This document shows positions 1 through 64,000 of a stretch of 64,000 bases of DNA, piece by piece (within the stretch, counting starts at the first letter, position 1; every line of letters starts with the position of its first letter). A program made the translations under genes and the position numbers. The stretch covers positions 10,830,501 to 10,894,500 of the forward strand of contig AP031352.1 of NCBI GenBank assembly GCA_037833965.1, in the 5' to 3' direction. This stretch comes from Marchantia polymorpha subsp. ruderalis (Eukaryota; Streptophyta; Marchantiopsida; Marchantiales; Marchantiaceae). The notes below the pieces were generated by a model that did not search any database, was not told where the DNA came from, and was given only the letters and a program-made list of their open reading frames with translations.

Positions 1-3000
1 TAGTGGTCTCCGCCCTCACTTGATGTTGCGTTGAGAATCTCCTTCATTATATCAAAGGCACTGCCGGCCATCCTGACATTTGGTGCCACAAACTGCAGAG
101 CTTTCATTACAATCCAGCTTAGGTAGTTGCTGATATCTGACAGTCTGCGTCAAGAATAGACCATTCATCAGGTCATGGATGGTCCGTTCTTGATTGGAAT
201 TCAACTTGTTAGAGCAGGTTGTGTCGTAGAAATTGATGGTAATTCATCATATGGTTATACAAGCGAACCTTGGTCATGTTGCAGGACACTAGAGCTAACC
301 ATTCCTTCTATCTATTCTCCTCATGCTAAAGGTCAGTAGAGGTTGGTAGTGAAGAAATTGTGCTTGTCAACTGGCACCTAAAACGTGATCTGGATGGTGT
401 TAGAGTCTAACAGTTAGACTTTATGGGTTGATGTAACAGTAGGTTTGGAGGGTTGTGCCTTTGGTCGTGACTAGGATAGAAACAGGTTTTGTTTCTCCGC
501 TTGCAAAGTCGTGTTAGCACTGTTAGCTTTCATACTTTGAAGGCCTTGATATGTTCTTCTGTCGTCTTGTTAGGGCCTCTTTCATGTGCTCTTATTGTTA
601 GTATCTTCTTCCAGTAACAGCCAGAAGGTTAAGGTTGTTGACAAATTTGAACCTACTGGATCACAGCCTTCTATAGTCTTGAAGGAACAAACAGGATTTG
701 TCAGTAGGTAAATGCAGTGGTTGTTTCTCTCCGGAACTTGAGCATATGATAAATCTCTGAAAAACGTTGACGATTGCTCCTCATTCTCAAGAAGCCGGAT
801 GTGAGATATTTGTATTCATTCTACTTCCATGTGATCCTTGGCATGCGCTGCATTACCCATTCACACGACCATGATTTGCATTTGTCCAGGAGAAGTACGT
901 GAAATGCACGTTACTGACATTCTTTTTCAGTATGATCCTTGGTAATTCTCAGTCAGGCTTACTCACATGAACTTTTGTGTGCTCAGAAGGATGTGAGCCG
1001 GATACCTGTCAATCGGCAAGCTGAAGAAAGTGACCTTCTCCTGGTTAGCAAGAGTATCAAAAACTTGAGCTTGTATGGCTCCTTATCTCGTATATTTCTT
1101 CTTGAGGTTTCCACGCTATATGTGGCGAGGCCTGAGGAATTGGGTTTGCGGCCAGTGTAAAAATATGGTTTAGATACTGCAAGCATCAAGTACCAGCGCC
1201 AGGGATGGCTTGCCCAAAGTTATTGCTACCTGGGAAGCACGGTGAGTTGGTAGTAGTAACACATCAGCAGTGTGAAATGCACTTGAAACGTGTTCCTTAT
1301 GGAACATGAGGTTCTTCCTGACCACGTTTCGAATTCTTTTAGGTTGTACAATTGGATAGCTGAACATTCTTATTATTGTGCTCAACATTCTTTGCTTTGG
1401 CGATGCAGTGGCTATCGCTCATCGGCCGAAAGACAGTGAATATTTATGTAGTCCAGGACAATTCTTGAGATCCGTTCTCCACTGAGAATTAGCAAATTTA
1501 GGTAGGATATCTTCTACCTGCTGATAACCTCGGCAGTCAATTCTTGTCATTAATGATGAAGCCCAATCACAGGGCCAGGTTTATCAAATCTTTTAGTTAG
1601 AAATCCAGTCCGAAACGTCACTGGATTCGAATGATGATTGATTGAGCTTTTTTTCGTTCAGAGAATCCCGATATGCATATATTTATTTTGGCTTCTTCAA
1701 TTCGTTAAGTGGACTGCGCAAGCTGGGCTTGAAACTCTTATTTGGGATGCCCTAACCACTTGGACCGTATAGGCTTCCGAAGTCCTGTTGTTAGTTCTGT
1801 CACTCATACCCATGTATTCTGTACGCGTCAGTTTGACTCTTTTGTTTGTCCATTGTATATTATTCTGACAGAGCACTGCAAATGTGAGCTTTGAAAAAAT
1901 GAGCCCACCAGTCTATAGGTATGCTCCGGACCACCGACCTCCACTAGTTCAACAACCGTTTTTTGTTGAGCCTCTGAAAGTAGTTCTGCTGGGGAATCTG
2001 CGACTCTTTCCTGGCTCTTGGCGTGAAAGAGTTGCATATCCTCTTATGAACCATACCAAACCAAAGGCTTCTGCGCAATACTAAAAATCGCTAAAAACGG
2101 AAACAACTTTGGGATCAACTTTAACACCATGTTAATCATCAGTTATGAAGCGAAGTTAAACTTATTACCCACGGCTTGATCAATCACTACCTCTAAATTC
2201 ATGTCCGTGCATGTAGCAGAAAACACTTATACGGAGCTTTCCTTGGAAAGTCACTAGACTTGCTGGTACACCTGTACACATAGAACAGCTACGTCCGGGA
2301 TACCACAAAGGTCTGAGACTCGAAAGCAGGTTCTTCGAAGTCACCATATGCAGGATATGAAGTGTAAACTGAATACTAGCCCATGGTCACCGTGGCCATT
2401 AGATTTGATCTGTGTGTGACTGCACTTCTTGTGGTAGGTGTACATGTGTATCCTCTGATTAATAGACCGCTAATACATCGTCAAGAAGCAGGGAGGGCCA
2501 ACACTTATACTCCAGTGCCGTATGGGAACCACGTGAATCCTGGACTGGAGGTACCAACAGTCTCGGGGGATGCAAAGCTCGCGGACCGACCTCCAAGTAA
2601 GTGAAACGGTGTTGGAGGTACTGAGTGTGGATTCTCAAGACTGCCGAAAAGCTGTGCAAGGAAGAAGCCCCGAAGGTTCCAAATGAGGAAAAGTCAAGTT
2701 GACTGGAATGATGGCAGATGCTAGGTTTGGTGTAAGATAACGTAGGAAATGAAATACAATGAAGGCAATCTTACGGCTTTCAGTGGTTTGTTGATGTTCT
2801 CAACTGTATGTACAACCGTGATCATGGTTCGTGCCTCGCCTATCAAGAGCATCCTAAGAATCACTTGATTGACTGCTTAAATGTGCAATCTTGGTCCGTC
2901 TCAACAAGTTCACACAGTTCATGATCATAATTAACCACTAATACTGCTGACTGACACCATGGTCATGATACTCTCGAGTAACAGAATCTGATGCACTCTT

Positions 3001-6000
3001 TTCTGTGCACTCTGTACGAGATGGGCCTCGTCTTCTAATTTGCTGCTATCAGGTCACGTAGGGCATGTACGTATCGATCAACTAGAAACTGTGTACTTCG
3101 TCGGTGAGTATCGGCAACGGTATCCATCCGCACATGCAAAAGAAAATATCATCTCATTTGTCCTCGTTGCCACTTGTTGTACTGTTCTGTACTGCTCAGC
3201 GGGCTTAGGGCTATGACCACCGAGCCCTGCAGCAGATTGAATGTATGTGCCCAGGAGCGCTGAGCACACGTCCACTCTTAACTCGTCCTTCGTTGGGGGA
3301 CATGTTGTGGGATCACAAGCGTCAGTTACCAGATTATCCCACAAGCTTCTCTGATGCATGTGCAGCTCATGAAGCTGGTCATTGAGTCCAGCGAAAGCTG
3401 AAGCGAGCGTCATAACTCGACCAGAACAATGAAGCTCTCTCGTGAGGACAATCTCTCGTGTCATGTAGTCTAGAATCAAAGCCACATGTAATCATCTAGT
3501 CGAAGGATACGGCGTGGTTTTGCTCTTGCATATATTATTCGTTTCATTTGATTCGTTGTGAGAACGGCCCAGAAACTCTCAAACTATTAGAACAGTGATT
3601 AAATCCCACCAAATCCACGTGCTGTCCCACTGCTAAGTATGTACGACGGGCCTCGTCATGGGATAAAGAACTCTTCTGCGTCTCTACCAGATGGCGGCAA
3701 TGGTCGCACGAATTGGTCACCTGAACCTCTTCAAGTGACCAGTTCGGGAAGGAGACGGGTTACACGAAGCCTGTCGGGATGAGCACTGTCTCGTCGACAA
3801 ACACCAACACTGCTCGGAGACCGTGGATGCATTATAGACGCCATCGTCGGCGCACATAACAAACATTGCGGGTATAAAATAGAGTTAAGCATGCGCAATT
3901 CCACAAAGGCGGCTTGGAGCTCCAAATCATATCGTTTGAGGCGCATGGGATGAAGAGATGGAGAGCGTGGAATTTAAACAAGGAAATGAATACTGATGAT
4001 GCTGCAAAGTCCAAGAAAGATGCACATGCCGGATAAGTAGCGGTTTCACTGTGTGGGTGGACGTTCTGTGACGGCAGCATCAATTCTACTGCATGCTCAA
4101 GTGTCTCAGGCCCATCGAACCCATTGTTTGCTCGTTTCAATACCTTATAATTTCCCTCCTTTGAGCCTTATTTGGACCGACAGATTTGTGCAACAAGGAC
4201 CCACCAGTCTCGTACAGCCCGTATATCACTCTGGAACTCCTAACAACTCAGTATGTCTCAAAGAGCATTGAAATCGTTTTGCACATGGGAATCCATAGTG
4301 ATGGAACTCTGGCTGCAAATTAAAAAAAAAAACCTCCTCATAAGCTTTTGTTTCTCCACATTGAATAAGTGCGAGATTTACACGCATGTTCAGGTGCTGC
4401 CAGCATTGGGTCCGAATGGCTTCTATCTGTGGAACCAACAACCCTGAACAGCACAAGTTGGAATTAAAGTTTGATGTCATGTTCGGGAAGAACGGGGCTT
4501 TCAGACTTTTGGTGGGTTCTCTGGTCCATCAGTCTTTGATCGTGAAATTTGCAGTTCTGATATTCCTTCTCTTGTGCCTGAAGTCTGATCCTTGTTTTCA
4601 GCTGAAATTCCTAGAAGAGTTGGACCTCGAGATGTAAGTTGAAGATCTATGGACAAAAGTATTCAGCAGTCGATAAAGATTATCGTCACAAAGCCTCGAA
4701 GTCCTCATGCAGTCTCAGCTTTCCCGAAGATCACTTAGCCAGTTTCTGATATACCAGCAGCTGAAACTGCTTCGTCTATAACGTTTGTTTCGTTTCCTAG
4801 CACTGCAGATCGGTTTGCGATTCAGGTCTTAACATTCCAAACGTGGAGCTTCTACGCAGATTTAATGTCCAACTGCTTTGGCAGGGCCGAGGATCTCAAC
4901 AGACGTCCAGCTGGGGAGGTAAGAAACAGATTAACCAGTATATTTCTTTGTCCGAGAAAATTTGAAGACGTGGGGTCCACAAAACTGCAGGCCGGATTAC
5001 ATTGTTGCAATAGCTGTTATCACTGAGTTAGAGTTTCTCTTCGAATTTGATGCCGTTCGACGGTAGGTGAGGTTGTGATCACCTCAAAACAACTCTGACG
5101 TAAAAACCGTTCCTGAGCTCTCTCTCTAATGCTTGCATGATTAAAAAACAAAAGCTCTTAAGACATGAAGGGGTGAGAAAACTGCCCGACAGATTAGAAA
5201 CTTGTCTCTCTCAATCAGTTCCAATTCTATTCTGCTGGTCAACATCAGCAGCTCCTGCTGACATCACTGTCACAAGGTCTGACGTCTTTAACCAGCTCCG
5301 ATCATAACTTGCTGCTGGTCATTGACTTCTTAACATCGTCATTCATGGTAATGTCACACTCACCTGACCTTTTAGAGCAGAATAGACTCTAATCACAAAC
5401 GTGCTCTTCAGGAAAGAAAGAAGACAAATGTTTACGATTTCATATTTATCCAAGACTGCAACAACAGCCACATCTTTGATAGCAGCTCTTTGGGATAAAT
5501 CAGTGGAGCGGTGGTCATGACGAAAACATGAAAACGCAGTCTTGGTTTCCCTTCTGCCTATTAAACCACTCTGTTCAAGGACAAGATAGCAGTACTTAAA
5601 AGCCATCAGTCCCTCTTGTGTCGTCGGGTCTAAAAGACATGGCCGTGGTTGTGTTTAGCAGGGCAACGCAAGGCAAAGAGAAAAGAACGTACAAAACATG
5701 GGGCCTGCTCAGCTCCATGAAGCTGAGCAGGAGGTATGCTAAACTTATACTCTATATTACGACACTGCCTGTTGGAAGTGTTTCCTTCACAACGAACTCT
5801 GGTTTGAGATCCACGGCTGGATAAGCCATCGTGCCCACGTTGCCGCATGACGGTGCTGTAATGACCATGGCCGTGGCCTTCTCTTCCACTTCGCATAGCT
5901 TTCGGCCTTCTTATCCGATCGTCAGACATGCGAACGAACTCACGGCCTTCGCTGCTCATAATTTCGCGTCTAACTGCCTCATTGTTGGTTGCGTTGCATG

Positions 6001-6300
6001 GTTCGTTCGTTCGTTCGTGCATGCATGAGGACCACATTCCACTTCCTCTTCTCGGACCTACATCATCAGACCATGCAGCAGATTGGCACCTTCAGCTCGG
6101 GGGATCTACAGCACTTGAGATGATGATTAAAATGTTCGATAAGCTAATGTCTTTACAATTTCGCATTTCTTTCTTTACTTATGCTTCGCTTTCTACATGT
6201 GATGAAGATTACCCTTCTACTTCACAGGTCGAAGTGAAGTCATGGCATTACATTGTAGTATTTAGCATATTGCATACACTACTAAGTGTGATCTAGTGTG
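1..6300. other. Intergenic stretch, no recognisable gene
   Basis: I see no reading frame with a recognisable domain here on either strand. The longest open frames are about 130 codons and their translations look like random sequence, rich in Cys, His and Ser and without motifs. Base composition is moderate, clearly different from the AT-rich block that follows. Untranslated or intronic sequence of a gene lying further left cannot be excluded. The only simple structure noted is the GTTC microsatellite near 6.0 kb. Confidence 0.5.
6000..6018. repeat. (GTTC)n microsatellite
   Basis: About four and a half perfect copies of the tetranucleotide GTTC, followed directly by a GCATGCATG purine-pyrimidine alternation. 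Ordinary simple repeat; no function inferred. Confidence 0.85.
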
Positions 6301-9300
6301 TTAGATCAAATCTATACATATAGTTTATTCCATGATAATGAAATGATGAGTGCAAACCATATAAATATTTTTAACTTCCATTTCTTTGGATAGGAATCTT
6401 GAATATCTAACAAAACTTCCATTTCCTTGGATAGTAATCTTGGAAATCAGATTACACTCCATTTTTTGGGTAGGAATCTTGAATAACAAATTTTCTCTAT
6501 ATATCTGTTACACAATCTTTCAAGCTAAGTTTAAACTTCAAAATAACTTAAACTTCAAATCTTTAGCTACAATAAGCATATAACATACATAGAATCAAAA
6601 AAAATAATGATCCCAAAAATGTATTGATCATCTTATTATATCTTATATTTGTAAAAATATTACATATTTATAATTTTACCCTTATCAACTCATGAAATCA
6701 TTAGTTTCATTCTTTAAGCTCTTGCTTCAATCTATATGAGGATTTCAGCAAAATTGAATCATAGACTCTCGTGAGTTTTTCAAAACTCTTATAGTTATAA
6801 AAAAATCAATTCAACTATATAATCAAAGAAAAAAATTGATACTTATCTTTTTGATTTATGAATTATTGAAAATCACCGTAAAAATATTAAAACATTTAGA
6901 AAATAATAAATTGAACCCATTATAATACATTTTTTCTCTACTGTTTAGATATCTTGATCATCAATCCATCCTTGAATTTGATTTTAATTCTTAGGTGAAG
7001 TTGTTTTTCAACATGTTCCAGTGTCCACCACTTTGAAACTTTAATAATTTTTGAGTATTGTTATCAACCATGGAATTCATTTACTTACATCTCATTGCAA
7101 TTTATTCAAACTTGAGGTTCATTTTATAAAAGAATTAATTTTATTTTAAGATCAAAATCATATGAAAAATTTCTATTTTTAATTTAAGTTGAGACAGCTT
7201 ATTTTCCAAATTCAGAGTGTTATTTCAACTCAAAATATTTGCAGCTTTGTGATTGACACTATGATAAATCGTAACTTGAAATCAAATATCATGATACTTA
7301 ATAATTTTACTATTTAACTTATAATCACTAAGATTAATTTTGAATATATTGCAGTTAGTGCATAAGTAAATGATTTCAATGATTTATAACAACACTTAGA
7401 ATTTAAAGTTGAAAAACTAATCTGAGTGATAAGATTGAACCAAAACTTAAATCTAACAACCAAAAAGATATATTTTTCAACAAATCAAATTATCAATATA
7501 TCAATCCATAAAAAAAATTTGGTCAATACAACCAGATAATATTACATAATAAAATCAATCAAATGCTAACATGTAGTCAAATATTTTCATGATTAAGTAT
7601 TTAATGTTTAGTAAAATAAAACACGAAAATTTCCAATTACGAAATTTTTCAAGAATTATCATCATCTTATCAAATGTAGACTTAATAACTATTTTTTTAT
7701 TATAAATAAAAGAATTAAACTAAAATCTTTGATTACATCTATAACATATACATTCACAAGCTTATTTACAAGAAATCATTGACATTGAAGTTATTTGATT
7801 TGAGAGTTCTAAAAATCAGAATTCCACAACAATTAGATTTTTCTTTGATAAAAGATCAGTCATACCCATCAAATCCAATATGAGTTCTGATGTTTAAAAT
7901 ATGTTCAATTCGTGCAATGCACTCCATAATAATACTCATCATAGTCACAAGCACTTTTGCATATGCGATATTGTTGTGTTTGTGATGAAAGTCTAACTCC
8001 AACTTTAATTTTTCCTACTGCAATCATATCCACTCCGCTTGTGGCGGTGCCAAGGGACTGATTTTCAAACAATATTTTGGAAGTACTTTTGAATGTTCTT
8101 AAGAGGTCACATCAAATGCCGAATGAAGATATTATGTTAGAGTATGCTTGATTATGAATACTTAAATCAATTTTTTTGACATATCATAAACTTCAAAAGT
8201 TACATCATATATAAAATTGGATTTATTCAGTCAGAAAGTTGCAGCAGGTTCTTGACAAAAAGTTCACAAAGAGAGAATTTAAAAGATAAAATATATAGGT
8301 TGCAGCGGAGTTTGTTCTTCTGTTGACTCTGCGTCGAGCCGGCTCCATTTCTTGGCCTTCAGAAATTGACTCCAAGCTCCTCATAAGTTCACTCCCGAAA
8401 GTCTTCAATTTTTTTTCCCCTTAGCTCCATCTCAAGGTAGTTCCATATATGTACCTTTGAGAATTGACATGACGATGCAGCAAAGTAGTACATGTAATCT
8501 CATCTTTGTATCACCTCTAAAGAATTTCCAAGATGTGCTTAGAAGGTATCAAAATGATAACTAAAATTTATCTAAGCGAGGAACTATTAGCCTGAGAACA
8601 ACATCTTTGACAGAGACAATAATTTCCATTGGATCGAATATCGATTGCAAAAAAGTAGTCAGATTTTATCATTCGTCAATTGTAACTTTTTATGTTTATT
8701 TTCATCTGGACAAAAACTTGTGATTTGAAGAAGTATATTACAGTCTTGCTAGATTTTGAAGGATGGTCCAAGTAGTTAGCAGCCACGAGCCCTATGTTGC
8801 TAACTTCATGGACTGAAGCCCTTTAATGTGTCCATATAGCATACCATCATAAGAAAGAGATGATAATAATTGTAAGTAAAACAATTAGTTTTTCCAGTAT
8901 AGCAGTATTGTGTATAGTATCAACGAGGTGAAACAATAATTTCGTTTGTTGACTGTATATATGTGTCGGCTGTGTCATGCGTGTGATTATTTGCGTTAAG
9001 AATCTATGATTATTTTTTCTATAAGGTGAAGATGTCCCATATGTTTTGCCACAACACTATTTTTGAGGTTTTCAACTTTGTCACAATTTTAGCAAATCAC
9101 GGATCTGTCTCTTACTCTATAATTTAGAAAGGATTTTTCTTGTAAAACATTTGTTCCCTCGTAAAATCTTTCGCAGTTCACATCCTCCATTTTAAAACCA
9201 TCCATTAATGGTTTTAAAATTAAATTTATTTTTTAAGATGTTTGATGAATGCAAAAAAATATTAGATGTTAATCCAATATCAACAAGAAATTATTTTTGT

Positions 9301-12050
9301 CCATAAAAATTTTTTATGAATGATGTCCATGTACCACAATGAAGTAATCCAAAATTAATTAAACATTTATATTCTCATAACATAGTACAAGGATTCTACA
9401 AGGAAAATAATTTTTATCAAACGAATATTCATCAAGATTTTACAAATTCATAAAAAAGTCATTATATGTTTATATGAAAAAATACATGTCATATGAAAAA
9501 TAATAAAAAATCTGTATAATTCTATTATACCTAAGTATAAACAAAAAAACAAATTTTTTTGGACATATTTTTTCATTATTTTTTTAAAATATTTTTAATC
9601 TGATAAAACATATTTACTTTTGCTAAATGATAAGTTTAAGTCTTATTATTTGATATATTTATAATACACTAATTTTTCAATAAAAAACAAACCAAATAAG
9701 GAAGCAATAACGATGTACAAATCTATCAATTTTAGATTAAGCAAGATGAATAGTATTTTATGTGTAATGAAAAGATATATAGCAAATCTAATAACTTGCA
9801 CACCACATACATATGATAAAGACTAACATTTTTTTTAACAGAATATTGAGTTAATTTATAGCTTAGAATTATAAAATTCAAATGATCATGTGTTATATGC
9901 TTAATGAAATAACACCAAAAAAATTAAAAAATAACAATTTGAAACAAAATCTTCATGATATTATTTGTGTTAAATGTTTATTTAAAAAGTTGATTAACAT
10001 GTGTTGCATGCATAATAAATACTATTATGATTATATATAGTTAAGAAAGATAAATACTCAATCAAGTTCTAACTTACAAAATTTGGATCTGTTAAATATG
10101 TTAGGTGTCAATTTTTAATATCAATTATAAATAATAAAAAAGCGCATAAATTAATCATTGTTAAAAATCTTATTTATTAACAAAATCTCTTTACAATTTG
10201 ATACATTTTTTATGATATATTTTTATTTTGGATGAAATGAAGTTTGATAAATATATTTTGATAAAACTGATTTAAAAAACTTAATTCGATATGTTAGTTT
10301 TATCATGCAAACAATAAAAATAATAGTGTCAATTAAATGTTTGAAAAAACTATTTCAATGTGTGATTAATTTGGATTGAATTAGTCTTAAATTTCAAAAT
10401 TAAAAAAAATTTATTGTAGATTCATATGAATTGACATAAAAATACATAAATATTATATATAACATACAATTATATGACAGAAACTTATTGAAAATTAAAA
10501 ACCAATTTATTTTAAATTATTTTTATAATATAAATAATTTAACATTTAGGTTATATATATATGATTAAAATGAAAATTATTATTAATTATAATGATATAA
10601 ATTTTTATTGTGATAGTTAGAGTGTGTTACATCTTGTTATACATTAAGTTATAAATAGAAGAATGAACAACATACACATCATATATGTTATTTAAGATAA
10701 AAATATTGAACTAATAAAAATTAAGAAAAAATTGAATCTAGATGATGCATTCAAGTTTGATTCTTTGGATAGTTTTAGTAGCATGAGAAACAAAAATCAA
10801 GTTTATTACCAAATTTTGTTATTTCTATGTATTTTTGTGTTGTAAAGTTTTGACCACATACTAGATCTAGTTAGGTTTGTTATTAAAACTTTCTGTAAAA
10901 TATTTCTAAGGATTATCGAGATAACGTCCTCCACTATATGAATTAAGTATTTTTTTAATATTAATTCAAGTATGTTTTAACTCAATTAGCTTAACCCTAG
11001 TTAGTGTTTAGATTTTATTATTCACTACAAAGGAACACTTTAGATATATTATCAATAAAATCATTTTAAGCTCCCTTGTGTATGATTGTGTGTGCGTGAG
11101 CTTGTGTATTTGGTGTGATTTCATGAAAGTGTAAAACAAATATGAGTTAGATGTATATTTATTTGAGAATTTGTTGAATCAAGTTGTTTTTTAGTTATTT
11201 CATTTTTTATGCAAATTTTTTAAAAACTTCCATTAACATCAATCTATTTCAATGCTACAAGTTGTGAAGAAATGATGAGTAAATTTTTTCCCTTTGTGAT
11301 AACTTTAAAACTCGTATATGATAATTATTTTATATGAAATGAGTTGAATAGATATTGATTTAGCTTTTGATGATAAAAACTTGATATGTATGATATTCAC
11401 CATATATATCATCGCAATAAAAATATTTATATTCACCATAATAATGAATATATGGATTTTTTTGTTTGCTGGTCACTCCAAAATTGTTAAATTATGAAAA
11501 TCATAATTTTTTTAAATAATTAAATTTTATTAAATATAAAATCAAATTGACTCATGACACAAAGTGATGAATCTTTTTTCATCATTTAAAGAAATATTTA
11601 AAGAAATGTTACAAAGCCCATCTATAACACATGATTGCTTAATGCATAAATTCATGCTTGATACATACAAAATGAGATGAAATTATTTTTAATATTTTGA
11701 ATCATGTGAGATGATGAAATGTAAAAGTAAATGAATAAAAAATAATCCTATTTCTTTGATTTAAAAAAATTGGATTTTTTTTACTCAAATTGTCGGTTTT
11801 TCACAGTGAAATTAAATCTCCAATATTTTTTTATGATAAAATTTTTTTTATAGAAAAATTGGGATATTTTCATATTATTATTCAGTTTTGAATAAATAAA
11901 AATTTAATATATTCCATGAATAAAGAAATTTTCGTCAAATAATAATAATTTATTAATATTTCAATACATTACATGTTTAACTGCATATTGAAGATATATT
12001 TTTTAAAAAAAATTATAATTTTGAGACAAAATAAACGAGATGAAAAAGCT
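6301..12050. other. Very AT-rich gene-free block
   Basis: Nearly 6 kb dominated by A and T, with many short A and T runs and no open frame of note. No transposase, reverse transcriptase or integrase signature could be read in any frame. The change in composition is abrupt at both ends, especially at about 12,050 where the GC-richer MnmA locus begins. It probably represents degenerated transposon-derived or heterochromatic DNA, which is inference; the 41-bp tandem repeat inside it is listed separately. Confidence 0.6.
6374..6496. repeat. Three tandem copies of a 41-bp unit
   Basis: Three imperfect head-to-tail copies begin at 6374, 6415 and 6456. Each carries CTTCCATTT or CTCCATTTT, then TTGGATAGGAATCTTG or a close variant. 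The period is a constant 41 bp and divergence between copies is modest. It lies at the left edge of the AT-rich block. Confidence 0.8.
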
Positions 12051-12297
12051 CGCACCGTATCATTCACTACATGTCGCGAAATGACGAGGACAACAAGACG
12101 GATCGAACAGAGGATAGAGTTCGATGTTTCGGTTCCTTTGGACCGGACGGCAATTTCCCGAAGGCCGGGCTTTCGTTGGTGCGAGCTCAGACATCGCCGC
12201 GCACATCGCACGCAGAGCAGCAGAGCGATTCGCTTCGTCGACCATGGAGGAGTAAACTGCAATTGCTCACATCGCATCGTAATCAGTGCGGCGCAAA

Positions 12298-14106
12298 ATG
12301 TGCGCGTTCGTCTGTGCAGGTGCAGGGCTCGCTCGGCCTCTGCCTCTGCGCCAATTCGGACTCGCGGATTCGGAAGAAACCTCGCCAGCATTCGTTTCGC
12401 TGCGGCGCTGCCCGAAGACGCAGAAGCGGAAGCAAAAGCAGGACGTGCTCGGACTCGTTCGTGCTCAGGCCAAGGCGGAGGTCGGAGTGGAATCAGGTGC
12501 TCGAGCGAGAGGGCCTTTGAAGCAAGGCGGGCTCGACGTAATTGGAAATGCGCGAGCTGTGGACTTGTCGTCGTACCGAGCGGATGGAAGCGGGGAGTCG
12601 TGCGTGGATTGGAATAGCGATGCGAGGTTGCGGAGGAGCTGCGAGGTTGGGAAAGCATTGCGGGTCGCCGTGTTGGTGAGCGGTGGAGTGGATAGCAGCG
12701 TGGCGCTGCGCCTGCTCTGCGATGCCGGTCACTCGTGCACTGCGTATTATCTGAAAATTTGGTTCCAGGAGGACTTCGAGAATTTCTGGTCCGCCTGTCC
12801 CTGGGAGGAAGACTTGAGCTTCGCGCAGAGCGTTTGTAGCGATGCGGGCGTCGAGCTCAAAGTCGTGCACCTGACCGACGAGTACTGGGCCAAGGTGGTG
12901 TCGGAAAGCCTCGCGGAAATTCGAGCCGGAAGAACCCCTAATCCCGACATGCTGTGTAACTCGAAGATCAAATTCGGAGATTTTCTCGAGCACATTAAAG
13001 ATTCCTCATTCGACCGGATCGCGTCAGGGCACTATGCTCGGGTGGAGAGAGTTCCCGGCTCTACTAACAATAATAACAACAGCGAGCACCGAATTGCCCA
13101 GCTCTGCTTATCTCCCGACGAGGTCAAGGATCAGACCTACTTCCTGTCCCAGCTTACACAAGAGCAAATGTCTCGCCTCATGTTCCCCATCGGAGGGCTG
13201 GCCAAGTCGGAAGTGCGGCAGGTTGCAGAGGCCATGGGCCTGTCGAACAAACAGCGCAAGGATTCTCAGGGCATTTGCTTTCTCGGGAAGGTGAAATTCC
13301 GCGAGTTCATCGAAAGGCATCTCGGCGAGAAGGAAGGGCTGATGCTGGAAGCTGAGACCGGCGAGGTTTTAGGTACGCACACAGGATTCTGGTTCTACAC
13401 CATCGGACAGCGGCAAGGCCTGCGCCTCTCGAACGGACCCTGGTTCGTGGTCGCCAAAGATGTGCAGCACAATGTGCTGTTCATCTCCAGGAAGTACTTC
13501 AGCGACAAGAAAAGGCGCTCGTTCCGAGTCGGCGCTCTGAATTGGATCTCGGGGCACCCTCCCTCTGCTCTGACAGGGATGCGCTGCAAGGTTCGACATG
13601 GTCCCAAAATGTATGGTTGTAGTTTCCAGTTCGATGGCTCCCAAGAATCCACTTCCCTTCCTATGAATTCTCAAACAGCGACGGTGCTGCTAGCTGAAGA
13701 CGATCAAGGAATCGCTCCCGGACAGTATGCTGCATTTTATCAGGGTGATGTGTGCCTCGGGTCAGGAGTTATTCTCGAAGCGTTGGGAGATGATCAGGAA
13801 GTCAATGTGTCCGCCACAGCTTTGGCTGCCGCCAGAACGCACGGCGATCCTCGAGTCTGGAAAGACTCGAAGCCTTCGAGGATTCGGTCCGCTAGTGTAC
13901 TCAAGGGAGATGAGGCAGAGCGGAATCGAGGAAGGAGGACCAAAAGTACGAGCACATCTGGAGACGTCGCCGATTCCATTTCACCACCGAGCCCCTCTCC
14001 CTCTCCCTCTCCCTTGCCCGAGAATGTGTACCCGAATTCAGCCTCGAGAAACTGGACACTTTCATCAATCTTGTCCCAGGCCATGTCATGGTTCAAGGTC
14101 TCTTGA
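12298..14106 (+). CDS. tRNA-specific 2-thiouridylase, MnmA/TRMU family (organellar)
   Basis: Predicted 602-residue enzyme that thiolates U34 of tRNAs for Lys, Glu and Gln, using ATP and a persulfide sulfur donor. Visible signatures are the PP-loop SGGVDSS (residues 128-134), TPNPDMLCN (213-221) with the first catalytic Cys at 220, GHYAR (244-248), KDQTYFL (277-283) and SQGICFLG (323-330) with the second catalytic Cys at 327. The first 120 residues precede the conserved domain and are Arg/Ala-rich, consistent with an organellar transit peptide (inference). After about residue 500 there is a low-complexity Ser/Pro/Arg tail that bacterial MnmA lacks. I chose the first in-frame ATG; the frame is open slightly further 5' without another ATG. 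No intron is needed to read the whole domain. An AATAAA begins on the last base of the stop codon (14106-14111). Confidence 0.93.
   Translation: MCAFVCAGAGLARPLPLRQFGLADSEETSPAFVSLRRCPKTQKRKQKQDVLGLVRAQAKAEVGVESGARARGPLKQGGLDVIGNARAVDLSSYRADGSGESCVDWNSDARLRRSCEVGKALRVAVLVSGGVDSSVALRLLCDAGHSCTAYYLKIWFQEDFENFWSACPWEEDLSFAQSVCSDAGVELKVVHLTDEYWAKVVSESLAEIRAGRTPNPDMLCNSKIKFGDFLEHIKDSSFDRIASGHYARVERVPGSTNNNNNSEHRIAQLCLSPDEVKDQTYFLSQLTQEQMSRLMFPIGGLAKSEVRQVAEAMGLSNKQRKDSQGICFLGKVKFREFIERHLGEKEGLMLEAETGEVLGTHTGFWFYTIGQRQGLRLSNGPWFVVAKDVQHNVLFISRKYFSDKKRRSFRVGALNWISGHPPSALTGMRCKVRHGPKMYGCSFQFDGSQESTSLPMNSQTATVLLAEDDQGIAPGQYAAFYQGDVCLGSGVILEALGDDQEVNVSATALAAARTHGDPRVWKDSKPSRIRSASVLKGDEAERNRGRRTKSTSTSGDVADSISPPSPSPSPSPLPENVYPNSASRNWTLSSILSQAMSWFKVS
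13994..14013 (+). repeat. CTCTCC coding microsatellite
   Basis: A run of the hexamer CTCTCC within the 3' end of the MnmA-like gene. It encodes alternating Ser-Pro in the low-complexity C-terminal tail and is likely length-variable. Confidence 0.8.
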
Positions 14107-14249
14107 ATAAACACCACGGATTTGGAATTTGAGGGGCTCAGTCTTCACGATGTGTGCGTGAGGTTTGTGTTTGCCATGAGGTTTTGCACGCTCGAAAGAA
14201 AGAGATCCAAACAGACTCCAGTGTCCACTACTCTACGGAATCTTGGGTT

Positions 14250-14272
14250 CCAGGCCAGGCCAGGCCAGGCCA
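14250..14272. repeat. (CAGGC)n pentanucleotide repeat
   Basis: Four perfect copies of CAGGC plus a partial copy, about 150 bp downstream of the MnmA-like stop codon, probably in 3' untranslated or intergenic DNA. Confidence 0.85.
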
Positions 14273-14561
14273 CAGCTCTATGACATGGTTACACTACGAG
14301 GCTCTGGCCTTGCAGTTCTGTTTCGGACCATTTCGGTGGTGCTAGGAAGGCCATGCCACGTCCAGATCCCAGAGTCCGGATGCTGCGTGCGAGCAGTGTC
14401 TGGGCCTAAGATCACGATCTTCGGGATGAATATACTTACAGATGGCAATGGCTTCAGATGCGATCTTCGTTCCGGACACCACTTAGAGCTGCCACTAAGT
14501 GTGTACTCTCTCCCACAAATTGACTAATCTCGACTTTCATCCCTCTACTCTCGAGTGCAAT

Positions 14562-14900
14562 CAGAGTTTATTCTCCCAATAGTGCCATGTCGAATGATTG
14601 ACATCCTCCCTTTAATGATTATTAGATTGTAACTAGCAAATGTTTCTAATAATAACTTGATATTATTCAATAATCACAATTCCAAATATAATTTGGGAGA
14701 TACGATTACTATCATGATCGCAATTGAAAATCGCAAGAATGGAAAAACGTGAGATAGGTTTATTTAAACATCTATCTCAACAATTTAGGTTTTTCAGACA
14801 TAAGTAAAATATTTCGCTACACATAGTATCATTGTCCTGATTTTTTCCTCTATTGAGATGTACTATACAATTTACTAATATGGTTGTAAAAGGTTTGCCC
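14562..14900. mobile_element. Degenerate copy of the CAGAGTT...CCCAATAGTG inverted-repeat element
   Basis: The left end at 14562-14584 differs at only a few positions from the 23-bp terminal repeat of the intact element at 60.3-61.0 kb. Collinear similarity continues inside: TTCCAAATATAATTT, then CTATCTCAACAATTTAGG, then CGCTACACATAGTATCATT, each with a counterpart in the same order in the 60-kb copy. No matching right end was found, so the right limit given is approximate and this looks like a truncated, diverged relic. It has no coding capacity. Confidence 0.6.
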
Positions 14901-16439
14901 GTAATACAATTACATAAAAATTATGTAATATTTGTGAGAATTTTAAATTTTTTAATGCCAAGATTGATTATGTTAGTAGCTTACATAGTAGATCTTATCT
15001 AGGTTTTTTTAAAACATGTGCAGAAAATTCCAATCCTAATCTAGTAAAGCTAGATGATAATGAAGTTATATAATGATACAATCTGATACAATCTGATTTA
15101 TGATTTTATATAGAATTTTATAATTTGAAAAAGAAACTTTGTTACTTTCATTTGAAATTATTTTCTTCTTATATCAATCTTCCAATTTCACTCTAATGAT
15201 TAAGATGTCTTGAGGTAATTAGATTTATCAATTTTTAATATTGCCTTCACTCACCAAGTTTTCAATAAAGAAAAGAAGGTACTCAATTCAAAACTGATAG
15301 TAGATACTTCGTACTTTCAGTACTTTGGTACTGATAGCATAAACTTTATTTCAAATAGTGCTATATACACTCGATACAAAATACATGAAGCTGTCATTTA
15401 TCAAACTCGTAAGTAAATATGGATTTTCAAAAGTATAAGTTTATCACATCTGTTTATTTAAAATTTTTCGATAAAAATTATTCCATTTTTGAAACGATTG
15501 TTTTCATTCACACCGATACTCCTGTACTAACATGCAATATATATTAGCATCAAACCAACTTTACTTTGAGATTCAAAGAATCCATGCTTTATGCACTGAC
15601 TAACATTTATAATAATATATCTAAAAATTGCACTCTAGTACAAATAATCAATCTCAACTGCTTGATGACAGTGTCTCGTGATGTAAATGTCTACCTCAAG
15701 GTCAACTCATGAGTTCAAGGCTAAGTGCACTACATCAACTTAGTGTTTTGTCTTATCTAATTAAATATGTCGCCAAATGAACACTCTAGTCTATAGTAAT
15801 TACAGATTATTAAACATGATTAATTGCTTTCAAACATCATCAAGTATGATGTTTAAAAATTTACAATTCCATCGTTGTTCTCTGTTGTGAGTCTTTATAT
15901 CAATTTATTCTTACAGTTCTCAAACTTCAATCACCAAGTTTTCTGTATCAAGTTTGAGGTTAATAATAATGTGTTATTTCTTTCCACATGATGTTGCTCA
16001 AGAGGCATCCAATTTGCCACGTAAACTCTTGAAGAGGTGTGTTGTACATTGTACATGTAAAATGTAATTTATACGGATCTCTCCGTCATATACACATTGT
16101 ATACTGAAAGGAGAAAGACCATATTTATAATAATCATTAGATGAATCTTTGTTTCTTGCACAAATTTTGCAATGTACTTGATTTCGAGAATTCCACTCGC
16201 AAAGTACGTTTGTATAATATGGAATGGAAGATTTATCCAGAATAATTAAAGATTAAACAGGAAGTGGAATCTCAAACACCGACTTACAAGGACAAAGAAG
16301 CTCTTTCGTTCTAACCTGAACAAAATCTTGCGTTCTCTGGAGCAGCCCCTTTAACACATGAAAGTTGATAAGTTTTTACACCAGTTCCTGTGAGAAATAG
16401 TCAGTTTAATATAATTATGTTATTTTTATAAGTGTATAA
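14901..16439. other. Intergenic AT-rich stretch
   Basis: No gene, tRNA or transposon protein could be recognised in this AT-rich interval between the inverted-repeat relic and the foldback element. A 12-bp palindrome AACTCATGAGTT lies near 15.70 kb, too short to interpret. Confidence 0.5.
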
Positions 16440-16652
16440 GGGGGGAGAGGCTAGTTATCACTAGGTTTGGGTTAATTATTCTTCACCCTAGTCTAATGTA
16501 CATTATTTTTCCACTTTCCATGTGCCCCATGAAGGTTATATCACACTAAAGCTGTGGGATAGCTCTGATTAATCACAGAACTCTGTTTTATATAATATAG
16601 TAAGTGTGAGGGACAATTAGCCCAAACTGAAAGATAACTAACCACTCACTCC
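16440..16652. mobile_element. Short foldback MITE, GGGGAGAGG family, copy 1
   Basis: About 213 bp with long imperfect terminal inverted repeats. The left end runs GGGGAGAGGCTAGTTATC, then TTTGGGTTAATT and TTCACCCTA; read inward on the other strand, the right end gives GTGGTTAGTTATC, then TTTGGGCTAATT and TCCCTCAC. There is no coding capacity. The same end sequences occur at both ends of the 25.9-26.6 kb element, so the two form a family. I could not define a target-site duplication for this copy. Confidence 0.65.
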
Positions 16653-16847
16653 TTTGTATACTGGTGTTACTCAAGTTCTAAAGTGACTTGGGTAATTCTG
16701 ATGATTTGCTGTACAATACTATAAATGTCTTCAACCTCGGTCAAGAACACGAAATAATCTATTCATAATAACAAGCTAATGAAACCGGACAAACACTATA
16801 TTCACCAACATACGCAATGATGTGTGTCTCATCACTGGCGTGAACGG

Positions 16848-16850
<3 letters not shown>

Positions 16851-16879
<29 letters not shown>
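16851..16879. repeat. (TA)n microsatellite
   Basis: An uninterrupted TA dinucleotide run of about 29 bp. Simple repeat; no gene context. Confidence 0.95.
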
Positions 16880-16882
<3 letters not shown>

Positions 16883-17946
16883 TATTTAATGTGAATAATG
16901 TGAATATTTAAAAATGTAATATGGTTGGAATTCGAGTCGAACAAGATATAAGTATTCACAGACATCACAAATTTTCACGAGTAAATTACATACTCTTTTT
17001 CACTTGAGGTCTTTTGTTTAGCCTCGGGCGTATATTCCTGAATTGGATTCAGCCAGATTCCTTTTGCTCTCATGCGGATATGGTTCTCGATTTTCCTTGT
17101 GTTGCGAACAGTAGATGTGCCCCAAGTACATGGAAACATCCGAATGCAAGTGGGGCCAGAAAATTCAGCGTGATGTGCACGTTAGTATAAAATGTACTGT
17201 ACACAAACAAACAACCGAACCAAAGTGATGAAGCAAGTATACACCAGAAACTGGTAACGAATGTTATCAAACTTGAGGGCCAAGCCGGGCCAAAAGCCGG
17301 TCCCGCGCATATCCGATTGAACTGTGTTGGCTACTTCTCAATCTAACGACCTTTTCAGGACTTCTCACCTGTGGCATACTTCACCTTATCGTGGATAAAA
17401 TAATGGTCAGTGACGTGACAAAGGGATAACCAACCATTTGTCGTTATTCAAAAGAAATACCACAGGCCATTTCACTAAATTTCAGCCCTCATGTCCGAGG
17501 TAAAAGCATGCACATAAATCAAGAAGAAATGTAGTTACCAAAAATCATCCAAATATTGCGTTATAACAAGAATACACCACCTCTTGTGATCGGTCAAACT
17601 TTTTCCTTCGATATTCAGGTGACCCACAAAAAACTCTCCTCAATGATGAGAAAATCTCGTGGGGATCAATCTCCCCTTGAATCAAAGAACGAGTCCCCAC
17701 AGAATTGAAGTGAATGAAACAAGCTATTTACACTGGGCAAAATTTAGGCTCATACCTACTCAATAGCCTTTGTAAAGCCTAACCTATATCACGTTACTAC
17801 AAGTACCTTCTGGCTTCCATCTAACTACATGAAGATTTATCTGAGAGAAATTCATCTTCATACGCTATATTACACATGGCTACTCGAATGAGAGAACAGA
17901 ACAATCTGTGGTGCAGAGGACCACTGACGAATTGACGACCAGAAAG
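16880..17946. other. Region downstream of the diacylglycerol kinase gene
   Basis: Non-coding as far as I can see. The part nearest 17,946 should include the 3' untranslated region of the minus-strand diacylglycerol kinase. No other gene or repeat was recognised. Confidence 0.5.
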
Positions 17947-20900
17947 TCATGATAGACGAACGGCCATTTCTTGAAGCAAAGCTCTTTTTTGCACGGCATT
18001 GATTACACCCCTGCATTCAGCATTTTCTAGCACATCTACCATGATCGCTGCAGCGTGACCTAACGGTTCTTCCGCTGTTCGCTTCAACATGAATGCCTGT
18101 GCCATAATAACTATCATCAAGTAAGGAGCAGGTACCCACGGAACTACGAAAATATAAGATACTGAAGGAACTGAGTGTGCATCAAGTGACAAGTATGTGA
18201 GAAATTCAATGTGCGTGAAGGACATAGAAGCATATGATGCACAAGAACTCACAATCTTCCCATGACCAGAAAAAACCACACTGACAATATTTCTAGTGCT
18301 ATCTTTGAAAGCTGGTTGAATGATCACGAAGAAAAGCTTTGTAATCACGCAATCAACAAGCTTTCAATAGAATATAAGATAAGTACACTGAACTGGCACT
18401 GGCATTCAAATTTGTGTTCAATGTACCTGTCCGTGATGAGAAACCTCAAAGCATCCTGGTGATTGTATCCAAGGTTCTCCGTCAATTTGTACGGGCAAGG
18501 TGGATGACAGCCAAAGTTTGATGGAACGACCTTGTCCTAACCTTCGAGCTCGAGACAGCCCAACCTGCAAACGAAGGAAACAAAAACTAAATCGCTGAAT
18601 GACTGTTGAAACTCAACTATGAGAGATGCTGAAGCATTGAACATACTGCACCACGGACATTCTCATAGCCCGACATTCCTCCTCAGATCTCTCGCGCAGG
18701 AGCGGTAACCGAGCACCTTTTAAACATTGCATTATCTGAGTTTATAACTTTCTGCAAAGGCCAAGGACAGGCACAACTGACCGACAAACAAAAGCAGCGA
18801 CTGACGTGCATTCAGAACTTAAACTCATAACGTAAGAAACAAGCCCACTAGTACCCTGCGAATAAATGTCTTTTGCGAGACAGAAAGTTGCAAGCAGATT
18901 TAAGGAGTCGAGGGTTAAAGTGAATATTGACCTGCAATTTTCCAAGATGCCACGCTCCGCATATACCAACAACCTCTAGCATCTTATCATGCATGTATTG
19001 GGCTTCAAAATTATCCTCGTGTTCTTCTTCGTTCTGCCAAAGGTCGACTCCACCCATGTAGCTTGCAATATTCGTAATGAGGACTCCTTCGATATCCTGC
19101 CATTTTGAGACAAAGCATGACACAGCCGCATCAGATCACCGTGTAGTTAATCAACAGACGACAAGGGCAAATACAACCTCTAATCTACGGACGAAGTATT
19201 ATAAGTCAAGACAATGAAAAACCCTAATAAACTGCCAATCATGACATACAATGCCGAAGTAACTACTTCGTTTCCAAAATTAGAAATACCATAGTCAAGG
19301 ATCCAAAATGGTTTACCTCAGGAATCTCGATTTCCGTCCCATCAATTTCAAATCGAACTTGCCAAGGCAAATAAGCGCAAGTTCTATCCAGAATATCCTT
19401 AGCACCTTCCCTCGCATAGAGCATTTTGTTCACGAACTGAGCCAACAACACAGCAGTCATTAGCATTTTGACTGTCTAGCCTGAAGAACATAGATCCCAA
19501 GAGCTAGTTTGCGCGAGAAATAAAAAAGTTATTTTCAAGCACTTGCGGATATTGTTCAAAAAACAAAACTATCTCTTTATATGCGAACAGTAAAGGATAA
19601 AGACTAGCAAGTACAAACTGAACTATTCACTATTCACCCATAAAACTGACTACGTTATTTCAACGGAATTCGGCATAAGAATGGTCAATACATCCAATTC
19701 AAGAAGTCACCCCCGACTTGCATATGGGTGTGAACGCAAGTCTGGTTAGTGAAGGTGAACCAAAAACGTATGAATTTACAACGAAAAGGAAAACGTTGAT
19801 TGCTCCCAAAGAAGGGACAGGCTCAATAAATCACGTTTTCAAGCGAAATCCGATGTATACGATAAGGAAGTCAGATAAGATGAGGAAGAATACCTGGTTG
19901 TAGAATCTCTCTGGACTTTCCTCTCTGAGCGTGTGAATTTCCAAAGCCACCTTTGCATCACATCCAATTCCTGTAGATCAGCAAACAGACGAGTACACTG
20001 TTCCTTCTGTCATCTAAGTAGTCAAAATCAACATATCCCCACACACACAAGAAACTGAACGCAAACGATCATAGATATGAAAGGCTGATGATCATGATCG
20101 TCATGAAATCCTAGATGTATGAATATTGCCAATTCGGAGCAAGAGGAAAGAAAAAAGGTGATAATTTTACCCAGAACTACCGTATAATACTACTCTATCA
20201 AATGACATACAGGGACGTGAATCAAGTCTGTCCTATAATTGAAAGGTTATAAACGAACAACAACAAACTTTTGTCAGCCCACAAGGATATGGGGACATTG
20301 GAGAAGTATAGAAGCACAATACACACACTGTAACATGATCAAGATGTTTCAACCTTGTATCCAAAGTGCAGACATTTGTAGCCGTAACCCCCAACCCAAA
20401 AGGACAAAATTTCGAAAGTGCACAAGAATATGACCTATTTTAAACCTATTAAGAATAACTCAAGGAACCAGAATCGGTTGTAAGGAAAACGATGGATTAC
20501 GAAAAGTAAATACGTGTGTGGAAGAACAGAAAGATAGTAGTCAGAAGAGTGTGTGCAAAACCAAATCAGTATGCGCAAGTGTTGACCCACTACGCATTTA
20601 ATGCTAATTAGACGTTACCGCCTGCGGCCTGGAACCCCTAACACGTGCAAAGCCAGGAACAAACCATAAAAGCTAACACAGTTTGAAGAATATGATTCAC
20701 GCTTCCGATTGCCACACGTTTTCTACGTTAAAGAAAAGCTCAATATTTGACCAAATCTTTCTCCGTCTAGATCAACGTATTTCAAATCAGCATCAAAAAA
20801 AGATGATCGAGGCAAACCTAGGTAATTATTTATATATTTCGTTGTCACGCTTGACTCTGCTCCATCCTTTGTTTCTGTAATAGTAACACGCCACCGATCA

Positions 20901-22565
20901 AGCATGGTGACTGCCGCGTGATCAATATGGTGAAGAATCATCGATAGTCCACCTTGTCTTTCAACAGCTCCATAACCACCTCCCCATCCTAGAACTCTTG
21001 CGAGGTCATTTCCTGTTCCAATAGGTAATATGGCAACTGGTGGAGGGGATGCGTAATTGCGTTTGTCAATCTCGTTCAATACCCATCCAACGGAACCATC
21101 TCCTCCGCAAACAAGAATCCTGAAGTGAGGCACCGATTCGAACATCGAGAGCCCTTTCTCCGGAGGATTATCGGTACTCAGTTCAAATACCTGTCGTTGC
21201 AATCCAATGCACAGTAAGTGCTACTATCATATGCCGTCTCTACAGTCGAGGCTTAACAAACTTAGCTGGATTCTCTTCACAATACTAAAAGCTACCACAA
21301 ACTTGACACCATGTTTACATCTTAAGTGATACTTCATGTTGCACGTAGATGAACAGGGTTGTGGCTTCAAGAGATAAACAGTGAACTCTGGGCAAAGGGC
21401 GCACACATCTATTCGAGTTACAGACCAGAACAAAGTAAAAGATTCAGCCCACATGGCCGGGTTCAAGCAGGTAGGATACAGGTAACAAATGCGATCATAA
21501 CGTGCATACCTGCAGTGGGTTCAGAAGCACATTGAAACGCCTCTTGAGAGCAGCACCATGCTGTGCCCCACTCTTCCGATTGATAAAGACGAGCAAGGGT
21601 CTTGCATCCTCTGGTAATTCTGCCACAATGTACTTGGAATTTCCGTAATCACGACTGCTTCCCTGCTGACTCTGAGGCTCTGGTGTGCCGCTCTGACTGT
21701 TGTTGTAATTATCGCTGCCGTTTTTTTTCCTCCTGCGACCCCTCCTCTTGATACCCTGACGCATAGCGTATCCAAACTCGTTGGCGCCCAACGTGATTTG
21801 GTGCAGAAGTCCACCAGCGGTTATTCTCCCGACGTCCCTCACTACCAAGGGTGAGAGGACGAGGCGTTTATATGGCCCCAAATCACAAACGTCATGGCCG
21901 TCATGAGTGACTTTTTCATGACACTGCACATGAACCAGCCGCTGGCACCAGATGCATCGCCACAGGGGAGCCCGAGATGCGAGAAAAGACCCATTGCAAG
22001 GCTCATCACAGTACATACACGAGGCGGGGTCATCGGGTATATCTTCCATATCATTCCACCCTTCCACCCACTGATGCAGCACATGAGCCCCGGTCATGCA
22101 CACAAACTTACAGTCGTTCGTTGCAAGTTTGGAGCAATTCGAATGGGCTGCCACGCCACAACTCACACAGCGATGGAACGAGACTAGGGACGCTGCCACG
22201 GATCCAAGCGGAGGCGGGGCCAGCGTCTTGAGGCACACGCAGCATGTGGATGGGCCACCTTTGTGGCCTGATTCTTGCTGCCATGAATGTGGCACATCCC
22301 GACCTCTTTTCTGAACAAATGCGCTGCGCTTGACCTGAGCCGCTTTTTTGAGCATGTAAAAGGAAACTCTCTTTTGCCATAGGAACAGTGAGTACGTAAG
22401 CGAGGCGACGAGTAGAGAAATCACTAGGAGTACTCCGACAAGAGTCACATCAAAGCCATTCGCAGCAGACAACCTTAACGCTATCCAATCAACGACAAAC
22501 CTCAGCTGACGATGAACGAAGCTCAGGAGAAGGTTAATGATGTTCATGGAGAGACAGTAGTTCAT
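17947..22565 (-). CDS. Diacylglycerol kinase, plant cluster I type (TM anchor, two C1 domains, seven coding exons)
   Basis: Phosphorylates diacylglycerol to phosphatidic acid at a membrane. Exons, 5' to 3': 21510-22565, 20818-21190, 19894-19970, 19317-19436, 18932-19096, 18427-18564, 17947-18096. Every intron has GT-AG ends, the phases join exactly and the product is 692 residues, near the usual length of Arabidopsis DGK1/2. Domains: hydrophobic segment at about 38-62; two Cys/His-rich C1 domains at about 90-240; catalytic core starting with [15 protein letters not shown]-site GGDG at 381-384, then [11 protein letters not shown]; accessory domain with [36 protein letters not shown] and, near the C-terminus, AFMLKR. 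The start is the first ATG in the exon; AG immediately before the first codon of the open frame (22605-22606) may be an acceptor of a 5' UTR intron. The 77-nt third exon and the 138-nt sixth are easily missed. The catalytic motifs look intact. Confidence 0.95.
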
Positions 22566-22605
22566 CAGCAGATTTGTCCACAGAAGTCCGCTCCTTTTGA
22601 TCACC

Positions 22606-24560
22606 TAATTCGATAAGTGGATAATCCCTAGCATAAATCTCGAGCTCGGATGTGTTTCTCCAGCTTCCCTGCACCCTGGCGCAAAGTCGAAGTCTCTCCA
22701 ATTCGAGAGCGTTTTCACCTCCACTCTAAACACCCTGGCAATCAAACCACCAACGAGACCAGAATCACAATCCGCTCGGCACGACAGGACCCACGACCGA
22801 CGATTGATCGCAATGAGCTACAATCGCCAGATCAAACTCAATCCACACGCTCCTCAGCTCTACCTACCTCAAACCCTTCCTTCTCGTACGACAATTCATC
22901 AAGACTCTCGCCTCTGCCGAGAGTCTTTAAAAAGCAGCCAATTGCTTCTCATCTTCACTTTCCTCTCCCGGCACTCCTCGCCCGATCCTCCCTCGCTCCC
23001 TCACTCACGCAGCGACGGTGTACTCACTCAGAAAGCAGCCTGCCTCCGCCCCTCGGTCTCGTCACAAATGCAGAATCCGCGCGCGCTCCATCCTTTCTCC
23101 CACCGCCCGATGCTCAATTATGCTCCGATTTACCAAGAAACTTGAGCATCGACGCGATGCGACCCCCGATCCATTCAACAGAATCAGAAACAGGGCCGAT
23201 CCGAGCCCAATCCATCGCAATTTATGTCCAAAGATTCACCCAACACCCATCGAACATACGACGACGAAACATGCACCCGGCGACAGAGTGCGCGATGCGG
23301 CCAAGAGCGGGCAGGCCTGGGCAGACAGACACAAGCCCCACTGACGGGAAGGGGCGTGGTCCCTGGCCCGGCCTGCGAGTCCCAGGTACGGCCGGGCCCC
23401 GGCTTAGCGCTCCCTCCGCGGTCGCCTCCGCCCGTGGATCCCCTCCATCGACGGCTACCGCGCGCCGGAGCCTTCGTGTTAGCCGCGCTAAACACGCCGT
23501 GAACCCGCGGCCGGAGGACGACGTAATGCTTTGGGGCCGCGGGCGCCGAGAACTTGCTTTCCCATCAAGTTTCGACTGATTCGGGACCGGACGTATTGCC
23601 GCAATCCATCGACGGTTGAGTTACTCCGCTCCCTCTCGTTAGCGTCTCGAATACCCGTTGTTCATGGCGGACGTAATCCGGGCCCCGGTTCTCTCTACCT
23701 CGCCCGACGGGGCGTTGTTCTCTCCGTGGAGCTGGGACAAATGGCACGATCGCTCGAGGACACCGTCGATGGCTTCCAATCCACGGACCGAGTTCGTCCA
23801 AGTGATCCTCCGGAGCTGCGGGTCTCCGACCCGGGGCGAGGGACTCCGAGAGAGAATGTGCACCGGCGGACTTCCTCCGCCCCAGGAAAAGGTCAGTTTG
23901 CCGAGGCCTTTCCACTGCCACGTGGCGAAATCGAACGGAGGGAATCTGCGAGGGGAGTGAGGCCGGGGAATCGAGCGCTGCCACGTCCCGCCGGACATGG
24001 GGCTCGACGAGGCGCTCGTTATGACGTGGCATTCCACTTGCGACGGCGACAGCGACGTGTGATGGCCTCCTGACGGACGGACATCTCCGCCCGGGGAGCA
24101 AGGCGCCCGGAGGGAGATTGATGACGGACGGTCGGGTCATCGGACGGATTGATGACACGGACCGAGGTGTCGCAGGCGAGGCACGCCCCGGTGGAACTTC
24201 AGCGGCGAAGGTTGATCGATGGTCATGAGTAGGCGACAATTCACGACCGGGGCCAATCCAGCCGGATCGCTACTGCCGGCTGCCATCAAAGCGCGGAGGA
24301 CCGGTCCCTCGCGAGTACCTCCAAAGCTGGCGACGCTCGCTCTATCCGCCTCCATCGCATCGCCCACTGATGTCCTCCCTCGCTACGCTGCGCCCGATCT
24401 CCTTACTTTTGTTAGCGGCCGACCGGAATCCGGGATCCGGCCGGAGAGCCATCTCCGCTTGAGGCCCGTGACACACGTCCGTCTCATTGTGATGGTTCTC
24501 TTGTGCGGTTGGTAGAAGGCGGTGTCGTTTTGCGGCACTGATTTGAATCTTTCCTGCTAA
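22606..24560. promoter_or_regulatory. GC- and CpG-rich island upstream of the diacylglycerol kinase
   Basis: Roughly 2 kb of GC-rich, CpG-rich sequence directly upstream of the minus-strand diacylglycerol kinase, sharply different from the AT-rich flanks. Several frames are open for 100-300 codons, but this is expected in sequence poor in A/T stops, and none shows a domain. Parts resemble ribosomal DNA spacer in texture, but I recognise no 18S, 5.8S, 25S or 5S sequence. The simplest reading is promoter plus untranslated leader of the kinase; an unrelated GC-rich insertion is the alternative. Confidence 0.4.
23917..24060. promoter_or_regulatory. Cluster of four ACGT-core (G-box/ABRE-like) sites
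   Basis: Four ACGT cores in 144 bp: palindromic GCCACGTGGC at 23917-23926, TGCCACGTCC at 23979-23988, TGACGTGGCA at 24022-24031 and GACGTGTG at 24053-24060. In plants, ACGT-core boxes are bound by bZIP and bHLH factors, and paired CACGTG/ACGTGGC sites are typical of abscisic-acid-responsive promoters. They sit about 1.4 kb upstream of the kinase start codon. GC-rich composition raises the chance frequency, so a regulatory role is inference. Confidence 0.4.
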
Positions 24561-25864
24561 TCAGATGGCGGGGTGACTCGGACGGGGAATCGGGGAAAAG
24601 TCGACAAAAGCGCGCAGCAGGACAAACCTGCTTTCGCCATGGGGTGCAACGAGGACGAGCTTTTTCTGAGATGTTGTCAACTTGCGCGAGCTGGACATTA
24701 CTCGGGCTCCGCCTGTAATGAGAAGAGTGGGCATGGGGCGCGAGCGAACTTTCTTCGCCACTGTGTAATTACAATCGTCGCGTTTGACACTCGACACTTG
24801 GGCTTGATGAACATGCCGTCTCATGATCGGCGCTGCCTGCTCCGTGGCCTTCATCATATCTGGCCTCGACTTTCACTTTTATTTCGCTTGGACTTCACTC
24901 TCCTCGTTTCATGAATCTGAACTCTGCTGCAGACGCTGACATGTCGATGATGTGCTCTGTCGATGGTCCACGTCACCACCCGCGAGTTCAACCCTTGGGA
25001 ATTTCTTGTTTCTTTCAGGTTTTGGTTCACACTTCTTGCTTTCACTTTCTCTTTCTTGCTCTCTGTGACATTTGTGGTATTTCGATTTCCCAACAACACT
25101 TTCAAGATTAACATAATTTAAATGACTTGTTCGTAAACTGGTACAGCTGATAGTCATAACTTTCTAGCTAAAAGTGATCTCTGAAATATCTTTCTTCTTC
25201 TGAAATAACCTAAATATTTTAATCTGCAAAAATTAATAACTTATATTTTAAAAATGAGAGAGATTTCTACGTTTAACTTGATGCATTTTGAGTTGGAGTT
25301 TAGGAAATTTAGAAAATTGATTGGCAAGGCCTGAAGAAAAAAAACAGATACTGCGGGATAGAAATCTGTATTTCATTTTCTGGTTTTTAAAATATTTAAT
25401 CTAAAGTCACACATTTTGGTAAATAGAACATGTCATAAATTCACATACCTTACACACTTTCATTGAAAATTTAATGAATGTTCATACAAAGATTTATTGA
25501 GATTAAAGATCACTTATACCTTCAAAAGAAATAGCTCCTAAATCAAGCTAACCATCATAAATTTGTATCACCCACTATGTAGTCATGTACATTGACGACG
25601 TTAGATGCATTTTACCTGAAATAGAAGTTAATCACTATATTTAAAAAATGGGTTTGATTTTGCATTATCTAATCCTTCACATTTGATTCAAAAAAATAAT
25701 ATAATCACAATCTTAGTTATATCTCGTACAGTTTTACGTTTTACATTGTAGTATCTATTATGCTTGTATATCACACCTCATATAGAGATACTTAGTTTTC
25801 TAGGATTGGCTTCATGATATTGTTTCTGTCTTGTATTAATTTTTTGACATATTCTCATTTATTA
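24561..25864. other. Intergenic, no recognisable gene
   Basis: Composition falls from moderate to AT-rich over this interval. The open frames are short and show no recognisable domain. Confidence 0.5.
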
Positions 25865-26562
25865 GGGGAGAGGTAGTTGTCCCTCACTTGGGGCTAATTG
25901 GATCTCACCCTATTGTACGGACTTCACTCATTGGTTCACTCGGGTTGTAGTATCAGTGGGGTGAAAAATATAATTGTTAGTCCTTTCCAAACTGCCCTCA
26001 TACATACCGCTGTATTAGTTAATGTAAGTGAGGTGACTGAGGGCCCGTCAAAGGTCATATGTTTATGGTAAGACCAAAATCGCAGTGGCACTTAACAGCT
26101 AACCTTTCACTCTACAACATTCAAACTAGTGAGTTCTGCCATCCGAGCTTGTAAAATTACCCCAAGTAGCTTCCTTCTTTCGTGTGATAACTTCGTTGTA
26201 CTTCGTGCTGCTTTTGATCGAGCTACTGGTTCAGTCGACCAAGATGCTGGTTTCATAAAGTTGGCTGGCTTATACTCGAGTATCAATTATTGTTTGAGTC
26301 TCAGGCTGGGCACACATTGGAGGTGATTGATGTCTAATGAACTTGGGAGTCGATCGGGTTTCATGGAGGATGGCAATGTAGGGCATGTGAAACTATAAAA
26401 TGCTAGGTACAAATATGCTCTAGATTTTGGGAAAAGAAACAGTAGATTAGAAAGACGGGAAACTCGTGAAGTTTTTTTTTGTGCACTGCACAGACCCTAT
26501 AAGCTGAGTGAACCAATGAGTGACGTCCATATATTAGGGTGAGGGATAACAAGCCGCCACCC
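25865..26562. mobile_element. Foldback DNA element, GGGGAGAGG family, copy 2
   Basis: About 700 bp with long imperfect inverted ends. They include an 18-bp perfect match: TCACTCATTGGTTCACTC at 25924-25941 and its reverse complement at 26506-26523. The outer parts, GGGGAGAGGTAGTTGTCC and its counterpart ending at 26562, match the ends of the 16.4-kb element. TTTATTA occurs immediately outside both ends (25858-25864 and 26563-26569) and is a candidate target-site duplication. The interior holds only a 65-codon open frame without a domain, so the element is non-autonomous. The superfamily is undetermined. Confidence 0.7.
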
Positions 26563-26569
26563 TTTATTA

Positions 26570-28250
26570 GATGTTGTGTAGGCTACAAAATGCAAAAATA
26601 TTTTGAAATGCCTAAAGCAATAATTTACATGCATATTTGATATCCTTATCAATGTTATACACGATGTTTTTAAAGTATAAATCGGAAGATAATTTTATTA
26701 AAATTTTAGAAAATTGCAGTAAAGAAATATGATGCTCATTTAATAAAAAAAATAATGCAAAAACATATGTCTTGATTTAATTGCAGATGAAGTCAAAACT
26801 ACATGATGGTGATAATTTTCCAAGAATATGAAAAATTCAAATTTTACTTTCTAATTTTTTTAATAAATAAATAAATAGATATATAAAGATATATGTATAT
26901 ATAATATAAGTATGAAATAATAAAAATACACAAAATCAGTTGGAAACAAATCAGAGACTTGAAATCAGAAATTTCTTATTGAATTGAAACAAAATTAATT
27001 GACATCAATAAATTTGAACACATAAAATAATCTTAAATTAAATTTTAAAAGAGAATGATCTCTTTAATTTTCATGATCTATTTTTACGAATTTTTCTCAC
27101 ATAAAAAAATATTAATTTCAAAATTTGATGTAAATTTCAAAGCCTATCAAAATCAAAGTAAAAAATACGTATTAAAAAAATACCGAATTTTTGGTTTATC
27201 ACTTAAATTATAAATATATTTTAATGATAATTTTGATGGAATAGTTGTTGGAAAATTATTAAAAATCTATTTAAATTTGATAATATGTCATTGCAATTTG
27301 ATGTTGAAAATAAAATTATTTTGAAAAAATTCGTGTCACTGATTTTTAAACGAAGCTTGAGCAAAAAATGTTTAAAATTATTTTTAAAATATCAGAATAA
27401 TGTTTAAAAAAATTTAAGAATTAATTTTTAAATTTTAATTTGAATAGATTTCAATAATTAAAATTTAATATATTTTATCCTGTTTACAAAAAATCAATGA
27501 TTTATTTATTCTCAAAATATCTTTGCTAATTTTTTCTATATTTTTAAAACTTACCCTTGAATGTAAAACTCTCACTCTTTAATTGTATTTGAGCTCAATA
27601 TTAATATATATTTTCAATTATATAACATTAAAGTGAGGAAAAAAAGGCATATTACAGTAGTTTGAACAAGGTCTTACACATCCAACGTGAGTATGTAATG
27701 CCCAGTATTATGAATCGGAAAGCATTGACTTTTAAGATAAACCTAGTTTCAAAGTCACATGAAATAACGTTGACATTATAAATCATAATAACAGAAAGAA
27801 TTAATCGAATGTATAAATGCTTGCGTAGAGTTTTTTGTAATTTGAGAATGCATAGTTGATTCGTAAGTTAGTCTCGGTAGTGCAACTAGCGTAGTTTGCA
27901 TTCAGATCAACAAACACATTTTAGAGTAAAATGGCTCAATTGATATAGATTACACGAGTGTTACTTGTAGTGCACCCTTTGAACCCTTAAGAGTGTGGAT
28001 ATCGTGAATACTAGAAGAGCGAATCCTGGAGTTTTCATGATACAGCGGATATGGCTCGAGTTTAATTAATTTTTGTATGTGATGGTTATGACCGTACTAA
28101 ACCGTGCAAGTTTTACAAATAATAAATACGTATGGTGATACATTTGTGAAGTGCAAAGAAAATGCTACATATTTATAGATACCTAAGTAGATATGAAACG
28201 ACATGATGGAAGAGGTAAAGACATTGTAGACACATGAAACTCAATGGAAC
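26570..28250. other. AT-rich gene-free block
   Basis: Strongly AT-rich, with frequent A/T runs and no open frame or transposon signature. Composition becomes moderate again after about 27.65 kb. I see nothing else in it. Confidence 0.55.
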
Positions 28251-28539
28251 TTAGTTTCAGACAAGAGCTTTAGGCATATCAACATTCCCCGAGCGTGGGT
28301 GCCTCAAGACATCTATTTCCATAGGCACCAATTGAGCTGATGTCGTTAAATCGATAGACCAATCGCAGATTGAAGCAAACATTTTGAGAACAATGCATGC
28401 CACAGAGCATAAATACAACGTTTTGAGATCTTTTGTAATATGATTAAAAATTATTAATCTCGAAGAGAATAAAAGCAGGTCAAAACAAAGCATCTTATCT
28501 CATACCTGGGAGCAGAAGTGGAGCGTGGAATCTCAATCA

Positions 28540-28687
28540 CTCCCGCCGAACCCCCTCTAAAGGCCTACCGCCGAGATCCACAACGCGACAAGAAGCTCCC
28601 GCCGTGAAGCGAAACAAGACAACGAAAGCATCGCGCACTCGACGACTCCCGCCGGGTGCGAATGCGGCACTCCGTCGGCTCCCGCCG
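28540..28687. repeat. Four dispersed copies of CTCCCGCCG
   Basis: The exact nonamer CTCCCGCCG begins at 28540, 28596, 28646 and 28679, spaced by 56, 50 and 33 bp, in the probable 3' untranslated region of the minus-strand coiled-coil gene. In the transcript sense it reads CGGCGGGAG. The intervening sequence is not repeated, so this is not a simple tandem array. Function unknown. Confidence 0.6.
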
Positions 28688-28711
28688 GGAGCGAGACGGG
28701 AGGCGGCCGAC

Positions 28712-30667
28712 TCAGACGCCCTTCAACCGCTGAAAGATGGAGTGGCGCGGGTGCGCGAAGGATCGGCCGCGGGGCCGTTCCGTCGAGGCCTTGATGGTCT
28801 GGAAGAGCGACTCCATCATCAGCGCGCACGCGTGGCCACCGTCTCGGACGCACGAGCTCCCGTCGTCGCTCCCTTCGCCCGCTTCCTCTTCCTCGCTGGC
28901 CACGGGATCCTCGAACAGAACTCGCTTGCCCTTGGCCTTCGATTTCTTCTGCTCGGCGTCCGTTGTGCCCAGCACGGATTTCATCGCCTCTTGCAGCAGC
29001 AGTTCTTCTTCGATGAGGGTTCGTTTGGGCTGCTGCTGCTCCGGATCGCTCTCTTCTTCCTCTTGATCCCGAGCGGAACTGGATTCGGCCGCCGGTGACG
29101 CATCCGGCTGCTGCTGTTGTTGTTGTTGTTTCATGGCCGAGTCTCGTCTGGTTTTGGACGATTGTGTCTGCTGTGCTTGTGGAGCAGCTGGTTCTGCCGT
29201 TTGTATTGAGGTGTCCTCGGACACTTCCTTCTCGAGCAAACTTCTGCGATGCTCTGCGAACTTGCGCTTTTCACCTGCTTTTGCGGTCTTTGCGGATTTG
29301 ATCCTTGCCTCCACTTCCCGCTCGATCTCGGCGATGCAGTCCTCCAGTTTCTTCTGATTATTTTCCTCCAGTAGATTCCTCGTTGACTCTAATTTCTGAA
29401 CTGAATCGTTTTGTAGTGCTGCCATGGCCAGCGCTTCTCTTTCGGCAAAATCAGTTGTTATGGATTCCTTTTCTTTCTGTGCCTTTTCTCTCTCTTCCCT
29501 CTCAAGTCCACTGCAGGCCTCTCTTTCTCTTTGTTCTAGTTCTTGCATTTTTTCCGGTCTGTTACGCTCACTTTCTATTGTCTCCTTTCCTCGTTGTCTT
29601 ACTGCAAGCTGTCGTTCTTTTCTCTCTCGATTTATGGCTTCTATCCTAAAGTCGCACTCTTCTTCGATCTTTTGAGAGTCGTGAGCTACTTGAGCGTTGA
29701 CGAAAGCTTCCAAGCGCTGCTCTTCTTCCGCTGCCTCTTGTCGTACTCTGTTCCTGGCTTCTACCAACAAAGGCTTCAATTCTCTTTGTGATTTTTTCTC
29801 CAATTCTTGCATCAGCGCTTTGGCTTGGCTGGCATAGTCTGCTCGAATTTTGGACCTCACATCTTCTAGATCGCTTTTACTCTGGGCTTCTTTGGATTTC
29901 ATACGTTCATCGAGTTCGGATTTGAGCTTTTCTTTCAGCGGTTTCAATCGATACTCTTCCAACTCCTGCCTTATCGTTACCCTGAGAGCTTCCAAATGCT
30001 TCTCATGTTCTTTTTCTTTCTCGACTATCTCAGATGCAAGCTTTTCCTCCACCTTGTTCTTCACTTGTATTTTTTTTATATCTCTGATTTGCTCCAATCT
30101 TTCTGCCATCTCATCTCTGAGCTTCTTTATGCGTTCGTTTTGTTCTTGTGTTTCTAATGCCGGTAACCTTTGGAGAGCCGTGGGCTTCGAACCTTCGTCC
30201 GTGTCTGGTGGTTCTGCAAGTCGTCTGGATGTAGGGGTCGATGCCCGCCTCTTGGTCCGATCTACGGATTGATTATATTCATCGGTGCTGCTTGATGGTC
30301 CAGAAGCTAAGGCACTTTGCCTTCGCTTTGAATTATCTCTAGTCTTCTGAACCTTGGGCTTCTTCTTCGTCTTAGGTCTTGAACTAGTAGTGGCTGTTGT
30401 ATCCCGTGTTTCATAGTTGTAGGTAAAGCGCTCCTCTCCATTGAAATTGTATTTAGTTGATCCTTCTATTTCGGGAATTAAAGGTACTGTGGAGAGCAAA
30501 GAAGATCGTAATCGGAACCATCTCGCAATGCGTCCTCCACTCTTGGCAAGAATACTTTCGCTGGCAAGTGCAGTTGGGTCAATGCTCTTGTCTCCATGAA
30601 TATTGACTCTGACTGCCGGGTTTGCGGTCTCTTCATCATCGTGGCCTTGATCTCTACCAGATGGCAT
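28712..30667 (-). CDS. Long coiled-coil protein, function unknown
   Basis: Single open frame of 651 residues starting at an ATG. I do not recognise a named family. Residues 1-110 hold no obvious domain; 110-185 are basic and Ser/Thr-rich with a likely nuclear-type KKKPK cluster. From about 190 to 490 the protein is almost wholly Glu/Lys/Arg/Gln with heptad-like spacing, such as LEALRVTIRQELEEYRLKPL, which indicates a long coiled coil. A seven-Gln run lies at 514-520, followed by an acidic and Ser-rich stretch and a short hydrophobic-basic C-terminus. Such Glu/Arg-rich coiled coils occur in centrosomal or basal-body proteins of the CEP164 kind, but no WW domain is visible, so that is only a possibility. 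It is transcribed divergently from the PKA regulatory subunit gene, about 1.16 kb away. An additional upstream exon cannot be excluded. Confidence 0.75.
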   Translation of the reverse strand: MPSGRDQGHDDEETANPAVRVNIHGDKSIDPTALASESILAKSGGRIARWFRLRSSLLSTVPLIPEIEGSTKYNFNGEERFTYNYETRDTTATTSSRPKTKKKPKVQKTRDNSKRRQSALASGPSSSTDEYNQSVDRTKRRASTPTSRRLAEPPDTDEGSKPTALQRLPALETQEQNERIKKLRDEMAERLEQIRDIKKIQVKNKVEEKLASEIVEKEKEHEKHLEALRVTIRQELEEYRLKPLKEKLKSELDERMKSKEAQSKSDLEDVRSKIRADYASQAKALMQELEKKSQRELKPLLVEARNRVRQEAAEEEQRLEAFVNAQVAHDSQKIEEECDFRIEAINRERKERQLAVRQRGKETIESERNRPEKMQELEQREREACSGLEREEREKAQKEKESITTDFAEREALAMAALQNDSVQKLESTRNLLEENNQKKLEDCIAEIEREVEARIKSAKTAKAGEKRKFAEHRRSLLEKEVSEDTSIQTAEPAAPQAQQTQSSKTRRDSAMKQQQQQQQPDASPAAESSSARDQEEEESDPEQQQPKRTLIEEELLLQEAMKSVLGTTDAEQKKSKAKGKRVLFEDPVASEEEEAGEGSDDGSSCVRDGGHACALMMESLFQTIKASTERPRGRSFAHPRHSIFQRLKGV

Positions 30668-31828
30668 GATCGATTATTAACGCATCATCACTGGTCGCGA
30701 AAACCTGAAGGTCTGATACTGGTGTATTCTATCGAGACTTCCCCTGACTTGATCCTTCATCACTTTATAATGCTTAAGTATATATATGTTTCCCTCTATA
30801 ACGACTCGTCATTATGTGAATCGCCCTTTTCGTCGGAAGAGGCTGGTATGTTACTTTTGTGCTTTATCATTTCACTTCCATCTTCAGATCGGTTCTATGA
30901 CCAGATCACGCGGTACGTAAATTTCCACTTCACGAATTATAGGGAAACAACATACATACTGGTCTCTGTGCTAGCATTGCAAAGCATTGTGCAGAGAAAG
31001 TGGAAACTACACGAACGCATCAATTTTGCGAAATTTAAGTTTAATTATTTAAGATCTTTGCCGGAAGAATGAGTCAACTTGACTTTGCATTTCGCAATAA
31101 CAACCTAGCCATTTCTAGAGCACGTTAGTGAGACTGATTCGTCCCACCACTTTGTTAAGAACAGATCCCTATGCCAATGCTCGAGTTGAATTTACTACTT
31201 ACACGTACGAGGCAATTCCTCGATGGGTTCTCGTTCCAGGAAGTCTTTGGCGGAGATTTGTTTCTGGATAGATTAAGTTCTTTTCCACCCATGACTAGGA
31301 AACGATTCTCGGTCTTAATTTCATCTGATTAGCAAAGTATGTTTGTAAAGCGGGAGGATGGAAGTAGGCTGACACCAAGTCCAATAGTGCTGGTCCGCAT
31401 CACGTCCCCGAGCCTGTGCATGTCGTGCAATTTGTGCACGATTACTGTCAACCTTTGAAGTGATTTTCCACTTCCAGGCGATCACGGGTTTGTTGATGTC
31501 GGACCTTTTCAACCGTTTAGCTATAGCTGAACGGATCCGTCTAGATCTCTTTTGCTAGCATCTGTTTGGCGATTTATGTCCGATATCCTGATAAATCGGA
31601 TCCCGTTGAAGCCAAGAGGTTCGAATTCGGAAGGGGTGAGTCGTGTCTACGCTATATAGTTGTGCAAGTGGATTTCATTCTGGGGTTGCATGTAGATTGA
31701 ACCCTCTTTCTTCGTCAATTTATACCACATCCAAGAAACTGACAACGTAACAATCGAAGTTCGAGTGAGGTGGCTGTCAAATTTGCGTGAAGATTCTAGA
31801 TCTATTTTTTCAGAAAAGGGATCCAGCG
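30668..31828. promoter_or_regulatory. Divergent intergenic region between the coiled-coil and PKA-R genes
   Basis: The 1.16-kb space between two divergently oriented start codons must hold both promoters. TATA-like tracts occur near each side: TATATATA at about 30780, and CTATATAG at about 31653, some 175 bp before the PKA-R start codon. A pyrimidine run ending in CAG lies just before the PKA-R ATG (about 31813) and could be a splice acceptor for a 5' UTR intron. No shared operator or repeat was identified. Confidence 0.4.
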
Positions 31829-32965
31829 ATGGGGTCGTCTGGTGGCGGTCGTGACATCTCTATGGGTGTTGCGGATATGAAATTGAAGGCGAAAGCCAAG
31901 AGTCTTGCAGGTGGTCCTATAGACAAAAACATTCAAATAATCAGACAGAGAGATAGGAGCAAGACTATGTCAATTCGTCGGACAGGTGTGAGTGCAGAAG
32001 TTTTCACCGGCGACGAGAAGTTTGAGAAGAAAATAGTCGAGAAGAGTGAAGAAGCCAAAAAGCGGATTCGTGCCTGTTTTTTGAAGAGCTATCTGCTTGA
32101 ACATCTTGATAAGGAGCAAACGGAGACGGTGGTCGAAGCGGTTGAAGAGGTACGATTCAAAGAAAACGACATTATTATCCAGCAAGGAGAACCAGGAGAA
32201 TACTTTTACCTTCTAGAGCAAGGAGCCGCCGAAGTGTGGATAACGAAGGAGGGAGAGACAAAACCCATAATGGTGAAGCAGTATACTGCCGGAGACAGTT
32301 TTGGAGAGCTCGCTCTTTTGTACAATGCACCAAGGGCCGCTACTGTAAAGGCGACCACGGATTGTGTGCTGTGGGCAGTGGATAGAAATACGTTCCGTGC
32401 CATTTTGATGACCTCAACACAGGAGAAGAGAAATTTATATGAAGAATTCTTGAAGGAAGTTCCTCTTCTCAAATCCCTGGACAAGTACGAGAGATCAGCC
32501 ATTGCCGATGTTTTACAGCCGGAATACTTCAATCCTCAACAAGTAATAATCGTCGAAGGTGCAAAAGGCGACAAATTTTTCGTGCTCGAGGAAGGGGAAG
32601 CCGAGGCTCGATCACAGGGCAAGGTTGTCATGAAATATAAGCGAGGAGACTACTTTGGGGAGCTTGCACTGCTCAATGATGCCCCTCGTGCCGCTACAAT
32701 TACCGCACTGACGAAATGCAAAGTTGTGTCCATAGAACGGGAACAATTCAAGAGGCTGCTGGGAAAACTCGAAGACATCCTTCACCGTAAGAAAGAAGAC
32801 TACGAGAAAGTGAATGCAGCCGTGGCTGTTTCTCCAGAGGATGCACCCGCACAGCTTCCTGACTTGCCGCCGGGGGCAGCACCTTCAGCACCTTCAGCCT
32901 CAGTCTCGGAGACCTCCACTGTACCTTCTTCGCCCACCAGTGAATCTGGACCTAGTGGCACTTAA
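31829..32965 (+). CDS. cAMP-dependent protein kinase regulatory subunit (type I-like pseudosubstrate, no visible dimerisation domain)
   Basis: Predicted 378-residue cAMP sensor that would inhibit a PKA catalytic subunit until cAMP binds. The inhibitor sequence IRRTGVSAEV has RRTG at 50-53, with Gly at the phospho-acceptor position, making it a pseudosubstrate as in animal RI subunits. Two tandem cyclic-nucleotide-binding domains follow. Their phosphate-binding cassettes are FGELALLYNAPRAATV (158-173; Glu160, Arg169) and FGELALLNDAPRAAT (276-290; Glu278, Arg287). The Arg that contacts the cyclic phosphate and the PRAAT alanines favour cAMP over cGMP. The N-terminus is only about 49 residues, and no RIIalpha-type docking/dimerisation helix pair is visible. 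A Pro/Ser-rich tail of about 50 residues follows domain B. The first ATG is used; the frame is open further 5' without another ATG. PKA-R genes are absent from seed plants and are known from lineages with motile sperm. Confidence 0.93.
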   Translation: MGSSGGGRDISMGVADMKLKAKAKSLAGGPIDKNIQIIRQRDRSKTMSIRRTGVSAEVFTGDEKFEKKIVEKSEEAKKRIRACFLKSYLLEHLDKEQTETVVEAVEEVRFKENDIIIQQGEPGEYFYLLEQGAAEVWITKEGETKPIMVKQYTAGDSFGELALLYNAPRAATVKATTDCVLWAVDRNTFRAILMTSTQEKRNLYEEFLKEVPLLKSLDKYERSAIADVLQPEYFNPQQVIIVEGAKGDKFFVLEEGEAEARSQGKVVMKYKRGDYFGELALLNDAPRAATITALTKCKVVSIEREQFKRLLGKLEDILHRKKEDYEKVNAAVAVSPEDAPAQLPDLPPGAAPSAPSASVSETSTVPSSPTSESGPSGT

Positions 32966-33620
32966 CTTTGTCATTCTCAGGCGATGACAAATACATGTAT
33001 GTGCCATGACTTTGGATCGAGCCTCTATACGATAAGGTACAGTAGGCTGAATGCCAGGATCCATCAACATGTGGTTCGTATTGCTTCTCAGTTGCAGTTT
33101 GTAGGGAAAATTTGACCTCGAGACCTGGAGGTAGAAATAGAGAACGAAGAGATGTAAATTGGTCTTAAGGAAAGTAAACACTGTCGCCGAGACAAACACT
33201 GAATGATAAGTTGCTTCCCTGAATCAGACGTCTGTCTCCCTGTTTCCGCACTCAAGGTTAAACTATTTGTAGGAGTTAGGGAGGTGAGAAAGATAGATCT
33301 TGTAGCTAAGCTTAGCAACGTGAACCGTGTTCTACTTTACAGTTGAAGTTCTCAACTCGGTCCAACGCGAGTAAGAAACCTCCGTGTCGTGTATGGATGC
33401 CCGAACTCAATGAATGTCGAAATATTCTAGATCCATGATACGTCCCGTCGCCAAAAGCTTTGTTGTATGGTCCATGGGAATGAATGAACTGGAGTCTAAT
33501 CTACGCTCCTTTAGGTCCCGCTTGCGAAGTGCATGGGAGGAAAGGAGAGACAGAAGGATTTGAATGATAGAGACTTTACTTTTTATAATAGGATATGATT
33601 TTTCCCACTTTAAAATCAAA
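32966..33620. other. Intergenic between PKA-R and tRNA-Ala
   Basis: Should contain the 3' untranslated region of the PKA-R gene. No further gene, repeat or structured element was recognised. Confidence 0.5.
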
Positions 33621-33693
33621 GGGGATGTAGCTCAGATGGTAGAGCGCTCGCTTAGCATGCGAGAGGCACGGGGATCGATACCCCGCATCTCCA
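33621..33693 (+). tRNA. tRNA-Ala (anticodon AGC)
   Basis: A 73-nt cloverleaf. The acceptor GGGGATG pairs with CATCTCC, includes the G3-U70 wobble that is the alanine identity element, and is followed by discriminator A. The anticodon loop is CTTAGCATG on a five-pair stem, reading AGC (decoding GCU, and GCC by inosine). The T stem CGGGG/CCCCG closes an ATCGATA loop, in which A replaces the usual T54; plant nuclear tRNA-Ala genes commonly show this. No intron. CCA is not encoded. The gene ends 272 bp before the GCST start codon on the same strand. Confidence 0.98.
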
Positions 33694-33704
33694 GCAGATA
33701 ACGC

Positions 33705-33710
33705 TTTTTT
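33705..33710 (+). terminator. RNA polymerase III T-tract terminator
   Basis: A run of six T residues begins 12 nt after the mature 3' end of the tRNA-Ala gene, the expected position for a Pol III stop. Confidence 0.85.
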
Positions 33711-33965
33711 CTATTGCGGGTTTACATTTTTGGCCGCGTCCGAGGCTGATGGGCATGAATGAGGGACGGGAATGGGTCGAATGGTGGTGGGTTAGAGGAT
33801 AATGTGCGGGGAAGGGTAGTTCTTGTGGTGGTGCTGCGCCTCTGGCTCGTTGCTCGCATAGTACATCTGGGAAGCAGCAGCATCGGCATTGTGTCGAGCT
33901 GCAGATTAGAAGAACGGAAGGGAAGGGAGGCGAGCGGAGAGGCGCGACGAGAAGAGGGGGCCAGC

Positions 33966-35192
33966 ATGATGAGGCGGGCGACATGTCAATGGGCGGCGTC
34001 GGCGAAGCAGCTCGCCGAGCGCGCCGTGGCGCCCCAGCTCCAACGCCGCGGGTATGCCGATCAGTCGACATTGAAGAAGACGGTCCTGTATGACTTCCAC
34101 GTCGAGAATGGGGGCAAAATGGTGCCCTTCGCGGGCTGGAGCATGCCCATCCAGTACAAGGACAGCATTATGGACTCCACCACCAATTGCCGAAGCCACG
34201 GGAGCCTTTTCGATGTGTCTCACATGTGCGGATTGAGCCTCAAGGGCAAGGATGCCATTCCCTTCCTGGAGTCGCTGGTCGTGGCGGACATCGCCTCGCT
34301 GCCCAATGGCACCGGAACTCTGTCGGTCTTCACCAATGACAAGGGCGGAGTGATCGACGACACTGTCATCACCAAGGTCACGGACGAGCACATCTACATG
34401 GTCGTCAATGCCGGATGCCGTGATAAGGATTTGGAGCACATGGAGAACCACCTCAAGCCTTTCCAGCAGAAGGGCAAGGACGTCGGATGGCACATTCACG
34501 ACGAGCGCTCTTTGCTGGCCATCCAGGGGCCCCTGGCTGCCCCCACTCTGCAGAAGCTCACCAATGCCGATGTCAGCCAAATCTACTTCGCCGACTTCAA
34601 ATTCCTCGATGTCAATGGCGCCGCGTGCTACGTCACCAGGACCGGATACACGGGCGAAGACGGTTTCGAGATCTCCGTCCCCCACGAGAACGCTGTGGAT
34701 CTGACCAAAGCCTTCCTGGAGAAGAGCGATGGCCAAATCCGGATGACTGGACTGGGAGCCAGGGATAGTTTGAGATTAGAGGCCGGTCTCTGCTTGTACG
34801 GGAACGACCTCGAGCAGCACATTACGCCCATCGAGGCCGGTCTGGCCTGGACCATCGGAAAGAGAAGACGAGCTGAGGCCAATTTCCCCGGAGCTCAGGT
34901 TATCCTCCAACAGCTGAAGGATGGGCCGACGAAGCGCAGGGTGGGTCTTTCTGCAGGCGGAGCTCCAGCGAGGAGCCACGCCGAGATCTTGGATGCCAGT
35001 GGTAAGGTCATCGGAGAGGTCACCAGCGGAGGGTACAGTCCGTGTTTGAAGAAGAACATTGCAATGGGTTATGTCGAGACCGGAAACCATAAGGCTGGCA
35101 CACCCATTCAGGTCGTCGTGAGGGGCAGGACGAGCGCCGGTGCCATCACCAAAATGCCTTTCGTGCCCACCACATACTACAAGAAACCTTGA
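33966..35192 (+). CDS. GCST: Aminomethyltransferase, T-protein of the mitochondrial glycine cleavage system
   Basis: Transfers the methylene carbon from the aminomethyl-lipoyl H-protein to tetrahydrofolate and releases ammonia; in plants it acts in mitochondria during photorespiration. The product is 408 residues, the usual plant length. Residues 1-31 are Arg/Ala/Gln-rich without acidic residues, fitting a mitochondrial presequence. Conserved blocks: [13 protein letters not shown] (52-64), FDVSHM (82-87), [10 protein letters not shown] (124-133) with the catalytic Asp, [11 protein letters not shown] (225-235), [16 protein letters not shown] (264-279) and [10 protein letters not shown] (352-361). 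The frame is open 69 codons further 5' to another ATG at 33759; I prefer 33966 because the presequence and length then match the family, but leaky use of the upstream ATG is possible. The coding region is uninterrupted, whereas seed-plant GCST genes have several introns. Confidence 0.95.
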
Positions 35193-38100
35193 AGGAGGCC
35201 CAAAGCATTCTCTCCCGTCCTGTGTTTCTCCGAGGGACACACCGTGTCGACGCAGCATTTGTTGCGCAGCGTTATATCCCTCCCTGAATCCGTGTGGCTG
35301 AAGCTCAACGCTGTCGAATTCGCCGCTTGTTGCTTGAGCTCGATGCGGTGTCACCTCGGGTTCAGGAGTTTCTTTCTTTTGGAGCGGAACACTCGGTGCC
35401 ACAGACTAAATATTTCGTGCTTGGCTCCAATTCTGCAGGCTCGGCGTAAAGTAGATTAGACGTTCAATTGGGTGTAAAAATAGGGCTCTCAATTCGAACT
35501 CTGATATGAAGTTGTAGATAGAACTGTACTTCATGTCTGCAGTAGATTACACTTCAGATGTGGACCCGAATTGAAAGGCATCAGTTGGTCATCAAGGAAG
35601 TAGAATTTTCTCAAAGGAGGCTGTCATCCATGCATTCATGTCCTCGTTCCACTGCCTGGCAAATTGTGAAGAATCTCGAGTGTGTCTCGCTTGCATTCTC
35701 TCGAGTATCCATCCACGATCACCGACAATGTGTGGGCACGCTCCAAATGCTATCGACAAGCAGCTGGATACGTTGAATGCACCCTCGAAAACCCGCCTGC
35801 CAACAACGGCCCCCCCCCCTGCAGCTTTTGTCGGGATTGTCCGCCGCAGAACCTCCCAGCCACAAACCCTCTGCTGGCATGATAAGAATCGGTCAGTTGG
35901 AGCAGGACCTTCAACATATGGCGTAAAAACTCAAATGCCCTGCAATGATAATATTATACGAAGAGTGGGCCAGAACGAACCGAAAAGCGGGAAAATTGCA
36001 GGTAAAAGAGGCTCTCTCTGGCCTCTGAACTCGGTCGTAAGATTCAGCGGATATAGTAGATGTTCTCCCCTATCCAGACCTCTGGATCATTATACCCGCA
36101 AATACTTGGTCTTCAACCGATCTTCGATGGAAGGACAGAAAGCAACGAATATCGAGCGGAGTAAAACTCGATTTCACAATGTGTCCTTCGCTGCGACGAA
36201 CATCCTATCTAGACACACAGCTCTGTGCTACATACAGTTCATACCACGTGGTCAAAACTGGAAGCATTCGATCCGGCAGATTTGTGATTCTACAACACGA
36301 GAATCCTCCTATCAGGACAATGGGAGGAAAGGGTGGTTCGAAGGGACTCATTCTCCGACAAACGAGAATGAAGTGCTTGTAAGCAGCTGGTACGAGGGTG
36401 CCGTTTGCTTAATGGCAGAGTTGTGGATTGGATTGAGCCGAAATTTACTGCTCTGATATGAAAGTCTTCTATCCCCAAGGTTCTAATGTTGATGCACGAT
36501 TGTCGAGGGCAGCTCGTATCGTGTGTCGGTTTCATTATGAATCGAGGAGGAGAGTGTCCCGACGAAGTTGTCTTTGCTACAAGAACATTTGAGGAGAGAT
36601 TGGGTTTATCTGGGAGTCGAGTGGTCAGTCGGCCAACGAGGTTTTTTGGTATTCGTCTGAAGTCATTTTCAAAGAAGGCTTGATTGCAAGAAGAATCTTT
36701 GCAGTCCATAAATGAAATTTGGACTTCGTCGACTGTTGAACATATATGCAAGCATCTCAAAAACAAAGCAAGGTAGAAGATGTGAAGCAGTCAGCAAACC
36801 AGCTCCCAGCCCCATTGAAATAGATACAGATTGTCAGGCTTCGGACTAGGAATAGCTTGAGAGTACCATTGCGTGCGAGGGAGTAGAAGAAAGGGGTAGG
36901 GACCCTTCGGATCCCAACGATACAATGAAGATTCCGCCGAAACTGCCAGTGCCTGCTTAAGAAAATAGCAGTGTTACTTCCTTACTGTGCACTGTGTACG
37001 CTGATCTAAGCTGATATAAATTCGTAGAGTGGGACGAGAATGTCTGAACCCGTAAACAGGGAGAGAGTACAGTCATTAATTCTCGGTGGTACGTGATTGA
37101 ACTCATACCCGAGGATATAAAGGACCGAGTAAATTTCAGAACTGAGGTAAAAAGGACGGAGTATCCAGCACAAAAACACCGATGGGAAGCAAGCACATAG
37201 TGTTTGTCATGCTATGGGCACCAACAGACGATCATGCTGCTTTGAGCGCACAGGGAAACATCGATGTGTATGGAAGAACAGACTATGCCATGGGAATGGG
37301 AACGACCACGGAAGGAGCTAACGACAGAGATAAGAAAAGTGTTGAACATCATCAATCACCAAGATCAATTGTTCCCAAGTCTACTTGGTGCAAGCCTGGA
37401 TTAAAAGTCTAGGTCAGTATGGGAGTATCTTTGGGATCCAGAAGTTCAGTATCTAGAACGTCTTTCGCCATCCAGAAGTTATTCTAAATAATGAGCCATG
37501 TTGTCTCCTTCGCAGACAAAATACATGGCAAATTCCAAAAAATGCAGATATATGAGACCACCTATATTTTTTGATCATGGAGGAATAATGATTGAGTTGA
37601 TGACATTTCCTAATCAATTCGGTTTCTACGTTTTTCTTTTGTATGTATTTCTATTTAGCTGCATTTGAGGCTATTTGTGGTAAGAGAATCATTGATAATT
37701 AAAATACTCCATAAGATCATCTTGAAGTTTTGGTTAGAGAACAGAAAGTTAATCGAAGAGTGGAGTGATAAGAAAGACTTATTTGTATGTTTTTACCATT
37801 TACCATTTTTAACCAGTCTTTACCATTCGGTTATTTTGGCCATATTGGTTATCAATTTAGCCGACTCATTTACAGGATGCACTCCTTTCTTACGTTTAAT
37901 AATATTGTAAAGAGCCAACATTAATTTTTAATTTTTATTTTTCAATAGCTAACTGAAGTGGACACATTTGCATTTTTGATGTGTTTCAAAGTGCGTTACT
38001 CTATAAAAATTTCCCTCACACTTGAGACAACGATTAATGTTCAGTGTATAGTTTCCATGTATTATGGTACCATCGGGGGAGGTAGATCTCAACTTTCAGT

Positions 38101-40980
38101 TTGTAAATTTTAAGTCGGTGATTTCATTTACTTGCATACTCGATTTCGACCAGGACAATCAATGAGTAGGCCAACGCTCATAGCGCTGAAGGTGCTAACT
38201 TAGATCATACCAAAATGGGAGAAAGTTTTTGTAATGCGGAATTATTGGCAAGAATTGGTGATGACTTGTGATGTGCATTTGCACTTGCGTTGTTGATCAG
38301 CAAGGAATCAAGTGCCGGAACATGCGCATGTACGTGTAGTCATACATGTTATGGCTGCCCCTCTCGAGGCTAAACACAATGCGATTGTGATTCAGAAAGT
38401 TGACAGTTCTATGATTCCCTTTGCAGATACTGTTACAAAGTCTCTTCCTTAACGCAGCAGCCAAGAAACAAGATTGTCAGAACCCTCAGAAATGCATCCA
38501 TCCACATGTGTCAATGATGACGATGCACAATGGCGGAAGATGGAGACCCGCCACTTCGTTCAACGATTATGCACTGAAATGCAATTTACACACTTTGCTG
38601 AAAGCAGTGCCTATGTCATAACCAACGGACTTGGGAATCCTTGTCCTCCTTTCTAGCCCCTTTCGCCTACTCAAATTGGACATGTTTTTGCTATTTTGCC
38701 TTCCCACGACACTGTATCGATGGGATATCTATCATCCACCTGCAGGTCCCCGATGGACCAAATAAAGCAGATCAATAACTGTGATACAGTTATAGGAGTC
38801 TTGAAGAAGAAGATGTTTGCTGAAAATCCCTAATGGTTGTCATGGAAATAATTTCTTCAGAACTGTCCCCGATGAATCAGGTGACCACTGTGGGTCCGTG
38901 TTTGCTGTAGGATTTCATTCATGTAGGATTGATGAAGTTTGAGATTTGTTCCCCAATACTTTATCTACACAAGTTGGTATCTGTGTTCAACCATTTTAGC
39001 ATTCCTAGCCAATCAAGCTTGCATGATTGGAATGATTAGATCCCATCACATGGATGCAGATACACGAGTGTATGGGGTCATAATTGTGGCCAGGTTCATC
39101 GTTGACCCAGAATGGACTGGGGAAGAGTAAAACCTGCATACCTCACTGCGATCGCTCCTTTGGACAGAATTCAGTCCAGGTGCAGATAACCCTGTGCTTT
39201 CCCACCTTGATTGGCATTTGAGCTCTGCACTCTGCAAGGAGTCTTAGAAACTGAAGCTGTAATCATGGCTCTACTCTCGAGCAATGCAGAGAGGACTAAC
39301 AGGAGTCGGGAAGCTGAAGTTTCTCCAGGTCTTGGAGTTCGCAGCCGAGAGTACGAGGACAGCAATGTTTGGGAGCAGGCCTCGAAAAGTTTCAGTAAAA
39401 TCATTACATTCTTGTTCTTGTAGAAGGCTTTGGCCAAGGTATGCGACCAATTTGGTCGAAGCAACATACAATGCAACTTAGCGCACTACTGGATATGATT
39501 CCGAAGCATTGGTATTTTCTTAATACTTGATGTGAGCTGCAGGTGGAGGTGGAGGTCGAAGTCCACGCTGTAAGCTTCGTCCTTTTATGGAGTTGTCTGT
39601 TAAGCGGAACGTCGAGCAAGTGAGGTTGAGGATTTCTGTCCAACCATTCTGAACGTGAAGCTCAAGATGACGGGGCTAAATGTTGGAGGAGACATTTTTT
39701 TATATCGGATTGTCAAAATGCACGATTACTACCGTCTGCCAGATAACCTGTATCTGCACCGGGATTACTTATTGCCTGATCTCGATTTCTCAAGCTCGTA
39801 ATCTAGCTCGAATATTTCGGGGTCCAGCAGTAGCTTCCAACTGCGCTTGTCATGAGAATCATGTTCCTGGTTTCTCCTTAGAACTAATGAATTCCTCCGG
39901 AGATAAGCAACACGTTGCCGCAAGGCGGAACAGAGTGTTGTCTATCCTTCCGATTTCAGTAGCTCACAACTATGTCAGCTCATGTTTGAGGCTGGCTAGC
40001 TCCAGAGCTCAGCCGCCTGAGCTTCAATTTGGTTGGTACCTGGTGACGTGAATGTTCAGTAGACTTTGTGCGTTGGTTGATATGTCGTTGCAATCATTTA
40101 CAGCCTGCTCAGACTTTTGTGTACAGGCTACAAGCACCGGAGGAATCGAGATAATTGTGATGTCGGACACGTAGGTCGGGCAAATCTGCAACTGGAGAAG
40201 AAATCCAAGGGGTTGAGAAATTGGGCCATGTGATCATAAAAAATGGAAAACGGATGATTGTGGTTACGATGTACGAGATCCAAGGCCGAGAGAATATGAG
40301 ATGTGATCAACTGGACTCATCGAATGATCTCACACTGACCATCTGATTCACGTTTGTGCCGGCTCAGAATGCTCAGGAGAATGCGACCTGAAACGTCAGC
40401 CAGGAGAATGATTATACATCCCATCTTAGCATCTTCTGTTACGTGAATTTTGTTTCAGTTCTCTTTCTGCCAATTGTCCCATGACTTCCGGGACCATTGC
40501 TTGATGAACTAGCACTGAATTCAGTTGAGAATGTATCGTTCTACGTGTGCTTTTGCACACTTCTGAAGTTTGTCGTTTGTCATTTGTATTTTGATACTCG
40601 TTTGACAGTCCGAGTTGCTGTCATGGTGGACATTCAGTGGAGGTTCATATTCTGCCCATGCCGGCATACTCAATTGGCGCCAGATTTTTCAGGAGTAAAG
40701 AAAAAGGTATTTTAATTTGGCAAGGGAGTTGAATTCCCCCACTGACAATCGCTACGACTTTGAATCAAAGTTAGCGTAAATGCTTTCATCGAGGGGCCGA
40801 GCACACTATCCCCATTCCAGCCACATCGAACATATTCCCGGATGGTACGATTTTTCATCGATGGTATCGTCGATCATCCCAACCGATCGAGGTCGTAGCG
40901 GTTGAAATGAATATCATCGTTCGGAGGATCCGAACGACAGATATTTTGCTTTGAAGGCCGGCAGCCGACGAGTCTCCGAC
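35193..40980. other. Long intergenic stretch with no confirmed gene
   Basis: Nearly 6 kb of moderate composition after GCST. Apart from the isolated 272-codon frame listed separately, the open frames are short and overlap on both strands, and I recognise no domain, tRNA or transposon protein. It could hold UTRs, non-coding transcripts or old relics. Confidence 0.45.
35638..36456 (+). CDS. Hypothetical 272-residue ORF, doubtful
   Basis: An ATG-initiated frame of 272 codons, 445 bp downstream of the GCST stop on the same strand. I do not recognise it. The translation shows no domain, signal peptide, membrane segment or repeat; it is rich in Ser, Arg, Thr, Cys and Asn, as translated non-coding DNA often is. 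It includes a short Pro-Ala run encoded by a poly-C tract near 35.81 kb. The length is somewhat above what I would expect by chance, which is the only reason to list it. It may be a chance frame within the GCST 3' region. Confidence 0.18.
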   Translation: MSSFHCLANCEESRVCLACILSSIHPRSPTMCGHAPNAIDKQLDTLNAPSKTRLPTTAPPPAAFVGIVRRRTSQPQTLCWHDKNRSVGAGPSTYGVKTQMPCNDNIIRRVGQNEPKSGKIAGKRGSLWPLNSVVRFSGYSRCSPLSRPLDHYTRKYLVFNRSSMEGQKATNIERSKTRFHNVSFAATNILSRHTALCYIQFIPRGQNWKHSIRQICDSTTRESSYQDNGRKGWFEGTHSPTNENEVLVSSWYEGAVCLMAELWIGLSRNLLL

Positions 40981-41059
40981 CCTTGCAGCTCATGTCTGCT
41001 TCACGTCGGAGAAGATACGATTTCTTCCATTGTGACCAGAGCCTCTGGAGCTCGACCAC

Positions 41060-41077
41060 TGACGTCACCCGTGACGC
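41060..41077. promoter_or_regulatory. as-1-like pair of TGACG motifs
   Basis: A palindromic TGACGTCA at 41060-41067 is followed by TGACGCC at 41072. The two TGACG motifs are exactly 12 bp apart in the same orientation, the spacing of the as-1 element bound by TGA-class bZIP factors. The nearest recognised gene downstream is the DUF599 gene, 1.55 kb away, so the target is uncertain. Confidence 0.4.
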
Positions 41078-41123
41078 CATGAATCGCCGTGAGGTACATG
41101 CGGCAGCAGCAATGGAAGTGCTC

Positions 41124-41150
41124 GGGCAGGGGCAGGGGCAGGGGCAGGGC
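41124..41150. repeat. (GGGCAG)n hexanucleotide repeat
   Basis: Just over four perfect copies of GGGCAG. In one frame it would encode Gly-Gln repeats, but I have no evidence that the region is translated. Confidence 0.85.
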
Positions 41151-42630
41151 CCAAACGCTCAGTTGAAGTCAATGGAGTCCGATACTCAAGAGTGCGCAAT
41201 CCGAGCTCCAATTGTTAATTGGATTCCCAAACGACAGCGTCAACTGAAACACTGGATCAGATTGATGGGCTCGGAGTTCAGGAGACGGGAGGACGGAAAG
41301 ACGACCCGGTCCAAATGCTGGCGATGGGGCCCGAAGGCAGCAGAATTCGAGACGTAGCCTGCAAGTCATGACTGGCTCGAGCAGCAGCACTGAAAGTCTG
41401 GCCCCGGTGGGCGGCGGCTTGATGTCTGGAGACGCAGAATTGGAAGATGGCCGAGCGAGATTACGGCGGTGGAATTCCAGCGAGGCTTGGCTGTCGGAGG
41501 GTGGGCGAGTGCGAAGCGCCATGGAGCCATGGAGCCAAGAGACCAAGGCTGAGGCAGGTAGTGGTGCATTTTGTGGGCCAGGGACGGAGGCAGCGGAGCT
41601 GCGGAGAGGCAGAGAGGAGCGCGGCGGTAATTTCTGCGCCGAGAGAATTAGAGAGATGGATCGAGGCCACCATGTCATGCCAACAGTGCAGCAGCCGGGC
41701 ATGAACCTTCATTCCGGCCCAAATTCGGACTGGCCATGAGCAATCTCCGGGCCCGGGCACGACACATCGATAGTGACAGGAGCCGAGGGAATGAAGTCCA
41801 GGGGTTTATGATCGGACGAATTTTCTGCTGAGGCTACTCGAGCGCGAGCAAAGATGCCCGCCCCGCCCCATCCTCTTCAGACACGACGATGATGCTGCCG
41901 GTGCCTCGGGGGTGGGTGCGATGCCATCTTTAGAATCTGTGGCTCCTGCAATTTAAGCAGCTTCCTCTGCACTGCAGCCATTCATCCTCCCTCACTGCTC
42001 TCTTGCGCAGGCTGGGAAGCTGGCCAGGAAGGGAAGCTGCAAGCGGCCGGGCAACGCAACGCTTCCCTTTCTGCTAGGGTCTCATGCCCCATATGCCCGA
42101 GCTCGAGGGTTTCCTAGAAAAGGCCCATGCGTGCCTCGAGTCTCGAATCGAATCCCCAGTGATCGAACCACTTGAGAGATACAGGACCTCATCCATTCTC
42201 TCCGGTCCAGAGGTGGGTGCTCGTCTTGTATGCGTCAAGCATAAATCCAAATCCCCAGGTGTCTTCGAAGCCGATCGAGCAATCAGCTATTGCGCCCTTG
42301 CCGTGCTTGCGATTGGCGTCGGAGACGAGGAGGAGACACAGCAGTGACTGCTGAAGAAAGTGAGACAGCGTCACTGATTCTTCATGGATATTTTGCCCGA
42401 CAGGGTTTAGAACAAAATTCATCGACAAGACGAGGTTTAAGAAGTTGGCGGTGGAACTTCAGTGGGGTGGGTCTGACAGTAGTGACAATTGAGCTCGTCT
42501 GATTCTGGTCCGCTCGATCAGAAGAAGAAGGGAGGGTGTGGCACATTCGGGGAAACGAGGAAGAGCGAGCTGATAGAATAGAACACAATTATTCGATAAA
42601 GCTGTCGAGGGCGAATTGAAGGGTAAACAA
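41151..42630. other. GC-richer region upstream of the DUF599 gene
   Basis: Moderately GC-rich sequence with overlapping open frames on both strands, up to 177 codons on the minus strand and 123 on the plus. None shows a domain or resembles its neighbours. Promoter and 5' untranslated sequence of the DUF599 gene are the most likely content near the right end. Confidence 0.4.
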
Positions 42631-43956
42631 ATGGCTTGGAATGCATATTACCTCGATCTGACACTTTCGCCCATCGCGTTTCTCATGATGGTCGCCTACA
42701 ATGTCCATCTGTACATTCGCATTACGCGCAGCCCGATGACCACCGTCATGGGAGTGAACAACCGAGCCAGACGAGCGTGGGTCCGCTCTATCATACAAGT
42801 AAGCGTTTCTCACAGACATCTCGCAGACAACACCATGGAAGTTCGAGCACAGGGCTCTGTGACTCAATCCGGCTCTCTTAAAAAACCTCTAGTTCAGTTT
42901 ATCTTCCTTTGGTATCACAATGTTCGTCAACATGGCTCCAGTTAGCCATGCGCATTTGTTCTGGTGGGCTTGTTCCCACAATTTGGGGTCGAATTTGGGT
43001 TCAATCTCCCGAGACATGTCACACGAAAGCTTCTTTCCTGCCCAAATCTCTACATCCTTCTCCCGCCGAGGATGTAATCACATATATCCATATCTACTGG
43101 CGGCGAAATATTTAGAATTTGTCTTGAGAATTTCTCTCCGATTTCCAGATTTGGGACCTGAGAGTTTGCTATCCGCTCTGACTGTCTTTGCATCTTTCCT
43201 CTGGCTCGAAATCTGTTGAATGCAAAAAATTCTCGGGGCTTCGTGCATGTCCTTGACCTTGACCTCGACCTTGCAATCGGCTGTGAGCAGGACAATGAGA
43301 AGAGGAATATTCTGGCAGTGCAGACGCTGCGAAACAGTATCATGGGCTCGACGCTGCTGGCGACGACGGCCATCCTGTTGAGCTCGGCAGTGGCAGCGTT
43401 TCTGGCCAGCTCGTATGATGTGAAGCAGCGAATCGGCTCGTCGGTGCTGGGGTCGCAGTCGGCGGTGTCGTTGGGGGTCAAGTACATGGCGCTGCTGTCG
43501 GGATTTCTCAGCGCATTCCTGTGCTACGTGCAGTCTGTCCGATACACGAATCACGTCAATTTCAACATCAACCTTCCGGACAAGTCCGTGACGCCTGAGT
43601 ATGTGGCCGACGTTCTGGAGAGAGCAGCGAATTTCCACACCATCGGCACGAGGGCCTTCTACATGACCGTCCCTCTGCTTCTGTGGCTCTTCGGGCCGAT
43701 TCCTTTTTTCGCCTCCACCATCGTGCTCATCCCCACGTGGTACCACCTGGACTCTGCCATCGAGCCCGACAGCAAGACGGCAGGTTCTGGAGCAGAGCAG
43801 GGCAGAGGGGAATCCTTGAAGAAGACGAACGATGTTGTTTCTGCTGTCGTTTCCAGCGAGAAGGATCGTCGTCCTGTTGCCAGGCCCGCCCCCTTCACTC
43901 CGCATGTCCATGACGAGGATGTGTGTCCCGTTTGCCACGCGTGTAGGAAAATCTAA
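42631..43956 (+). CDS. DUF599 family integral membrane protein, two exons
   Basis: Plant membrane protein of unknown biochemical function. Exons 42631-42798 and 43291-43956, with a 492-bp GT-AG phase-0 intron; the product is 277 residues. Exon 1 gives the family's N-terminal helix and signature: MAWNAYYLDLTLSPIAFL, then NVHLYIRITRSPMTTVMGVN and RARRAWV. Exon 2 begins DNEKRNILAVQTLRNSIM, which fits the conserved block before the second helix. Further hydrophobic segments are STLLATTAILLSSAVAAFL, YMALLSGFLSAFLCYVQSV and AFYMTVPLLLWLFG. The C-terminal tail is hydrophilic and ends in a CPVCHAC cluster that may bind metal or carry lipid (inference). The start ATG has A at -3 and G at +4. Several motif landmarks match Arabidopsis DUF599 proteins as I remember them. 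Confidence 0.9.
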
Positions 43957-45243
43957 GCACCAGGTTCTGGCTGTCGAAAGCATTCTCGTCTCCACTGCAT
44001 GCACTCTGGGGAGGAAGTTCAGATTTGAGATCATATATGTACATAACGAGAACACGTAGGTTCGAAGAGTGCACTATCGAAAGATAGATATACGCATGTA
44101 TTATATAGCATAGCATAGCGAAACTCGAAGAAAGCCTGGATCGATTAGATCCTGCGATACATGGACGAGGCCATATGACACTACGACTGCTCATGGCTTC
44201 AAATTCTTGGTGCGCAACGACCTCGTGTATCATGGAGGCCATTACAGCGGGCGAGCACACACACACAATTCACAATCAGGGACTGCAAGTTTAGGAACGC
44301 AAATACTTGGATGATGATAGGTCCATACTTTCTGTCCTGTGTATTCATCTGATAATAATTTGTGAAAAGAGTCTAAGTGAAGTCTTTTCATTTCATGAAC
44401 TCCTCTCGGACATGTTGAAGAAGAACGCTTGTGGTGTTTCATGTTCACCAAAAGTTCACATTGCTTGCTATCGTCTCAGCGCATGTGCAATGAATTCTGA
44501 ACGGAAGATTCTCGTTTACCTCTTCTCGTTAGCATTGGCTGTGGCGTCGAATGTTAAAACTCATTCGAGCTAAGTCAGTCATCTGCCAGTGAATTTGCAT
44601 AATGCAACCAATTTTAGTGATCTGTTCCGTTGTATATAAACTTTCACATCATGCACGTAAGCTTGACAGAACACATGCAGCGTGAGGTGCCAGCCATAGC
44701 TTATCTGTTGTTTGCTGCCAATGTTCAGGTGAGGAAATCGGGTGGAATGTCCGAAAGCTTCTTGCGGAAGACGACAGGAACCTCATGGTCTGGATAAGTC
44801 GCCAAGCAATTCCATCTCGCTTCTTTCGGCAATTGCCTGGCGGTGGTCATGCTCTGGGCAGCGCTTGGTGTCGGACATGATTCGGCCCCGGGATTTCCAA
44901 GCAGGCAGTGCGACGCATGGATCACTGTAAGAGCATACGTCTCTAGGCTGAATATGCTCTGATGCCTCCATAGATAGGGAGAAATCGCACTCTCACCAAA
45001 AATTACAAGACGAGGAAACATTCATACCTCGTAAAGTGGACAATGAACAACACAAACTTAGGTATACATTCTAACCATATATATGCGGGTGACAAGATTT
45101 CTGGCTCGTAACAGTATCATGAGATAGTACCTTCAGGTCTCCAACGATGAATTAGAGTAGGTTATCGTTTGAATAAATGATAAACACATCAAAACATGTA
45201 GTATTTTGACAACTATTACATTCTATTGCATATTCTGTTATAA
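43957..45243. other. Intergenic downstream of DUF599
   Basis: Contains the DUF599 3' untranslated region. No recognised gene, repeat or RNA; open frames are at most 123 codons and lack any domain. Confidence 0.5.
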
Positions 45244-45304
45244 TTTAGTTGGCTAGTATATTCAGTTGTTACCCAAGAGACCCGGATTCAAATCTCGGTG
45301 AAGG
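45244..45304 (+). repeat. tRNA-like sequence, possible SINE head or tRNA relic
   Basis: TAGTTGGCTAGTAT resembles a D arm with an A box, and GACCCGGATTCAAATCTCGG resembles a T arm with a B box about 35 bp later. The intervening anticodon stem does not pair and the acceptor ends do not match, so this is not a functional tRNA. A degenerate tRNA or the tRNA-derived head of a SINE are both possible. Confidence 0.35.
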
Positions 45305-45339
45305 ATGAAACATTGACCCGGACTGTTTAGTTTAGTCGG

Positions 45340-45375
45340 GCGTCTAAATTACCTAAACTAGGTTAATTTAGACGC
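45340..45375. repeat. 12-bp perfect inverted repeat
   Basis: GCGTCTAAATTA at 45340-45351 and its reverse complement at 45364-45375 flank a 12-nt spacer. It lies just downstream of the tRNA-like segment and might be part of the same repeat. Confidence 0.7.
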
Positions 45376-45699
45376 ACCAGGATACCTTCGTTTAGGATTG
45401 GTGTAGGCGCTGTGTGAATGTGAGCTTAATCAAGTATTTACAGTGCAAATCACTGCTCGAATTGCTCAATAACATCCTGAAAATTTTGATTTTCGGGCTA
45501 TTAGAACCCAAAGACGACGCGGGGAATGGAATCTCTTTCTCTTGCTTTGAGGCATTACTTCTGAAAAATCTAAATTCATCAGGAGTTCATCATCTACTGT
45601 GGAGGGATATTCTCCCCTCCCCTCAAGAGGAGTAGCGGACCGCAGTCCGTTCTATTGTTACAAGTTCCATTCATCTCCTTATCGATGAGATCCACGGCT

Positions 45700-46150
45700 T
45701 TGCAGGCGTTTGATAGTGAACCGGGACATGGTCAAGAGACTCTGGAACACTTGTTGGTCAACTGCTTTTGAGGCTTTCAGAGAATTGTTCCTCGATTCAC
45801 CGTAACCTGGAGGCTGACACAGTTATCTTGAGGTTTAAATCGGTCGCCAAAACAGGGCTCAACTTCATATTGGTTGCTGAACTGAATGCCACACATCATA
45901 TCTCTTCAGTGCAAATGTTCATTTGAGAATCAGGAAAAGAGTTTTCGGAAGAGACCTGTGCTTTCGCATTCAGATTTTATCGGCTCTCATCTCACACGCA
46001 ACGCAGTCAATGTTTCTCGTCGGAGACTCAAGAGCAAATCTACAGGCTTAAGACATATCTAGAGAGTTCAGGATGGTAATTCAAGCAGATGGTTTCCTTG
46101 CAGCAAAAAGCATCATCTTTCCCTCAACTTGGAGTCCATTGCTTAACGAG
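45700..46150 (+). pseudogene. Probable relic of a LINE-type reverse transcriptase (zinc-binding tail)
   Basis: At 45724-45768 the plus strand reads GHGQETLEHLLVNCF, then stop. ETLxHLLxxC is the core of the zf-RVT segment at the C-terminus of plant non-LTR retrotransposon ORF2 proteins. The upstream Cys pair expected in zf-RVT is not visible, and stops interrupt all frames on either side, so only a decayed fragment is present. The boundaries given are nominal. The call rests on one short motif and could be coincidence. Confidence 0.3.
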
Positions 46151-46639
46151 GTTAGAGCTCAAAAATTTTAGTCCAGCCTTTTTACTCACTCAATTATGGC
46201 TCCGATCGACTATTCGAATGAAAGCTCACTTGCAGTCTATAACAACGAAGGCTCAATAATTTCAGTGTTACACCTTGTAAAATGCGCCCTATGCACGATG
46301 CTACCCTTGACTTCTGTCTAGTTTAGGTAGTTAAGGCGTCTCGGAATACGATCGCCTACATCAATCAGGCCTGAACATTGCCCATTTTTTTCGGTATCTT
46401 GATGAGACTACTCGTCAATATTGTACAGAAAATGTCTAAAGTTTCCTTTTAAAAATTGTGTTTGAAACAGAATCTAGATGGGAATTGAACAGAATTTATA
46501 CAAGTGTAGAAACGCCTCTAGTAACCGAAATTGCAAGAGGAATTAAGGCTCTTGACGTGCCTATGTGCTTCTGATGTGATGAAAGGATATTTATAAGCTC
46601 CAATGGCGCGTGGAAAACTTGTAAATGCTCGGCTCCACT

Positions 46640-49600
46640 CTAGACTTCAGGAGGACTGCCGTATTTAGCATAACAGTCGCTACAAATCCACAACTTCTGC
46701 GCACTGGCGAGCATGACGCGCCTGAGGCCCAATTTCTGCATGCGCTCGGTGGGAGACATGGTGGCGAGGAGCACTCGCAAGGCAGCTGATACCTCGTGTC
46801 GGACGGATGCCACTTCTTGCGCGGTGGTTGAACAAACATTGCTCATCGATACTCGCGGGTCGATTTCGCTCAGAGGAACTCTGGATTTCAGAATGTCATT
46901 GGAGCCCGCTGAAGCGAAATTCTTCAAAAGAAAGCTGATCTTGGCCAGCTGCGCCGTGCTCGTGAGCTTGCTCCCGGCCATGCGCCCATCTCTGAGCAGC
47001 AGGTCTAGCCCGGGAAGCACTGCGGTTCGGCCGATCTTGCATGTCACGAACGCAATTTTCAAGGACCACTCTAATAATGGTCCCAATTTGTTCCCGAGCT
47101 CGTTGAGCTGCGAGAGCTCGAACCCTTCCTGGCCTCGGACCTCGTGCAACGCGTGGTCTTCACACAGAAAGTGGATCCTGCAATTCTGCCGGAGCAGAAG
47201 CGCATTCTCCAGCCTCATCCATTGGCCCGAGCTCCCGTCCTCTTGATGCGTCAGGAACAACAACCTCGCCATCGAGCTGTCCTCTTGCACCACGGAGAAT
47301 CTGATGCACGTCTGGATCTGATTGCCCAGCGACTTGCGATTATCGAACTCCCTCTGCAGAATCTGCTCGGGCGAGAAATTCGACGCTCGGCGTGGCTCTT
47401 GGGTCCGAATGTTGTCCTTGGCCCTGTCGAGCATGGCCTCGTCGACTCGGCGAGAGAAGAATTTCTCCAGCGTGTACGATTTCGTGTCCTGCTGCTGCTC
47501 GTGCTCGTCCTCGCGCGTCGTGTGCACCATCTCCGCCTTGGCCTTGAGCGAGGCGGCGTGCATGGCGATGGTCGGGTCGACGGACAACGCGAACAGCTCC
47601 AGATGCAGAATCGTCTGCTCGATCACGGCGCACTCCTCCTTCGTGCACAGCCTCAAATCGGTGATGTCCTTGCCGGACAGCAGCGGCATGGCGTACACGG
47701 GCTCGCGCCCGACCGCCATCTTCGTGCGAGCGCCGATTCCGCCGCTCTTCAGCAGCGCCTTCAATTCCTCCACGGCCACGGCCACATTCCTGTCGTCCAT
47801 GGCCCTGCTGAGCCCCTCGCTGCTGCTCCAGGGCTCGATCACGCGCCGCGAGAATTCGACCCCGGGGCACGTCTCGTTGGCGATGCGCTCGAAGGTCTCC
47901 GAGATGGCTTGCGCCAAATTCACCTGCAGCTCCTTCTCGTCCACCTGATCGTCGGGCGCTTGAGGCTTCGTCAGAACATCCACTCGGTTCAGAGGGTCGC
48001 CGCTGTACTGCACGGCCACCGCCATCTCCGGATTGCGGAAGGCCACGATGTTCTTCCCGGCGCAAAACTCACTCGAGCTGAACTCCCCGAACTCGTCCTG
48101 CTCGCGCGCCAGCTCCATCTGCAGCTTGCGGAACACCGTGTTGGGCAGCAGCGTCGTGCCACTCGAGGTCACCTGCATGGCGAAGCCCATGATCCAGTGC
48201 GAATTCGACGAATTCGGCTCAGGGCCCCAGTACGGGGGCACATTGTCGTGCTCGATTAGCGCCGGGATGAAGATGTGCTCGATGTCGGATCTGAACCTGT
48301 AGGCCAGGCCCAGAGGCATGAGCATGGCGACGACCTGCTGCACGTGAGCGGCGTCCGAGAGCTGATCGGCCAAATGCTCGTGCAGGACGTCGATGGGCAG
48401 CGCCCCGCTCGGATGCACATTGGCCCTGAGCGGGGCGCAATCGAGCCCGAGCAGCCGGCGGCCGAGGATCGACTCCCAGAACAAGGCTGGGTCGAGGACG
48501 ACGAGCCCGTCGCAGAGCAGGCCGCCATGTTTCAGCACGTCCTCGCGGAAGAAGATCACCTGCCCGGCCTCGTGCAGATAGTCCATGGCGGCCGCCAGAT
48601 TGCTCTCGGACACATTGTCGAAGACGGAGCCGAGCACCTTGGATCGAAACTCGCGCCAGAGGAGCACAGGGAATCGATGGTGCTGGGGCTTCTTGGCCCA
48701 TCGGCTGATGCGCTGCTGCAGCTGCGAGCAGATCTGCGGCACGGGCTCGCTCAGGCGCAGAAACTCGCGCAGCCTCTTGGTCAGCGAGTGCTTGAACGAT
48801 TTGGTGTCCTTGCGGTTATGGAAGTCGACGATGAACGGGGCGTGGTGGATGTCGAGAAACTCATCGAACTCGCGCTGGCAGCGGCGCAGCTCGTGCTCCC
48901 AGCTGCTGCGGCTGTGGCACGAGTGCTGGCCATGGAACGAGTTCAGCACCAGCAGCACATGGTGCCGCTTGCCGTCGCCCTTCGTCTTGCGCTTGACGGA
49001 GTTCGACGAGATGTAGCGCAGCCAGTACTCGAGCTCGCGCTTGGCCTCGCGCTCGGTCGCCTCGGGCCCATAGTTCGCACTGCACACCACCACGAACAGC
49101 GTCGCCTCGCCTGCAGCGAAGGCCAGATGCGGCAGGCTCGGACTGTGCAGCATGTGCAGCTCGGGTTGCCCCGCCAGATCCCACACCCCGAGGAACATGT
49201 GCCTGTGCACGAGGCGCGAGAGCTCGATCTCGAACGCCTGCTCATGCTCGTGCTCGTCGGCCTCAAGGCCGGGCGCCACGCATCTGCACACCGGGGCCTT
49301 GGGCAGCTTGCGCCCTTGCGGGCGGGCCAGCGATTTCTTCAGCGTCGTCTTGCCCACTCGCGGGTGACCGCAGAGGAAGATCCTGGCGCGAGTGACTGGC
49401 ACATTGGGCTCGTCCATCAGCACCTTCAAGCTCGGCACCAGCTTCAGATTCTGCCTCCTGAAGCCCTCGGCGTTGTTTTTGTAAGACGGGTCCGGCCATG
49501 CCACGAAGATTTGCGCCACCAGAAACGGGTTCGCTTGGTACGCCTTGACGAGAGCTCGAGCGCTGGTTTCCGTGTTGCCTGAGTCCTGGACATGGAGCTC

Positions 49601-50584
49601 TTGCAGCCCGGGCAGGTCGTCCGCCTCCAGGACAGACGCCAGCTCCAGCAGCCCTCTCTCGCCCATGGCCACATTGTTCAGCACCAGCTTGCGCAAATTG
49701 TAGAGGAAGATTGTTTTCAGAGCTCTGGACAGAGCGACCACGCCCTCGTCGCCCATCCACATGCCCAGATTGTTGGACACGTCCAGACATTCCAACGAGG
49801 CGAAATTCAGCGACTCTAGTCCATTGGCAATGGCCATGGCTCCCTGGTATCCGATTCCGCAGTAGGAGAGCTCGAGAGATTTGATCCGTCCCACCATGCC
49901 GGACGTCAGGGCGTCCACCACGCATATGGCCGCCTGCTCGTTCACTATGCCCTGCATTTGCAAGTCTTCGAGATGTGGCATGGAGCGGAACGACTTGCCC
50001 AGAGCGTCTGTTCCCTGGTGGACGAGGTTCTGCTTCCCGGAGCCGATGCTCAGAGATTTCAGATCCGACACTCCGCCTGATTTCAGAGCCTGCGCTATGG
50101 CGGCCAGTCCCATGTCTCCCACATCGGTGCGCAGTAAATGCAGGTTCGTGAGAGATGACAAGTTTCCCGATGCCAGCATTCCAGCGACCTCTCGGGCTCC
50201 ATCATCATCGAGACGAGTTCCTGACAAATCCAGAAGTCTCAAATTGCCCAAATTGCCCACTTCGATGGCTCGGCCCAGCTCCGCCAGTGCTCTTACACCA
50301 ACCCTGCCATTGCACAGTCTCAGATGTTGGATGCCTGGGAAGGGGCGCTGCTGTAAGGCGACCCCCAGCGCCTCAATTTCGCTCTCGGCCGCTTCCGGTC
50401 CTTGGAGATGCAAGTCTGTCACTCGCTCCAGCTCCTCTGAGAGCAGGCTTTGAATTTCTGCTCTGGCGTCGTCCTTCCATGAAGAATCGGAATCTGAAGC
50501 GGGGTCGGAAGTCGGGAGAAGAGGATTTCTCTCAACCCATTTCTTCAGAATCAGACCTATCGACGACGAAGATGAAGAAGCCAT
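46640..50584 (-). CDS. LRR-ROCO protein, TORNADO1-like
   Basis: Predicted 1314-residue multidomain protein in one uninterrupted frame. Residues about 55-380 are RNI-type leucine-rich repeats (repeating L..L.LS.C..G..G and LR.LDLSGT.LDDDG). A Roc GTPase-like domain follows: P-loop GHPRVGKTT at 406-414 and switch-II motif WDLAGQPE at 468-475. The G4 position reads LVLNSF rather than xKxD, so guanine specificity may be altered. A COR-like region covers roughly 600-900, and the C-terminal third is of unknown type, ending in ICSDCYAKYG. Arabidopsis TORNADO1, needed for leaf patterning and root development, has the same LRR-Roc-COR order and a similar length of about 1380 residues. I chose the third in-frame ATG (Ala at +2, Ser-rich N-terminus); starting at the outermost ATG-type codon, 50698, would add 38 residues. 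No intron is required. Confidence 0.9.
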   Translation of the reverse strand: MASSSSSSIGLILKKWVERNPLLPTSDPASDSDSSWKDDARAEIQSLLSEELERVTDLHLQGPEAAESEIEALGVALQQRPFPGIQHLRLCNGRVGVRALAELGRAIEVGNLGNLRLLDLSGTRLDDDGAREVAGMLASGNLSSLTNLHLLRTDVGDMGLAAIAQALKSGGVSDLKSLSIGSGKQNLVHQGTDALGKSFRSMPHLEDLQMQGIVNEQAAICVVDALTSGMVGRIKSLELSYCGIGYQGAMAIANGLESLNFASLECLDVSNNLGMWMGDEGVVALSRALKTIFLYNLRKLVLNNVAMGERGLLELASVLEADDLPGLQELHVQDSGNTETSARALVKAYQANPFLVAQIFVAWPDPSYKNNAEGFRRQNLKLVPSLKVLMDEPNVPVTRARIFLCGHPRVGKTTLKKSLARPQGRKLPKAPVCRCVAPGLEADEHEHEQAFEIELSRLVHRHMFLGVWDLAGQPELHMLHSPSLPHLAFAAGEATLFVVVCSANYGPEATEREAKRELEYWLRYISSNSVKRKTKGDGKRHHVLLVLNSFHGQHSCHSRSSWEHELRRCQREFDEFLDIHHAPFIVDFHNRKDTKSFKHSLTKRLREFLRLSEPVPQICSQLQQRISRWAKKPQHHRFPVLLWREFRSKVLGSVFDNVSESNLAAAMDYLHEAGQVIFFREDVLKHGGLLCDGLVVLDPALFWESILGRRLLGLDCAPLRANVHPSGALPIDVLHEHLADQLSDAAHVQQVVAMLMPLGLAYRFRSDIEHIFIPALIEHDNVPPYWGPEPNSSNSHWIMGFAMQVTSSGTTLLPNTVFRKLQMELAREQDEFGEFSSSEFCAGKNIVAFRNPEMAVAVQYSGDPLNRVDVLTKPQAPDDQVDEKELQVNLAQAISETFERIANETCPGVEFSRRVIEPWSSSEGLSRAMDDRNVAVAVEELKALLKSGGIGARTKMAVGREPVYAMPLLSGKDITDLRLCTKEECAVIEQTILHLELFALSVDPTIAMHAASLKAKAEMVHTTREDEHEQQQDTKSYTLEKFFSRRVDEAMLDRAKDNIRTQEPRRASNFSPEQILQREFDNRKSLGNQIQTCIRFSVVQEDSSMARLLFLTHQEDGSSGQWMRLENALLLRQNCRIHFLCEDHALHEVRGQEGFELSQLNELGNKLGPLLEWSLKIAFVTCKIGRTAVLPGLDLLLRDGRMAGSKLTSTAQLAKISFLLKNFASAGSNDILKSRVPLSEIDPRVSMSNVCSTTAQEVASVRHEVSAALRVLLATMSPTERMQKLGLRRVMLASAQKLWICSDCYAKYGSPPEV

Positions 50585-50699
50585 GCATGCAGACAGGAGG
50601 TGAAAAGGGCGAGGGCGAGGGCGAGCTGCCAACGCACAGTTGCTCGACGCAAGGTTAGAGACATTCATGGGACAGGAATCCGAACAGGACGCCAACATC

Positions 50700-52240
50700 G
50701 TAACTTCTCACGCGCAAAGAAGGCGCAGAACATGGCTACAAGCAGAGAATCAGAATCAGAGATTGCCCCGGCAGAAGATGATCAAGAATTGGGGACCTCG
50801 ATTATTCGCCATAACGCATGTCCTGAACTGGTCAGGCTCATGCTTGCCGTCTGAATGCAAAGGATCATGACTGAGGAGTCGGATTCAGACCGGGTCACCC
50901 GAAGCAAGCAGCCAGATGACAGACGCCGAGCAGTCGATACATCTTGCAGCACCTCGTCCGTCTAATTGGACAACGCTGTGAAAACGAGTTGGAGCTCACG
51001 AGCGCGTTGATGCATGATGCTCCACCTCATCTGAGGGAAAAAGTGAGAAATGGCGCTGGCCCGGATTACCAACCCACAACGTTGGACATCTATTGCTGTG
51101 GTCACTCGAGTATTGTTTTCCCCGTGTCCCCGATCAGAAACTGGCAGCCCCACTCTCTCTGAGTAAGAAACAAAAGTTGGGAGGGGCGGCCCGAGACATT
51201 CTTGGAGACTGAGCAGGCTGCTGCTTGAACCCTGTAGGCATGAGCCTAATGGCAAACGCGCATCCTCGCCCTCGGGCTCAAAGGAACATGAAAGATTATT
51301 TTCTGTAGCTCTTGCAACTGTTGATCGGGAGAGGAACACATGAAATTGATCAAATTGTGTCGCTATCGTCCACGTTTTCGATCGTTTGCTGATTTAAATA
51401 ATGTGTTCAAGTGTCCGGTAGTCAGCACAGTTAACACGTGCAGTATGTACTCTAAGTACTGTATTTCACCGCACACGAGGCTGTGAGAGGAACGACAATC
51501 CTCGCAGTGTTAGTGGAGATGTGCAATTTTCCCGTCCAATCACACGTACTTCGCTGGTAATTCCTAGGCTTAAGAAGTTGAGATCATCGTAAGTGCGTCA
51601 TCTTAGTGTCACCACACTCTGGTTTGACGTACTTCGTGCACTGTTTTCTGTCTTTGGCGTATGTAATTTTACAGGCAGCTCAGAATATTTCTCTCGTGTA
51701 TCACGCCGAGCGCTACCAAGATTTGGGAGTATATTACACACCATGAGATTGTAAAATTTGGTGTGGGTGGAGGGAAATGGCGAGGCCCAGAAGAAGGTGG
51801 CTGATACATACTGCCATCAAAATTCACCTCTCCTGATTTCTACAGGGAAATTTGAGCTCCTTGCAGAATCTGGACCTTTTTCCCTCTCCTTGGCCATGGA
51901 AAAATGAACCAAAGGCATTATGATAGCATGTACCGCGGACTGGTTCAGATTCGCTCACAAAGGAGAAAGTGAATGATATAAATTGGACTTTTCCTAAAAG
52001 ACAGTCCGTCGAGCACTTTCCTTCAAAGAGTAGTACTCTTTATTCGAATCGGAACTTGTCTCTTTTGAGAAAATGTCAAAAGGGTACCTTATAGGCGTGA
52101 ATCGGGCCGTGAAGTGTTGATGGTGTCTGTAAGGGGGGAACGTTCACACTTCTATAACGAAGCTCGCCATTCATAGACCTTGAGCCTAAAATTGCAGCTG
52201 AGACACTTTCTCTTTAGACTTGATCGCGTATATAATCCTG
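50700..52240. other. Intergenic upstream of the LRR-ROCO gene
   Basis: Should contain the promoter of the minus-strand LRR-ROCO gene at its left end. I recognise no other gene, RNA or repeat. Confidence 0.5.
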
Positions 52241-52426
52241 AGCCATTCGTCATCTCAAAGAAGACGAATCTGGGCGACGATCTGTGAGTCATAGATCGTC
52301 GTGATCCTAGTGTTCCGTGATCAAGCGTAATAGACTGTGACGCTTGATCACGGAACAGTACTCACAGCTGCATCGCCGCCACGCTCAATGAGATTTTCTG
52401 TTTAGTCAGATTGACTAATCAGAAAA
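52229..52426. other. Four consecutive short hairpins behind a TATA-like box
   Basis: TATATAA at 52229-52235 is followed by four inverted repeats in under 200 bp: ATTCGTC/GACGAAT at 52245-52251 and 52263-52269; CGACGATCT/AGATCGTCG at 52275-52283 and 52293-52301; TGTTCCGTGATCAAGCGT and its perfect 18-bp complement at 52311-52328 and 52340-52357; and TTTTCTGTTTAGTCA with a one-mismatch complement at 52394-52408 and 52412-52426. CTGTGAGT at 52282 and ACTCACAG at 52360 would also pair around the third hairpin. The perfect 18-bp stem is far beyond chance. It could be a structured non-coding RNA or a foldback insertion; I cannot tell which. Confidence 0.5.
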
Positions 52427-52530
52427 CATCGTAAAGAATATGGCGTGTCATCAAATACAAAAAACATCCGTGGGTCCTGCTCATACCATACCCTGTACTG
52501 AATTAGCTAATAGAAAATTCGTAGCCATCT

Positions 52531-52560
52531 TCGAAGCTCGAAGCTCGAAGTTCGAAGCTC
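52531..52560. repeat. (TCGAAGC)n heptanucleotide repeat
   Basis: Four copies of TCGAAGC, the third with one change (GTTCGAAGC). Simple tandem repeat just downstream of the hairpin cluster. Confidence 0.8.
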
Positions 52561-53400
52561 CAACCTCAAGATTCTGTCAGCACCTCTACAGTGGGTATAC
52601 CTCTCCATTTGTATGTACAGCAGGCAATGGCTTGGGTGATGATTTTATTTTCTGTAAAAACATTTATTCTAATCTGCAGACGACCACAAAGAGCCGGCCT
52701 TAGAAAATGTGCAAAGCTTCGAATCCAACGAACATCGGCGCCAACGAACTCGGAGAATGAGAAGCCGAGGAGAGCAGCCCAGGCCATGCATATAATTCAG
52801 AGCTCGAACTCGATAATTGTCCTTTGCCGACTCCTTGGACGCTGCCAGAAATAGTACTCGTAGGTGGTACCGTAGAGACCATTACTTTTATCACAAAGCA
52901 AGGCCACTTCAGATTTCTTTTCACCATATCTGAGCCGAGGCGCCCGCACGTACGAGACTGGTGTCCCATACGGTGCAATTACGCCTCTGGACTCGGCCAC
53001 CACAAAGCACGGCCTCGAATGCCAGTACGGTGCTGTACTGTACTTCATTCATTAGAGGGCTAAATATGGGTCCCAGTAGCATGCTCAGGATTGAGTCCGA
53101 TCGTTCCGGGCTTGGCATTGGGAGCGAGCGAGTCCATGGGTGCGCGAGCCTGTCAGAACTGTAAATGATGTCACATTGGCACTGCCAGAATCGAGCCCAT
53201 GCAGCTGCATGCGCACCCAGGTCCGACGTCTTGCGCCGCTTCAGAGAACTGTATTCGAGTGCCTGCCATTCTGTTTCTCTTCTCCATCGATGTCGAGAGC
53301 ATCCATGTCGATAATATGGCAACCAGTAGGCCATACCCGCCATCAAGTCACATGGACGAAACCCAAGGGTAATATTGTGCTCGCCACAACACCCCTTTTT
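52561..53400. other. Intergenic, no recognisable gene
   Basis: Moderate composition with open frames up to 141 codons on the minus strand and no recognisable domain. Composition turns AT-rich at the right end. Confidence 0.45.
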
Positions 53401-56400
53401 AAGTATTAATTGTTGTATATTAAAATATATAGTTGGTTAAAAACGAAAGCCACACCTCAATTTCAAAATATTCATGTTGAAGATAATTCTCCCTGTATTT
53501 TCCAAAAGCCGCATTCATGACGATTATTCTACCTACTGTACGCCGGGGATGGCGGAAATAGTACTGTACATATGATAAGAAAAAAAAGTTCACCTTTTGC
53601 AACATAGGACAGTCACTCTCACGTATCCATGTGGACCCACGTCCTTTTTTCACTCTTTTACACTTGTTGACAAATAAGTTTTCGTTTATAGTTCCATTCA
53701 TCTCCAAGAGTAGAGAGGGTCGTTGATTGCATACTGAGTATTCTACATCAAGAGACGAGATCCAATGATGAGTGACAGCTGTTTTACAGGTTAGTGTGTT
53801 TCTGCTTCTAGAAGGTTTGAGAATTTCTTCCGGCTTCGGCAGGAAGGAAATACGGAACTCGAGAGTCCTATTGACGTATTTCGTTTTCAGAATGTACCGT
53901 ATTTAAAAATAAAAATTATTTGTTATCTAGGTGGGTTCACTAGAGAAACTAATGGAGTCAGTCTGCTATAATTTTTCGTTCACCATTTGTGACAAATTCT
54001 TTGTTGATCTAGTTGGTTTTATTAAAGAAAGTAACGGATTCATTCAACTAAAACTTTGTGGTGACATTTGATGAGTTCAATAGTATTCTAATAGAACTCA
54101 ATAACTTTTAGTTTTGAAAACAAGAGAATTTATTCAACTAGTTCTAAAATATTAAGAACCTTTCAAATTTTCTTGGGAACAAAAGTACATGGATTAATAA
54201 TGAAATAACACAAATAGATTTTGGTTTTTGTGAAACTAGAACATTACTATGTCGATGTACTCGGTTCACAAAAATCTGTTGATTGATCAGTTTGATTCCA
54301 AGTATTAAGAATAGATTTCTTCAACTCATGCAGTTTTTCCGAGGATTATTTTGACCAATTTCGAACGCTGCAACACTGTGGAGAGTGATTTCTCAGTGCT
54401 GAAATGGAAAAAGATTTTTCAGAGATCAAACATAACACCCATCTCTCTCTCGAAGATATATTACATTGCTGTCAAATTAGACTAAAAACGGGTGAGGTAT
54501 GGATAAAGTTTTGAAGCCCAATGCAGGATTCTTATCTTCATCACAATTGGATTCTAACATTTGCACCAAAGCCATCAATTTTATCACATGTTCAAATAAA
54601 ACACTATACTTATCAAAATAAGCTTCTTTCCATCTCCATCTTTTTTGTCTCTTCATGAAGAAACTACATCGTTGATATACAATCAATCTTATTTTCATCT
54701 TGATCATATTCTTGATGTTCATAAGCTCATATAAATATAACCGAACACTTGGTAGAGTAAAAGTTTAGAAGAAAATCTTATATTAGAAATAGGATTTTTT
54801 TTAATGTTGAATGGTGTGTATTCAACATAAAAAATTTACTGGTTTTACATTAGTAACACAAAAGTTTTTGCAAAGTTTGAAAAATATATGTATATTGCAA
54901 CTAATGAAACACTCATGCACATCTATTGACATTTCCAATATACATCTTGCAAGATATGAGCATCTTATTAATTTTTTAATCTGAAAATCTAGAATTATAT
55001 GCATTTGTTTGATTAAGATATAGAAAAATTAAAAGTTTGGCTTAAGTTATATCATTGTAAGAATATAGGTTACATGACAAAAGATGTAGCAAAAACATTG
55101 CAGCTATATCAAACAGATTTCAAATATCTATTCATCAATCATTTTTTAGTACATAAATGTCTCAACCTGAAGATAATCATGCGAAAGAAAGAGTTTTGGA
55201 TGTCAATCTTTTTTGGTTTATTTAAAAAAAATTGAATAAGAAAGATCTAAAGAACATAAATGGCATTCTTGTTTCCAATATATACCATCATTTTTTTTTA
55301 TATAAGGGTGAAAAAGTTTTACTTCAATTGTAAAATCATCATATATGTAGAAGCTTATTGACAATCTTTAAAGCTTATGATCTTAAAAAACAAATATCCT
55401 TACAAAGCCATGCTAATTTTCAAGTAATTTGTGTTTATCTTTGCATGCAAAATGTTTTTAACAAAATATTACATCTTGCTAACTATGTGTAACCATCTTT
55501 AGTTGGTAAAAATTTAAATAGAAGTTATTTAAAATGAAGATATTGTTACATTATCGTGAATTATCCATATTTGTCACGTCAATAATCTGTATGCTTGTTA
55601 GGTTTATACGTCATGTCATTAATCCACTAGCAATAGAATGTATTATGGGAATGAAATCTTATCTCATTGTGGATTATATATAGTTTTCACTTTAATAATC
55701 AATGGGCTTGTTAGGGTTATACGTCATGTTATTAATCCACTAGGACTAGAATGGATGGCGGGGGTGAAGTTTTATATCCTTATTCTTACATTGTAAAATA
55801 TACGCAAGTGATAATTCTAGTTATGTTTCATCTTCAAAATTATATTTTATCTTTGAATGAACTACTACTTTAATTCATAGTATTACATTTTGTAAATTCA
55901 AAGTAAGTAACTAAATATCAAATAATTAATCACATAAACTATCAATATATAAAGTTGTGAATGATTTAGATTTTTACATTTAAAACAAATAAGTTTAAAT
56001 TTGACAAACAAAGCTTTGTTAACATCTTCAAAGTCACAAATAATAATCTTAAGAAGAAAAATTGTCAAACGTATAAATTTTGTTTCTCATGTATAGAGTA
56101 AATATAAAAAAAATATAAAAAAATTTTCAAATGAAATATTATAAAAATAGATAATAAAATTTTCAAAAATTATGAGCATAAAACTAAATATTTTTCATGT
56201 AATTATTTGAAAATAAGATTTCAAAATCATTTTGAAATGAAGTTCATGGATGGTTTATTCAATAATACTTATTATAACGAATTTTTTCAATGAGTAAAAA
56301 ATTTAATCAAAATAATGAAGAAATAAATAAGTATTAAATAAAATTTTTTACAATTAAAAAAATTCAAAGGAAAACCTGTTAAAAGCTAAAGTTTTTATAC

Positions 56401-59400
56401 AATTAAAATGTAACAGATATAAATCAAGTAGTTGTAGAGTAGATTTTCAAATTAATAATATAAGTTTTCATTTATTGCTCTGGTAATGATTTTTTTAGAA
56501 GTAAAAAGTAAAAATTAAAGAACAAAAATATCTTGGTTTTACATTTTCAATTGTAATTCTAATTGTAAATCTATAATACGGCATGGACCAAATTATTAAA
56601 TTTACTTATGCAGAATATCTCACTTTTACTGGAGGGAGCATATATACATTTAAAATTTCCTTCGAAGTTGTACCAATTCAATGTTACTTTGAATTCATAT
56701 GAATGTAAATATCAGTTATAACACAACATGATCCATGTAAAAAGTTCATCACAAAAATTTTGCACTAGAAAAGAGTAAAGCAGAACATAAAGTTAAGTAG
56801 CCTAAATCGAGCTAAAGTTCTAGAATTTGGACTTTCACGAAATTTTCTTTGTATACAGTGTTTGGCTTGGCTTATGTCTTCTAGAAAATTACAGAAGAAC
56901 ATCCGTGTAGATGTTACTCGTCACAATTTCTACTATATTCTGGTTTTATTTTCCGCTGACAACTATGTAACCTGTATAAGCTTTGGTTGCATTCGGTCTC
57001 ACAGAGTATCCACATTACTGACTAATCTTGTGTCGATGGATATTCCTTGTGTTCTGACAACCTATTAACGTATTTTCACCAAAAAGTTCTCATTACGTAG
57101 CAAATCAACATTTCCCCTTTTATATTTACAGAAATTTTACGACCCTACCTCTTTCTTACTATCACAAGTAACCGATATATTATTTGTCTTTCCCATCTTC
57201 TCTCCAGAATTACGCTCAAGAATTAGTAAAGAGTATGAAGTATGTAAACAAGCTTATGCTTTCACCAACCCGTTTACAAATCGTAGGGTTCGGATTTGTT
57301 ATCATATATCGTACAAGGTTAAAAGATTTATTTTCTGTCAAGTATGAGAGATGGAATTATCCTTCATCATCTGTGAACGTATCCATGACACTTTTCTAAA
57401 GCTTGAAAAAAGGATGTGAAAATTTGTGAGATGCTAATATTAAAATTTGCTGGAAACTCCTTGAGATAGAATTGCATGTGTTGTTTGTTTGGGTTGAAGA
57501 CACACTAAGACAATATTAGATCCATTTTTTTATAACGAGCTTACTTAGTTAAGGTTGTTTTCGTGTTTCGATTCTGTATTTGTTATGTGGTAAGTTACAC
57601 CATTGTCGGATATATGACAAAAAGGAGGAAATACTTCAACTCCAGGTGCAGATATATTACCCAAAAGTCTATAAGTGACTTACACGACTAGACCTTGAAA
57701 CTATGCTCTGTAATTCAAGTTTGAAATGATAACAAAGCCAACAAATGGCACAAAAGATGGAAGGCTTGAAGTAATCTCCCACATCCACGAAGTTTCGTGC
57801 CAATATCCACTGCAAATTTGATGATATTACGGAAGCTTGATTTGTTTAATCATGTCAAAGAGGTGAGATCTAACTCATGTAAAGGTTCTAATCAGCTATA
57901 TACCCACTGCTTGGGGTGATTAATTTTCTTTTTGTCTCGTTTGATTTGCTGTACAGTTCTTCATTAGACAGGACTTTTCCATATCACACATTTAGATTGA
58001 ACAACGCGCATGCTTGGAACATAAACATAAGTCTTGTTGCTTCTGGCTCCGTAAACTTTTATTTTCTTGCAACTTTTGGTAGCAATATTAGTGATTTCTC
58101 TAATGTTGTTGCATATGGAGTAATCTTATCATCTCTCAACAACACTCTCTCTCATTGTCACCAACACGCTTCATTTGATTGTCCTGAAAATTGAAGTGTA
58201 GTTTTCTTCATTCAAAAAAGTGAAAATTTTCTTAAATTTGTAAAACTCGATGTATGTGATATGTGAAACTTCATTATTTTTTTAGATTGAAAAGAGATTT
58301 TATTTTCCCTAAAGTTGTTTTGTATAGGTTGCTGTGTCTTATGAAAGTCCAACTGGCCTAGATCAACGGTAACTTACATGGCTGTGTGGGAATCTCCATG
58401 ATTATTCAAGGTTTATTGAAATAAACCATTTTATATGATGAAATTTTCCCAACAAAAACCTCTTATATTTTTGATCTCACAATCCCAAATGCTTTCATAT
58501 ATACGTACAAAGAGATCATATTTTCAAAATGTTGACAACAATATCAAATTTGTTAATAATATGAAATTATTACACATCTTTCAACCAGATACTTTATTTA
58601 TTTGTGAACCTTAGATATAGATAGCTCCAATGCTAGTACTACTTATAAATATCATGGTATTGCATAGAAAAAGTTCATACAGTTTCGATATGCAGTTCAT
58701 ATGCTTCTATTGATGAGTGAAAGTGAAAAAAATTAATCATAATATCTGTATGCAAGACTTTTTTCCATGTTAATTGGTTGACCATCGAAAAATATATTAT
58801 TTACACAAGATTTGAAGAGATCTTTTGATAAAAATTAAATTCATTGATTATTTCTGAAAGTTCAAAGCATGGGAGTTTGTTTATGTGCTCTAGATTTCAT
58901 AAAAAAACAACTGAATGTGATCAGCAGATGTAACGTATGACTAGGTGGAGATGTAATGCAAAATCCAGTAACGAGAGTTTGAGTTGCTACATTTAAATGC
59001 AATCTTGGTATCTCAGTTTTTTGTGTTCGGTATGATTGCATTGTTGAAAAAAAAGTTACATTGCAAAGATTTGATATCTTTTTAATTGCTATAAGTACGT
59101 GTAAGATAAAAGCTAATTTTTTTATGAGAAATTAATTACACTATTTATGATTAGCGGGAAAGCGTCATTTTTGCCATGTAAATGCAAACTTGAAGCTTGA
59201 TTTATTACAATAAAATTACAAATGTTTCTGTTAGAGTTCATCATTTGATAATAACTACTGATCTTTCAATAATGTTTCCCTCCATAGGCATTTTTTAAAC
59301 TTTACATTTGTTAGATCACAAAAAAAAGTCTTTTCAAAATTTACAAAGCTGCAAAGTAGAATTAAATCAAAAAAATAACATAACATTTTTGCTTAAATTT

Positions 59401-60316
59401 TTTCTTAATATGAAATAAAACACAAAAGATAGATATCAAAAAATAGAATATTTACAAAATTGTATATTTTTAATTTTTTGAATTAAATTTAGCAAGTAAA
59501 TAATATCAAAATCAAATGATGACAAAATTTTTTGTATTTTATAAATATAATAGGAAACATATAATTTTTGCAAAGCAAATGTTTATATGTGATGAAATCA
59601 AAATATCTTGTGAAATAAATATGAATGATAAGTTTTAGAAATATTTATTTTCTTTAAAATGTAAAAGTATCATGGCATATATCACTATGAGCATAAGGAA
59701 TTTTAATAAATTCTCCAATCAATACACAATAATTAGATTCTATAAAATGTATGAATTATAAAAATGATAAATAAAATATTTCATGCATGTCAACTCAAAA
59801 ATATTTGTAATATGACTAAGTAATAAAACTTCTTTTATTTGATATGACATATCAAAACAAACCTAATTTCTAAATTAAATCTTTACTTCTTTGATAATAT
59901 GCTTAGATAATGAACTGCAATTATAGGATGATATTCAGAGTTTAGTTATTCTTAATCACACATCAATTATTCGAAAAAAAAATGGTAATGATATATATTG
60001 GTGAAATTGTTTTTAATTGGGATGTTATGATTTGGAAATAATGGTCCAAAATAGTTAGTAATGAATTTTTTCTTGTCTCAATTGACTAAATATACCTAAA
60101 GCAAGAAAATCTTCGATGTGATAAAAAACGTAATTTTCGTTTGAGATAATTTTGAAATCATTGATTTATAAGATGTATTGATAAGAATTTCTTGATATGA
60201 AGGAGTTGAATGTCTGATCTCAATGTTTTCTTCACACCAAATAGGGTGATCAAGTAGTTTTACAATAAAAGAAAATTTTCATGTTTAAAGAATTATGTTA
60301 TTTTTTAAAATGTGAA
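53401..60316. other. AT-rich gene-free block
   Basis: Seven kilobases, mostly very AT-rich, with a less AT-rich island at about 56.8-58.4 kb holding short open frames of 68-92 codons and no domain. No transposon enzyme motif was seen in any frame. The direct duplication near 55.6 kb is listed separately. Confidence 0.55.
55581..55777. repeat. Direct duplication, two ~84-bp copies offset by 113 bp
   Basis: AATAATC...GCTTGTTAGG, then TTATACGTCATGT, ATTAATCCACTAG and TAGAATG, occurs at 55581-55664 and again at 55694-55777. The copies differ at several positions. The roughly 30-bp spacer may be part of the repeated unit, giving a 113-bp period with one and three-quarter copies. Confidence 0.75.
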
Positions 60317-61018
60317 TACAGAGTTAAACCTCCCAATAGTGTCACCTCTTATGAGGGACATCGTAGAATCCCAGAACCATTAGTTTCTAACGTGTAAATC
60401 TGCTCAATAATAACGGTACGTCACTATTCCCAATAGTGACATGATACTATACAATAGTGACAATTTCAAATATAATTTCAAAATAAAAATTTCTATCATT
60501 ATCACAATACATAGTTATGAGACTACAAAAATGTGGCATAAATATATTTAAAGGTATATCTCAACAATTCACACTTTCTGGATTTAACTAAGGGTTTAGG
60601 TTTTAACCCTAGACCCATAATTTGCTACATATATTATCATTAATTGTTTCACTAAGATGTGTGTCTATTAATCTAAATTTAAATGTAATTATAATGTCCA
60701 TGTTGACCATGAAGGCCATTTTGAAACCAAACAACAAATTTATAGAATATCTTAGGGTTGATGCAATGCACGATAAGAAATCTATGAAACTTTAATTTTT
60801 TTAATTGACACCTCCCAATAGTGACATCTAACCCCAACGCCTTGTATGTTACTATTAGGAGGTTAAATTAAAATTATGCACCTCACAACAATGACATTTA
60901 ATGTTAACAGCAATGTATGTTACTATTAGTATGTTATACTCACTTTACTCACACCTTGTAATAGTGGCTTAAAACCCAAGTACCAATATATGTCACTATT
61001 GGGAGGTTTAACTCTGTA
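60317..61018. mobile_element. Complete TA-flanked inverted-repeat element, pogo/Emigrant-like MITE
   Basis: Perfect 23-bp terminal inverted repeats CAGAGTTAAACCTCCCAATAGTG (split here as CAGAGTTAAACC + TCCCAATAGTG) lie at 60319-60341 and 60994-61016, each flanked outside by TA, the target duplication of Tc1/mariner elements. The CAG start and AAACCTC core resemble the termini of Emigrant, a pogo-derived MITE of Arabidopsis (from memory). The roughly 700-bp interior has no coding capacity. Near the right end three units start at 60809, 60879 and 60950, each about 70 bp and each a hairpin built from ACCTCCCAATAGTGACAT-like and TATGTTACTATTAGGAGGT-like halves. GTCACTATT-CCC-AATAGTGAC at 60420-60440 is another internal palindrome of the same motif. 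A decayed relative lies at 14.56 kb. Confidence 0.85.
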
Positions 61019-63330
61019 GTAAAGTAGAAATTTTATTTTAACTTGTAGTTAGGAGTAACTTGGGAGCTATAAGAAAAAACATTAAGAGAGAGTTGAAGTA
61101 AGATTGTAAAATTCTCAGCCAATCAGTACACAAGTTTGCTCTATGTACAATGGTAGCCAAAATACACCACCCTAAGAGATATTGCATTTAGTTCATAGAC
61201 TGGGAAACTCTAGGAAGTGGTGCATGCACTGCCTTCGAAAACCACACAAAGAAAAGGAAGTTTTTCTGCGCTCGCTTGTACTCGTGACAGATTCTATGTC
61301 GAGCTTGTGAGAAGATGAAGCGCAGACTGAGAGCTATGTCGATGCTGAAGACGGCAAGTAAATCACCAGACACGTGAAACGCGCAATTCTGGAACCCCCG
61401 TCGCTGTTTCATTGTGCCACCACATGCAGTCATGCATGGAACCAGGAAACCTGTGAGCTTAATTTTGAAGCAGGCAGAAGTTGATGGTGGTGTGTACCTG
61501 GCACGGACGAGCTTAATAACACTAAGTTTCAAGAGCCAATGTAAAGTTGAACGTACTCCCGATCGTCCGAGGGCGATCGGGAGTACGCAAACAAGCATGA
61601 GCTCAATAGAATTGTCAAGCCCAAGCTCGAGAAGCACGATCGCGATGACCCTTCTTAGAGCTGCATCAGGACCAAAGCCGAACTCGAACCACCTACACGG
61701 CCAGTGATCAAAGTCTTCTTATTCCCTCGCGATCAAAATCTTGCCCAAAAGACTGGATCGAGTGACCTCTTCATGAACAATAGCGTGACTAGCAGTTGCA
61801 GCTCCATGTCAGGTCAATGAATTGTACAGAGCAAACAATGCAGCTGCCTGTAGTTACTTGTCGAACATGAATCCGCAAGACATCTTGGACGCGGCCTGAC
61901 AGAAGAAAATCGAATCGAATGTTGGATAACACTAGACTATCGAGCGGATGGCCACACTTGAATGTCGCCAGCTACGATTCCGAGGACATCATTCACGGTT
62001 GGGAACATGATAGACATGCCTATAAGATGAGCCGGAAGATGAGGGAGCTGCATCGATCCACTCAAAATGAACTGGTGAATTGCTTGGCGAGGAAGCGGGT
62101 TTCAATGGATCCGAGTCAAACTCCTCACGTGGTCCAAATTCTTTTCATGCGAAGTGGCCGCTTCGTCTCACTGAGACTGATAAGACCTGTCCACATGTCA
62201 ACCGCACCCAGCAACTGAGCCATAGATATGTCGACCATGTTCGTCACTCGGTGCACTTGGTATGCACTTTCCCAGTTTCACTGCACCAAATGCTTCGAGC
62301 TCCTCCTGATCATGAGGAGGATCTGCACAGTCCGACTGCAGTCGAAAATTATGTGGACCATGCAGAACTCGAAGCGAAGGTTAGCCTTAAAATTTAATTC
62401 CCTCGTGCCGTGACACAAGCCCATCAGCTCAGATCCGTGGCCTCGGCTTCAGCTGCGGCTCAATCTCGGGCGCTACCGTGAGATGCTTCACGATGAACCA
62501 CTGTGACCCTTGAGTTGGCTCTGCACGTCCACGACCGGCGGTTCATCCGACATCAGCTCTGAGCTTAGTCAGTACATGAAATCTGCAAAGCATCAGGTTT
62601 CTCCTTTCTCAGATCTACGCTTTAGGACGCTCTCGGGAGAAGTTCTCATCCTCGTACTGCATTGATCATGCACTCGGTCGGAATTCAAAGCGGATAATGG
62701 TGATCCGTAGTTAACAACCTCAAATCAGGTACGTACGTATCTGCTGAGGTCCCAGATGCACTTCGAATGACGCACTCGATTCGCTATTGCATCCCGATCC
62801 ATGCCCAGTCAGTGCGGCCCACTGGTTACGGCAGCACTGAAGATTCTTCGAGTTGTTTATGTCAGATTGCTCATATGGCCTCGGATCTAGTTTTGGTCAT
62901 TCCTCTCGTCGTCTGGCATTTAGCAAGTTGATCCCATTCGGCTCAACTTTGGTTGTGAACTTCGCGCGTCTTTCCATACGGAAATATGGCAACACACTGG
63001 ACCAGGAAGATGCGCAATGACAATACAATCGTCGTCATAATTCGACTTTACGAATTCAGTGCATAGTTTCTAGCTTGCAGAATTAGCTGAGGGATTAAGA
63101 AATTTATCTCGTTAGGAGCAGGAGCGCTTCATCTTGAAGAAGGTGGTCTACTCATCCAAGTTGCCTCCGAGAGGCACAGACCTGCATCGAGCAGAACAGA
63201 CGAACTAGTACACTCGACGGGATTGATTTCTGATTTTCGAGTTTCATTGCCTCTTTCTTGCAGGTTCAAGTGAGTTTTTCCGCCATAGTGGGTTCTGATT
63301 AGGCCGACATCTAGAAAGTGCACAGAATCC
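61019..63330. other. Intergenic upstream of the LRR gene
   Basis: Composition returns to moderate after about 61.1 kb. Open frames of up to 149 codons (minus) and 105 codons (plus) show no recognisable domain. The right end should carry the promoter of the LRR gene; I could not place a TATA box with confidence. Confidence 0.45.
61552..61587. repeat. 14-bp perfect inverted repeat
   Basis: CGTACTCCCGATCG at 61552-61565 and its exact reverse complement at 61574-61587, with an 8-nt spacer TCCGAGGG. It contains two CGATCG-type cores. It could be an extruded hairpin or a binding site; no gene context explains it. Confidence 0.75.
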
Positions 63331-64000
63331 ATGGCAGGCACAGCTATGGGCTGGACCTGCGTGACTGTGCTAGTATTGCTATCGGTGCGTGCGAGTGCTC
63401 AAGCTCGAGCACCGAAGACATGCAAAGCTGCTGATGAAGCAGCTCTTCTCGACTTCAGAAGGGACTTCACGTGCAGTGACGACATCGATCCGGGCGTCAC
63501 CTGCCCGCTCGATAGCTGGACGAGCGACAGCGACTGCTGCACGGATTGGGAAGGCATCAGCTGTGACTCCAGGGGCCGGGTCAAGAAAATCAAGGTCACT
63601 TCGTTCTTCAGGCCACCATCGTCATTCGGAATTCGAGGCAACGAGAGGAGACCGTTTGGACGACCTCTCGCAGAGCTCAAGGAGCTGCAGGACATCGAGA
63701 TGAGATTCGTCCAGATGTCTCAGCCGCTGCCCAAAGCGTTCGCCAACATCACCAAGCTCAGGAGGCTGTCGCTCATAGCTTGTAACATCATTGGAGAAAT
63801 TCCTGGCGAGTATGGCCGATTGAGTAACCTGGAGACTTTGCGCGTGGATACAGTGTCTCCGGACTACTTCGGACAAGGTATGGTGGGTACGACGGGCATT
63901 CCCCAAGAGCTGTGCAGCCTTCACAAGCTCAAGCACTTGTTCTTGTTTTACAACCCCCAGCTGTCCGGAAGCATCCCCAGCTGCATCGATCGATGGACTA
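63331..64000 (+). CDS. Secreted or receptor-type leucine-rich repeat protein, N-terminal part (runs off the window)
   Basis: Open from ATG 63331 to the window edge, 223 codons so far, no stop. Residues 1-23 form a signal peptide: hydrophobic core VTVLVLLSV, then ASA before Gln24. An LRRNT_2 cap follows at about 31-80, with AADEAALLDFRRDF, CPLDSW and the diagnostic CCTDWEGISCD. Plant-type LRRs begin after it: ITKLRRLSLIACNIIGEIP, YGRLSNLETL and LKHLFLFYNPQLSGSIP match the LxxLxLxxNxLxGxIP consensus. The missing remainder decides whether this is a receptor kinase, a receptor-like protein or a polygalacturonase-inhibitor-like secreted protein. The Cys pairing and diverged first repeat recall the last kind, but that is a guess. 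ATG is preceded by AATCC and followed by G at +4. Confidence 0.9.
   Translation, partial: MAGTAMGWTCVTVLVLLSVRASAQARAPKTCKAADEAALLDFRRDFTCSDDIDPGVTCPLDSWTSDSDCCTDWEGISCDSRGRVKKIKVTSFFRPPSSFGIRGNERRPFGRPLAELKELQDIEMRFVQMSQPLPKAFANITKLRRLSLIACNIIGEIPGEYGRLSNLETLRVDTVSPDYFGQGMVGTTGIPQELCSLHKLKHLFLFYNPQLSGSIPSCIDRWT

What the first reader, a model, noticed from the sequence alone, without database searches (positions are those of the whole stretch)
31829..32965. Plant PKA regulatory subunit without a visible docking/dimerisation domain
The pseudosubstrate RRTG and both cAMP-binding cassettes, each with Glu and Arg, are intact. However, only about 49 residues precede the inhibitor site and none resembles the RIIalpha-type dimerisation helices that anchor PKA to AKAPs. 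That predicts a monomeric, unanchored cAMP switch. Seed plants lack PKA-R altogether, so an intact copy in a land plant bears on how cAMP signalling was retained, plausibly for motile sperm.
Basis: partly seen in the sequence, partly recalled or inferred. Interest (0 to 1): 0.75.

Follow-up and report, generated by a model that had tools for sequence, protein, structure and literature searches.

The report
Plant cAMP-kinase brake, ancient retrocopy
This is an intact gene for the cAMP-binding brake of protein kinase A in a land plant, probably a liverwort; it looks like an old intron-free copy of a sister gene, both copies lack the usual pairing-and-anchoring domain, and such genes are already reported to act in liverwort sperm swimming.

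Summary
Window 31829-32965 (+) is an intact 378-residue frame: 49 residues, a type-I-like inhibitor site (RRTGVS), two cyclic-nucleotide domains with their Glu/Arg pairs, and no RIIa docking/dimerisation (D/D) domain. The same genome holds a sister gene on contig C9 that I modelled with nine coding exons; the window copy has none of its eight introns, yet homology runs from start Met to the last residues (261 of 348 aligned residues identical, synonymous sites saturated). The window gene is best read as an ancient, selectively kept retrocopy. The sister starts at the same Met and also lacks a D/D, so the lack is probably inherited rather than a missed exon. 'Monomeric' is a fair inference; 'unanchored' does not follow: Leishmania PKAR3 lacks a D/D yet sits on microtubules. 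PKA-R acting in Marchantia sperm is already published (cited in PMC13190419; primary paper not held), and D/D-less R subunits recur in eukaryotes. My searches found no report of the retrocopy origin, nor of the PKA-C gene's tandem exon pair, predicted mutually exclusive, at the recalled R-contact surface. Species not established.

The parts
31829..32965 (+). Intronless coding sequence of a PKA regulatory subunit (378 aa plus stop)
   Evidence: Pfam; PDB relatives; sister-gene comparison
31829..31975 (+). N-terminal segment, residues 1-49, no D/D; shares MxSSxGRDIxxGxADxKLKxKAKS-like sequence with the C9 sister
   Evidence: 24 of 40 aligned codons (residues 1-44) identical; D/D profile -0.1 bits; no amphipathic helix beyond shuffles
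31976..31993 (+). Inhibitor site RRTGVS (Gly at the phosphate-acceptor position, so pseudosubstrate, type-I-like)
   Evidence: alignment to RI-alpha; the P-site assignment follows that alignment and recalled RI/RII knowledge
32150..32413 (+). Cyclic-nucleotide-binding domain A (Pfam stretch, residues 108-195)
   Evidence: C3:10862650-10862913
32300..32344 (+). Phosphate-binding cassette A, FGELALLYNAPRAAT (E160, R169)
32522..32761 (+). Cyclic-nucleotide-binding domain B
   Evidence: C3:10863022-10863261, 73.6 bits
32654..32698 (+). Phosphate-binding cassette B, FGELALLNDAPRAAT (E278, R287)
32819..32962 (+). Ser/Pro-rich C-terminal tail, residues 331-378, longer than in the C9 sister
   Evidence: alignment (22 aligned codons, 12 identical)
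31804..31813 (+). Splice-acceptor-like tract (attttttcag) just upstream of the start; the frame stays open upstream to the TGA at 31766
   Evidence: sequence; 20 open codons; use not tested, no RNA data

Best explanation
The window holds a functional PKA regulatory subunit gene that arose long ago by retroposition of the mRNA of an intron-bearing PKA-R gene (now on contig C9). The protein should inhibit the PKA catalytic subunit by placing RRTG in its active site as a pseudosubstrate (Gly at the acceptor position, so no autophosphorylation needed) and let it go when two cAMP molecules fill the two domains. With no D/D in either copy it most likely works as an R:C heterodimer rather than an R2C2 tetramer, and any localisation would have to come from the short N-terminus, the catalytic subunit or the upstream enzymes. 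Shown: the anatomy, the lack of D/D in both copies, loss of the modelled introns, purifying selection, and PKA-C, RSP3 and class-I PDE candidate genes in the same genome. Inferred: cAMP binding, inhibition, monomeric state, sperm role.
For: Intact frame and domains. Sister gene C9:21956169-21961416 (+): nine coding exons, eight introns all phase 0, none present in the window copy; homology from Met1 to the terminal GPSG; pS 0.787 against pN 0.154. DNA similarity is confined to coding exons. A whole-genome protein search gave 9 matches: the window gene, seven stretches in the C9 gene, one in a C2 gene that also has kinase exons, i.e. PKG-like. Both copies lack RIIa. PKA-C candidate on C4 with LGTGSFGRV, YRDLK, PENLLLDN, GTPDYLAPEII and FDDY stretches. 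RSP3 on C7 (4 stretches, 3 over cut-off), class-I PDE on C8 (2 stretches). Land-plant markers: ARF_AD at four loci, SAM_LFY at one. Literature: MpPKAR as a regulator of sperm motility (passages of PMC13190419).
Against: No RNA, binding or oligomer data. Exon borders of the sister were placed by hand with the window protein as guide, one donor is GC, others are weak. Synonymous sites are saturated, so no dN/dS ratio and no date can be given. No poly-A remnant or target-site duplication was sought. The adenylyl-cyclase domain expected of CAPE was not found with PF00211 (0 matches) and the stretch where it should lie could not be fetched. The AlphaFold model from a single sequence was useless (mean pLDDT 34.8). 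The N-terminus is less conserved than the rest (pN 0.267).
Confidence: 0.8

Rival explanations
1. A D/D-encoding exon lies upstream and is spliced onto the acceptor-like site at 31813, so that the true protein is a normal dimeric, anchorable R subunit.
For: A pyrimidine tract with CAG lies just before the start and the frame is open for 20 codons upstream in the window and 65 in the sister.
Against: The sister's homology starts at the same Met. Among 2724 stop-to-stop segments of at least 20 residues from both strands of the whole window and of 23 kb of C9, the best D/D score is 8.1 bits, on the wrong strand, and the best C9 score 5.3 bits, against 18.6-66.3 for left-out true ones. PF02197 gave 0 matches genome-wide, but nothing rang in that tool's controls either; the related 42-position Dpy-30 family was found three times, so short D/D-like exons are detectable. 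A D/D split into pieces under 20 residues would escape.
Confidence: 0.05
2. The short N-terminus is itself a new dimerisation or anchoring device, so the subunit is neither monomeric nor free.
For: 24 of 40 aligned residues are identical across a gap with saturated synonymous sites. Leishmania PKAR3 shows that an R subunit without D/D can be anchored through its N-terminus (passages of PMC11006142).
Against: No amphipathic helix beyond shuffles (0.667 and 0.912 of region shuffles reach the observed moment); no Pfam match there; it is the less conserved part of the protein; only two sequences were compared. Gly2 of the window copy is Ala2 in the sister, so a shared myristoyl anchor is not supported.
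Confidence: 0.25
3. The intronless form is ancestral and the C9 gene gained eight introns; or the window gene lost introns without retroposition.
For: No poly-A tail or target-site duplication was shown; the only direct evidence is the intron difference.
Against: Eight independent gains or losses, as against one retroposition event; introns of the sister are all phase 0 and missing cleanly.
Confidence: 0.07
4. Pseudogene or contaminant.
For: Intronless copies are often dead.
Against: Intact 378 codons, all inhibitor and cassette residues kept, pN far below pS; lies in a 32.6-Mb contig of a genome with land-plant markers.
Confidence: 0.01

Closest known systems
MpPKAR of Marchantia polymorpha (Yamamoto et al. 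2024, PNAS, doi 10.1073/pnas.2322211121; not held; cited in PMC13190419 passages)
   Same: PKA-R of a liverwort-type plant; from recall the abstract reports two PKA-R genes acting with CAPE in sperm motility, which fits the two genes found here.
   Different: The species of this window is not established and I could not match gene identifiers; whether that paper notes the missing D/D or the intron difference is unknown to me.
D/D-less R subunits: trypanosomatid PKAR1 and PKAR3 (passages of PMC11006142 and PMC6027212); Dictyostelium PkaR, a monomer from recall only
   Same: No canonical D/D; R:C heterodimer expected; PMC11006142 states that such subunits appear several times in eukaryotic evolution.
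   Different: The trypanosomatid proteins carry LRR or long N-termini, and PMC6027212 calls their cyclic-nucleotide domains degenerate; here the N-terminus is short and both cassettes are canonical.
Animal RI-alpha/RI-beta
   Same: Pseudosubstrate inhibitor site, tandem domains, E/R cassettes; RI-alpha entries rank next after 5kbf in the solved structures.
   Different: No D/D; Tyr220 where RI-alpha has Trp in the aligned LDKWER stretch.
Plasmodium PKA-R (5kbf; organism recalled)
   Same: Closest solved sequence (E 5.1e-71) and the same Tyr in the aligned PYER stretch.
   Different: Only the aligned core was seen; its N-terminus was not compared.

Membership tests
PKA regulatory subunit (broad family) | Two tandem cyclic-nucleotide-binding domains | tested here: met
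PKA regulatory subunit (broad family) | Inhibitor site with paired Arg before the domains | tested here: met
   RRTGVS at 50-55
PKA regulatory subunit (broad family) | Glu and Arg in each phosphate-binding cassette, with PRAAT (cAMP-type, recalled) | tested here: met
   E160/R169, E278/R287
PKA regulatory subunit (broad family) | No kinase domain in the same gene (against PKG) | tested here: met
   Only cNMP_binding over its cut-off in the whole frame; downstream ORF is GCV_T
PKA regulatory subunit (broad family) | cAMP binding and cAMP-released inhibition of a C subunit | not testable with these tools
   Needs protein
Canonical dimeric RI/RII subunit (animals, fungi) | N-terminal RIIa-type D/D domain | tested here: not met
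Canonical dimeric RI/RII subunit (animals, fungi) | Homodimer | not testable with these tools
   Single-sequence model uninformative
Retrocopy (processed gene) | Lacks the introns of a homologous parent gene | tested here: met
   8 of 8 modelled introns absent; sister borders placed by hand
Retrocopy (processed gene) | Poly-A remnant and target-site duplication | not tested
   Not sought; age makes retention unlikely
Retrocopy kept by selection | Nonsynonymous change far below synonymous | tested here: met
   pN 0.154, pS 0.787 over 348 codons; ratio not computable because of saturation

The most novel reading that the evidence does not exclude
Flagellate plant sperm run PKA without classical anchoring: two D/D-less R subunits, one an ancient retrogene, act as R:C heterodimers, and tuning comes instead from the catalytic side, where a tandem pair of mutually exclusive exons swaps the R-contact segment (Tyr in one, His in the other) to give C isoforms with different hold on R.
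Probability: 0.2. Interest if true: 0.65.

Novelty: new member of a known kind. Interest (0 to 1): 0.4.

Why it matters
Kinase anchoring through a D/D and AKAPs is taken as the core of PKA control of animal sperm. If a land plant keeps a working cAMP-PKA module for swimming sperm with two R subunits that both lack the D/D, anchoring in that form is not required for cAMP control of a flagellum. A pair of R genes, one with and one without introns, can be separated by knock-out, and the two predicted C exons give a direct test of tuning by splicing. What is published (PKA-R acts in Marchantia sperm; D/D-less R subunits exist elsewhere) lowers the surprise.

Tried and rejected
Upstream D/D exon: searched with a nine-sequence profile over the whole window and 23 kb of C9, both strands; nothing. 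Genome-wide RIIa by Pfam: 0 matches, but uninformative because no control rang; Dpy-30 as a sensitivity check gave 3 matches. Amphipathic helix in the N-terminus: not beyond shuffles. Shared myristoylation: Gly2 is not shared. DUO1-like promoter motif (recalled RRCSGTT): one palindromic site at -318 in the window gene and one site at -245 in the sister, within chance at 0.344 per kb in the window. The bacterial promoter and terminator scan has no bearing. First kinase candidates were set aside on recalled family features: L057 S6K-like, L058/L060/L061 plant AGC kinases, L059 PDK1-like, L009 PKG-like; the C4 candidate came from the second search. No phylogeny was made: no other plant sequences are held. 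A single-sequence AlphaFold model was useless, so no fold search was run. Species naming: 241,466,482 bases in nine contigs fits Marchantia by recall only.

Full report
Observation. The frame at 31829-32965 (+) encodes 378 residues without interruption. Pfam finds two cNMP_binding stretches and no RIIa up to E 1. RRTGVS begins at residue 50 and both FGELALL..APRAAT cassettes are complete. The closest solved sequence is 5kbf (E 5.1e-71), followed by RI-alpha entries; the 11 best rows start at query residue 49 or 50. In the alignment to RI-alpha, RRTGV falls on RRGAI, so Gly occupies the acceptor position: a pseudosubstrate of the RI sort (alignment; the RI/RII rule is recalled).

A sister gene and the retrocopy. 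Searching the whole genome with the protein gives nine matches: this gene, seven stretches of one gene on C9 and one stretch on C2 (the tool warns that counts are lower bounds). The C2 gene has cyclic-nucleotide and kinase exons on one strand and is PKG-like. The C9 gene was modelled by hand, using the window protein as guide: nine coding exons at C9:21956169-21961416, eight introns of 98 to 1101 bases, all phase 0, seven with GT donors and one with GC; protein 348 aa. Of 348 aligned codons 261 are identical in protein; pS is 0.787, beyond a reliable correction, and pN 0.154. By region the identical residues are 24 of 40 (residues 1-44), 24 of 36 (45-80), 103 of 135 (81-215), 98 of 115 (216-330) and 12 of 22 (tail). 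DNA similarity between 30601-33700 and the C9 stretch is confined to coding exons. One retroposition event explains this best; the copy is old and selectively maintained.

Is the D/D really absent? A retrocopy can be truncated at its 5' end, so the window alone could not settle it. The sister settles most of it: its homology begins at the same Met (MASSSGRDI against MGSSGGGRDI). An in-frame stop lies 20 open codons upstream in the window and 65 in the sister, leaving a small space for a spliced upstream exon; an acceptor-like tattttttcag sits at 31813. The D/D profile found nothing convincing in 2724 segments of the window and C9: best 8.1 bits, E 0.11 at a nominal 1000 sequences and so about 0.3 for 2724, on the minus strand; left-out known D/Ds score 18.6-66.3 (the set holds close pairs, so only the BCY1 value is a strict test). 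Genome-wide RIIa gave 0 matches without a working control, Dpy-30 three.

The module. A C4 gene carries PKA-C-type stretches of 56-69% identity to human C-alpha in the second search and, with relaxed settings, LGTGSFGRV through FDDY in order on one strand. RSP3, which PMC4901443 describes as an AKAP in Chlamydomonas flagella that holds D/D-only proteins RSP7 and RSP11 (passages), is encoded on C7. A class-I PDE lies on C8, followed by frames that look like a long linker and membrane spans to my eye, as CAPE has by recall; the cyclase domain was not found and the next stretch could not be fetched. ARF_AD at four loci and one SAM_LFY support a land plant; nine contigs and 241 Mb fit Marchantia by recall.

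Mechanism. Shown: anatomy, absence of D/D in both copies, introns absent from the window copy, purifying selection. Inferred: each R blocks one C by its pseudosubstrate, cAMP frees it, and the complex is a heterodimer. 'Unanchored' is a step too far: PMC11006142 (passages) reports PKAR3 without D/D on microtubules.

Known or new. PMC13190419 (passages) names MpPKAR as a regulator of sperm motility citing Yamamoto 2024, which is not held; from recall its abstract speaks of two PKA-R genes. PMC8115329 (abstract) ties CAPE to motile sperm. PMC11006142 says D/D-less R subunits appear several times, citing Peng 2015 (reference list only). [quoted passage not shown] Against this, PMC6143667 (passage) writes that all R subunits share the D/D architecture, in a mammalian context. 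Searches for PKA regulatory subunit, PKA-R, MpPKAR, retrogene or PKA catalytic subunit together with Marchantia listed no report of a retrocopied PKA-R; this covers only the open-licence library.

Side finding. The C4 PKA-C gene has two adjacent 67-base exons (C4:15889980-15889914 and 15889854-15889788, minus strand), 45 of 67 bases identical, 59 bases apart. Either alone keeps the frame; both or neither bring a stop. They encode the stretch around C-alpha Tyr247 (recalled as an R contact): Tyr in one, His in the other. No transcript evidence was available.

Noticed in passing
L074 (C4:15885001-15895000, minus strand): C4:15889980-15889914 and 15889854-15889788: Tandem pair of 67-base exons in the PKA-C candidate gene, 45 of 67 bases identical, 59-base intron between; one or the other keeps the frame, both or neither give a stop; Tyr247-equivalent is Tyr in one and His in the other.
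   Followed up: partly
28712-30667 (-): A 651-residue glutamate- and lysine-rich, coiled-coil-looking frame starts about 1.2 kb upstream of the PKA-R start on the other strand, head to head; no Pfam match up to E 0.1.
   Followed up: partly
33759-35192 (+): The next gene downstream is also a single long frame: aminomethyltransferase (GCV_T and GCV_T_C), so two neighbouring genes look intronless.
   Followed up: no
33621-33693 (+): tRNA-Ala (AGC) between the PKA-R and GCV_T genes, the only tRNA in the window.
   Followed up: no
6001-12000, 26001-28000, 54001-60000: AT-rich islands (G+C 0.20 to 0.29) in a window otherwise mostly at 0.34-0.63.
   Followed up: no
L009 (C2:1569000-1578900, minus strand): PKG-like gene with cyclic-nucleotide and kinase exons on one strand.
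   Followed up: partly
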